Assembly: GCA_030457765.1 (NCBI GenBank)
Contig: JAKDUK010000022.1
Location: 1 to 39,357 of the forward strand
From: Marinobacter sp.
GTDB taxonomy: Bacteria > Pseudomonadota > Gammaproteobacteria > Pseudomonadales > Oleiphilaceae
DNA: 39,357 bases
Direction: 5' to 3'
The number at the start of each line of letters is the position of its first letter. Position 1 is the first letter of the stretch. Below are positions 1 to 39,357 of this stretch, piece by piece. A program made the position numbers and the translations under genes. The notes beneath the pieces were generated by a model. That model searched no databases, was not told the DNA's origin, and worked only from the letters and a program-made list of their open reading frames with translations.

Positions 1-26
1 TTGGCCAGCCTCTGAAATGTCGACAT
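1..26 (-). CDS. Possible start of a divergent gene running off the left edge
   Basis: On the minus strand an ATG at 26-24 opens a frame (MSTFQRLA...) that stays open to the window edge. A purine-rich AAGGCGG stretch lies a few bases upstream and could be a ribosome binding site. Only eight codons are visible, so no family can be named. The gene would be divergent from the TetR regulator, a common arrangement. This is a weak call. Confidence 0.22.
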
Positions 27-234
27 TACCCGCCTTTATCTCTGCGGTGCGATCACAACTGCTATGATGACCGGTGCGGCAAAAGGGAGCTTGGAAACAG
101 ATTTCATAATAAAGAACAGATCCGGCCTATCGGTGGTTTGAACACAACCCCGAACCTTAAGGAGTCAGGTGCATTGCATAAAGCATAATAGACGAGGCGG
201 GATTTTTTACCGAGACAGACCGCAAAAACCTGCG

Positions 235-262
235 TTGACACAAAGAATGAATAATGATTCAC
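235..262 (+). promoter_or_regulatory. Putative promoter and TetR operator upstream of the regulator gene
   Basis: A perfect TTGACA (-35) lies at 235-240. The -10 is not clear. A short inverted repeat, TGAAT-AATG-ATTCA, occupies 248-261, between the -35 and the start codon at 281. TetR-family proteins often bind such palindromes in their own promoter, so autoregulation is a reasonable inference. With only 5 bp per arm, chance cannot be excluded. Confidence 0.4.
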
Positions 263-280
263 TAGTTCTGGAGAGCCGGA

Positions 281-913
281 ATGGCTTATCGTGAAACAGA
301 GAAAATGCGCCTGCGCAAAGCAGCGGCGCGCCAGCAGATCGCTGAATGCACTTATCAATGCGTTGCTGAAGGTGGCTTTCGCAATGCAAAAATTACTCGC
401 ATCGCGCAACTCGCAGGGGTAGCCACAGGAACGATCTATCGTCATTTTGAGTCAAAAGAAGACTTATTTGCCGAAATATTTCGCCTGGCCACGCAACGCG
501 AGGTAGACAAAGTAGCGGAAACGCTGGCTTCAGATGGAAGCGCGACAGACCGGCTAGAAAAAGCATTGCGGCGGTTTGCCAAGCGGGCGCTAACCGCCCC
601 TGTGATGGCTTGGTCACTGATTGCCGAACCGGTAGATCCGAAAGTAGAAGTAGAACGGTTGGCATACAGAAAAGCCTATGCCGACTTATTTGAACAAGCG
701 ATCTTGGAAGGCATCAACGAAGGCTGCATCCCAGATCACGACGCACGCCAAAGCAGTACCTGCCTGGTTGGCGCTATTGCGGAAAGTCTGGTGGGCCCTT
801 TGTCGCCGACTCAGTCCGGGCAGGCAACCGCAGCTAAAACTGACAACAACGACCCGCTGGTCGACACCATCATCCGCTTTTGCATACAGGGGTTGACCGG
901 CACAAGGAGCTAG
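281..913 (+). CDS. TetR/AcrR-family transcriptional regulator
   Basis: A 210-residue protein of normal TetR size. An N-terminal helix-turn-helix covers roughly residues 15-60 and contains the typical run ITRIAQLAGVATGTIYRHF followed by SKEDLF. The C-terminal part is a divergent, all-helical ligand domain. A GAGAG ribosome binding site precedes the ATG. The stop codon is 2 bp before the ATG of an AidB-like acyl-CoA dehydrogenase, so the two are almost certainly co-transcribed. The likely role is repression of its own operon in response to an acyl-CoA or similar ligand; ligand and direction of control are inference. A palindrome at 248-261 is a candidate operator. Confidence 0.92.
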   Translation: MAYRETEKMRLRKAAARQQIAECTYQCVAEGGFRNAKITRIAQLAGVATGTIYRHFESKEDLFAEIFRLATQREVDKVAETLASDGSATDRLEKALRRFAKRALTAPVMAWSLIAEPVDPKVEVERLAYRKAYADLFEQAILEGINEGCIPDHDARQSSTCLVGAIAESLVGPLSPTQSGQATAAKTDNNDPLVDTIIRFCIQGLTGTRS

Positions 914-915
914 CT

Positions 916-2616
916 ATGAACGCACCGCAGCCCAACGCCGGAACACCCCCAGAGAAATCCGGTGATCGCTACCTGGCGGTCACACACGAAGTCGTCAACC
1001 AGCCCCCCGCACTGGCAAACTACAACCTGTATGAACAAGACATTGCTCTGCAAGAAGCCGTAAAGCGCGAAGGCGCTGGCAAAGCCGAAACTGACTTGAC
1101 AGCCTTCGGCGCCCTGGCTGGCGACGCAGCAACCATCGATCTGGGCTTTCGAGCCAACAACAATAAGCCTGCATTCAACACCCACGATCGCTTTGGTCAT
1201 CGCATCGACGAAGTGGACTTTCATCCTTCGTACCACGAACTGATGCGCATTGCCTTTGAAAATGGCCTTCACAGCAGCCCCTGGGCAAACCCGGGCAAGG
1301 GGGCCCACGTAACCCGCGCAGCCAAATACTACATGCACTCGCAAGTGGAGGCTTCTCACTGCTGCCCGGTCACCATGACCTTTGCTGCCATTCCTTCCAT
1401 CCGCAAACAACCGAAATTAGCAGAGCTCTGGGAATCCCGAATTCTGGCTAACAGCTACGACGCTCGTAACATACCAGACAGCCAGAAAAGCTCTGTATCC
1501 ATCGGCATGGCCATGACTGAAAAACAGGGTGGCAGCGACGTGCGTGCCAACAGTACCCTAGCCTACCCAACAGGCAAAACAGGACCAGGCCAGGCTTACG
1601 AACTGGTCGGTCACAAATGGTTCGTGTCGGCGCCCATGTGCGATGCCTTCCTGGTACTGGCCCAGGCCCCAGGCGGGCTGTCTTGCTTCCTGATGCCACG
1701 CTGGCGCCCAGACGGCAGCAAAAACCCCTGGCAGGTGCAGCAACTAAAAAACAAAATGGGCAACGTCGCCAACGCCTCCAGCGAAGTAGAACTACGCGGC
1801 GCAACAGCCTGGATGATCGGTGAAGAAGGCCGTGGCGTGCCCACCATCATAGAAATGGTCGCCATGACCCGCTTCGACTGCATGATTGGCAGTTCCGCCG
1901 GCATGCGCCAGGCTGTGGCCCAGGCCACACACCACAGCCGCCACCGCAGCGCCTTTGGCAGCCGCCTCATCGACCAACCCTTGATGCAGAACGTGCTGGC
2001 CGATCTGACTCTGGAAAACGAAGCCGCCCTCGCCTACACCATGCGAGTCGCCCGCGCCCTGGATAACCAGGATCAGGAACACGAACGCCTGTTTGCGCGC
2101 CTGGCCACGCCTGTAGGTAAATACTGGATCTGCAAACGCACCCCCAACCACGCCTACGAATCCATGGAATGCATCGGCGGCAGCGGCGTAATGGAAGACT
2201 GCATCATGCCCCGCCTGTTCCGGGAATCTCCGATCAATGCCATTTGGGAGGGCAGCGGCAACGTACAGTGCCTGGACACACTACGCGCCATCCACAAAGA
2301 ACCGGAAACCCTCGACGCTTTCTTCCGCGAAGCCGCCCAGGCAAAAGGGGTCGACCGCCGCTTTGATCAGTTCCTGGCGCAGTTGCAAAACGACTTCGCT
2401 GACATAAGCGACGTGCAGTACCGAGCTCGTAACCTGGTAGACCGAATGGCCTTGGCTATGCAGGCATCCCTGCTGCTACGAAACGGGGACAAAGCCGTTG
2501 CAGACGCCTTCTGCGCCTCCCGCCTGCAATCGAATGGCGGAATGAACTACGGCAACCTGCCCTCTGGCATCGATGCTGCGACTATTACCAAGCGCGCGAC
2601 ACCTGTAGTAGGCTAG
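916..2616 (+). CDS. aidB: AidB-like acyl-CoA dehydrogenase
   Basis: A 566-residue FAD-dependent acyl-CoA dehydrogenase of the AidB subgroup (E. coli AidB is slightly shorter). The first signature, GMAMTEKQGGSDVRANST, is at about residues 197-214. The second, ending in RESPINAIWEGSGN, is at about 436-449, with the presumed catalytic base E445 in WEGSGN. The ATG at 916 is chosen because AAGGAG at 904-909 precedes it; an in-frame upstream start at 880 would lie inside the tetR gene. E. coli AidB belongs to the adaptive response to alkylation and binds DNA. In Marinobacter-like bacteria, homologues next to TetR genes may instead be true acyl-CoA or isovaleryl-CoA dehydrogenases. The family is certain; the physiological substrate is not. 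Confidence 0.9.
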   Translation: MNAPQPNAGTPPEKSGDRYLAVTHEVVNQPPALANYNLYEQDIALQEAVKREGAGKAETDLTAFGALAGDAATIDLGFRANNNKPAFNTHDRFGHRIDEVDFHPSYHELMRIAFENGLHSSPWANPGKGAHVTRAAKYYMHSQVEASHCCPVTMTFAAIPSIRKQPKLAELWESRILANSYDARNIPDSQKSSVSIGMAMTEKQGGSDVRANSTLAYPTGKTGPGQAYELVGHKWFVSAPMCDAFLVLAQAPGGLSCFLMPRWRPDGSKNPWQVQQLKNKMGNVANASSEVELRGATAWMIGEEGRGVPTIIEMVAMTRFDCMIGSSAGMRQAVAQATHHSRHRSAFGSRLIDQPLMQNVLADLTLENEAALAYTMRVARALDNQDQEHERLFARLATPVGKYWICKRTPNHAYESMECIGGSGVMEDCIMPRLFRESPINAIWEGSGNVQCLDTLRAIHKEPETLDAFFREAAQAKGVDRRFDQFLAQLQNDFADISDVQYRARNLVDRMALAMQASLLLRNGDKAVADAFCASRLQSNGGMNYGNLPSGIDAATITKRATPVVG

Positions 2617-2676
2617 AGTCGATATCCACTGAGGTGTAAAAGCACAACTTGGCGGACTCCCCTTGCATTGTTCATA

Positions 2677-2788
2677 AACCTGCGGGGGAGGCTTTTCCAA
2701 AACTGTGCGGAGCCATGGATGGCGGAGCCCAAGCGCCATATGGATGTGCCGCAAGGAGCGTGTTTTGGAAAAGCCTCCCCCGCGGGTT
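2677..2788. repeat. Long inverted-repeat element, copy 1
   Basis: Arms at 2677-2703 and 2762-2788 are complementary over 27 positions with one G-T wobble, and 22 bp (2682-2703 with 2762-2783) pair perfectly. The arms enclose a 58-base core containing GGAGCCATGGATGGCGGAGC, within which GCCAT-GG-ATGGC is itself a hairpin. The same core occurs in opposite orientation at 5038-5140 with different outer arms. The element fills the gap between aidB and the DUF503 gene and could terminate, attenuate or protect transcripts. No T-tract follows, so it is not a standard intrinsic terminator. Confidence 0.85.
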
Positions 2789-2811
2789 CCAGCACCAAAG
2801 CCGGAACACCC

Positions 2812-3159
2812 ATGTCTGAAGCACTAAGAAAACTGCTCAAAGAAGGAAATGCGCCTCAACAACACACCGCGATTACACCGCACGTAGGCGTACTAACCCT
2901 GCACTTCCAGCTATACGGCTGCGAAGACCTCAAAGCCAAGCGCAAAGTCTTCACCCCGCTGCGCGCTGTGTGGGGCAGAGAACCCGACCTGGCCGTCGCA
3001 GAAACCGCCGACCTGGAAGCCCTGGATTGCGCCACCTGGACAATCGCTGCGCTAGGCACCTCCTCGCAGCAAATTACCCAACGCCTTGACCAAATAGAGA
3101 AAGCCATTCAAGAACGAATCGATGCCGCTATACTCGATATTCATCGAGAAATTCTCTAA
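2812..3159 (+). CDS. DUF503 family protein
   Basis: A 115-residue protein whose residues ~24-115 match the DUF503 (YlxP-like) pattern: HVGVLTLHFQLYGCEDLKAK near the start and a conserved AE motif in DLAVAETADLE. The family is a small ferredoxin-like fold of unknown biochemical role; Firmicutes members sit near ribosome and translation genes. The ATG at 2812 is chosen because longer frames would translate through the inverted repeat ending at 2788. Its ribosome binding site is poor (CCGGAA), so a small start error is possible. It may be read from the aidB operon through the repeat, or from a promoter inside it. Confidence 0.8.
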   Translation: MSEALRKLLKEGNAPQQHTAITPHVGVLTLHFQLYGCEDLKAKRKVFTPLRAVWGREPDLAVAETADLEALDCATWTIAALGTSSQQITQRLDQIEKAIQERIDAAILDIHREIL

Positions 3160-3192
3160 CAAAGCCCTGTAGCACAACGCCAAAGCAGCCCG

Positions 3193-3198
3193 TATACT
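3193..3198 (+). promoter_or_regulatory. Candidate -10 box for panP
   Basis: TATACT at 3193-3198 matches the sigma-70 -10 consensus at five of six positions. The -35 region is poor. Transcription would start near 3205, leaving a leader of about 130 bases before panP. Confidence 0.4.
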
Positions 3199-3207
3199 AC
3201 GCGTCCT

Positions 3208-3309
3208 CAGGGATGCCAGTGTGCCTGCGAGCGACAGGTTTCAAGCAACCAAGGCCGGAACCAGATCCCGGCTGTATCCGTTGGGCATCCGGAACCTGCC
3301 CTGCGGATA
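3208..3309 (+). promoter_or_regulatory. Possible structured 5' leader of panP
   Basis: An outer stem GGATGCC (3211-3217) with GGCATCC (3284-3290) encloses two hairpins: CCTG/CAGG (3224-3227 with 3235-3238) and GCCGG/CCGGC (3254-3258 with 3268-3272). Competing pairings also exist: CAGGTT (3235-3240) with AACCTG (3293-3298), and TATCCG (3275-3280) with CGGATA (3304-3309). The mutually exclusive folds suggest a switch, but six-base matches in 100 bases also arise by chance. It matches no riboswitch class I know. Confidence 0.35.
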
Positions 3310-3333
3310 ACCACTGATTAGTGTGTGGTACTT

Positions 3334-5010
3334 ATGACCGGCAAGAAAAAATCCGCCCAAGCTTCAGTCGAGACTATGTACCGCGTGTTCACTGTGCCCG
3401 AGGCACCAGAGTCCACGTTAAGTCGGATTGATCAGGACATTTCAAATAACCTGGCAGGTTTTCTTCAGAACCATATCGTTGCGGTTGAACGCGATCTTGC
3501 AGACGTCGAGAAAAACTTCTCCGACTACGCCATCCCGGAAAAACCCGTTTTTGTGTCCGAGCAAACTCAGTTCCTGCTGGACAAACTGGTGGCCAACTCA
3601 GTTCACACGGCGTCTCCCGCCTTTATCGGACACATGACCTCAGCGCTTCCATATTTTATGTTGCCGCTGTCTAAAATCATGATTGCCCTGAATCAAAACC
3701 TGGTAAAAACGGAAACCTCCAAGGCGTTTACGCCCATGGAGCGGCAGGTTTTGGGCATGATTCACCGGCTGGTGTACCAGGAAGATGGCGCTTTTTACCG
3801 AAAATGGATGCACGACCCTCGCTACGCCCTTGGCGCCATGTGCTCTGGCGGTACCGTCGCCAACCTGACTGCGCTTTGGGTTGCCCGCAACCGCGCCTTC
3901 CCGGCAGAGGGCAGCTTTCGCGGCCTGCATCAGGAAGGCCTGTTCCGCGCCCTGAAATACTACGGTTACGAAGGCGCGGCTATCGTTGTCTCCCGCCGTG
4001 GCCATTACTCTCTTAGCAAGGCAGCCGATGTATTAGGCTTAGGCCGCGATGCGCTAGTGGCCGTAGATACCGACGACGACAACCGGATAGATACCGACGC
4101 CCTGCGCGACAAGTGCCTGGAACTGCAGAAACAAAAAATCAAGATTATGGCCATCTGCGGCGTGGCGGGCACCACCGAAACCGGTAACGTTGATCCTCTG
4201 GATGCCATGGCAGACACCGCTCGTGAATTCGGTGCCCACTTCCACGTGGATGCCGCCTGGGGCGGGCCAACGCTGTTCTCCCGGAGCTATAGATACCTGC
4301 TGCGCGGCATAGAAAAAGCAGACTCTGTCACTTTCGATGCCCACAAGCAGTTATATGTGCCCATGGGTGTCGGCCTTGTTGTGTTCAAAGACCCCAGCCT
4401 GGCCAGTGCGGTTGAACACCATGCCCAATATATCATCCGAAAAGGGTCCCGGGACCTGGGCACCACTACACTGGAGGGTTCCCGCCCCGGCATGTCGATG
4501 CTGATCCATTCAGGCCTGAAAATCCTGGCCCGGGAGGGCTACGAGATTCTGATTGACCAGGGCATCGAAAAGGCGGTGACCTTTGCCGACATGATTGAAG
4601 CGCAGGCGGATTTTGAGTTGGTTACCCGGCCCGAGCTGAACATCCTCACCTACCGCTACTGCCCGAAGAACGTGCAGCAGGCTCTGGCACTGGCCGACCC
4701 GCTGCAGGCTGAAAAGCTCAATGCCTGCCTGAATACGATCATCAAGTTTATCCAGAAAACGCAGCGGGAACGGGGCAAGGCGTTTGTGTCACGGACACGC
4801 CTGGAGCCTGCCCGCTACTATAATTTCCCATGCATTGTTTTCCGGGTGGTGCTGGCGAATCCGCTGACCACACCAACAATCCTGGCAGACATTCTGGAAG
4901 AGCAGAAGGAGCTTTCCGGAGAGGAAGAGATTCAGGACGACATCCGAATACTGCACCAAATGGCAGAGGCCGTGTTAAAGCAGCATGAAAAGGGTCAAAG
5001 GCAGGCCTGA
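3334..5010 (+). CDS. panP: Pyridoxal-dependent aspartate 1-decarboxylase PanP
   Basis: A 558-residue PLP enzyme of the group II decarboxylase fold. It resembles PanP, which makes beta-alanine from aspartate for pantothenate and CoA synthesis in bacteria lacking the usual pyruvoyl PanD. Characteristic segments are YRVFTVPEAPESTLSRID, HTASPAFIGHMTSALPYF and LNQNLVKTETSKAFTP near the N-terminus. The PLP lysine is K338 in FDAHKQLYVPMG, and HVDAAWGG carries the aspartate that contacts the PLP ring nitrogen. The start could also be GTG at 3325, three codons upstream in frame; ATG at 3334 is preferred, though neither has a strong ribosome binding site. The long, possibly folded leader may carry its control. 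Older annotations call such proteins glutamate decarboxylase-like. Confidence 0.88.
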   Translation: MTGKKKSAQASVETMYRVFTVPEAPESTLSRIDQDISNNLAGFLQNHIVAVERDLADVEKNFSDYAIPEKPVFVSEQTQFLLDKLVANSVHTASPAFIGHMTSALPYFMLPLSKIMIALNQNLVKTETSKAFTPMERQVLGMIHRLVYQEDGAFYRKWMHDPRYALGAMCSGGTVANLTALWVARNRAFPAEGSFRGLHQEGLFRALKYYGYEGAAIVVSRRGHYSLSKAADVLGLGRDALVAVDTDDDNRIDTDALRDKCLELQKQKIKIMAICGVAGTTETGNVDPLDAMADTAREFGAHFHVDAAWGGPTLFSRSYRYLLRGIEKADSVTFDAHKQLYVPMGVGLVVFKDPSLASAVEHHAQYIIRKGSRDLGTTTLEGSRPGMSMLIHSGLKILAREGYEILIDQGIEKAVTFADMIEAQADFELVTRPELNILTYRYCPKNVQQALALADPLQAEKLNACLNTIIKFIQKTQRERGKAFVSRTRLEPARYYNFPCIVFRVVLANPLTTPTILADILEEQKELSGEEEIQDDIRILHQMAEAVLKQHEKGQRQA

Positions 5011-5037
5011 TGTTCTGTCTTCCCTTCAAGACCCGCA

Positions 5038-5140
5038 AGGGAGGGAGACAGACACCCAAAACACGCTGTGAATACGTCCGTGTACGCTCGGCTCCGCCAT
5101 CCATGGCTCCGCACGGTTTTGGGTGCCTGTCTCCCTCCCT
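5038..5140. repeat. Long inverted-repeat element, copy 2
   Basis: Arms at 5038-5062 and 5116-5140 pair at 24 of 25 positions around a 53-base core. Read on the minus strand, the core begins GTGCGGAGCCATGGATGGCG and matches copy 1 at 2677-2788, including the flanking CCAAAAC and GTTTTGG. The outer arms (AGGGAGGGAGACAG type) are unrelated in sequence to those of copy 1. The element sits between the convergent ends of panP and the small gene at 5185-5451, so it may act as a bidirectional transcript end. Confidence 0.85.
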
Positions 5141-5184
5141 CACTCTGAGCTAGCCTCTAGCCTAAGTTTTCGAAGGTATTTTGC

Positions 5185-5451
5185 TTAGTAAAGTGCCTCT
5201 TCGTCGTCCAGCACCTCATCGATAATTTCCAGGAACATGCGATCCGCCTCGCTCCACTTCTCCGGAATACGAATGGTTGTGTTAGCGCTGATTTCCCGCG
5301 CGATCAACTCATTAGCGTCGGCCTCTAGGCGATGCTTTCGGGCGATGTCTACAGACTTAACCGCGATCGTTGGATCGCTTAGCACTTTCTTAATGAACAC
5401 TCGCAGCTCATCAATCACTCTGGCCTGACGACTTTCAACCGGTGTACTCAT
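5185..5451 (-). CDS. Hypothetical small protein (88 aa)
   Basis: An 88-residue, highly charged, probably all-helical protein with an acidic C-terminus (DEVLDDEEALY). It has no signal peptide, membrane segment or metal motif. A good GGAGGG ribosome binding site precedes the ATG, supporting a real gene. It lies 97 bp downstream of the PiT phosphate transporter on the same strand and may be co-transcribed with it. I do not recognise the family and assign no function. Confidence 0.7.
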   Translation of the reverse strand: MSTPVESRQARVIDELRVFIKKVLSDPTIAVKSVDIARKHRLEADANELIAREISANTTIRIPEKWSEADRMFLEIIDEVLDDEEALY

Positions 5452-5548
5452 ATTTCACCCTCCGGACAAACGAATTCATGTGGCGCACGCAGCTGCCACG
5501 GCAGACACACAGTATGACCAAACCCGCGCATGACAACCAGCCAGTGCG

Positions 5549-7108
5549 TTACACGAAAAGCCCGCGCAACGTGAAAAACAATATAGCAGCCATAACAGCT
5601 GATGCCGGCACCGTGATAATCCAGGCAGCCGCAATACGCACCAGGTGCGATCGTTTAACCATTTCTTCTTTATAGATTTTTTTGAGTCGCTTGCGATCTG
5701 ATTTGGTCAGCGGCACGTGCTTCTTCTTTTTTGCTCGCTTCAGGAGCTTTTCCATTTCTTCAACGGATGCATTTCGGAAATCATCGAGAAAAGGTTTGAG
5801 AAGCTCCTGATCGTCGGCGTCACGCTCCTCCATAATCTTGTGCAACTGAGTCGCATAATTGGATTTAAGATACTCACGCAAAAAACCAACGCCGAATACA
5901 CCGCCAATTGCTATGTGTGTAGAACTCACAGGCAAGCCCAGTTGCGAAGCCAAAATCACCGTAAGGGCCGCCGAAAGCGCAATACAGAACGCACGGGTTT
6001 TATCCAGTTCGGTAATTTCGCTGCCCACGGTTTTAATCAGTCGCGGGCCGAACAGCATCAACCCGACGGTCAGGCCGAGGGCGCCAATCATCATGACCCA
6101 CAAAGGGATACTGGAGGCAGTCACCACATCACCGCTGGAGATTGCATCGTTTATAGCTGCAAGCGGGCCGATGGCATTGGCTACGTCGTTGGCACCATGA
6201 GCAAAACTCAGCAGGGCGGCGGCGAATATCAGTGGCCAGGTAAACAAGGTATTCACCCCGCCAATGCTGTTTTCCATCGTGGCCGCTCGGCGTGCAGCCA
6301 GAGTGCGCACTGCAAAAAACGCAACCGCAGCTGCGGCCAGGCCAACCAGAGAGGCTTCCAGAAAATCTACCGTAATGATTTTTTTGACGCCCTTAATCAT
6401 CAAATAAGTGCCGAACGCCCAAGCCATAATGGCCACAAGCCAGGGCACAAAGGTGCGAGCTGCGGGTATTACATTTTTTCGATACAACACTGTCTTGTTT
6501 ATCGTAAACAAAAACAGGGCCGCTAAGGCGCCACCTAATACCGGAGATATAACCCAGCTTCCGGCAATCTTGGCCATAACACCCCAGTCGGCGATACCCC
6601 AGCCACCAGCCGCAATACCGGCCCCAAGCACACCGCCCACAATCGAATGTGTGGTGGATACCGGCGCCCCCATCCAGGTCGCCAGATTAAGCCAAAGCGC
6701 GCCCGCCAGCAGGGCTGCTGTCATCAGCCAGACAAACGCCCGACCATCTTCAAGGCTCGTGGGGTCAATAATGCCCCCTTTGATGGTAGAAACCACGTCA
6801 CCGCCAGCAATTAGCGCACCTGCGGATTCAAACACGCCGGCGACAATAACAGCGGCCCCTAAAGACAGAGCTCCTGAGCCAACAGCAGGGCCTACGTTGT
6901 TCGCAACGTCATTAGCCCCTATATTAATAGCCATATAGCCGCCAATGACGGCCGCAGCCATAAGCAATGTGCTATTCGGCATGCCCTCACTAAAGGCGCC
7001 TACAACCAGCCAGACTCCCAGCAAAAACAACAGGCTGAACCCGATCCGGTATCGCTCTGTGGCATTGCTGGTAAGAAGGGTATCTAGGAATCCGCTTGAA
7101 CGGGCCAT
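5549..7108 (-). CDS. pitA: PiT-family inorganic phosphate transporter
   Basis: A 519-residue inner-membrane protein of the PiT (PHO4) family, which imports phosphate as a neutral metal-phosphate complex driven by an ion gradient. Both family signature repeats are present: GANDVANNVGPAVGS from residue 64 and AHGANDVANAIGPLAA in the second half. Around ten hydrophobic segments are visible. A basic, charged cytoplasmic stretch (RAKKKKHVPLTKSDRKRLKK) precedes the last helix. Length and architecture are normal. No phoU-like DUF47 partner is adjacent and no Pho box is visible upstream, in contrast to phoB in the same window, so it is probably the constitutive low-affinity system. Confidence 0.93.
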   Translation of the reverse strand: MARSSGFLDTLLTSNATERYRIGFSLLFLLGVWLVVGAFSEGMPNSTLLMAAAVIGGYMAINIGANDVANNVGPAVGSGALSLGAAVIVAGVFESAGALIAGGDVVSTIKGGIIDPTSLEDGRAFVWLMTAALLAGALWLNLATWMGAPVSTTHSIVGGVLGAGIAAGGWGIADWGVMAKIAGSWVISPVLGGALAALFLFTINKTVLYRKNVIPAARTFVPWLVAIMAWAFGTYLMIKGVKKIITVDFLEASLVGLAAAAVAFFAVRTLAARRAATMENSIGGVNTLFTWPLIFAAALLSFAHGANDVANAIGPLAAINDAISSGDVVTASSIPLWVMMIGALGLTVGLMLFGPRLIKTVGSEITELDKTRAFCIALSAALTVILASQLGLPVSSTHIAIGGVFGVGFLREYLKSNYATQLHKIMEERDADDQELLKPFLDDFRNASVEEMEKLLKRAKKKKHVPLTKSDRKRLKKIYKEEMVKRSHLVRIAAAWIITVPASAVMAAILFFTLRGLFV

Positions 7109-7163
7109 AACAGAAGGGGTCTCATTTGGTCTGAATGGAGAACGAACCGATGTAATGCGCGCA

Positions 7164-7192
7164 ACTATAAATTTTTTGCCATGGAATTGAAA
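7164..7192 (-). promoter_or_regulatory. Putative promoter of the PiT transporter gene
   Basis: On the minus strand a TATAGT -10 (7169-7164) lies 17 bp from a weak TTTCAA -35 (7192-7187). The site is about 55 bp upstream of the ATG at 7108. Confidence 0.35.
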
Positions 7193-7322
7193 CAGAGGCG
7201 CACCTGCTCGATGCAGTCACACAATACACTCGCAATGGATGCAGACCTACCATTGTCTGATACATAATAACTAAAATGCCAAGATGCTACCCAAGGGCAC
7301 TGCATATCCACATAGAGCCATT

Positions 7323-8426
7323 ATGACCAGAGACTCATCCTCGGGCTACCTAGCCACACGCGAACGTGAAGACGCCCAGGTGTCACGCGTGCTGACCTGG
7401 CTATCACTGGCGGCCATGCTATGTCTTTTCGGCATTGGCGCGAAAGCTTGGTACTCAGGCCATGCCAATCACGCCCTGGCTCTTTGGGGATTTATTGCTC
7501 CAGTGCTGGCGAACATGCTTTGGTTTGTAAAAACGGGTAAGCGCGAGGTGCAAAAAGTCGGGCTCCTGGTGATTGTCAGTTTGCTTTTCACCTACCTGAT
7601 TGCCAATGGCGGCGAAAACAATACTGGCCCTCTCTGGTTCTACGTATTCCCACCCCTGCTGTTTTTTTTGACGAACCTTAAGACCGGCACCATGATCCTC
7701 CTGCTGGTTTATCTGGTCGCCATTATTGTATTCCAGTTCCCCAATCTGCCCTTCGTGCTTGCAGAATATAGTAGTGATTTCAAAATCCGATTCTTCGCCA
7801 CTTTGTCCTTCGAATCCATTTTTTGCTTTGTTTTGGAGGCAAGCCGGCTGAAAGCCCGTAACGAGCTTCTGAGCTTGGCACAAACCCATGAGCACGCAGC
7901 CAAAACCGATGAACTCACCGGTCTTTCTAACCGCCGGGATATCCTGAACCGATTAACGGAGGAGTTTTCACGCTATCAACGCTCCGGACGACACTTCTCC
8001 ATTGCCCTGATCGACCTGGATTTGTTCAAAAACATCAACGATCAATATGGCCACAACGCAGGCGATGATGCCCTGAAGCAACTCGCTGACCTGGTAAAGT
8101 CGGTTATACGCCAAACGGATGTGGCTGCACGGTGGGGTGGCGAAGAGTTTCTGGTATTACTACCAGACACATCATTAATCCCGGCTCTAACATTGGCCGA
8201 GCGCTTACGTAGTGAAGTAGCAAACAATCAGTTCAGCTTCCATGGACAACGCTTACCCGTAACCATAAGTGCAGGGGTCTGCTCCATCGCCCAAATGGAT
8301 TCTATCGACAATATGCTTAAACATGCAGATACGCAGCTTTACAGCGCAAAAGAAGCCGGCCGCAACAGGATTTCGCCTCGAGTTCGCAGCCAGGGGGGCG
8401 ATGCTCAAAACAAGCCATGTGCTTGA
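7323..8426 (+). CDS. Membrane-anchored GGDEF diguanylate cyclase
   Basis: A 367-residue protein with an N-terminal block of about six hydrophobic helices (roughly residues 20-190), a short linker and a C-terminal GGDEF domain. The domain opens with DELTGLSNRRDIL and carries the active-site motif WGGEEF (GGEEF at residues 272-276). An RxxD inhibitory site (RQTD, 263-266) lies five residues before GGEEF, as in feedback-inhibited cyclases. It should therefore make cyclic di-GMP from two GTP at the membrane. An in-frame ATG at 7284 would add 13 residues; 7323 is preferred because the shorter start leads directly into a soluble N-terminus, but this is not decisive. The sensed signal is unknown. 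Confidence 0.9.
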   Translation: MTRDSSSGYLATREREDAQVSRVLTWLSLAAMLCLFGIGAKAWYSGHANHALALWGFIAPVLANMLWFVKTGKREVQKVGLLVIVSLLFTYLIANGGENNTGPLWFYVFPPLLFFLTNLKTGTMILLLVYLVAIIVFQFPNLPFVLAEYSSDFKIRFFATLSFESIFCFVLEASRLKARNELLSLAQTHEHAAKTDELTGLSNRRDILNRLTEEFSRYQRSGRHFSIALIDLDLFKNINDQYGHNAGDDALKQLADLVKSVIRQTDVAARWGGEEFLVLLPDTSLIPALTLAERLRSEVANNQFSFHGQRLPVTISAGVCSIAQMDSIDNMLKHADTQLYSAKEAGRNRISPRVRSQGGDAQNKPCA

Positions 8427-8461
8427 GACCGCCCATTCCGACCGTTATTATTCAGTATTGT

Positions 8462-8474
8462 ACGCAACTTGCGT
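8462..8474. promoter_or_regulatory. Short palindrome in the promoter region of the flavodoxin gene
   Basis: ACGCAA-C-TTGCGT is a perfect 6+1+6 inverted repeat about 30 bp upstream of the mioC-like start, immediately before a TATACG -10-like box. It could be an operator. No regulator is known to me for this sequence. Confidence 0.3.
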
Positions 8475-8504
8475 TATACGCTTTAGTGGTGAACAGGTAT
8501 CTTC

Positions 8505-8957
8505 ATGAAAGACATTCGAATTCTGGTAGGCAGCGTCTACGGTGGCGCTTTGATGACAGCCAAAGCCATCAAACAGACACTGGACACTGACGGCTACTCG
8601 GTATCCGTTCTGGAAAACCCGGTACTTGAGGACATTACGTCAAACACGACCCCACTGCTGGTATGTACTTCAACTACCGGCCAAGGAGAAGTTCCGGGGA
8701 ACCTGCTGCCTTTTTATGTGGCCTTGCGAGAGCAGCTGCCACAGCAGCCTGGCCGGCCCTTTGGCGTTATTGTTCTGGGCGACAGCTCCTATGGCGATAC
8801 CTTTTGCGGTGCAGGCGAGTTAATGGAAGAAGCGCTTTATGAAACTGCCGCCCGAAAGGTGGGCGATACCCTGTGCATCGATGCACTAGAAACCCAGGAG
8901 CCTGAAAGTGAGGCCTTACCTTGGGTACGAGACTGGGCCTCTTCAATCTCAACTTGA
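8505..8957 (+). CDS. mioC: Flavodoxin / MioC-like FMN protein
   Basis: A 150-residue flavodoxin-fold electron carrier. The FMN phosphate loop is GSVYGGALMTA (from residue 9), and the isoalloxazine loops are TSTTGQGEVPGN and LGDSSYGDTFCGAGE. The length equals E. coli MioC (about 147 residues), a flavodoxin reported to support biotin synthase. Here it is not next to gidA or mnmG and sits alone between two c-di-GMP genes, so the symbol rests on length and sequence style rather than context. It has no signal peptide and is presumably cytoplasmic. Confidence 0.8.
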   Translation: MKDIRILVGSVYGGALMTAKAIKQTLDTDGYSVSVLENPVLEDITSNTTPLLVCTSTTGQGEVPGNLLPFYVALREQLPQQPGRPFGVIVLGDSSYGDTFCGAGELMEEALYETAARKVGDTLCIDALETQEPESEALPWVRDWASSIST

Positions 8958-9026
8958 GTAAACCTTGTGTCGTAGATAGCTACGCAACATACTGATTCAG
9001 ACAACAACGATAATATGCGGTGAATC

Positions 9027-11585
9027 GTGACAAGGCTTCAGTGGTCTCGCGCTCTGACATTTCTGATATTGCTTCTGCCCTTGGCATTCACCTGTCAAGC
9101 TGCTGAATCGGACCGTTTTCCTGGCATCGAGTTCCTTCGTCTGGACCCTGGCACACAGCTCTTGCCAGCAGAAGCGGCAGCCTCAAACGATTGGCAGGCT
9201 CTTGAGTCCAGCAGCCCTAACTTTGGCTATACTCAAGATACTGTGTGGTTCCGCCTTGACGTTCCCGCCAATCGCCAAATTGATTTACTTGAAATTGCGT
9301 ACGCCCATTTGGATTACGTTGCATTTTATCTTATTGAAAACGGAAAACTGACCAACACAACCATTACCGGGGATAGCTACCCGTTTGCCCAACGCCCCAT
9401 TCTTAACCGTCATTTTCTGTTCCCGTTCAGCGCAGACACCAACGCTAACCCGCAAATTCTTCTGGAGGTTCATACCACAGGCACGCTGCAGGCTCCTCTG
9501 AGGCTGTGGAACACTCAAACTTTTTTTGAGCACGCTTCTGTTGAAGAACAGCTTCACGCCGTTTATTACGGCCTATTGATCAGCGTTATTTTTTTTAACC
9601 TGTTTGTTTTTATCGCACTACGCGAGCAAGTCTATCTCCTGTACGTGCTTTCGACGCTAGGATACCTGTTACTGGTTGGCAGCCTGAACGGCACAGCATT
9701 TCAGCTGATTTGGCCAGGGAGTCCTGAATGGCACAGCTGGTCAACACGACTCATCGTTCCATTCGCCGTCATGTTTACGCTATTGTTCTCACGCTCGTTT
9801 CTCAGGCTCAAACAAACCGAACCTGCCCTTAACCGCATTGTGCTTGTTTTTGTCGCCATGAACGCGGCCATGATAATAATCTCCGGCTTCGTTGCTTACA
9901 GCAGCGCTCTCCCACTAGCGGTTGCACTGGCCATTCCAAGTACCTTATTACTGACTCTGATCGGCCCGCTACAATGGGTACGCGGTAATCCTCAGGCCGG
10001 GTACTACACCTTGGCGTGGGGCGCGTTATCTCTTGGCAGCGCCATTACCGCGGCCAACAAATACGGGCTATTGCCCAACAAATTTATAACCACTTACGGT
10101 ATGGAAATCGGGTCGTCGTTTGAGGCGATTTTGCTTACCCTGGCTCTAGCCGCAAGGCTGTATCAGGAGCGCCAGGAAAAGCTGAAAGCCCGGGATTCAG
10201 AGCTAACTGCCATGGCTGCCAGGCGCTCAGCCGAGCTAAAGCTAATTGAAAGTGCCCTTCACAATCCCCTTACCGGCCTGCCCAATCGCGCGAATTTTGA
10301 AATGCAGGTAAATGATCTGACTCTCCAAACCCCAAGCACCCGGCATGGCATAGTGGTGATTCGTCTGAACAACCTGCAATCGGTCACCAAAACGCTAGGG
10401 CATCAGAACAGCGACCGCATACTGGAACTGGCCTCCAAAAACCTGAACGCCACAATTGGTGAGCTCCCGGGGATTATCTCGCAGGGCCAGCACAACGGAC
10501 ATAACTTTTTCCTAGCTTCGCTCGACTCCGAAACCTTTGCTTGTGTGGTGGATTCAAGCATTTCAGAAAATGCTCGCAGGGCCGTTGTTCGCACACTGGA
10601 CGCCATTCGCAGCCCGGTTGATTACCTTGGCATGCAAATTCCGCTAAACGCTCAGCTTGGCGTGGCTGTGTCGCCGGTTCACGGTAACGACGCCACCTCA
10701 CTGATTCGCCGGGCCTCCATAGCAGAAGGTTCTGTGCGCGCCCATGAGCGAGGAATCGCGTACTACAGGCCCTCCAGAGATTCCTACAGTGCAAGCAGGC
10801 TTACGATTGTTTCGGAGCTTCAAAAAGCACTTTCAGATGGCGAGTTGACGCTCTATTTACAACCAAAACTGAACTTGAAAAGCGACCAGGTCACCGGCTT
10901 GGAAGCACTCATACGCTGGCCTGGCAGAGACCGCTCCGTTCGTGCAGATGAAATCATCGGGCTTGCCGAACAGACAGGGCTGATCAAACCACTGACACGC
11001 TGGGTGATGGAGCAATCTTTGCAACTCCGTAACCGCCTCGTTGCGCATGGTCATCAGCTCACTTTATCGGTAAACATCTCACCCAATAATCTCAGGGAGC
11101 CGGATTTTCCGCTTTTTGTGAAAAGGCTGATGAGCGCTCACCCTCAACACGAGGGCGCTATTATCTTTGAGGTTACTGAAACATCAATGATGCAAGATCC
11201 GGCTAACGCCCTGAAAGCGCTGAACTCGTTGGCAAATGCGGGCATTCCGGTTTCTATTGATGACTTTGGGTCAGGTTACTCGTCGCTGTCCTATATTAAG
11301 CAGTTGCCAGCCAGCGAAATTAAAATCGACCGTTCACTCATTACAGACCTGGTTACTCGGGAAGAAGACCGGGTTATCGTCCAAACCACCATAGATATGT
11401 GCCACAGCCTAGGCTACCTGGTTGTAGCCGAGGGCGTAGAAGACGAAGCAACCGCAAGCCTACTGAAAGGGATGGGGTGCGATATGATTCAAGGCTACCT
11501 GCTAAGCCGGCCCTTACAGTTTAAAGACATGCTTGACTGGCTCGCCGAACGGCGCGCAACAGCCGCCGCTCAACACACGCCCTGA
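9027..11585 (+). CDS. 7TM-DISM sensor with degenerate GGDEF and intact EAL domain
   Basis: An 852-residue membrane signalling protein. In order: signal peptide (residues 1-25, ending CQAAES), a periplasmic 7TMR-DISMED2 domain (about 35-180), a seven-helix 7TM-DISM region (about 185-385), a short coiled segment, a GGDEF-like domain (about 415-575) and an EAL domain (about 590-840). The GGDEF core is degenerate (DSETF near residues 500-504), so no cyclase activity is expected. The EAL domain keeps EAL at 626-628, EVTE, DDFGSGYSSL, the KIDR lysine and EGVED, so it should hydrolyse c-di-GMP. The start is GTG. It probably opposes the cyclase at 7323-8426. Confidence 0.92.
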   Translation: MTRLQWSRALTFLILLLPLAFTCQAAESDRFPGIEFLRLDPGTQLLPAEAAASNDWQALESSSPNFGYTQDTVWFRLDVPANRQIDLLEIAYAHLDYVAFYLIENGKLTNTTITGDSYPFAQRPILNRHFLFPFSADTNANPQILLEVHTTGTLQAPLRLWNTQTFFEHASVEEQLHAVYYGLLISVIFFNLFVFIALREQVYLLYVLSTLGYLLLVGSLNGTAFQLIWPGSPEWHSWSTRLIVPFAVMFTLLFSRSFLRLKQTEPALNRIVLVFVAMNAAMIIISGFVAYSSALPLAVALAIPSTLLLTLIGPLQWVRGNPQAGYYTLAWGALSLGSAITAANKYGLLPNKFITTYGMEIGSSFEAILLTLALAARLYQERQEKLKARDSELTAMAARRSAELKLIESALHNPLTGLPNRANFEMQVNDLTLQTPSTRHGIVVIRLNNLQSVTKTLGHQNSDRILELASKNLNATIGELPGIISQGQHNGHNFFLASLDSETFACVVDSSISENARRAVVRTLDAIRSPVDYLGMQIPLNAQLGVAVSPVHGNDATSLIRRASIAEGSVRAHERGIAYYRPSRDSYSASRLTIVSELQKALSDGELTLYLQPKLNLKSDQVTGLEALIRWPGRDRSVRADEIIGLAEQTGLIKPLTRWVMEQSLQLRNRLVAHGHQLTLSVNISPNNLREPDFPLFVKRLMSAHPQHEGAIIFEVTETSMMQDPANALKALNSLANAGIPVSIDDFGSGYSSLSYIKQLPASEIKIDRSLITDLVTREEDRVIVQTTIDMCHSLGYLVVAEGVEDEATASLLKGMGCDMIQGYLLSRPLQFKDMLDWLAERRATAAAQHTP

Positions 11586-11598
11586 TGAACGGCCACGA

Positions 11599-12453
11599 TC
11601 AGCGCTGTCGGATCAACGCTTCTTGAGTTGTAGATGCCACTAAAGTGCCGCTTTGATTGAAAATGTTACCACGATTGAAGCCGCGGCCCGACGAGGCACT
11701 TGGACTGTCTTTATCGTAAAGCAACCAGTCCTCCATGCGAAAATCCCGATGAAACCAAATAGCATGATCCAGGCTCGCAATCTGCAACCCCTGATTCATG
11801 AAGGATACGCCGTGGGGGTTCAGGGATGTCCCCAGAAACGAAAAATCCGATGCATAGGTAAGCAGGCAGCGGTGTAGAACCGGATCGTCCGGTAGCGGCC
11901 CAAGTGCACGTATCCAGCTTTGCTTATAGGGCGGGCGTTTTTCAGGCTGAAACGGGTTCATTGGATTAACCGGGCGAATCTCGATAGGACGGTCACGGGT
12001 CATTATTTCCCGCAGCTTTTCCGGCGCCTGCGATGCCATCATTTTGCCCCACTCTTGCTCTGAGCGCAGGGTTTCAGGGTCTGGCGAGCCAGGCATTTCC
12101 AGCTGATGCTCGAAGCCATCTTCGGCAGCATGGAACGACATGGAACCCGTCAAAATTTCTTTGCCATCCTGACGGGCAATCACACGACGAACCGCAAAGC
12201 TCCGACCATCACGCACCCGCTGAACCTCGTAATCAATAGGCATATGCTGGTTACCAGGGCGCAGAAAGTAGGCATGCATAGAATGGCAGAGGCGACCTTC
12301 AACCGTATGACTGGCGGCCATCAGTGCCTGACCCAGAACCTGGCCTCCAAATACGTGAGGAAACCCAAGATCCTGGCTGTCGCCCCGATAGTGATCTTCG
12401 CCAGTGGGAGTCAGGTACAGCAGCTCCACCAGCTTTTTAGTAATCTCAAGCAT
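11599..12453 (-). CDS. tesB: Acyl-CoA thioesterase II
   Basis: A 284-residue double-hotdog thioesterase that hydrolyses medium- and long-chain acyl-CoA to free fatty acid and CoA. Length matches E. coli TesB (286). By comparison with the E. coli Asp-Thr-Gln triad, the equivalents here are D203 (in TYASDFSFL), S227 (in LQIASLDH) and Q277 (in STTQEALIR). The central Thr is thus a conservative Ser. Other family marks are FGGQVLGQALMAA and SASSGRGFNRG. It converges with the EAL gene, 13 bp between stops. It fits the fatty-acid theme of fadE and aidB in this window. Confidence 0.93.
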   Translation of the reverse strand: MLEITKKLVELLYLTPTGEDHYRGDSQDLGFPHVFGGQVLGQALMAASHTVEGRLCHSMHAYFLRPGNQHMPIDYEVQRVRDGRSFAVRRVIARQDGKEILTGSMSFHAAEDGFEHQLEMPGSPDPETLRSEQEWGKMMASQAPEKLREIMTRDRPIEIRPVNPMNPFQPEKRPPYKQSWIRALGPLPDDPVLHRCLLTYASDFSFLGTSLNPHGVSFMNQGLQIASLDHAIWFHRDFRMEDWLLYDKDSPSASSGRGFNRGNIFNQSGTLVASTTQEALIRQR

Positions 12454-12545
12454 GCCTGCTCCAGTTGATTAATTAGCACACGAAGTGGTTTCTACCGTAT
12501 GCGAAGAGGTTTCGCAACGAAGAGTGCCTGCCAGAGGCCGGTTTC

Positions 12546-13700
12546 TCAAGAATGAATGGGCGGCACAACCTTGGACAGCGCCTGCTTTTCCAGAGCAAAC
12601 CGACCCGTAACCGCAAAGCCCAGAACATCGCCCTCGGTGTTTTTGAACAGGTTTTTTACATCAGTACCATCTTGTTCGGTTTCCCAACTACCCTGGGCAT
12701 CTACTGGAGGCGGGCAAACGGCCGCCGGGCAACAGGGGGTCTTAATCATCACCGGCATAGTGCCGTAGCTCACCTCCGTTCGATCACCCGTCAGGCTTTT
12801 GGCCAGGGCGCGGGCGCAGGCCATCAACGGCAAAACATATAGCAGGACATGGCCGTCTACTTCCGCGCAATCACCCAGGGCATACACATCCTGAGCCGAT
12901 GTTTCGAGCGCTCGGTTCACCGTAATACCCCGACCTACTTCAATACCTGCTGCGTGTGCCAACTGCGTACGGGGCCGCAAACCCACCGCCGAAATCACGA
13001 TATCTGCCTGTAGGGTTTTGCCATTTGCTAAAAACAAAGATACACCTGTTCCTGCCGGTTCAATTCGTTCAACCGTCGTTTCCAGGTGAAAACCAACACC
13101 CAGCGATTCCAGCTCCGTTTGTACCGCACTAGCAGCGGCTGATGGCAACAGGCTAGGCATAACAGCGTCAGAAGGGGCAATAACCTCCACCTCGTAGTCG
13201 CCATTACGTAGATCGTTCGCAAATTCGCAACCAATCAACCCGGCACCCATAATGGCAACACGGCTTCCCGGCTTCAGCGCCTTGCGAAACGCCCGGTAAT
13301 CGCCCAAATCGTTAATTGGAAAAATCCATTCCTGGCCGTTGCCTGGTATGGCCAAGCGAATAACGTCGGCGCCCCAAGCCAGTACCAACTTGCTGTAAGT
13401 TAAGCTATTGTCGCCCAGCAGCAACCTGTGACCATCTGTATCAATGCCGGTTACCGTGGTGTACGTGCGCAGCTCCAGATTTAGCTGCTCGGCCATGGTT
13501 GCCGTGGCGGCCTGAGCCAGTCCATCCGCATCTTTGCCTTTGGTAAAGCCCGTGGACAACATGGGTTTGGAGTAGCTAACGCCATCATCCGCAGTCACCA
13601 TGACAATCCTGGTTTCTTTGTCCTGTTTGCGGATTTCCCGAGCCAGGGAATAGCCCGCCAAACCTGTCCCGACAATAACGATGGGGCTGCGCTCTGTCAT
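12546..13700 (-). CDS. rubB: Rubredoxin-NAD(+) reductase
   Basis: A 384-residue FAD/NAD(P)H reductase, the length of Pseudomonas and Acinetobacter rubredoxin reductases. The FAD-binding glycine motif is GTGLAGYSLA (residues 11-20), the NAD-binding motif is GAGLIGCEFA near 152, and DVYALGDCAEVDG contacts FAD. It passes electrons from NADH to rubredoxin, which supplies AlkB-type alkane hydroxylases or oxygen-stress reductases. The rubredoxin gene lies 19 bp upstream on the same strand, so the two form an operon. No alkB is visible in the window. Confidence 0.92.
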   Translation of the reverse strand: MTERSPIVIVGTGLAGYSLAREIRKQDKETRIVMVTADDGVSYSKPMLSTGFTKGKDADGLAQAATATMAEQLNLELRTYTTVTGIDTDGHRLLLGDNSLTYSKLVLAWGADVIRLAIPGNGQEWIFPINDLGDYRAFRKALKPGSRVAIMGAGLIGCEFANDLRNGDYEVEVIAPSDAVMPSLLPSAAASAVQTELESLGVGFHLETTVERIEPAGTGVSLFLANGKTLQADIVISAVGLRPRTQLAHAAGIEVGRGITVNRALETSAQDVYALGDCAEVDGHVLLYVLPLMACARALAKSLTGDRTEVSYGTMPVMIKTPCCPAAVCPPPVDAQGSWETEQDGTDVKNLFKNTEGDVLGFAVTGRFALEKQALSKVVPPIHS

Positions 13701-13719
13701 AACCGTGCTCCGTTCGGAT

Positions 13720-13887
13720 TTAGCTGATTTCGATCATTTCAAAATCTTCCTTGCCCACACCGCAGTCGGGGCATTCCCAGTCGTCGGGCACATCCTCCCA
13801 TGTGGTTCCAGGCTCAATACCATCTTCAGGCCAGCCTTCTGCCTCATCGTAAACCAGGCCACACACCACGCACTGCCACTTCTTCAT
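13720..13887 (-). CDS. rubA: Rubredoxin
   Basis: A 55-residue rubredoxin with both iron-binding knuckles: CVVCG (C6, C9) and CPDCG (C39, C42), plus the typical WEDVPDDW segment. A longer frame exists upstream, but the internal ATG at 13887 has a good GGAGAG ribosome binding site and gives the standard length. It carries single electrons from the neighbouring reductase. Upstream is a well-spaced promoter, with a perfect 14-bp palindrome between promoter and start codon. Confidence 0.95.
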
Positions 13888-13901
13888 AACTACTCTCTCC
13901 A

Positions 13902-13915
13902 CCACACATGTGTGG
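13902..13915. promoter_or_regulatory. Perfect palindrome at the rubredoxin transcription start
   Basis: CCACACATGTGTGG is a perfect 14-bp palindrome between the -10 box (13926-13921, minus) and the rubredoxin start (13887). It would lie at about +1 to +13 of the transcript, where a bound repressor would block initiation or a small RNA hairpin could form. Confidence 0.5.
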
Positions 13916-13920
13916 CCGCA

Positions 13921-13950
13921 ATAATAATTGTAGAACAATACATCAATCAA
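13921..13950 (-). promoter_or_regulatory. Promoter of the rubredoxin-rubredoxin reductase operon
   Basis: On the minus strand TTGATT (13950-13945) and TATTAT (13926-13921) are separated by 18 bp, a good sigma-70 arrangement. The start site is expected near 13914. Confidence 0.55.
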
Positions 13951-14119
13951 GTCGTTTTGCTCACCAGCATTTATGTCTGCCGGGCATTTCATTTATCAAC
14001 GCGTCGAAGTAATGATACCCGGCACGAAAGCATTGACCAATGCCGACAAAGACGCGCAATCTGAATTTTTCTGCCAATTGTAAGTATTGCACCCCCTCCC
14101 CTCTGACGCTCGGCTCCGG

Positions 14120-14125
14120 TATAAT
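14120..14125 (+). promoter_or_regulatory. -10 box of the hpt-ubiC transcript
   Basis: A perfect TATAAT at 14120-14125 lies 28 bp upstream of the hpt ATG. No good -35 is visible at the right spacing. The leader would be only about 22 bases. Confidence 0.5.
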
Positions 14126-14153
14126 TGCCGGTTTTACGACAGGACCGACCGTT

Positions 14154-14711
14154 ATGAGCGATACCGTCGCCGAAATGACTCAGGTGATGGCAGAAGCTGA
14201 TTGCCTGGTTGATGAGCAACAGGTGCAGACCGCCATCCAAAACCTGGCCGACGACATTACCGGCCGCCTTGAACACCGCAATCCTCTATTGTTTTGTGTG
14301 ATGAACGGCGGGCTGATTTTTACTGGTCAGCTACTGCCACGGCTCAAATTCCCAGTGCAAGCAGAATACCTTCACGCAACGCGCTACCGACAGGAAACAA
14401 CCGGTGGCATCCTTGAATGGCGGCTCCAGCCTGACGCCGATATGAAAGATCGCATTGTGCTGATTGTTGACGACATTCTTGATGAAGGCACCACTTTGAA
14501 TGCCATTGCCGATTATTGTCGGGCCCACGGCGCGAAAGAGGTGCTGACAGCCGTATTGGTCGATAAACAACATGACCGTAAGGCTCATCCAGATCTCAAA
14601 GCAGATTTCACCGGCCTTAAAGTAGAAGACCGTTTTCTATTTGGCTACGGCATGGACTACAAAGGATACTGGCGCAACGCGCCCGGGATTTATGCCGTCA
14701 AAGGTCTCTGA
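14154..14711 (+). CDS. hpt: Hypoxanthine-guanine phosphoribosyltransferase
   Basis: A 185-residue type I phosphoribosyltransferase that salvages hypoxanthine and guanine to IMP and GMP using PRPP. The PRPP-binding motif LIVDDILDEGTTL is at about residues 103-115, and CVMNGGLIFTGQL near 48-60 is the N-terminal PRTase loop. The ATG at 14154 is chosen over longer frames because a perfect TATAAT lies just upstream and the longer start would precede that promoter. The end overlaps the start of ubiC by 20 bp, which suggests translational coupling. Confidence 0.9.
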   Translation: MSDTVAEMTQVMAEADCLVDEQQVQTAIQNLADDITGRLEHRNPLLFCVMNGGLIFTGQLLPRLKFPVQAEYLHATRYRQETTGGILEWRLQPDADMKDRIVLIVDDILDEGTTLNAIADYCRAHGAKEVLTAVLVDKQHDRKAHPDLKADFTGLKVEDRFLFGYGMDYKGYWRNAPGIYAVKGL

Positions 14712-15273
14712 TATCAGCACTTCAGAAAACAACCCCGGTTTGATTATTCCACCAACCGATTGGTACCTGTCTCTTGCTGCAGCCGGGCTGCGCAACTCAT
14801 GCGTTCATGGCCCGGCTCGGTACTGGCTGCAAGTGGAAGGTTCCTTTACCCGAGCACTTCAAAAGCAGTGTATAAGCTCATTTCATGTTGAGGTACAACG
14901 CGAGGGATTTGCCACACCAACCCTGGAAGAAGCCAGACGCCTTCAGATCCCCATGCGCCAGCGGGCCTGGATTCGGGAAGTACGTCTGTGCGGTGACGGC
15001 ACGCCCTGGGCGCTGGCACGCACGGTTATTCCTCTTTCCTGCCTGACGGGGAAAGGCAGACGTCTTCTTCATTTGGGCAACAAACCACTAGGTGCGTACT
15101 TGTTCAGTAACCAGAGTTGGCACCGGGGGCCGCTGGAAACCGGTCTTTGTCATCATCAAGACCACCGAACGTCAACATCCGATATGCCCGAAATTGCTCG
15201 CCGCTCCCTGTTCAGTAGTAAAAATAACGCTCTTTTAGTGGGCGAATATCTACTTCCGGTTCTTTACCGCTAA
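14692..15273 (+). CDS. ubiC: Chorismate lyase
   Basis: A 193-residue chorismate--pyruvate lyase, the first committed step of ubiquinone synthesis, giving 4-hydroxybenzoate. Recognisable parts are REVRLCGDGTPWALARTVIP (about 95-114), LGNKPLGAYLF, an ARRSLF segment and the C-terminal GEYLLPVLY containing the expected active-site glutamate (E186). The ATG at 14692 lies inside the end of hpt, giving a 20-bp overlap; a later start near SDIST would also be possible. ubiA follows after about 105 bp with its own promoter. Confidence 0.88.
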   Translation: MPSKVSDISTSENNPGLIIPPTDWYLSLAAAGLRNSCVHGPARYWLQVEGSFTRALQKQCISSFHVEVQREGFATPTLEEARRLQIPMRQRAWIREVRLCGDGTPWALARTVIPLSCLTGKGRRLLHLGNKPLGAYLFSNQSWHRGPLETGLCHHQDHRTSTSDMPEIARRSLFSSKNNALLVGEYLLPVLYR

Positions 15274-15295
15274 CACCGCCGAGATAGCAACCGGC

Positions 15296-15325
15296 TTTCA
15301 TCCTGCGCCTGGCACTGGCTATAAT
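15296..15325 (+). promoter_or_regulatory. Promoter upstream of ubiA
   Basis: A perfect TATAAT at 15320-15325 lies 18 bp after a weaker TTTCAT at 15296-15301, giving a leader of about 50 bases before ubiA. Confidence 0.5.
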
Positions 15326-15379
15326 CTCTGCACTTTCATTGTTCAGACACCCTTTTAAATACCCCAAACGGATAGATCC

Positions 15380-16267
15380 ATGTTGCTTGATGCCGTGCCA
15401 GAACACATACGGAGCCGACTGACCGATTACGCACAGTTGCTGCGCATCAACCGCCCCATTGGCACTCTGCTCTTGCTTTGGCCCACTTACTGGGCTCTGT
15501 GGCTAGCCGGTAACGGCAGCCCCAGTATTGGCAATATCATTGTTTTCACCCTGGGTGTCTTTTTCATGCGGGCAGCCGGCTGTGCCATCAACGATTTTGC
15601 CGACCGAGACTGGGATAAACACGTAAAACGCACCAAAGACCGCCCACTGACGACCGGTCGGGTGAACGCCTGGGAGGCAGTTGCTCTATTTGGCGGCCTA
15701 TGTGTTGCCTCATTTTTGATGGTGGTGTTGTTTACCAACACTCTCACACTCTACTTATCCTTCGGCGGGGCGGTGTTGGCGTTTATCTATCCTTTCACCA
15801 AACGCTATACCCATCTGCCCCAGTTATTTCTTGGACTAGCCTTCTCTTGGGCTATCCCCATGGCATGGGCCGCCGAAGCCAATCAGCTAAGCCAGATCAC
15901 CTGGCTACTGTTCACCGCCAACGTTTTGTGGACAGTGGCTTACGACACTCTTTATGGCATGGTTGATCGCGACGACGACCTGAAAATAGGCATCAAATCC
16001 ACAGCCATCCTCTTTGGCGAAGCCGACCGAGCCATTATTGGTATTCTTCAGGCCATGGTCGTTCTCATTCTGATCATCATAGGCCACCGCTGTGAGCTAG
16101 GAGCCTTCTACTATCTGGGGCTGGTTGCCATGGCGTGTTTGTTTATCTATCAACAGTACCTGGCAAAAGACCGGGAGCGCGGCGGTTGCTTTAAAGCGTT
16201 CCTGAATAATAACTGGGCAGGATTTGCCGTTTTTACTGGCCTGATCATTGATCTGATTATCTCGTGA
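15380..16267 (+). CDS. ubiA: 4-hydroxybenzoate octaprenyltransferase
   Basis: A 295-residue integral membrane prenyltransferase (E. coli UbiA is 290), which attaches the polyprenyl tail to 4-hydroxybenzoate in ubiquinone synthesis. Both magnesium-diphosphate motifs are present: NDFADRDWD (residues 71-79) and [13 protein letters not shown] (188-200). About eight or nine hydrophobic helices are visible. It directly follows ubiC, which makes its substrate, and precedes phoBR, as in Pseudomonas genomes. Confidence 0.95.
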
Positions 16268-16273
16268 GCAAGC

Positions 16274-16307
16274 CTGTCATATTGCTGTAACACTGGGGCG
16301 TTGTAAT
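16274..16307 (+). promoter_or_regulatory. Pho box and promoter of phoBR
   Basis: CTGTCAT (16274-16280) and CTGTAAC (16285-16291) are direct repeats separated by four bases (ATTG), the exact layout of a PhoB-binding Pho box. A TGTAAT -10 lies at 16302-16307, 10 bp downstream, so the box replaces the -35 as in PhoB-activated promoters. This supports phosphate-starvation autoactivation of phoBR. Confidence 0.85.
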
Positions 16308-16347
16308 GGACTTGCAACACATCAAGATCTAAAACAGGTTGAAGAGT

Positions 16348-17040
16348 ATGACTGGAAAAACCGTCCTGATTGTCGACGACGAACCTGCCATCCGGGAAAT
16401 GATCGCCGTTGCTTTGGAAATGGCCGATTACGAATGCCTGGAGGCTGAAGACGCCGGTGAAGCCCACGCTCTTATTGTCGACAAACAGCCAGATATCATT
16501 CTTCTTGACTGGATGCTGCCAAGTACCAGTGGTATCGAGTTAGCAAGGCGCCTGAAAAAAGAAGAAACCACCGCAGATATTCCAATCATCATGCTAACGG
16601 CAAAAGTTGAGGAAGATAATAAAATTCGCGGCCTGGAAGTGGGCGCAGATGACTATATCACCAAGCCTTTTAGCCCCAGAGAACTTATCGCCCGCCTTAA
16701 AGCCGTACTTCGCAGGACAACACCGCCCGGCATAGACAGCGCCATTGAGGTAAATGGGCTTATATTAGACCCTTCAAGCCACCGTGTGGCCGACAACGAT
16801 GTCGCGCTTAACATAGGGCCTACAGAGTATCGTCTGCTGCAATTTTTTATGACACACCAAGAACGCGTCTATACGCGCTCACAGCTATTGGATCAGGTGT
16901 GGGGCGGTAACGTATATGTTGAGGAAAGAACCGTAGATGTTCATATCCGACGACTGCGAAAAGCTCTGGGCAAGCGACACGACCACTTGATTCAGACCGT
17001 GAGAGGTGCCGGTTATCGTTTTTCTACTCAGTCGGCCTGA
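16348..17040 (+). CDS. phoB: Phosphate regulon response regulator PhoB
   Basis: A 230-residue OmpR/PhoB-class regulator (E. coli PhoB is 229). The receiver domain has the acidic pocket D10-D11-E12, phospho-acceptor D54 (ILLDWMLPS) and K106 (ITKPFSP). The C-terminal winged helix ends in RTVDVHIRRLRKALG and VRGAGYRF. The ATG at 16348 is chosen over a TTG at 16339, which would leave no room for the AGG ribosome binding site at 16336-16338. A Pho box lies upstream and phoR downstream. Confidence 0.95.
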   Translation: MTGKTVLIVDDEPAIREMIAVALEMADYECLEAEDAGEAHALIVDKQPDIILLDWMLPSTSGIELARRLKKEETTADIPIIMLTAKVEEDNKIRGLEVGADDYITKPFSPRELIARLKAVLRRTTPPGIDSAIEVNGLILDPSSHRVADNDVALNIGPTEYRLLQFFMTHQERVYTRSQLLDQVWGGNVYVEERTVDVHIRRLRKALGKRHDHLIQTVRGAGYRFSTQSA

Positions 17041-17133
17041 AAGCGGCTGCAATCCCAGGAAGAAATTGTTGGCCCTCGCCTTTAATTTTCATTTTTAATA
17101 GCCGTGCTTTATACCAATACAGGTTAGCCCGTT

Positions 17134-18441
17134 ATGCAGAAAAATTGGTCGCAACATCTGCGCAACACCATTATTGGCCTCGCAGGCACCACATTTGCTG
17201 GCGTATATTTTGGACACCCGATATACGGGCTAACCGCCGGGCTGGGAATCTATCTATTGTGGACGCTTTATCACACCTATCGCTTATCGCAATGGCTAGC
17301 AGACCCAAATACCATGAATGAAACACCCCAAAGCCTAGGCATCTGGGGCAACCTTTTTGAAAAGCTGCACAAGCTCAACCAGAACTACCTGCAAACCCGG
17401 GACCGTCTGCGGGCACGAATCGACCGCATTCAGGAATCCACCAATGCCATGCGTGATGGCGTCATCATGACCGACGCTCACGGCGCCATGGAGTGGTGGA
17501 ATGGCTCAGCAGAGGATCTGCTAGGATTTCGTCACAACACAGATCAGGGGCAATACATTTGTAACCTGATACGCACACCGGCTTTCAAGGCCTACTTTGA
17601 CGCCAAAAACTACCGCGAGCCATTGGAGCTGCACTCACCTGCAAAGCCCCATATTCACCTGCAAATCCAAATCAGCCTGTTTGGTAAGCAGAGCCGTCTT
17701 ATCGTCGCCAAAGATGTCACCCGTCTGCACCAGTTAGAACAGATGCGTCGGGATTTTGTAAGTAACGTTTCTCACGAAATGCGCACCCCACTAACGGTCA
17801 TTAGCGGCTACCTGGAAACATTAGTTGACAATACCGATGATTTGCCTGCCAAGTGGCGGCGGGCCATCAATACAATGGCAACCCAGTCTTTTCGCATGGA
17901 AGCACTGATTACCGACCTCATACTGCTATCCCGAATTGAAACCGGCGAAAAAGAAGTGAACGACACAACCACGAACGTGAACGGGCTCATGCAGCAAATT
18001 TGCCAGGATGCCCGCACACTCAGCGGCGAAAACCAGCACGAGATAACCTTCAACACCAGCGGCAGGCAGCAACTTAAAGGCGATGAAAAACAGCTGCGCA
18101 GCGCCTTCTCCAACCTGGTATTTAATGCCGTGAAATACACACCGGCACAGGGCCAGATTACCGTATCCTGGTTCAGCAATAGCGAAGGCGGACACCTTTC
18201 GGTAAAAGACACGGGCGCCGGTATCGAGCAGATTCATCTTCCCCGGCTAACGGAGCGTTTTTACCGTGCCGACCCAAGCCGGCATAAAGACACCGGGGGC
18301 ACAGGGCTGGGGCTGGCGATTGTTAAGCACGTACTGATCAACCACGACGGCAACCTGGAAATACTCAGCCGTGTTGGCGAAGGCAGTCGTTTTATCTGCC
18401 ATTTCCCGGCGAAACGGCTGGTTTCAGCTGCGCCAGAATAA
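17134..18441 (+). CDS. phoR: Phosphate regulon sensor kinase PhoR
   Basis: A 435-residue histidine kinase. Two N-terminal membrane helices (about 10-48) are joined to a charged linker, a PAS domain (about 100-200), a HisKA domain with H214 in FVSNVSHEMRTPLTVISGYL, and a HATPase domain with the N box (NLVFNAVKYTP), G1 box (VKDTGAGIEQ), F box (LTERFYR) and G2 box (GGTGLGLAIVKH). The short periplasmic part is typical of PhoR, which senses phosphate through the Pst/PhoU complex. The gap from phoB is 93 bp. It converges with the receiver gene at 18481-19365. Confidence 0.94.
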   Translation: MQKNWSQHLRNTIIGLAGTTFAGVYFGHPIYGLTAGLGIYLLWTLYHTYRLSQWLADPNTMNETPQSLGIWGNLFEKLHKLNQNYLQTRDRLRARIDRIQESTNAMRDGVIMTDAHGAMEWWNGSAEDLLGFRHNTDQGQYICNLIRTPAFKAYFDAKNYREPLELHSPAKPHIHLQIQISLFGKQSRLIVAKDVTRLHQLEQMRRDFVSNVSHEMRTPLTVISGYLETLVDNTDDLPAKWRRAINTMATQSFRMEALITDLILLSRIETGEKEVNDTTTNVNGLMQQICQDARTLSGENQHEITFNTSGRQQLKGDEKQLRSAFSNLVFNAVKYTPAQGQITVSWFSNSEGGHLSVKDTGAGIEQIHLPRLTERFYRADPSRHKDTGGTGLGLAIVKHVLINHDGNLEILSRVGEGSRFICHFPAKRLVSAAPE

Positions 18442-18480
18442 CGATCACAAACAAAGTCCCACTCACCCGTGGAATAAAAC

Positions 18481-19365
18481 CTAGCGCTTGCCGGCCCGAA
18501 AGCGGGCGATAAATCGAGACAAATCCTCAAGCTTTTTCGGATCTTCATCCACAAACCGAATAGTAACGCTTACAAAGTCGGTATCCCGGCTCTTGTCTAC
18601 TGCTTGCAACTGGTGCACATAGCCGTTCAGCCGCGCCATCTGTCCGTCACCTACATCGATATCAACAACGGCCTGATCCAGAATGCCCGGAAACGCCTGG
18701 TCCCGCTTTGCAATCACCCGTACTTCCGTCAAGTTAATATCCTTAACCGCAGATTTCAGGGTGTTGTCTGCAAAACGTATCGAGGCAAGGCTCACACTGC
18801 CCTTTGCCATAGCTGCCTTTCGGCCCTGCGGTGGCGATGCAGAGGCTGTCGGCGTTGGGGCAGACTGTCTGGCGCCTGGTGCCGTGGATGCGGGCTCTCG
18901 CTTTTGTGTAAGCAAACTGGCCGACTCTTTGAACGCATCGGCAGGTCCTGTCATGGATTTACCACTCCTGCCCATAGCAGCCGTGAGTGTATTGCCCATC
19001 ACCTTTATAATTTTTTTACTCAAACCTTCCGGACTGAAAGGTTTGCCCATATATTCAGAGACACCTTCCTTGACTGCCTCAATCACATGGTCCTTGTCTC
19101 CCCGGCTGGTAATCATGATAAAAGGTACTTTCTCGTACCTGGGCTGCTGACGCATCCACTGCAGCAGCTCCATGCCGGACATTTCCGGCATTTCCCAGTC
19201 ACACAAAATCAAGTCGAAAGTGGTCTGAGTCATGAGCGACTGGGCCCTGCGGCCATTCTGAGCATCAGTGGTTTCTATCACAGGAAAGCGTTGCCGTATT
19301 GTGCGCTTAACCAGATCCCTTACAAAACTGGCGTCATCCACCACCAGCGCTTTCAGCGTTGCCAT
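18481..19365 (-). CDS. Response regulator with a PilZ-like C-terminal domain
   Basis: A 294-residue two-domain protein. Residues 1-125 are a CheY-like receiver with D10-D11, phospho-acceptor D56 (LILCDWEMPEMSG) and KPFSPEG. A low-complexity Ala/Pro/Ser-rich linker covers about 130-190. Residues ~190-294 resemble a PilZ beta-barrel by pattern: a VKDINLTEVRV segment where DxSxxG is expected, a GYVHQLQAVD strand and a final VTIRFVDEDPKKLEDLSRFI. The c-di-GMP-binding RxxxR and DxSxxG residues are not intact, so nucleotide binding is doubtful. It may link a kinase to surface behaviour. The receiver is certain; the C-terminal call is inference. Confidence 0.8.
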   Translation of the reverse strand: MATLKALVVDDASFVRDLVKRTIRQRFPVIETTDAQNGRRAQSLMTQTTFDLILCDWEMPEMSGMELLQWMRQQPRYEKVPFIMITSRGDKDHVIEAVKEGVSEYMGKPFSPEGLSKKIIKVMGNTLTAAMGRSGKSMTGPADAFKESASLLTQKREPASTAPGARQSAPTPTASASPPQGRKAAMAKGSVSLASIRFADNTLKSAVKDINLTEVRVIAKRDQAFPGILDQAVVDIDVGDGQMARLNGYVHQLQAVDKSRDTDFVSVTIRFVDEDPKKLEDLSRFIARFRAGKR

Positions 19366-19611
19366 GCTTTAAACTCTTGCAAATGTGTGCCCCAACTATA
19401 GAGCAAAGCCCCGCACGGGAAACCCGCAGGCTACAAAAAAGCCACAAACTTCAAACGCAAACGCCAAAACAGATACAGTTCTATGAAAACAGGAGAACAG
19501 ACAGGTTAAAGAACTGTCACCCCCGGTGGCTCTGCAAAGTATTCCACTGACGGGAAAACACGCTACCATGAGCTGAGTCGTCCACACCTTTCACCCTGAC
19601 CGAGGTTTCGC

Positions 19612-20862
19612 GTGCTAACCAAGCTTGCAAGGATTCTTCCCAACCGGCATATGGCATGCCGCCTGTGTGTTTCTGCCGTTTTGGCCACTTTCGCACTGCC
19701 TGCCATTGCCGAGAATGCCACCCTACCCAAAGCGCCCGATGGTTTTGAAAAATGCAAGCTACAGCTGCAAGAAAAAGCCATTGCGGCCGGGGTTAGCGCC
19801 AAAACTGCCCAAAACGTTATGACAGGGGTTAAGCATTTAGACCGGGTAATCGAGTTAGATCGCAAACAACCCGAGTTTACCACCACCTTTGCCGACTACC
19901 TGAACCGCCGGGTGAACGACGACAGGGTAAGCAAAGGGCGCGAACTGATTAAAGAACACAGCGCGCTGCTAGAGCGGGTAACCGACGCAACCGGTGTACC
20001 TGCACCCTACCTGGTTGCCTTTTGGGGGTTAGAAACCAACTTCGGCAGCTATTTTGGGAAAATGTCAGTCCCCGACTCACTCACCACCCTGGCCTGCGAC
20101 GCCCGCCGCAGTACCTTCTTTACAGAACAGCTGATTGCGGCGCTGCGTATTATTGACGAAGGCGCCATTCCGGTCGAACAAATGGAAGGATCCTGGGCCG
20201 GTGCCATGGGCCACGTACAATTCATGCCCACGGTGTTTTTGAAGCACGCCGTAGACGCAGACGGCGACGGCCGCCGTGACCTCTGGCACAGCCTGCCAGA
20301 TGCGCTGATGTCTGCGGGTCGTTTCCTCGAGTCCATGCAATGGGACGGAGATTACCGCTGGGGCCGGGAGGTGCTGCTACCTGAAGGCTTTGATTATTCA
20401 CAGGCCGATGGTCGGCGTCTGGAACTGAGTAAATGGCGGGAGCTAGGTATTACCGATGCGTTTGGCAAGCCCCTTGCCCGTGAGGATATCCGTGCAGCTC
20501 TGATTATTCCTGCCGGCCATCGCGGCCCAGCCTTTTTGGCGTATCACAACTTCAAAGTGATCATGGGCTGGAACCGTTCCGAGTTTTACGCTGTAGCCGT
20601 AGGCCACCTGGCTGACCGTATTGCCGGTGCAGGCACGCTTCAGAACCCGCCACCGGTAGACACGCCTTCCCTCTCAAGAGACACGGTTCTTGAGCTGCAA
20701 ACCGCTCTCAACGAACGCGGATACGATGCCGGCAAGCCAGACGGCATCACCGGTCCCGCCACTCGCTCAGCGATCCGAAAGTACCAGCGTGATGAAGGCA
20801 TGATCGCTGATGGGTACCCAGGGCAGGAATTGCTTGATGGGCTTGGGGTAGCCATGCCTTAG
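19612..20862 (+). CDS. MltB-family lytic murein transglycosylase with peptidoglycan-binding domain
   Basis: A 416-residue periplasmic enzyme. The signal peptide covers about residues 1-33 (ending LPAIAEN), with no lipobox cysteine, so it is soluble rather than a lipoprotein. The SLT_2 catalytic domain carries E141 in FWGLETNFGSYFG and the GAMGHVQFMPTVF motif. A PG_binding_1 domain follows at about 350-410 (LQTALNERGYDAGKPDGITG). It cleaves the MurNAc-GlcNAc bond, forming 1,6-anhydro ends. The GTG start is supported by GAGG six bases upstream. The layout fits the SltB/MltB3 group better than E. coli MltB itself. Confidence 0.92.
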   Translation: MLTKLARILPNRHMACRLCVSAVLATFALPAIAENATLPKAPDGFEKCKLQLQEKAIAAGVSAKTAQNVMTGVKHLDRVIELDRKQPEFTTTFADYLNRRVNDDRVSKGRELIKEHSALLERVTDATGVPAPYLVAFWGLETNFGSYFGKMSVPDSLTTLACDARRSTFFTEQLIAALRIIDEGAIPVEQMEGSWAGAMGHVQFMPTVFLKHAVDADGDGRRDLWHSLPDALMSAGRFLESMQWDGDYRWGREVLLPEGFDYSQADGRRLELSKWRELGITDAFGKPLAREDIRAALIIPAGHRGPAFLAYHNFKVIMGWNRSEFYAVAVGHLADRIAGAGTLQNPPPVDTPSLSRDTVLELQTALNERGYDAGKPDGITGPATRSAIRKYQRDEGMIADGYPGQELLDGLGVAMP

Positions 20863-20876
20863 GCTGTCAGGTTTAT

Positions 20877-20904
20877 TTACAGAACAAAAAACAAACAGCT
20901 GTAA
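20877..20904. promoter_or_regulatory. Possible activator site for the sigma-54 promoter
   Basis: TTACAG (20877-20882) and CTGTAA (20899-20904) form an inverted repeat, and ACAGCTGT at 20895-20902 is itself palindromic. They lie about 50-80 bp upstream of the predicted start, where an enhancer-binding protein such as PrsR could act. This is inference from position and symmetry. Confidence 0.35.
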
Positions 20905-20930
20905 GTTGTTGTAATTAAAGACCTAAAAAG

Positions 20931-20949
20931 TTGGCATAAAACTAGCATT
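20931..20949 (+). promoter_or_regulatory. Sigma-54-type promoter of the PEP-CTERM gene
   Basis: TTGGCATAAAACTAGCATT fits the RpoN -24/-12 pattern TGGCAC-N5-TTGCT with minor deviations. The diagnostic GG (20933-20934) and GC (20945-20946) are exactly 10 bases apart. A start near 20957 leaves a 50-base leader that contains an ATAACA-GCTT-TGTTAT hairpin at 20966-20981. Confidence 0.65.
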
Positions 20950-21007
20950 CATAATGAAATTCGATATAACAGCTTTGTTATTTCATCATTGAAGTTAGGA
21001 GTAATGC

Positions 21008-21697
21008 ATGAAGATGTTAACAAAAGGCAGTTTTGGTGCGCTGCTGTTTATAGCAGCTGCCGCCGTCTCAGCAGGTCCAATCTCTATTAACGTATCGGAT
21101 GTTACCGGCTCCTTTGATATAACTGGGACGGATAACTCTTGGGGTGCTACCGTTAAAGGCAATGGTAATAACGAATTGCGCTGGGGCCTCGCTAAAAGCA
21201 ATCGCCTTAGGTTCGAATCTGCCACAAACGGCGTAACCAGCCCAGGTCTTGCGGTTGATTTAGGCTCGGAATTTAAGCTCGGAGAGCTGTTTCACACTAA
21301 TGGCACCAATGGCCTGAGCGAACTGACAGGCGCAGACCTAAACATTTCCTTTGCTTTCAACAACACTGCCGGTAACGCTTCTTCCCAAGGTTTTTTAAAC
21401 TTTACCATCGAAGATCCATCAGGCTGGATGACCGACGACACCATCACTCAGGATGGCAGCCAAGTAACCAGTTCTCCATTCCGCCTAGGAGGGTATGAAT
21501 ACACTCTGGAGCTGATAGGATTGGGCGACGGCACAACGGTTTCAACACCTGAAGACTGGGGCTGGTTTAACAGCCCGACTAAAAGCTTCGATCTCAATGC
21601 AAAAATCACCGCCACAGCCGTCCCCGAGCCAGGCACTCTAGCCCTGCTCGGCCTGGGACTAGCAGGCCTTGGCATGGCACGTCGCCGCAAAGCCTGA
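21008..21697 (+). CDS. PEP-CTERM sorting-domain protein
   Basis: A 229-residue exported protein. A signal peptide covers about residues 1-22 (ALLFIAAAAVSAG). The mature body is beta-rich and resembles the choice-of-anchor K pattern (NELRWGLAKSNRLRFES, then FKLGELFHTNGT). The C-terminus is the tripartite PEP-CTERM signal: VPEPGTLALLGLGLAGLG, then a basic ARRRKA tail. An exosortase should recognise PEP, cleave it and release or anchor the protein with exopolysaccharide. No exosortase gene is in the window. The sigma-54-type promoter agrees with known PrsK-PrsR/RpoN control of PEP-CTERM genes. A strong terminator follows, so it is a single-gene transcript. Confidence 0.93.
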   Translation: MKMLTKGSFGALLFIAAAAVSAGPISINVSDVTGSFDITGTDNSWGATVKGNGNNELRWGLAKSNRLRFESATNGVTSPGLAVDLGSEFKLGELFHTNGTNGLSELTGADLNISFAFNNTAGNASSQGFLNFTIEDPSGWMTDDTITQDGSQVTSSPFRLGGYEYTLELIGLGDGTTVSTPEDWGWFNSPTKSFDLNAKITATAVPEPGTLALLGLGLAGLGMARRRKA

Positions 21698-21755
21698 TTG
21701 CGCTAACACGCTGACAGGCAAACTGTCGAAAGACAGCCTGCCGTCCATGTAACGC

Positions 21756-21803
21756 AAAGCTGACACCCCGCTCTTTCATTGCTCTTGGGGTGTCAGCTTT
21801 TTT
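21756..21803 (+). terminator. Intrinsic terminator of the PEP-CTERM gene
   Basis: AGCTGACACCCC (21758-21769) pairs perfectly with GGGGTGTCAGCT (21787-21798), followed by a T run to 21803. Just upstream, CTGTC-GAAA-GACAG (21723-21736) forms a GNRA-tetraloop hairpin in the 3' untranslated region. Confidence 0.92.
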
Positions 21804-21896
21804 AACACCTGCATTTTATGAATTCCTACTCTCCGTGATCTGAACCGCCAATCCGCGCATAATACTCATCACCACTTTTAGACACATTCGGAATTC

Positions 21897-22199
21897 ATGG
21901 ACTCAATCACACAGGCTGCCCTTGGCGCCTCACTTGCCGGCTGCCTTGTCTTTCTGTTGCGCCCTCCAGCTTTGCGCGTCATAGCGACAGGTTTGCTACT
22001 GTCCACTGCGTATCTCGGCTGGTCTTTTGTGCTGGCTCAGGAGCAAGATGGTACCCTTACACCCGCTGATGGCGAGCGAGTGCCACAGCCCGCTATGAAT
22101 ACCGGCGCACTGCCGTTGTTATGGGCCCGCACAACCGGCGCCATTCCGGTTCTGTGCCTTTCCAGTCTTACAACGCCGCCCCCCGGAGAGGAATGCTAA
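21897..22199 (+). pseudogene. Probable remnant of a YdjM/DUF457-type membrane hydrolase gene
   Basis: The 100-residue frame starts MDSITQAALGAS, which I recognise as the N-terminus of membrane-bound metal-dependent hydrolases (YdjM/DUF457 type, normally about 300 or more residues). It then jumps to LRVIATGLLLSTAYLGWSF, which resembles a late transmembrane part of that family, and ends in an unrelated Pro-rich tail. The histidine-rich metal region is missing. The simplest reading is an internal deletion leaving a short open frame. It might still be expressed as a small membrane protein with one or two helices. It ends 3 bp before rsuA, and the GGAGAGG at 22184-22190 is probably the rsuA ribosome binding site. 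Confidence 0.45.
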
Positions 22200-22202
22200 A
22201 CC

Positions 22203-22904
22203 ATGCGTCTTGATCAGTTTATTGCCACCACTTCACCCCTTTCACGCAAAGAAGCGAAGCGCGCTATACATGCAGGCAAAGTCGAGGTAAATGGCGAGTT
22301 CTGGAAAGAGACAGGCAAGCACCTCCCGGCCAATGCTCAGGTTCTGCTGGAAGGCGAGCAGCTGATCTTGCAGGGTGAGCGTTACCTTATGCTCAACAAG
22401 CCTGCAGGAATTGTGAGCGCAACCCAGGACAGCGAGCACCCAATTGCCTTGGATCTTCTGCCAGCGGAGCTAACAGAAGTAGCCCGCAATCTTCATATCG
22501 CTGGGCGGTTAGACGCCGACACCACAGGCTTGCTGTTGCTGACAACTGATGGCAAATGGTCCCATAAGGTAACCTCGCCCAAACGAGAATGCCCGAAAAC
22601 CTATCGGGTGAACCTGAGCACACCTGTTTTAGATTCAACCATCAATGCCCTTGAGGCGGGCGTGGTGCTTCACCAGGACCCAAAGCCCACAAAGCCCGCC
22701 CAGGTAAAGGTTCTGGAACCACAATTAATTGAACTCACTATCTCAGAAGGGCGCTACCATCAGGTGAAACGCATGCTGGCAGCGGCAGGCAACCATGTGG
22801 AGGCTTTGCACAGACACAGCATTGGCGGCATTGTGCTCGACTCGGCGTTGCAGCCTGGCGACTACCGAGAGTTGTCAGAAAAGGAAATTGCTTCGATAGG
22901 TTAA
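22203..22904 (+). CDS. rsuA: 16S rRNA pseudouridine(516) synthase
   Basis: A 233-residue RsuA-family pseudouridine synthase (E. coli RsuA is 231). An N-terminal S4 RNA-binding domain (MRLDQFIATT..., residues 1-60) precedes the catalytic domain, with D104 in IAGRLDADTTGLLLLTTDG and the C-terminal EGRYHQVKRMLAAAGNHV. It isomerises U516 of 16S rRNA during small-subunit assembly. It converges with the asparaginase-domain gene, 12 bp between stops. Paralogues such as RluE/RluF share motifs, but the length and the full S4 domain favour RsuA. Confidence 0.9.
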   Translation: MRLDQFIATTSPLSRKEAKRAIHAGKVEVNGEFWKETGKHLPANAQVLLEGEQLILQGERYLMLNKPAGIVSATQDSEHPIALDLLPAELTEVARNLHIAGRLDADTTGLLLLTTDGKWSHKVTSPKRECPKTYRVNLSTPVLDSTINALEAGVVLHQDPKPTKPAQVKVLEPQLIELTISEGRYHQVKRMLAAAGNHVEALHRHSIGGIVLDSALQPGDYRELSEKEIASIG

Positions 22905-22916
22905 ATTGGAAAGCGC

Positions 22917-23399
22917 TCAGGTGCGCTCGAAGCGCTGGGCTTTCAAATTTTTGCGTACAGCGCCTGCCTCAAACACTTCTCCATTCATAGCAATATATAC
23001 GCCGGGCGGTAAAAGCTGCAACGCAGCCCAAGCATACCCTATGTTGAATACCGCATCACTGCGGCGCATCCGCGCTGGCTGCATGGCACCCGTAAGCACA
23101 ATGGTTTTGTCGCTCAGAGGCGACAGTGCCTGGGCCGTTTCGGCCATGGTGTCGGTGCCATGGGTAATCAGTATGCGGTTACTATCGCAAGCGGCAATCG
23201 CGTCATGCACCAACACGCGATCTTCGTCGGTCATTTCCAGGCTGTCTTTACGTAACAGCCCCTGCAGGCGGTACCCTTGGTGAATATTAGATTCCGCCAG
23301 CAGCTCCGGTACCAGCGATTCGCTGATTTCAAACTCACTGTTGGCATCAAAATATATCTTGTCGATGGTGCCGCCAGTGGTGAAAATCTGGATCATCAA
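22917..23399 (-). CDS. Stand-alone asparaginase N-terminal domain protein
   Basis: A 160-residue protein covering only the N-terminal domain of the L-asparaginase fold: FTTGGTIDKIYFD (threonine nucleophile loop, from residue 6) and ITHGTDTMAETAQAL (second Thr-Asp motif). True asparaginases are about 320-350 residues with a C-terminal domain that completes the tetramer and the active site. Short versions like this are widespread in proteobacteria, so it is probably a genuine family rather than a truncation. Activity on asparagine is unproven. An alternative start is the second Met, one codon later. It may share a transcript with pbpG and ilvD upstream. Confidence 0.85.
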   Translation of the reverse strand: MMIQIFTTGGTIDKIYFDANSEFEISESLVPELLAESNIHQGYRLQGLLRKDSLEMTDEDRVLVHDAIAACDSNRILITHGTDTMAETAQALSPLSDKTIVLTGAMQPARMRRSDAVFNIGYAWAALQLLPPGVYIAMNGEVFEAGAVRKNLKAQRFERT

Positions 23400-23444
23400 G
23401 CTGTTGCCCTGTTTAACTTTTTACGCATGGGGTTGTACACAACT

Positions 23445-24380
23445 TTATTTCAAGGCTGCCGTGGTGCTGTGGACCAGCGAGTTATAGGCCGCATTTTTTT
23501 CCTGCGAGTATTCCCGCGCTGCTTTTGCCACCTGCCCTTTGGCACCCGTATCCAGCCAACGCTTAATACGCCCGGCGTCTCCCATGGGTGACCGGGTGCC
23601 AAGTGAGTCCAAAAGCACCGTCACTACACGCTTGCCATTCATATTGGAAATCATAACCAGGCATCGCCCTGCATCAGACAGGTAGCCGGTTTTGCTCAAC
23701 CCCACACCCCAACTTTCACGATGCACTAACGCGTTGGTATTGCCGAACGACAAACTGTAGCGGGGCTGCCGGAACTGACCACGGAAATAATCAGTTGTAG
23801 AATACTCACGAATCTCCGGGTACTTTGCAGCGGCATTAACCAACCGCACCAGGTCTCCAGCCGTTGAGAGGTTCTCTACCGACAAACCTGTAGGATCCAC
23901 AAACCGAGTGCCTGTCATGCCAAGCTCTTTCGCCTTGGCATTCATGGCGTCTATAAACGCCTCAAACCCTCCCGGGTGGCTTCGGGCAAGGGTGTAGGCG
24001 GCAAAGTTTTCGGACGACATAAGGGCAATACGCAATACATCAGACCGGCGCATTTGCGAATCAATGCGAATGCGAGTGTATGCGTTGGCTGCCGCTGGAG
24101 TATGGCGCCTTTGAAACACCAGCCATTCGTCCAGCGAGACACCAGACTCCAACACCACCAATGCCGTCATTACCTTGGTAACCGAAGCAATGGGCACAGA
24201 ACGGTCGGCATTTTTTGCAAACACCAAGTCATTGCTACCAGCCACGGCCACCGCTGCATTAACCGACGCCAGGTTCGGGCCAGGTGCATCCGCATTAGAA
24301 CCATTCTGATGCGCGTGCGCTGTCAGTGGCAGGCAAAGCACCAGCCACAACATCATGCGCGCCATGTTCATTCTGTGCAT
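23445..24380 (-). CDS. pbpG: D-alanyl-D-alanine endopeptidase (PBP7)
   Basis: A 311-residue periplasmic serine peptidase, family S11 (E. coli PBP7 is about 310). A signal peptide covers residues 1-23 (ending TAHAHQ). The three penicillin-binding motifs are intact: SVTK (S66-K69), SEN (S123-N125) and KTG (K230-G232). It cleaves D-Ala-mDAP cross-bridges in peptidoglycan. It lies 32 bp after ilvD and 45 bp before the asparaginase-domain gene on the same strand. It complements the MltB-like enzyme elsewhere in the window. Confidence 0.93.
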   Translation of the reverse strand: MHRMNMARMMLWLVLCLPLTAHAHQNGSNADAPGPNLASVNAAVAVAGSNDLVFAKNADRSVPIASVTKVMTALVVLESGVSLDEWLVFQRRHTPAAANAYTRIRIDSQMRRSDVLRIALMSSENFAAYTLARSHPGGFEAFIDAMNAKAKELGMTGTRFVDPTGLSVENLSTAGDLVRLVNAAAKYPEIREYSTTDYFRGQFRQPRYSLSFGNTNALVHRESWGVGLSKTGYLSDAGRCLVMISNMNGKRVVTVLLDSLGTRSPMGDAGRIKRWLDTGAKGQVAKAAREYSQEKNAAYNSLVHSTTAALK

Positions 24381-24412
24381 CTATTAAACTCTATCTTTGC
24401 TGTTATGAAGCC

Positions 24413-26089
24413 CTAGGGCAGATCCGTAACCGCGCCAGTAGATGCGGAACTTACGGTGCGAGCATATTTTGCCAGCACACCCCGGGTCGAGCGTGGCTGC
24501 GGGGCTACCCAGGCTTTGCGGCGACGCTCCAGCTCTTCCTCAGTTACATCCAATTCCATACTATTGGCAACGGCATCAATGGTAATTGTATCGCCATCCT
24601 CAACCAGCGCAATAGGGCCACCCTCTGCGGCTTCGGGTGCAATGTGCCCAACCACAAACCCATGGCTACCGCCAGAAAAACGCCCATCGGTAATCAGCGC
24701 TACGTCGTTGCCCAAGCCCTTGCCCATAATCGCTGAAGTAGGCGTCAGCATTTCACGCATGCCCGGGCCACCTTTAGGGCCTTCGTAGCGGATAACCAGA
24801 ACATCACCAGCAACAACAGTGCCGTCGATAATCCGCTCTTGGGCTTCCTCTTCCGAGTGGAAAACCCGAGCACGGCCGGAGAAGTGCGTGCCCTCCTTAC
24901 CGGTAATCTTGGCCACCGAGCCTTCAGGCGCCAGATTGCCGTAAAGAATACGCAAATGACTGTCTGCTTTAACGGGGTTATCAAACGCTTGAATGATGCC
25001 TTGAGCCTCGGGATACGGCTCAACAGATGCCAGGTTTTCGGCCAACGTATGCCCGGTTACGGTCAGGCAGTTGCCGTGCAACAGCCCACGCTCCAGAAGC
25101 ATTTTCATCAACGGCTGAATGCCGCCAATGGCCACCAGTTCCGACATCATGTAATGCCCACTTGGGCGCAGATCCGCCAGCACAGGCACGCGTTTGCCAA
25201 TCTCAACGAAGTCTTCAAGACTTAGCTCAACATCCACGGTGCTGGCCATTGCGAGCAGGTGCAACACTGCGTTGGTTGAGCCGCCAAGGGCAATAATGAC
25301 CGTAATAGCGTTTTCAAATGCCTCACGGGTCATAATATCTGAAGGTTTAATGTCTTTTTCAAGCAGTTTCATAACCGCGGCACCAGCGGCACTGCAGTCT
25401 TCCAGCTTGTTATTGGAAACCGCGTTCTGCGCCGAACTGCCGGGCAAACTCATGCCCATGGCTTCGATCGCCGATGCCATGGTGTTCGCGGTGTACATGC
25501 CGCCACAGGAACCCGGGCCGGGAATAGCGGTTTCCTCAATCTGTTTTACTTCGATCAGATCGAGATCGCCCCGGGCATGGGCACCTACTGCCTCAAATAC
25601 CGACACAATATCCGTGTGGTTTTCACCGGGCAGAATCGTGCCGCCATACACAAACACCGATGGCCGGTTCAGTCGAGCCAAACCCATCAAACAACCGGGC
25701 ATATTCTTGTCGCAGCCGCCAATGGCAACCAGCCCGTCAAACCCCTCGCAACCCGCTACGGTTTCAATAGAATCGGCGATAACCTCCCGGGAAACCAGAG
25801 AATACTTCATGCCCAGGGTGCCATTGGCAATGCCATCGGACACCGTGATGGTGTTAAATATGAGCGATTTACCGCCAGCCGCGTCAGCACCCGCCGAGGA
25901 GGCCTCTGCCAGCTCATGAATGTGCATATTGCAGGGGGTCAGATTACTCCAGGTAGACGCGATGCCGACCTGAGGTTTGCGAAAATCTTCATCGGTAAAA
26001 CCAACCGCCCGAAGCATGGCCCGGCTGGCAGACTTGCCGATGCCGTCTACCACGGGGGCGGAATAACGGCGGCGCTTATCATCAGTCAT
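24413..26089 (-). CDS. ilvD: Dihydroxy-acid dehydratase
   Basis: A 558-residue IlvD/Edd-family iron-sulfur enzyme that dehydrates 2,3-dihydroxy-isovalerate and 2,3-dihydroxy-3-methylvalerate in valine and isoleucine synthesis. The three cluster cysteines are C53 (TPCNMH), C126 ([10 protein letters not shown]) and C195 ([14 protein letters not shown]). K128 is the expected carbamylated metal ligand. The length and CNMH style match the short, [2Fe-2S]-type dehydratases. The ATG at 26089 is chosen because AGGAGAG sits at the right distance; an upstream Met at 26113 would overlap that site. It is divergent from the phosphoketolase-like gene. Confidence 0.94.
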
Positions 26090-26182
26090 CAGTCTCTCCT
26101 CAAAAGTATCCACAAACCACAGTTGTTATCATAAGCCTGCCAGACTGACCTGCATCAAATGGCGGGCTGCAGCCTTGTCTTA

Positions 26183-26202
26183 CAATCATTTTAAAATAAT
26201 TG
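26183..26202. promoter_or_regulatory. AT-rich palindrome in the ilvD / phosphoketolase-like divergent promoter
   Basis: CAATCATTTTAAAATAATTG is a 20-bp inverted repeat with one mismatched pair, centred on ATTTTAAAAT. It lies 17 bp upstream of the phosphoketolase-like start and about 95 bp upstream of ilvD. It could bind a regulator of one or both genes, or be an AT-rich promoter element. Confidence 0.4.
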
Positions 26203-26219
26203 CGCCGTGGAGGCACGTC

Positions 26220-28619
26220 ATGTCACTAACCATTCCGCCAGCAGCCGACTGCCCCGAGTATGAGCTCTGGCGTCGCGGCTACGGCGTGCTCAAGCATACC
26301 GCAACTACCTGTGACCGCGTGCAAAAACTCGCCTCCCGGCTTGTTACGGCTGGCCATCAGCCGGATACCGCAACGGTTTATCGTAAACTGGCAGATCTCG
26401 ATCGATTAACCAGCGCCGGCCTCTGGCTAGTTGTACACATGACCTACGCCAATCGGGTTGATGCCTCTGGTGCGCCGCTGGTCGCAAAGGATTTCAAGTG
26501 CCACCCAGAAGGCCATACCGGTGGGGCTCTGAATATGGTGCCAGCGTATGCCGGCTATCTGGCCCTGAATAACCTAACCGGGCAAACGCGAAGCTGGCTG
26601 ATGGGCCAAGGGCACTGCGTGGCGGCGGTAGATGCGCTGAACGTACTCACCGGCAACCTACACCCGGAACAGCGTGAACGCTACACCGGAAAAGACGGGT
26701 TGTCACGAATGGTAGCGGATTTTTATAGTTATCAGCAAAAACCCGACGGCAGCACGGCGGCGCCTCTGGGGAGCCACGTAAACTCTTACACAGCCGGCGG
26801 CATTATGGAAGGTGGCTATCTGGGCTTTGCGGAACTTCAGTACGCACACATGCCACTTCCCGGGGAATCACTGGTGGCTTTTCTTTCCGACGGCGCAGCT
26901 GAAGAACAACGAGGCAGTGATTGGATACCCCGTTGGTGGCGGGCAAAAGACTGCGGCCTGGTAACACCCATTATGATTGCCAACGGTCGTCGCATTGAAC
27001 AACGTACTGAACTGGGCACCCGCGAAGGACTTGAGCGATTTGAGGCACACCTTTCTGCCAGGGGCTTTGAACCCTTCCGCTTTGACGGCCGTGATCCGGC
27101 TGCGTTTGTTTGTGCCCTGGCGGAGATGGAGCACTCCCTGCAGGGTCGCGGCAGTCGTGCACTAACCGGCGAGCTGAACTATCCGGTTTGTATTCCTTAC
27201 GGCATCGCCGAAACGACAAAAGGCTTTGGCTTCTATGGCGCAGGTCTCAACCCGGCTCACAACCTCCCGCTACCAGACAACCCCCGATTGGATATCCACG
27301 CCCGGGAGTTATTCAACAAACACGCCTCACTTTTGTGGGTAGCACCAAACGAACTGGCAAAAAGCACACTGCGACTGGCAGAGCACGATCAGCAAGACCG
27401 ACCTTTAGAGCGTGATCATTCCCTGGCTACGCGTAATCCGCCAGACCTTGTCATTCCGGCTGTTACCAGTCGCCACGACCAGGTCTCACCCATGCTGGCA
27501 GTAGACGATTTCTTCCGGGCGCTTGTTAAGCAAAACCCTGACCTCAGGCCCAGAGTAGGAAACCCAGACGAACTCGCCAGTAACCGTTTGAAGGGTGTCC
27601 TGGAAGACCTGAAACACAGAGTAAACGATCCAGAAAGCTCCTCTGAATCGGTACACGGGAAGATCATCACAGTACTGAACGAAGAGGCGGTAGTGTCTGC
27701 CTGCCTGGCGAACAAAGCAGGGCTTAATCTGGTTGCGAGCTACGAAGCCTTTTGCGTGAAAATGCTCGGCGCCATTCGACAGGAACTGATTTTCGCCCGG
27801 CATCAAAAAACCGTGGGCCGCCCCGCCCACTGGCTTGGTTTGCCGATTATTGCCACCTCTCACACCTGGGAGAACGGCAAAAACGAACAGTCTCACCAAG
27901 ACACCACGTTCTGTGAAAGCCTGCTGGGTGAAATGAGCGATGTGTCCCGGGTTATCTTTCCCGCTGATTACAACAGCGCCCTTGCGGTACTGCCATCGGT
28001 TTTCAACAACCGGGGAACTATCAGCTGCATGGTCATTCCAAAGCGGGACAGGCCCTGTATTTTCGATAGCAGCGAAGCCGAAACCCTCGCTCGCAATGGC
28101 GCGCTGGTCGTGGACGAAGATACGTCCGGAGGTGAGCCGATACTGCTGATCGCCAACGGTGCCTATCAGCTATCGGAAGCCATTCGTGCCTGCGAACGCT
28201 TGCGCGAAACCGGTACTTCCTTCCGCTTGGTGTATATGCAGGAACCAGGACGTTTCCGCGTGCCGAGGGATACTATAGAGGCGGCAAGCTGTCTTTCAGA
28301 GCTTGAGCGGGAAAAACTGTTACCGGGCCGGCTGCACCGAAGAATTGCGCTAACCCACATGCGCCCTGAAGTGTTCCGGGGGCATATGCACACACTATTC
28401 CCAGACCCTGGCCACAGCCGAGTGCTGGGCTATACCAACCAGGGCGGCACCCTGAACGAAGCAGGCATGTTGTTTGCCAACGGCTGTTCTTGGGGCCACA
28501 CTCTGGTGGCCTGCGCTTACGTACTAAACAAGCCGCCCGGGGAATGGCTATCCAGTGCCGAACTGGCAGCCGTGGAAGGCCGCGGTGATCCCGCTTTGAT
28601 CACGCGAGGCCTGCCCTGA
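26220..28619 (+). CDS. Divergent phosphoketolase-family (XFP-like) thiamine diphosphate enzyme
   Basis: A 799-residue protein of phosphoketolase size and layout. Shared marks: HPEGHTGGA (about 95-103); a ThDP/Mg motif SDG (223-225) ending in N255 (IMIANGRRI), where classical enzymes have GDG; VASYEAF; and TSHTWENGKNEQSHQD (546-561), matching the XFP consensus TSHxW...SHQD. The classical GHGGP loop is changed to GQGHCVAAVD. It probably uses ThDP and may cleave a ketose phosphate to acetyl phosphate, but the altered loops leave the substrate open. Databases have sometimes labelled such proteins xylulose 5-phosphate 3-epimerase, which the sequence does not support. ATG at 26220 follows GTGGAGG. 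Confidence 0.8.
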   Translation: MSLTIPPAADCPEYELWRRGYGVLKHTATTCDRVQKLASRLVTAGHQPDTATVYRKLADLDRLTSAGLWLVVHMTYANRVDASGAPLVAKDFKCHPEGHTGGALNMVPAYAGYLALNNLTGQTRSWLMGQGHCVAAVDALNVLTGNLHPEQRERYTGKDGLSRMVADFYSYQQKPDGSTAAPLGSHVNSYTAGGIMEGGYLGFAELQYAHMPLPGESLVAFLSDGAAEEQRGSDWIPRWWRAKDCGLVTPIMIANGRRIEQRTELGTREGLERFEAHLSARGFEPFRFDGRDPAAFVCALAEMEHSLQGRGSRALTGELNYPVCIPYGIAETTKGFGFYGAGLNPAHNLPLPDNPRLDIHARELFNKHASLLWVAPNELAKSTLRLAEHDQQDRPLERDHSLATRNPPDLVIPAVTSRHDQVSPMLAVDDFFRALVKQNPDLRPRVGNPDELASNRLKGVLEDLKHRVNDPESSSESVHGKIITVLNEEAVVSACLANKAGLNLVASYEAFCVKMLGAIRQELIFARHQKTVGRPAHWLGLPIIATSHTWENGKNEQSHQDTTFCESLLGEMSDVSRVIFPADYNSALAVLPSVFNNRGTISCMVIPKRDRPCIFDSSEAETLARNGALVVDEDTSGGEPILLIANGAYQLSEAIRACERLRETGTSFRLVYMQEPGRFRVPRDTIEAASCLSELEREKLLPGRLHRRIALTHMRPEVFRGHMHTLFPDPGHSRVLGYTNQGGTLNEAGMLFANGCSWGHTLVACAYVLNKPPGEWLSSAELAAVEGRGDPALITRGLP

Positions 28620-28650
28620 TCGCTGGGCGGCAATCAGAACTACTTAGAGT

Positions 28651-29226
28651 TTAAGACTGGCGCGGGTCTGTTTCAGCAACCCAGGGCGTGCCTTTTCTGC
28701 TGTCTCGAAAGGCGAGCAGGCTTTCAATGCCAGAGAAATCCACAAGGGTGCGAAAGTCTAACCAGTCCACCAGGCAATAAAGGCAGATTGCCGGGTAGTT
28801 CCACTCCTCGAATTGCCCGTCTTCAACCTGTGCGGTAAGGGTACGCAAGGTTGTCATAATGCGTTCACGCTGCAGATCAAAAAACAGCACCCCTGGCGTG
28901 TCTACATCCAGACCGGACCGTTTAGATAGCAGTAAGGTGACGGCAGAATCGTTGGCACCATCAATGAGGGTAAGCTGGTTTTGTTGGTCCCAGGTAAGAG
29001 GGTCTCGCCCCTGCGCAGAGCTGATGTATCGAGCGATAATCCGGGAGTCGTAGATTTCCTGACCATCACTTTCCAGTACTGGAATTTTCAGTGTCGGGTT
29101 GCTGCGCCGTATTTCATCACGATCTTCACCGTAGATATCCAGATTAACAAACTCGTAACGCTCTTCGTCCAGCAGAATGCGGATTCGCCGAACATAGGGC
29201 GAGGTAGTTGATCCAATCAGCTTCAT
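28651..29226 (-). CDS. Glutathione S-transferase family protein
   Basis: A 191-residue GST. The N-terminal thioredoxin-like domain begins MKLIGSTTSPYVRRIRILL, with the catalytic-position residue in the STTSPY loop, and contains NPTLKIPVLESDG (cis-Pro) and the glutathione-binding pair DSRIIARYI. The C-terminal domain is all-helical. It resembles the YibF/short GST group. Substrate unknown; detoxification is the usual assumption. It is transcribed alone, downstream of the cold-shock gene and behind that gene's terminator. Confidence 0.88.
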   Translation of the reverse strand: MKLIGSTTSPYVRRIRILLDEERYEFVNLDIYGEDRDEIRRSNPTLKIPVLESDGQEIYDSRIIARYISSAQGRDPLTWDQQNQLTLIDGANDSAVTLLLSKRSGLDVDTPGVLFFDLQRERIMTTLRTLTAQVEDGQFEEWNYPAICLYCLVDWLDFRTLVDFSGIESLLAFRDSRKGTPWVAETDPRQS

Positions 29227-29323
29227 AAACTCTCCGGTTGTAAAACCCAGTCATACTCGGTGTGTGGTTGAAAATGTACCACATCACCACCCCGGCACAG
29301 GAAAATAACAGGGCTTTAACAAC

Positions 29324-29351
29324 AAAAAAAGGCAGCCGAAGCTGCCTTTTT
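29324..29351 (-). terminator. Intrinsic terminator of the cold-shock gene (bidirectional form)
   Basis: GGCAGC (29331-29336) and GCTGCC (29341-29346) pair around a CGAA loop, flanked by an A run on the left and a T run on the right. Read on the minus strand it is a hairpin followed by a run of seven T, 28 bp beyond the cold-shock stop codon. Confidence 0.9.
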
Positions 29352-29378
29352 GGCGGTTATTGCTCTATCCGAACGGGA

Positions 29379-29585
29379 TTAGAGAGCAGTAACGTTCTCC
29401 GCCTGAGGACCTTTTTGGCCCTGAGTAACGGTAAACTCAACTTGCTGGCCTTCTGCCAGAGTTTTGAAACCGCTGCCCTGAATAGCGCTGTAGTGAACAA
29501 AAACGTCCGGGCCGCCTTCACGAGTGATAAAGCCAAAGCCTTTAGCTTCGTTGAAGAACTTAACAGTACCGGTAGTAGTAGACAT
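29379..29585 (-). CDS. Cold-shock protein (CspA family)
   Basis: A 68-residue CSD protein that binds single-stranded RNA and DNA. RNP1 is KGFGFI (residues 15-20) and RNP2 is VFVHY (28-32). The ATG at 29585 is chosen because AGGAAG precedes it and it gives the standard length; a longer start adds seven untypical residues. Unlike E. coli cspA, no long cold-responsive leader is apparent if the promoter at 29611-29641 is used, so it may be a constitutive paralogue. Confidence 0.95.
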
Positions 29586-29610
29586 ACTTAAACTTCCTGA
29601 AATCAATCAT

Positions 29611-29641
29611 ATTATCTGCTGCCATTCACTGAATGTGTCAG
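29611..29641 (-). promoter_or_regulatory. Putative promoter of the cold-shock gene
   Basis: On the minus strand GATAAT (29616-29611) lies 18-19 bp after CTGACA/TGACAC (29641-29635). The leader would be about 20 bases. The rest of the gap up to 29821 shows nothing else I can support. Confidence 0.4.
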
Positions 29642-29821
29642 GTCAGCGTTTTATGGAAATACAGAACTCGCGGTATCAAAAACAGGACGGTCACTACTAA
29701 CTGCGGAGTACGTCTTATTCATGAAATGCTTTGCTGAATCTTTCCTACAAAACCGACTCTACTCCAGCATCACGGGTTTGCCAAGTAGATTTGCAACAAT
29801 TTATGTGCGTAGTGTTACGGA

Positions 29822-30202
29822 TTAACCTTTTACCAGGGTAAATGTGTAAAGACCCAACGCAGTCATCAGGACGGAGCCAACCACATGAAGCAGGATACCT
29901 GTTATCGCCATCGGCCATTTGCCATCCTGAATCGCGGCAAGCATTTCCAGGGAAAACGTCGAAAATGTTGTTAGCGCGCCGCACAACCCGGTAATGGCAA
30001 ACAGGCGCCACTCTGGCGCCAGCGTAGCGGCTTGGCTAAAGTAGCCAATCAGCATGCCTATCAGCCACCCGCCACTGAGGTTGGCCACAAGGGTTCCCAG
30101 AGGAATGGAATGGTAGCTGGCGTTTAGCCACAAGCCTAGCAACCATCGCAGGTTGGCGCCGATAACGGCGCCAACACTAACGGCGGCGAACGACAACCAC
30201 AT
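29822..30202 (-). CDS. crcB: Fluoride channel CrcB/FluC
   Basis: A 126-residue, four-helix membrane protein of the Fluc family, which exports fluoride as a dual-topology dimer. Family marks are GANLRWLLG near the N-terminus, GTLVANLSGGWLIG and GLCGALTTFSTFSLE (the central Na+ site and phenylalanine pore). It follows fadE by 17 bp on the same strand and is probably read from the fadE transcript. I see no fluoride riboswitch in the short gap. Confidence 0.95.
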   Translation of the reverse strand: MWLSFAAVSVGAVIGANLRWLLGLWLNASYHSIPLGTLVANLSGGWLIGMLIGYFSQAATLAPEWRLFAITGLCGALTTFSTFSLEMLAAIQDGKWPMAITGILLHVVGSVLMTALGLYTFTLVKG

Positions 30203-30219
30203 TATGGCTTCTCGCTCTA

Positions 30220-32670
30220 TTACGCTGGGTTATGGTCAATCACGGTGTCCTTGTTGTGGGCAAACTCGTCAAACGGGAAGTCATCCACTGTGAGCATTTC
30301 CAGAACCACCGCTTCATACTTGGCCATAAAGTCAGCTTCTTCTTGAGTATAGACACCCGCCTCTAAAGCAGCCTCAAAACGCTGCTCTGGATGCAGTGCC
30401 GTCATAGGCAACTCGCCTTTGGCGTACGCCTTACCGGCCTTACGGTACAGCTGCTCGGCTTTGTCGTAGTCTTTCAACAGACTGTTGTACGTGGCCACGG
30501 GGTTTTGAACCGAACCTGCACCTTCGGTGGTCCAGGTACTGGCAAGCAGCTTGGTGCGGACGGGCGTGTCGGTAGAGATATACCGGGCCAGCTTGCGTGC
30601 CTGGTCATCATGGGGATTACCCCAGCGCCGTCCCAGCGGCAACGTAATGCTGCGCAAAGCCACCGCAACTGCGCGGCTGGGAAGGTTCTGGAGAAACCCT
30701 TCCAAAGCTTCTTCAGTACGGTGCAACAGAAACCCAAGACTGTACTGCATCACTTCTTTTTCGCCTTCCACCGGCTGGGTTTCGTGCCAGTTTTTAAGAA
30801 CCATGGAAGCCAGGTATAGATTGGACAGCATGTCGCCAAGACGTGCGGAAATCAGCTCGCGCATTTTAAGATCGCTGCCCAGAGTTGTCATGGCTGCATC
30901 AGAGCACAAGCCAAAGGCAGCACTGAAGCGCGATACAGCTTGCGCATATTTCCGACTGGCACTGTCGAATGGCACATCTGCACGGCCAAGGCCAAGCGCT
31001 TGAGTGAAAGCTCGGGCGGTGTTGCCGAAGATCAGGCCCGCATGGCCAAAGAAGGCATCATCAAACGCATTGATATCGTCGTTATCTTTAGCCGCCAGCT
31101 CTTTGAGCACATAAGGATGACAACGAATCGCTCCCTGACCAAAGATCATCAGGCTGCGAGTCATAATATTGGCGCCTTCCACCGTAATAGACACTGCAGC
31201 GCCACTGTAACCAATGCCAAGGTAGTTGCGCGGCCCAAGGGTCACGGTTTTGCCACCGTGCACATCCATGGCATCCGTCAGAACCTCGCGCTGGTATTCC
31301 GTCAGGTGATATTTAAGGATGGCAGACGGTACGGCCGGCTTTTCGCCTTTATCAATCATGTTGGCTGTATGATTAACGGCCGACTGGGCAATATAGGTTT
31401 TGGCAGCAATTCGCGCCAGAGGCTCCTGCACACCTTCCATGTCTGCCACAGGTGTATTGAACTGACGACGAATACGCGTAAAGCCACCCGCAGTACCTAC
31501 CGCGGCGGCTGCCCCACCGGCGGCGCCAGAGGGCAATGTAATGCAGCGACCCACAGAGAGGCACTCGACCAACATGCGCCAACCCTGACCGGCCATTTCC
31601 ATACCGCCAATAATGTAATCCAGCGGGATGAAAACATCCTTACCAATAATCGGACCGTTCAGGAAAGGACTGCCAATAGGGCAATGGCGGCGACCGATTT
31701 CCATACCCTCGGTATCCCGGGGAATCAATGCGCAGGTAATGCCATAGTCTTTGGTTTCGCCGAGCAGCCCATCCGGGTCGAACATACGAAATGCAAGGCC
31801 GACAACCGTCGCGATAGGTGCGAGGGTGATCCAGCGCTTTTCAAAATTCAGTTTAATGCCCACGACTTCTTTGCCGTCAACTTTCTGCTTGCACACAATA
31901 CCTGCATCCGGCAGCGATGTGGCATCCGAGCCAGCGCGAGGGCCGGTCAGGCCAAAGCAGGGAATTTCCCGGCCATCGGCCAAGCGTGGCAAGTAGTGGC
32001 CTTTCTGTTCATCAGTACCGTACTTGAGCAACAGTTCGCCAGGCCCGAGGGAGTTAGGTACGCCCACAGAGACCATCAGTGTTTCATTGGCAGCAATCTT
32101 TTGTAGAACGGCCGTTTGCGCTTTGGCAGAGAACCCCAGCCCGCCGTACTCTTTGGGAATAATCATTCCAAAGAATTTCTCTTTCTTGAGGAAATCCCAC
32201 AACTCTTTCGGCAGGTCGGCCCGCTCTACAGCTATATCCCAGGCATCACACATGGAAATAGCCTGAACGCACTGGTCGTCCACAAACGCCTGTTCTTCGT
32301 CGCTTAACCCGGTGTGGCGGTTGATCAGCAGGTTGTGCCAATCTGGCTGGCCAGTAAACAGCTCGCCATCCCAACCTACGGTGCCGGCCTCGAGGGCAAC
32401 CTTTTCAGTGTCGGATACCTTCGGGGCAACCTTTTTGAACATGGCAAAAATGCGCGGTGTCAGCCAGCTCTGGCGAAAAGCAGGTAGCCCTGCAGCGGCA
32501 GTTACAGCTGCGCCGACAAACAGGATGAAGGCCAGCCAACCGGAAGCAAACAGCATCGATAAAACGCCAACCACAACCATTACACCAATAGCCGATTTAG
32601 CACCGGCTTCGCGACGCATGACCACCAAAAGGCCCGCCAGCGCCACTACAAACAGAATGAAAGTCATCAT
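30220..32670 (-). CDS. fadE: Acyl-CoA dehydrogenase FadE
   Basis: An 816-residue acyl-CoA dehydrogenase of the long FadE type (E. coli FadE is 814), catalysing the first step of fatty-acid beta-oxidation at the inner membrane. An N-terminal pair of hydrophobic helices (about 1-62) precedes the dehydrogenase core (about 85-560), with FGLTGPRAGSDA and VEGANIMTRSLMIFGQGA. A C-terminal DUF1974 region runs to the end. A second Met directly follows the first. The gap upstream contains a FadR-like site at 32717-32733. crcB lies 17 bp downstream. Together with tesB and aidB it gives the window a fatty-acid theme. Confidence 0.95.
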   Translation of the reverse strand: MMTFILFVVALAGLLVVMRREAGAKSAIGVMVVVGVLSMLFASGWLAFILFVGAAVTAAAGLPAFRQSWLTPRIFAMFKKVAPKVSDTEKVALEAGTVGWDGELFTGQPDWHNLLINRHTGLSDEEQAFVDDQCVQAISMCDAWDIAVERADLPKELWDFLKKEKFFGMIIPKEYGGLGFSAKAQTAVLQKIAANETLMVSVGVPNSLGPGELLLKYGTDEQKGHYLPRLADGREIPCFGLTGPRAGSDATSLPDAGIVCKQKVDGKEVVGIKLNFEKRWITLAPIATVVGLAFRMFDPDGLLGETKDYGITCALIPRDTEGMEIGRRHCPIGSPFLNGPIIGKDVFIPLDYIIGGMEMAGQGWRMLVECLSVGRCITLPSGAAGGAAAAVGTAGGFTRIRRQFNTPVADMEGVQEPLARIAAKTYIAQSAVNHTANMIDKGEKPAVPSAILKYHLTEYQREVLTDAMDVHGGKTVTLGPRNYLGIGYSGAAVSITVEGANIMTRSLMIFGQGAIRCHPYVLKELAAKDNDDINAFDDAFFGHAGLIFGNTARAFTQALGLGRADVPFDSASRKYAQAVSRFSAAFGLCSDAAMTTLGSDLKMRELISARLGDMLSNLYLASMVLKNWHETQPVEGEKEVMQYSLGFLLHRTEEALEGFLQNLPSRAVAVALRSITLPLGRRWGNPHDDQARKLARYISTDTPVRTKLLASTWTTEGAGSVQNPVATYNSLLKDYDKAEQLYRKAGKAYAKGELPMTALHPEQRFEAALEAGVYTQEEADFMAKYEAVVLEMLTVDDFPFDEFAHNKDTVIDHNPA

Positions 32671-32716
32671 AGGTTCTCTCTGTCATCCATGGTTAAAGAC
32701 TAAAACTATTACGTTT

Positions 32717-32733
32717 ACAGCATCGTACCAGAT
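32717..32733 (-). promoter_or_regulatory. FadR-like operator upstream of fadE
   Basis: On the minus strand ATCTGGTACGATGCTGT shares its first 11 bases with the E. coli fadBA FadR site as I recall it (ATCTGGTACGACCAGAT); the right half-site is poor. It lies 46 bp before fadE. Repression by FadR, relieved by long-chain acyl-CoA, is plausible, but a fadR gene is not in the window. Confidence 0.4.
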
Positions 32734-32788
32734 TATCGTCGGTCAGCAGCTGGCGCAGGCTCCAACGGTTAACGGCATCGCATAATAC

Positions 32789-35668
32789 TCACGCAGTCAC
32801 AATAACCCGGATACCTTCCAAAGCCAGGCTCGCATGCCCGATTGCTTCACGGGCGGCGCTCAGCTGGTTGCGAAAATAATCAATTTCCTCTTCCCGGATG
32901 GCCGGGTTCACTTTTTTCAACGCTTCCAGCCGGCGAATCTCCGGCTCAATATTCGCTGCCAACTGCTCCAGCGCTTTTTGTTTCACTGGCTCCAGGTGCG
33001 GTTCGGACAGCCGCTCCACATGATCCACCATAGTTTCTACTTGCGGACGAATCTGCGGCACAATTGCCTGAGCGGTACGCCGGCGAATGTTTGAACACAG
33101 GTCGTTCAGCCGATCATGGGGCAGTGCTGTTGACAGCTCTTTACCGTTCACATCCACCAGCAAGCGTAAAGGCGAAACCGGCAGATAGCGGGTCAGCTGC
33201 AAGGCTTCTGGCGCCGGGCAATGCACGGTCATTAATGCTTCCATCAGCAGCGTACCCGCAGGCAGTGCCTTCACTGACAAACTGGCCAAAGCTGCCTTTC
33301 CCAGCCCTGAGCTGGTAACCGAATCCATTACGCCGGTTACCATAGGGTGCTCCCAGCTCATGAAACCTAAGTCTTCGCGCTCCAACGCATGCTGGCGATC
33401 CCAGGTAACCGTTACGCCATCTTCCGGCAACTCGGCTACATGCCCTGCCTGGTACTGCTCGCCCGGGCGCAGAATGTCAGCATGCTCTGAGTGGTCCTCT
33501 ATATCCACTCCAAGAATGTCAAACGCCTCAACCATGTAGTCACGTACCTGAGCCGAGCCCTCTTCCTCTTCGATGCCAGCAATCAGCGTGTCTGCTATAT
33601 CACCACGGCAGGAGTTAAGCTCAATCAGCGCATCCCGGCCATTCTGCAGGAGCGTTTTAAGCTCAGCTGCCTCAGCCGCGGATGTTTCAACCAAACCATC
33701 CAACTCGGAGAGCTCGCCCGCAATCGCACTCTGCCACTGTTCGTCTACCTTTTCCTGCACCGCCACGCCAACGGCGCAGCTTTCGGCAAATGCGTTCAGG
33801 CCTTCATGGAACCAGCGGTACTGAACCTCCTGAGAAGTGCCTTGAAGGTAGGGAATGTGGATATCGATGGTCTCGGTTTGGCCAATACGATCAAGGCGGC
33901 CAATGCGTTGCTCAAGCAGATCCGGATTGGCAGGCAGATCAAACAGCACCAGATGGTGAGCAAACTGAAAGTTACGACCTTCACTGCCAATCTCTGAGCA
34001 AATCAGCGCCTGGGCGCCTTGCTCGTCATCGGAAAAATAGGCGGCGGCACGGTCACGCTCTACAAGGCTCAGGTGCTCGTGGAATGCGGCACTGCGAATG
34101 CCGGCCCGCAACTGAAGATAATGCTCCAGGGCTATAGCGGTTTCAGCCATGGCACAGATAACCACCACTTTAGCCGGACGCAACCCTGCAAGCTTTTTCT
34201 CCAGCCAGGCGACTCTCGGATCATCTGCCAACCACTGTTCTTCTGGCACCGAGTGCTCTGGCGCCAGTCCTGGATAACCAAATTCCTGACCCTGATACAT
34301 AGCCGGAAGTTCAAGCGGCACAGCATTCACACGGCGCTCGGGAAAGCCCTGAATGGCCGCACGGGTATTGCGAAATAAAACCCGCCCTGTGCCGTGGCGA
34401 TCGAGCAGTGCATCAATAATGGACTGGCGCGGCGACTCGCCCTCCAGCAGCTTTTGCAGGTCGTCGCCCAGCCAGGTTTCCAGCGCTTTCTGGTCGTCCG
34501 CATGGATATCTGCATTCTCTTCCTGCAAGCGCCGCACCACGCTGTTTATCGCTTCGTATTGCTGCTCTTCTTCCTGAAACGCCTGTAAATCGTGAAAACG
34601 CGCCGGGTCGAGCAGTCGCAGCCGGGCAAAATGGCTGGCAATACCTACCTGCTCTGGCGTAGCAGTCAGCAGCAACAAGCCTTCACTGGCTGCAGACAGC
34701 TCTTCTACCACCTGGTATTCAGGGCTGACACTTTCAGGACTCCAGGCGAGGTGGTGGGCCTCATCCACAATCATTAAATCCCAGTCGGCCTTTAAAGCGT
34801 CTTTCTGGGCTTTTTTACTATTCACCAGAAAATCGAGACTGCACAACACCAACTGATCGCTTTCAAAAGGATTGGCAGCAGCTTCGTCACCGAATATATG
34901 ATTCATCAGAGCGTCGACGTCGTCTTCGTCATCTTTCAGCGCGTCGTAGCGACTCTGGTCCACAATAGAGAAACGCAGATTAAAACGCCGAAGCATTTCC
35001 ACCAGCCATTGGTGAATCAATGAATCAGGCACTACAATCAGAGCGCGGCGGGCGCGACCTGTCTGCAACTGGTAATGCAGAATAAGACCGGCCTCAATGG
35101 TTTTACCCAGGCCAACCTCATCGGCCAGAAGCACTCGCGGCGCGTGACGCTTTGCGACTTCGTGAGCAATATAAATCTGGTGCTGCAAGTGTTGTGTGCG
35201 CGCACCAATCAGCCCCCTGGCCGGTGAGGCGCGCAATCGATCCATGTGTTGAATGGTTGCAAAACGCAGGCGGAAGGCCCCGTTCCGATCAAATTGACCA
35301 GCAAACAGGCGCTGATGAGGCGCAGAGAAATTCACCGACCCGGCAAGCTTTACTTCAGATATCTGCTCGATGTTTTCATCAAGCTCTTCGTCACTATCGG
35401 CCTCCGCGTGATACAGCAACACACCACCAAGGTCCTCTACCGCACGCACAATGTATTTGCCGCCTTCGAACGTCTCTATTGCCTCACCAATCTGGTACAC
35501 AATGCGTGAGAGCGGTGCGTTATCAATGGCGTAAGTGCGCTCTTCATCAGCGGCCGGAAACCCCAGGGTAACCCGTCGACCGGAAATATCTGTCACTATG
35601 CCCAAACCAAGCGCTGTATCACTGTGGCTCACCCAGCGCTGACCAACCACAAATTCCGATGCGTCCAA
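32789..35668 (-). CDS. rapA: RNA polymerase-associated ATPase RapA
   Basis: A 959-residue SWI2/SNF2 ATPase (E. coli RapA is 968) that recycles RNA polymerase stalled after transcription. N-terminal Tudor-like domains (about 1-110) precede the helicase core: Walker A DEVGLGKT (183-190), DEAH (302-305), LLLLTATPEQ, then the second RecA lobe with GSEGRNFQFAHH and QRIGRLDRIGQ. The C-terminal RapA-specific region completes it. cysZ lies 16 bp upstream on the same strand, so the two are probably one transcript. Confidence 0.96.
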   Translation of the reverse strand: MDASEFVVGQRWVSHSDTALGLGIVTDISGRRVTLGFPAADEERTYAIDNAPLSRIVYQIGEAIETFEGGKYIVRAVEDLGGVLLYHAEADSDEELDENIEQISEVKLAGSVNFSAPHQRLFAGQFDRNGAFRLRFATIQHMDRLRASPARGLIGARTQHLQHQIYIAHEVAKRHAPRVLLADEVGLGKTIEAGLILHYQLQTGRARRALIVVPDSLIHQWLVEMLRRFNLRFSIVDQSRYDALKDDEDDVDALMNHIFGDEAAANPFESDQLVLCSLDFLVNSKKAQKDALKADWDLMIVDEAHHLAWSPESVSPEYQVVEELSAASEGLLLLTATPEQVGIASHFARLRLLDPARFHDLQAFQEEEQQYEAINSVVRRLQEENADIHADDQKALETWLGDDLQKLLEGESPRQSIIDALLDRHGTGRVLFRNTRAAIQGFPERRVNAVPLELPAMYQGQEFGYPGLAPEHSVPEEQWLADDPRVAWLEKKLAGLRPAKVVVICAMAETAIALEHYLQLRAGIRSAAFHEHLSLVERDRAAAYFSDDEQGAQALICSEIGSEGRNFQFAHHLVLFDLPANPDLLEQRIGRLDRIGQTETIDIHIPYLQGTSQEVQYRWFHEGLNAFAESCAVGVAVQEKVDEQWQSAIAGELSELDGLVETSAAEAAELKTLLQNGRDALIELNSCRGDIADTLIAGIEEEEGSAQVRDYMVEAFDILGVDIEDHSEHADILRPGEQYQAGHVAELPEDGVTVTWDRQHALEREDLGFMSWEHPMVTGVMDSVTSSGLGKAALASLSVKALPAGTLLMEALMTVHCPAPEALQLTRYLPVSPLRLLVDVNGKELSTALPHDRLNDLCSNIRRRTAQAIVPQIRPQVETMVDHVERLSEPHLEPVKQKALEQLAANIEPEIRRLEALKKVNPAIREEEIDYFRNQLSAAREAIGHASLALEGIRVIVTA

Positions 35669-35684
35669 AAAACCTCCAAACTCT

Positions 35685-36434
35685 TTAATGTCGTGTTGCG
35701 CCGTTTTCGCGCACCCAATAGGCAGTTGCTCCGCAGACGGCTGCGGGAACCACGATCAAATTCAAAACAGGCACCATGGCCAACAAGGCAACCGGCAGCC
35801 CGAAACCCAATGCAGACAGCCGAGTATCACCAAGCAGCTGTCTCAAAGCCTTAAAGCTTACTTTGTGGTTGTCTGCGGGATAATCGACATACTGCAGTGC
35901 CATCATCCAGCTGTTAAATAAAAACCACAGCACGGCAGCAATCAGATTGACCACCGGGATTAGCCCTATGACAAACAGGCCGATGGCTCGCGGCAAGTAA
36001 TAGACAATTTTATGCACTTCGCGCCAGAGCGCCCGGGGAATGTCTTTTATAATAGCCGCCCAACCGTCATCGGGGCTGACCTCCTGCCCGGTGAGTTGTT
36101 TTTCAGTGAGCTCCGCAAGATAACCATAAAACGGGGAACCAATAAGGTTAGCAAGTATCACAAAGCCATAAGCCAGCATAAGAAGGATGACGGCTCCGTA
36201 TAGAATCCAGAAAAGCCAATCCAGAGATTGTAGCCAGGCCCAATCAGGCAGCCACCCCATGGCCGTCGCAATCAAGGCGCTGAAAATTTCACCCAAAAAA
36301 TAGAATAGCAACCCGAAAAGGAGGATGTTGATTACAAGTGGAATCACTACAAATAGTCGCAAGCCGGGCTGGCGTATCAGGCGGAAGCCCTCACCCAGAT
36401 AGCCCAGCCCACGAAAAAAATTACCTCTGAGCAT
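35685..36434 (-). CDS. cysZ: Sulfate transporter CysZ
   Basis: A 249-residue membrane protein of the CysZ/EI24 family (E. coli CysZ is 253), which imports sulfate for cysteine synthesis. The start MLRGNFFRGLGYLGEGFRLI and the segments LIGSPFYGYLAE and LPRAIGLFVIGLIPVVN are characteristic; four or more hydrophobic stretches are seen. The ATG at 36434 is chosen because a GGAGGG ribosome binding site precedes it; a longer frame would add 14 residues without membrane character. It is divergent from the VanZ-like gene. No other cys gene is nearby. Confidence 0.9.
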   Translation of the reverse strand: MLRGNFFRGLGYLGEGFRLIRQPGLRLFVVIPLVINILLFGLLFYFLGEIFSALIATAMGWLPDWAWLQSLDWLFWILYGAVILLMLAYGFVILANLIGSPFYGYLAELTEKQLTGQEVSPDDGWAAIIKDIPRALWREVHKIVYYLPRAIGLFVIGLIPVVNLIAAVLWFLFNSWMMALQYVDYPADNHKVSFKALRQLLGDTRLSALGFGLPVALLAMVPVLNLIVVPAAVCGATAYWVRENGATRH

Positions 36435-36531
36435 TACTGAATAGCCCTCCGCTTCGATGACAGTGACGGGGCGCAAAGCATATCATGTTGAAAACCTTCA
36501 CACAGCCAGAGAACTCTGACGGATTTCACCA

Positions 36532-36936
36532 ATGGCAACACTAAAACAACAGTTCCTGACCCTGCTTCATTTTCAGCCGCTGTGGCGCCTGATTCTTATG
36601 CTCTCCGTGATAGTCATTGGCTTTCTGGCGACCACAAGCAGCGATTACCCGGTCCCCTCGGCGCCCAGCGACAAAGTGAATCACTTTATGGCCTTTTTTG
36701 AACTCACCATTGTTACCCGACTGGCCTGGCCGCATCTTCGTATTCTCTGGTATGCGCCAGCATTGCTGAGCTTCGGGCTGAGCATTGAAGCTGTTCAAGC
36801 CAATCTGCCTTACCGGGACTTCTCCTTTGCAGATTTAGCTGCCGACGGCATCGGGATACTGGCCGGGCTCCTACCTTGGCCTGGAATACGCAAATCCTAC
36901 AAAACAAACCTGAGAAATTCGCCCAAGGTCTTGTGA
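36532..36936 (+). CDS. VanZ-like family membrane protein
   Basis: A 134-residue protein with about four hydrophobic helices and the VanZ-like pattern: PSDKVNHFMAFFELT in the middle and SIEAVQANLPYRDFSFADLAADGIG later. Family members are small membrane proteins of unclear function; the founding VanZ gives low-level teicoplanin resistance in enterococci, but chromosomal homologues like this are general envelope proteins. Its stop codon overlaps a GacA/UvrY-type palindrome belonging to the small RNA gene downstream. Confidence 0.85.
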   Translation: MATLKQQFLTLLHFQPLWRLILMLSVIVIGFLATTSSDYPVPSAPSDKVNHFMAFFELTIVTRLAWPHLRILWYAPALLSFGLSIEAVQANLPYRDFSFADLAADGIGILAGLLPWPGIRKSYKTNLRNSPKVL

Positions 36937-36950
36937 GATATTTCGCACAA
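36931..36950. promoter_or_regulatory. GacA/UvrY-type upstream activating site
   Basis: TTGTGAGATATTTCGCACAA is an imperfect 20-bp palindrome. Its inner 18 bases agree at 14 positions with the E. coli UvrY site as I recall it (TGTGAGAGATCTCTTACA). It lies about 180 bp upstream of the predicted start of the small RNA, a distance like that at csrB and rsmZ. A second partial copy, TGTGAGAATTTAC, starts at 36955. Confidence 0.75.
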
Positions 36951-37103
36951 GCATGTGAGAATTTACTGTTAATTTACGTACGCGGCTGTTGCCAGCACTA
37001 TTAAAAAAACCTCCAAGCTATTGATATGTATAGCTCGTCAATACAAAAGAGACCAGACATGCCGCAGAAGTATTCAGAGGTCACAGGTTTTCATGTATTC
37101 AGT

Positions 37104-37112
37104 TGCTATAGT
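37104..37112 (+). promoter_or_regulatory. Extended -10 promoter of the small RNA
   Basis: TGC-TATAGT is an extended -10 element (TGn plus five of six -10 positions). The -35 is poor, as expected for a promoter needing an activator. Initiation six or seven bases later falls at 37118-37119, exactly where the first GGA hairpin begins. Confidence 0.6.
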
Positions 37113-37117
37113 GATGT

Positions 37118-37347
37118 TGTCAAGGATGACAGGGAAACGGACGATGCACTGGATGCACCCCGGCAAGGAATGCAGGGAGAAGCAAGGATACAAGGACACC
37201 AAGCTTAAGGGATAACTATTCGGATAGCTGGCTAGGACGCCGGCACCACGGAGTGGCTAAAGGAATCGCAACACGGCTGTTGCACTCAGCGCAAGGATGC
37301 GCCGACCTGTTCCGTTAAAGGGCAGCCCAAGGGCGGCCCTTTTTTTA
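37118..37347 (+). ncRNA. csrB: CsrB/RsmZ-type CsrA-sequestering small RNA
   Basis: About 230 nt, with 14 GGA motifs between 37124 and 37297, roughly four to five times chance. Several sit in loops of perfect short stems: TGTCA-AGGA-TGACA (37118-37131), TGCA-CTGGA-TGCA (37145-37157), GCA-AGGAA-TGC (37163-37173), GGC-TAGGAC-GCC (37230-37241), CCAC-GGA-GTGG (37246-37256), GCGC-AAGGAT-GCGC (37289-37302). A non-GGA hairpin, GCAACA-CGGC-TGTTGC, is at 37268-37283. This is the hallmark of RNAs that titrate CsrA/RsmA and so relieve translational repression. A GacA/UvrY-like site, an extended -10 and a terminator complete the gene. The exact 5' end is inferred; overlapping small reading frames are taken as spurious. 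Confidence 0.88.
37319..37346 (+). terminator. Intrinsic terminator of the small RNA
   Basis: AGGGCAGCC (37319-37327) pairs with GGCGGCCCT (37332-37340) around a CAAG loop with one A-G mismatch, followed by six or more T residues. Confidence 0.92.
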
Positions 37348-37452
37348 TCCCGAATTTACCGCCACACCCCTTAAAGCACCCGGATCACAAAGCAGGAAAA
37401 CCCCATATCCGCTATACTGCCGCCTCATTATAGCAAGCGGTTGAACCCTGAA

Positions 37453-38556
37453 ATGGCAAGCAGACCCGATACCGACAACCTTCTTTCCCTGTTCCTGAAC
37501 GACACTCCATTAATGGATGTGCGGGCACCGGTGGAATTCACCAAAGGCAGCTTCCCTGGTGCTGAAAACGCACCGTTAATGAATGACGAAGAACGACACC
37601 AGGTAGGCATCTGTTACAAAGAAAAGGGTCAGGACGAAGCCATCCGGCTCGGCCACCAGTTGGTGGCGGGCAGCATCAAGACTCAGCGCATTGAAGCCTG
37701 GAAACAGTTTGTTTCGCGCCATCCAGAGGGCTACTTGTTTTGCTTTCGCGGCGGCTTGCGATCCAAGCTGACTCAGCAGTGGATGAAAGAGGCAGGCATT
37801 GATTACCCCCTCGTTCAAGGTGGTTACAAGGCCTTGCGCCGGTTTCTTATCGATAGCCTGGAAAATCTTGTTGAGTCGGATCTTTTTTATATCGTCAGCG
37901 GGCGCACGGGAACAGGCAAAACCCGAGTACTAAAACAACTCCCAAACCCGGTAGACCTTGAAGACCTGGCAAACCACAGAGGCTCGAGCTTCGGGCGCCA
38001 GGTAACACCGCAACCATCACAGATAGATTTCGAAAACCGTTTAGCGGTTGCCATGTTAAAGGCCCATCATTTAGTCGGCGGCCCTGTGTACCTGGAGGAT
38101 GAAAGCCGTCTGGTTGGCCGCTGCGCCATACCGGATTCTCTCAAAGAGCGCATAGCACAGGCACCGCTACTTGTTCTCGAGCGGTCGCTGGAAGACCGCA
38201 TACAGATTATCCGCGAAGACTACGTGGAAAACATGTCTGCCGACTATATGAGCCGTGATGGCGAGGAAGCCGGCTGGCTGAACTTTCGAAACTATCTTCT
38301 TGAGGCACTTGAACGCATCAGCAAACGCTTGGGCGGCGATCGGTACAGCCAATTGCGCGGTTTTATGGAGCAAGCTCTGGCAAAACAGGAAAACACCGGT
38401 AGTGTTAATGGCCACGATGCCTGGATTCAACCACTCCTTCAGAACTACTGCGACCCAATGTACGATTACCAGCTCGGGAAAAAGCAAGGGGAAATACATG
38501 TTCACGGCGGCCCGAATGTCCTTATGGAGTGGGCCAAAAAGAACACCTCTGTGTAA
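37453..38556 (+). CDS. mnmH: tRNA 2-selenouridine synthase
   Basis: A 367-residue SelU/MnmH protein (E. coli 364). An N-terminal rhodanese domain carries C97 in LFCFRGGLRS, the same position as in E. coli. A P-loop domain with GRTGTGKT (150-157) follows. It replaces sulfur by selenium, through a geranylated intermediate, at the wobble uridine of Lys, Glu and Gln tRNAs, using selenophosphate from SelD. The ATG at 37453 is chosen over TTG at 37441. A TATACT -10-like box lies at 37413-37418. The upstream small RNA ends in its own terminator, so the two are separate transcripts. Confidence 0.94.
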   Translation: MASRPDTDNLLSLFLNDTPLMDVRAPVEFTKGSFPGAENAPLMNDEERHQVGICYKEKGQDEAIRLGHQLVAGSIKTQRIEAWKQFVSRHPEGYLFCFRGGLRSKLTQQWMKEAGIDYPLVQGGYKALRRFLIDSLENLVESDLFYIVSGRTGTGKTRVLKQLPNPVDLEDLANHRGSSFGRQVTPQPSQIDFENRLAVAMLKAHHLVGGPVYLEDESRLVGRCAIPDSLKERIAQAPLLVLERSLEDRIQIIREDYVENMSADYMSRDGEEAGWLNFRNYLLEALERISKRLGGDRYSQLRGFMEQALAKQENTGSVNGHDAWIQPLLQNYCDPMYDYQLGKKQGEIHVHGGPNVLMEWAKKNTSV

Positions 38557-38604
38557 ACTTCAGGCGTTCCCGCCACCATTTGAATGTACCTTGACGGGTA
38601 TGTC

Positions 38605-38613
38605 TGCTATACA
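38605..38613 (+). promoter_or_regulatory. Extended -10 promoter of the mscS-like gene
   Basis: TGC-TATACA is an extended -10 element about 80 bp upstream of the mscS-like ATG. No convincing -35 is present. Confidence 0.4.
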
Positions 38614-38693
38614 AAGCACTGAACACATCCGGCCATTTCGGTTTTATGCCGACGAATTGAACGTTTAAAAAATAGAAATCACAAGGAGTCCCT

Positions 38694-39357
38694 ATGGAAG
38701 ACTTATTCAGCGCCGACGGACGCGCCTCGGAATACATTGACCAGGCTATTTCGCTAGTCATGACCTACGCGCCGAAGGTCTTGCTGGCCATTATCACGCT
38801 GATTATCGGTTTGTGGCTGATTAACCGCCTTGTGAACCTGCTGGACTCAAAACTGGGCAAAAAAGACCCGACGCTGAACAAGTTTTTATGCGGATTGATC
38901 GGTGTTGTTCTCAAGGTGCTTCTGCTGGTATCCGTCGCCTCCATGGTGGGCATTGCAACCACATCCTTCGTAGCTCTTATTGGTGCTGCCGGCCTGGCTG
39001 TTGGCCTGGCCCTGCAGGGTAGCCTTGCCAATTTCGCCGGCGGCGTGCTGATTTTGATCTTCAAGCCGTTCAAGGTCGGCGACACCATAGAGGCACAAGG
39101 TTTCCTGGGTGCTGTAGATGAGATCAGTATTCTCTACACCATCGTGAACACCTTCGATAACCGCAGAATTGTTATTCCGAACGGCAGCTTATCCAACGCA
39201 ACCCTGGTGAACGTGAGCATCTACAACACTCGTCGTTGCGATATGACGTTCGGCATTCGCTATGGTGATGACATCGACAAAGCCAAAGCGATACTGCAGC
39301 GTTTGATGGAAGAAGATGAGCGCTCGCTGACCGACCCGGCACCCAGAATCTGCGTGG
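38694..39357 (+). CDS. mscS: Small-conductance mechanosensitive channel MscS, partial
   Basis: The first 221 residues of an MscS-type channel; the gene runs off the window. AAGGAG precedes the ATG. The N-terminal helix TM1 (about 25-45) and TM2 (about 63-85) precede the pore helix TM3, which shows the Gly/Ala packing pattern GAAGLAVGLALQGSLANFAG. The beta domain follows with KPFKVGDTIEAQGFLGAVDE and RRIVIPNGSLSN. MscS opens on membrane tension to release solutes during osmotic downshock. The compact N-terminus points to canonical MscS rather than the larger MscK or YbdG types. Confidence 0.93.
   Translation, partial: MEDLFSADGRASEYIDQAISLVMTYAPKVLLAIITLIIGLWLINRLVNLLDSKLGKKDPTLNKFLCGLIGVVLKVLLLVSVASMVGIATTSFVALIGAAGLAVGLALQGSLANFAGGVLILIFKPFKVGDTIEAQGFLGAVDEISILYTIVNTFDNRRIVIPNGSLSNATLVNVSIYNTRRCDMTFGIRYGDDIDKAKAILQRLMEEDERSLTDPAPRICV

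Follow-up and report, generated by a model that had tools for sequence, protein, structure and literature searches.

The gap between a vanZ-like gene and mnmH in Marinobacter sp. very probably encodes a small regulatory RNA of the Csr/Rsm type. As read from its sequence, this predicted RNA of ~230 nt (37118–37347, + strand, with the start predicted within a base or two) is likely to bind several CsrA dimers through its GGA loops. Messages under CsrA repression would thereby be released, and transcription of the RNA is likely activated by phosphorylated GacA from a site ~180 bp upstream. Marinobacter is a widespread marine genus of hydrocarbon-degrading and algae-associated bacteria, and the RNA would offer a defined entry point to a global regulatory switch of this genus, through a gene that is invisible both to protein-only annotation and to Rfam.

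The window, that is, the whole stretch of 39,357 nucleotides that was analysed, comes from a draft genome of 3.17 Mb (86% complete), the genus of which was taken as Marinobacter by named records. The upstream neighbour of the RNA is the vanZ-like gene (36532–36936, +), which scores 27.3 bits with Pfam VanZ (below the cut-off of 30.1) and 20.1 bits with NCBIfam NF037970 (cut-off 20). Downstream lies mnmH, the gene for tRNA 2-selenouridine synthase (37453–38556, +; NCBIfam NF008751, 529 bits, cut-off 361); Pfam matched nothing for the mnmH frame from 37441. Within the gap follow, in this order, an 18-mer, an IHF-like site on the minus strand, an extended -10 element and a stretch rich in GGA, followed by a terminator hairpin and U-tract. 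Elsewhere in the window, an Rfam cspA thermoregulator match was observed at 29323–29730 (-); it scores 79.4 bits, the gathering score being 78.

A blastn search of 117 genomes with positions 36900–37440 as query found the element in 71, 70 of them among the 73 genomes of the window's genus (its own included). The sole match outside the genus covers 30 bases of the terminator. After exclusion of L069, L070 and L071, which are partial matches with the anchor off, 67 of the 70 matched loci were retained for conservation counts. The alignment A1 has 53 rows, as 14 of the 67 were left out because of longer insertions or a deletion, so that the covariation counts given below cover 53 of 67 homologues. 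Shuffles were dinucleotide for GGA counts and single-base for the 18-mer and the IHF-like site.

The palindrome TTGTGAGATATTTCGCACAA is located at 36931–36950 and contains the predicted GacA/UvrY binding site TGTGAGATATTTCGCACA (36932–36949, +). Its centre lies ~178 bp before the predicted start, in agreement with the distance of about 180 bp expected in the initial annotation. The same annotation called the palindrome very close to the known UvrY site, a description that is borne out by its conservation across the genus and is slightly generous for the copy in the window, which departs from the E. coli consensus at three of its 12 fixed bases and agrees with it at the other nine. That consensus is given as TGTAAGNNNNNNCTTACA in the available text of PMC4682653. 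The best match to TGTRAG-N6-CTYACA is found at -183 to -190 in 66 of the 67 homologues and at -198 in the remaining one, with at most one mismatch in 59 (0.1 expected from shuffles), and the mean column conservation of the 18-mer is 0.88 over the 67 homologues. As a bare pattern, TGTRMGNNNNNNCNYACA has nine matches (5+4) at six places in the window's own genome and three (1+2) for the reversed control; in the complete genome G004, the figures are 10+10 versus 7+7. As the bare pattern is only modestly above its reversed control, the weight of the GacA-type site rests on its conserved position. The vanZ stop codon TGA (36934–36936) falls within the first half of the site. The same is observed in 31 of 67 relatives, so that the end of the coding sequence and the regulatory site overlap in bases.

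Between this site and the RNA, several further elements are conserved among the 67 homologues. Six-base windows reach 0.82 at GTGAGA (36955–36960, +), which resembles another half-site, and 0.87 at CGTACGC (36977–36983, +). The IHF-like site TATCAATAGCTTG (37014–37026, -), placed between the activator site and the promoter, is a perfect match to WATCAANNNNTTR, which we take to be the IHF consensus. The best such site has zero, one or two mismatches in 11, 36 and 20 of the 67 homologues, compared with 0.3, 8.8 and 38.6 in shuffles; thus, 47 have at most one mismatch where 9.1 are expected. In 45 of 67 homologues it occupies the minus strand between -101 and -107; its mean conservation is 0.71. 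In the -35 region, a block with consensus TTCACACG (37080–37087, +) is conserved at 0.85–0.87 in six-base windows; the window's version, TCACAgG at 37081–37087, differs from the sigma-70 -35 hexamer. The extended -10 element named in the initial annotation, TGcTATAGT at 37104–37112 (+), is conserved (mean column conservation 0.91, 67 homologues). A sigma-70 two-hexamer scan of the region found no promoter, which is consistent with a promoter of the extended -10 type. At E. coli csrB, the available text of PMC4682653 places the UvrY inverted repeat far upstream, in a crosslinked region from -222 to -142, and reports a second crosslink from -56 to +25 with a putative IHF site between the two. 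By analogy with this second crosslink, the TTCACACG block could be a promoter-near contact of the activator GacA.

Given that the GGA-rich stretch lies directly between two genes on the same strand, and that vanZ is present in 69 of the 70 loci carrying the RNA, it might be argued that the stretch is a vanZ 3' UTR or an mnmH leader that acts in cis rather than a free RNA. We regard this as very unlikely. The stretch has its own conserved extended -10 element and ends in a terminator before mnmH, and the DNA linking vanZ to the promoter is poorly conserved except for the short blocks (0.42–0.45 in its two longest poor segments versus 0.83 in the RNA, 67 homologues). Nor is the proximity to mnmH fixed: the DNA that lies before mnmH in the window is found, in G009 and G055, ~760 bp past the RNA match instead of 44. 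The mnmH gene falls inside the available DNA in 43 of the 70 loci, with flanks often shorter than 1 kb; additional DNA precedes it in two or more relatives. In G004, vanZ is followed by mnmH after ~130 bp in the absence of the RNA (L187), so the two genes can remain neighbours without it.

The predicted RNA carries 14 GGA, 11 of them as ANGGA, a motif named as the CsrA motif in the available texts of PMC9788540 and PMC5864184. All 14 sit in 37124–37297, which confirms the count of 14 in about 180 bases given in the initial annotation. Dinucleotide shuffles of 37118–37347 yield 6.8 +/- 1.8 GGA and 1.9 +/- 1.2 ANGGA, and none of 2000 equals the observed 14 or 11. Over the rest of the window, counts per 230 nt peak at 12 GGA and 5 ANGGA on the minus strand and at 10 and 4 on the plus strand. 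The 67 aligned homologues contain 12–17 GGA and 7–12 ANGGA per 230 nt. Twelve of the 14 GGA are conserved in at least 58 of these homologues and four in all 67, while the variable ones, at 37167 and 37262, keep the same column in 43. The GGA loops are therefore not generally lost in close relatives, the exceptions being G026, G062, G004 and G033, which are discussed below.

The protein partners are encoded in the same genome, so that two of the refuting conditions named in the initial annotation, loss of the GGA loops in close relatives and a genome lacking csrA or gacA, do not apply. CsrA (PF02599, 90.9 bits) has the sequence MLILTRRVGETLMV...VHREEIYQ, and GacA/UvrY scores 299 bits with NF007018 (cut-off 280). 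Across the genus, GacA exceeds the cut-off in 116 of 120 genomes, including 106 of 106 of good quality; the four misses are 58–82% complete. A BarA/GacS-like hybrid kinase scores 852 bits over positions 1–896 of 920, under the cut-off of 890. From this anatomy, we infer a chain that follows the csrB scheme published in PMC4682653, as far as its available text describes it: phosphorylated GacA would occupy the distal 18-mer, the DNA between this site and the promoter would be bent by IHF as at E. coli csrB, and RNA polymerase would initiate from the extended -10 element. The RNA produced would then capture CsrA dimers through its ANGGA loops, and this titration would relieve CsrA-repressed mRNAs.

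Repeated G-rich loops could in principle serve other partners, and CsrA binding is a prediction here; the stretch might instead be a structured GGA-rich RNA that acts through a different RNA-binding protein or by base pairing with mRNAs. This possibility, too, is very unlikely. What has been conserved is ANGGA, the named CsrA motif; the number and placement of GGA are kept in the 67 homologues, coupled to a GacA-type site; and among the UvrY targets of E. coli, csrB and csrC stand out by a wide margin as the strongest, according to the available text of PMC4682653.

The evidence for structure comes from covariation rather than from stability, since the single-sequence fold has a z of -1.14, with 26 of 200 shuffles as stable, and its overall stability is unremarkable. 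A nine-helix model was drawn from local hairpins of the window sequence and tested on the 53 homologues of A1, where 90.8% of 2380 cells are paired. Changes on both sides occur in 15 of 45 pairs, compared with 6.6 in shuffles (none of 500 reaches 15), and compensatory changes are found in six of the nine helices. When partners are slid by 1–3 columns, pairing falls to 32–44%. It should be noted that both controls lean towards the model: the sliding control because the model was taken from one of the aligned sequences, and the shuffles because the sequences are related. RNAalifold alone recovers seven of the nine helices in whole or part, with 13 of 37 pairs compensated. It omits hairpins 1 and 6 and pairs alignment bases 8–10 and 16–18 with columns 218–225, an alternative in which the bases of the first GGA are paired long-range with the region before the terminator.

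Helices 3, 5, 7 and the terminator are the best supported. Hairpin 3 (37159–37177, loop AGGAA) is paired in 92.4% of cells and hairpin 5 (37227–37244, loop uAGGAc) in 99.1%, each with three pairs changed on both sides; hairpin 7 (37268–37283) reaches 99.2% with two such pairs, its loop ACGGCU having GG rather than GGA in the window's genome. The intrinsic terminator (37317–37347, with the stem-loop at 37317–37342 followed by the U-tract) is paired in 96.7% of cells and has five pairs changed on both sides; a terminator scan caught the inner stem and covariation supports the full stem, which upholds the strong terminator of the initial annotation. Hairpin 8 (37289–37302, loop AGGA) shows 83.3% pairing and one pair changed on both sides. 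Hairpins 1, 2 and 6 are weak: the first (37119–37130, loop AGGA) has 86.7% of cells paired and no compensatory change, the second (37145–37157, loop cUGGA) 66.7%, its outermost pair not being conserved, and the sixth (37246–37256), a GGA-bearing hairpin with a weak stem, 78.6% without compensatory change. Helix 4 (37180–37206), a short stem around a wide loop with two GGA, hardly varies, being 100% paired with no pair changed on both sides. All of these features lie on the + strand. In the single-sequence ensemble, six of the 14 GGA are fully open, four are partly open and four are mostly paired on at least two bases; the description of many GGA in loops of perfect hairpins was therefore overstated.

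Finally, the suggestion that the interval encodes one or more small proteins can be dismissed. Three open frames run across it, of 75, 65 and 37 aa; over the same columns they are intact in no more than 3, 2 and 18 of 66 homologues, respectively, and the compensatory changes track RNA pairs (within the RNA part alone, the 75 and 65 aa frames are intact in 24 and 37 of 66, as expected for short stretches with few indels).

The reach of the RNA was followed with R1, a covariance model built in this analysis, and with a DNA pattern derived from the promoter together with the first few hairpins, used to search named loci. Carriers include the culturable laboratory strains M. algicola DG893 (L114) and M. 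salarius R9SW1 (L128). R1 also matches G060, which blastn had missed, at 122 bits. The pattern matches 48 named loci, namely 46 from Marinobacter, one from a 'Halomonas' MAG and one from a Prevotellaceae MAG; R1 matches 47 of them, 46 at full length and one cut by a contig end. The Prevotellaceae locus (L148) has no R1 match and was set aside as a chance hit. The MAG titled Halomonas sp. SAT58 (L146) carries a full-length Marinobacter-type RNA (253.7 bits) and is probably misnamed. Beyond the genus, R1 matches G258 (124 bits) and G421 (44 bits), which belong to other genera of the same family; in both, the RNA comes after vanZ with a GacA-type site in between, and the 700 nt past vanZ hold 20 and 23 GGA, respectively. 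In G421 (L189), which belongs to a sister genus, the RNA after vanZ looks longer, and an additional GGA cluster was observed at L217 (7 ANGGA in 200 nt), without a good site. An order-wide R1 search of 390 genomes gave matches in 36 at E up to 0.001; 18 of these genomes lie outside the family and contribute 21 weak matches. Nine of these 21, from eight genomes, were inspected: in none do ANGGA exceed 3 per 200 nt, and all lack a site with fewer than two mismatches; eight further ones span the terminator positions of R1 only. As the inspected matches look like noise, lacking a GGA cluster or a good site, the RNA is not claimed outside the family. A search of a plasmid collection gave no match to the element.

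Within the genus, reduction and loss were also found. G026 (L069) and G062 (L070) have shortened RNAs that score 43 and 49 bits, G004 lacks the RNA altogether, and in G033 (62% complete) there is no match beyond the terminator. As a separate observation, G004, G026 and G062 have the lowest GacA scores (~284 bits) of the 116 genomes with a match.

Of the six places with the site pattern in the window's own genome, one other than the window's borders an ANGGA cluster (6 in 200 nt), and the remaining four have 2–4. This place corresponds to a second predicted RNA, also rich in GGA and equipped with a GacA/UvrY-type site of its own (L076:1501–1720, RNA ~1574–1700, contig C127, + strand), the site being centred ~65 bp before the predicted start. 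Downstream lies a ComEA-like gene (L076:1842–2111; TIGR00426, 83 bits, cut-off 53). Among the 72 other genomes of the genus, 61 carry the second RNA or its upstream DNA; of 30 loci scanned, 23 are richer (9–12 ANGGA per 200 nt) and 20 have a site that fits the pattern. With E up to 1, R1 does not match this RNA in the window's genome, and the score of the RNA with RF00166 (RsmZ) is sub-threshold (16.2 bits against a gathering score of 44). In G004, seven of 10 site-pattern places were scanned, and at one of them the adjoining DNA is rich in GGA (10 ANGGA in 200 nt); the same ComEA-like gene lies downstream, its protein being 64% identical over 73 residues. Some of the 11 places in G026 were likewise scanned, revealing one GGA-rich stretch with 10 ANGGA per 200 nt. 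In both genomes, the spacing of the site equals that seen for the second RNA. From the stretch and site in G004, it follows that the lineage in which the first RNA was lost has retained a second one. The second RNA, with its nearer site, probably shares the work of the vanZ–mnmH RNA.

Collectively, these observations lend themselves to a broader reading, towards which we lean with some reserve. The vanZ–mnmH RNA may found a Csr RNA family that is invisible to Rfam and confined to Marinobacter and sister genera, acting as a 14-GGA, IHF-assisted sponge with a distal site. Together with a proximal-site partner near the ComEA-like gene, it may form a two-RNA Csr switch, of which the G026, G062 and G004 lineage may be dismantling the first RNA stepwise while the second is kept. 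If this is true, that lineage is a natural experiment on Csr RNA redundancy.

The initial annotation spoke of a CsrB/RsmZ-type RNA, which stands for anatomy and inferred function and fails for family membership. The Rfam search suggested there gave nothing: with the 4227 families of Rfam 15 at E up to 10, no Csr/Rsm family (CsrB, RsmY, which we take to be RF00195, or RsmZ) is among the four matches listed. Those four (BjrC68, STnc320, ZEB2_AS1_3 and PK-BYV) are weak, far below their gathering scores, and were rejected. RF00018 (CsrB) matched none of 19 genomes, while the E. coli control was matched. As no Rfam Csr/Rsm model matches, the RNA is of the Csr/Rsm type by its sequence anatomy and predicted function, outside the existing Rfam families. 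The assignment draws on multiple GGA and ANGGA motifs that are conserved and above chance; on GGA in loops of conserved short hairpins, in part only for hairpins 1, 2 and 6; on a stand-alone gene, at the sequence level, with promoter and intrinsic terminator; on a GacA/UvrY site upstream, as a sequence motif; and on csrA and gacA in the genome. In the literature searched, which covered few subscription papers, no description of a Marinobacter CsrA-antagonist RNA was found, and Marinobacter is absent from the main text and Table 2 of PMC5568370, a machine-learning prediction of such RNAs. Missed by Rfam 15 and not met in this literature, the RNA is thus new, while its kind is known. The alignment A1 can serve as a seed alignment for a new RNA family.

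E. coli CsrB has many GGA hairpin loops, as is predicted for the RNA described here, and the two are further alike in having a distal UvrY-type site and an IHF-like site before the promoter. They differ in that the Marinobacter RNA, at ~230 nt, is shorter than the 356-position RF00018 model, which it does not match, and in that its gene has an extended -10 element without a sigma-70 -35 hexamer. Pseudomonas RsmZ (RF00166) and RsmY are GacA-controlled RNAs (PMC2375449, available text), and IHF has been reported at P. fluorescens rsmZ (cited within the available text of PMC4682653). The likeness lies in GacA-type control, which is predicted here, and the IHF-like site; in contrast, neither of these Rfam families matches the vanZ–mnmH RNA at E up to 10, and the neighbour is vanZ instead of the fdxA found at rsmZ, an arrangement stated in the available text of PMC9788540. 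The same source describes Alcanivorax CsrR2, which has six unpaired GGA and lies beside a ferredoxin gene, features that set it apart from the vanZ–mnmH RNA in a comparison made by description only. CsrR2 and Alteromonas Aln1a-c are presented in the texts available (PMC9788540 and PMC5864184) as CsrA-type RNAs that carry GGA motifs, and in this they resemble the RNA predicted here; both come from other marine gammaproteobacteria.
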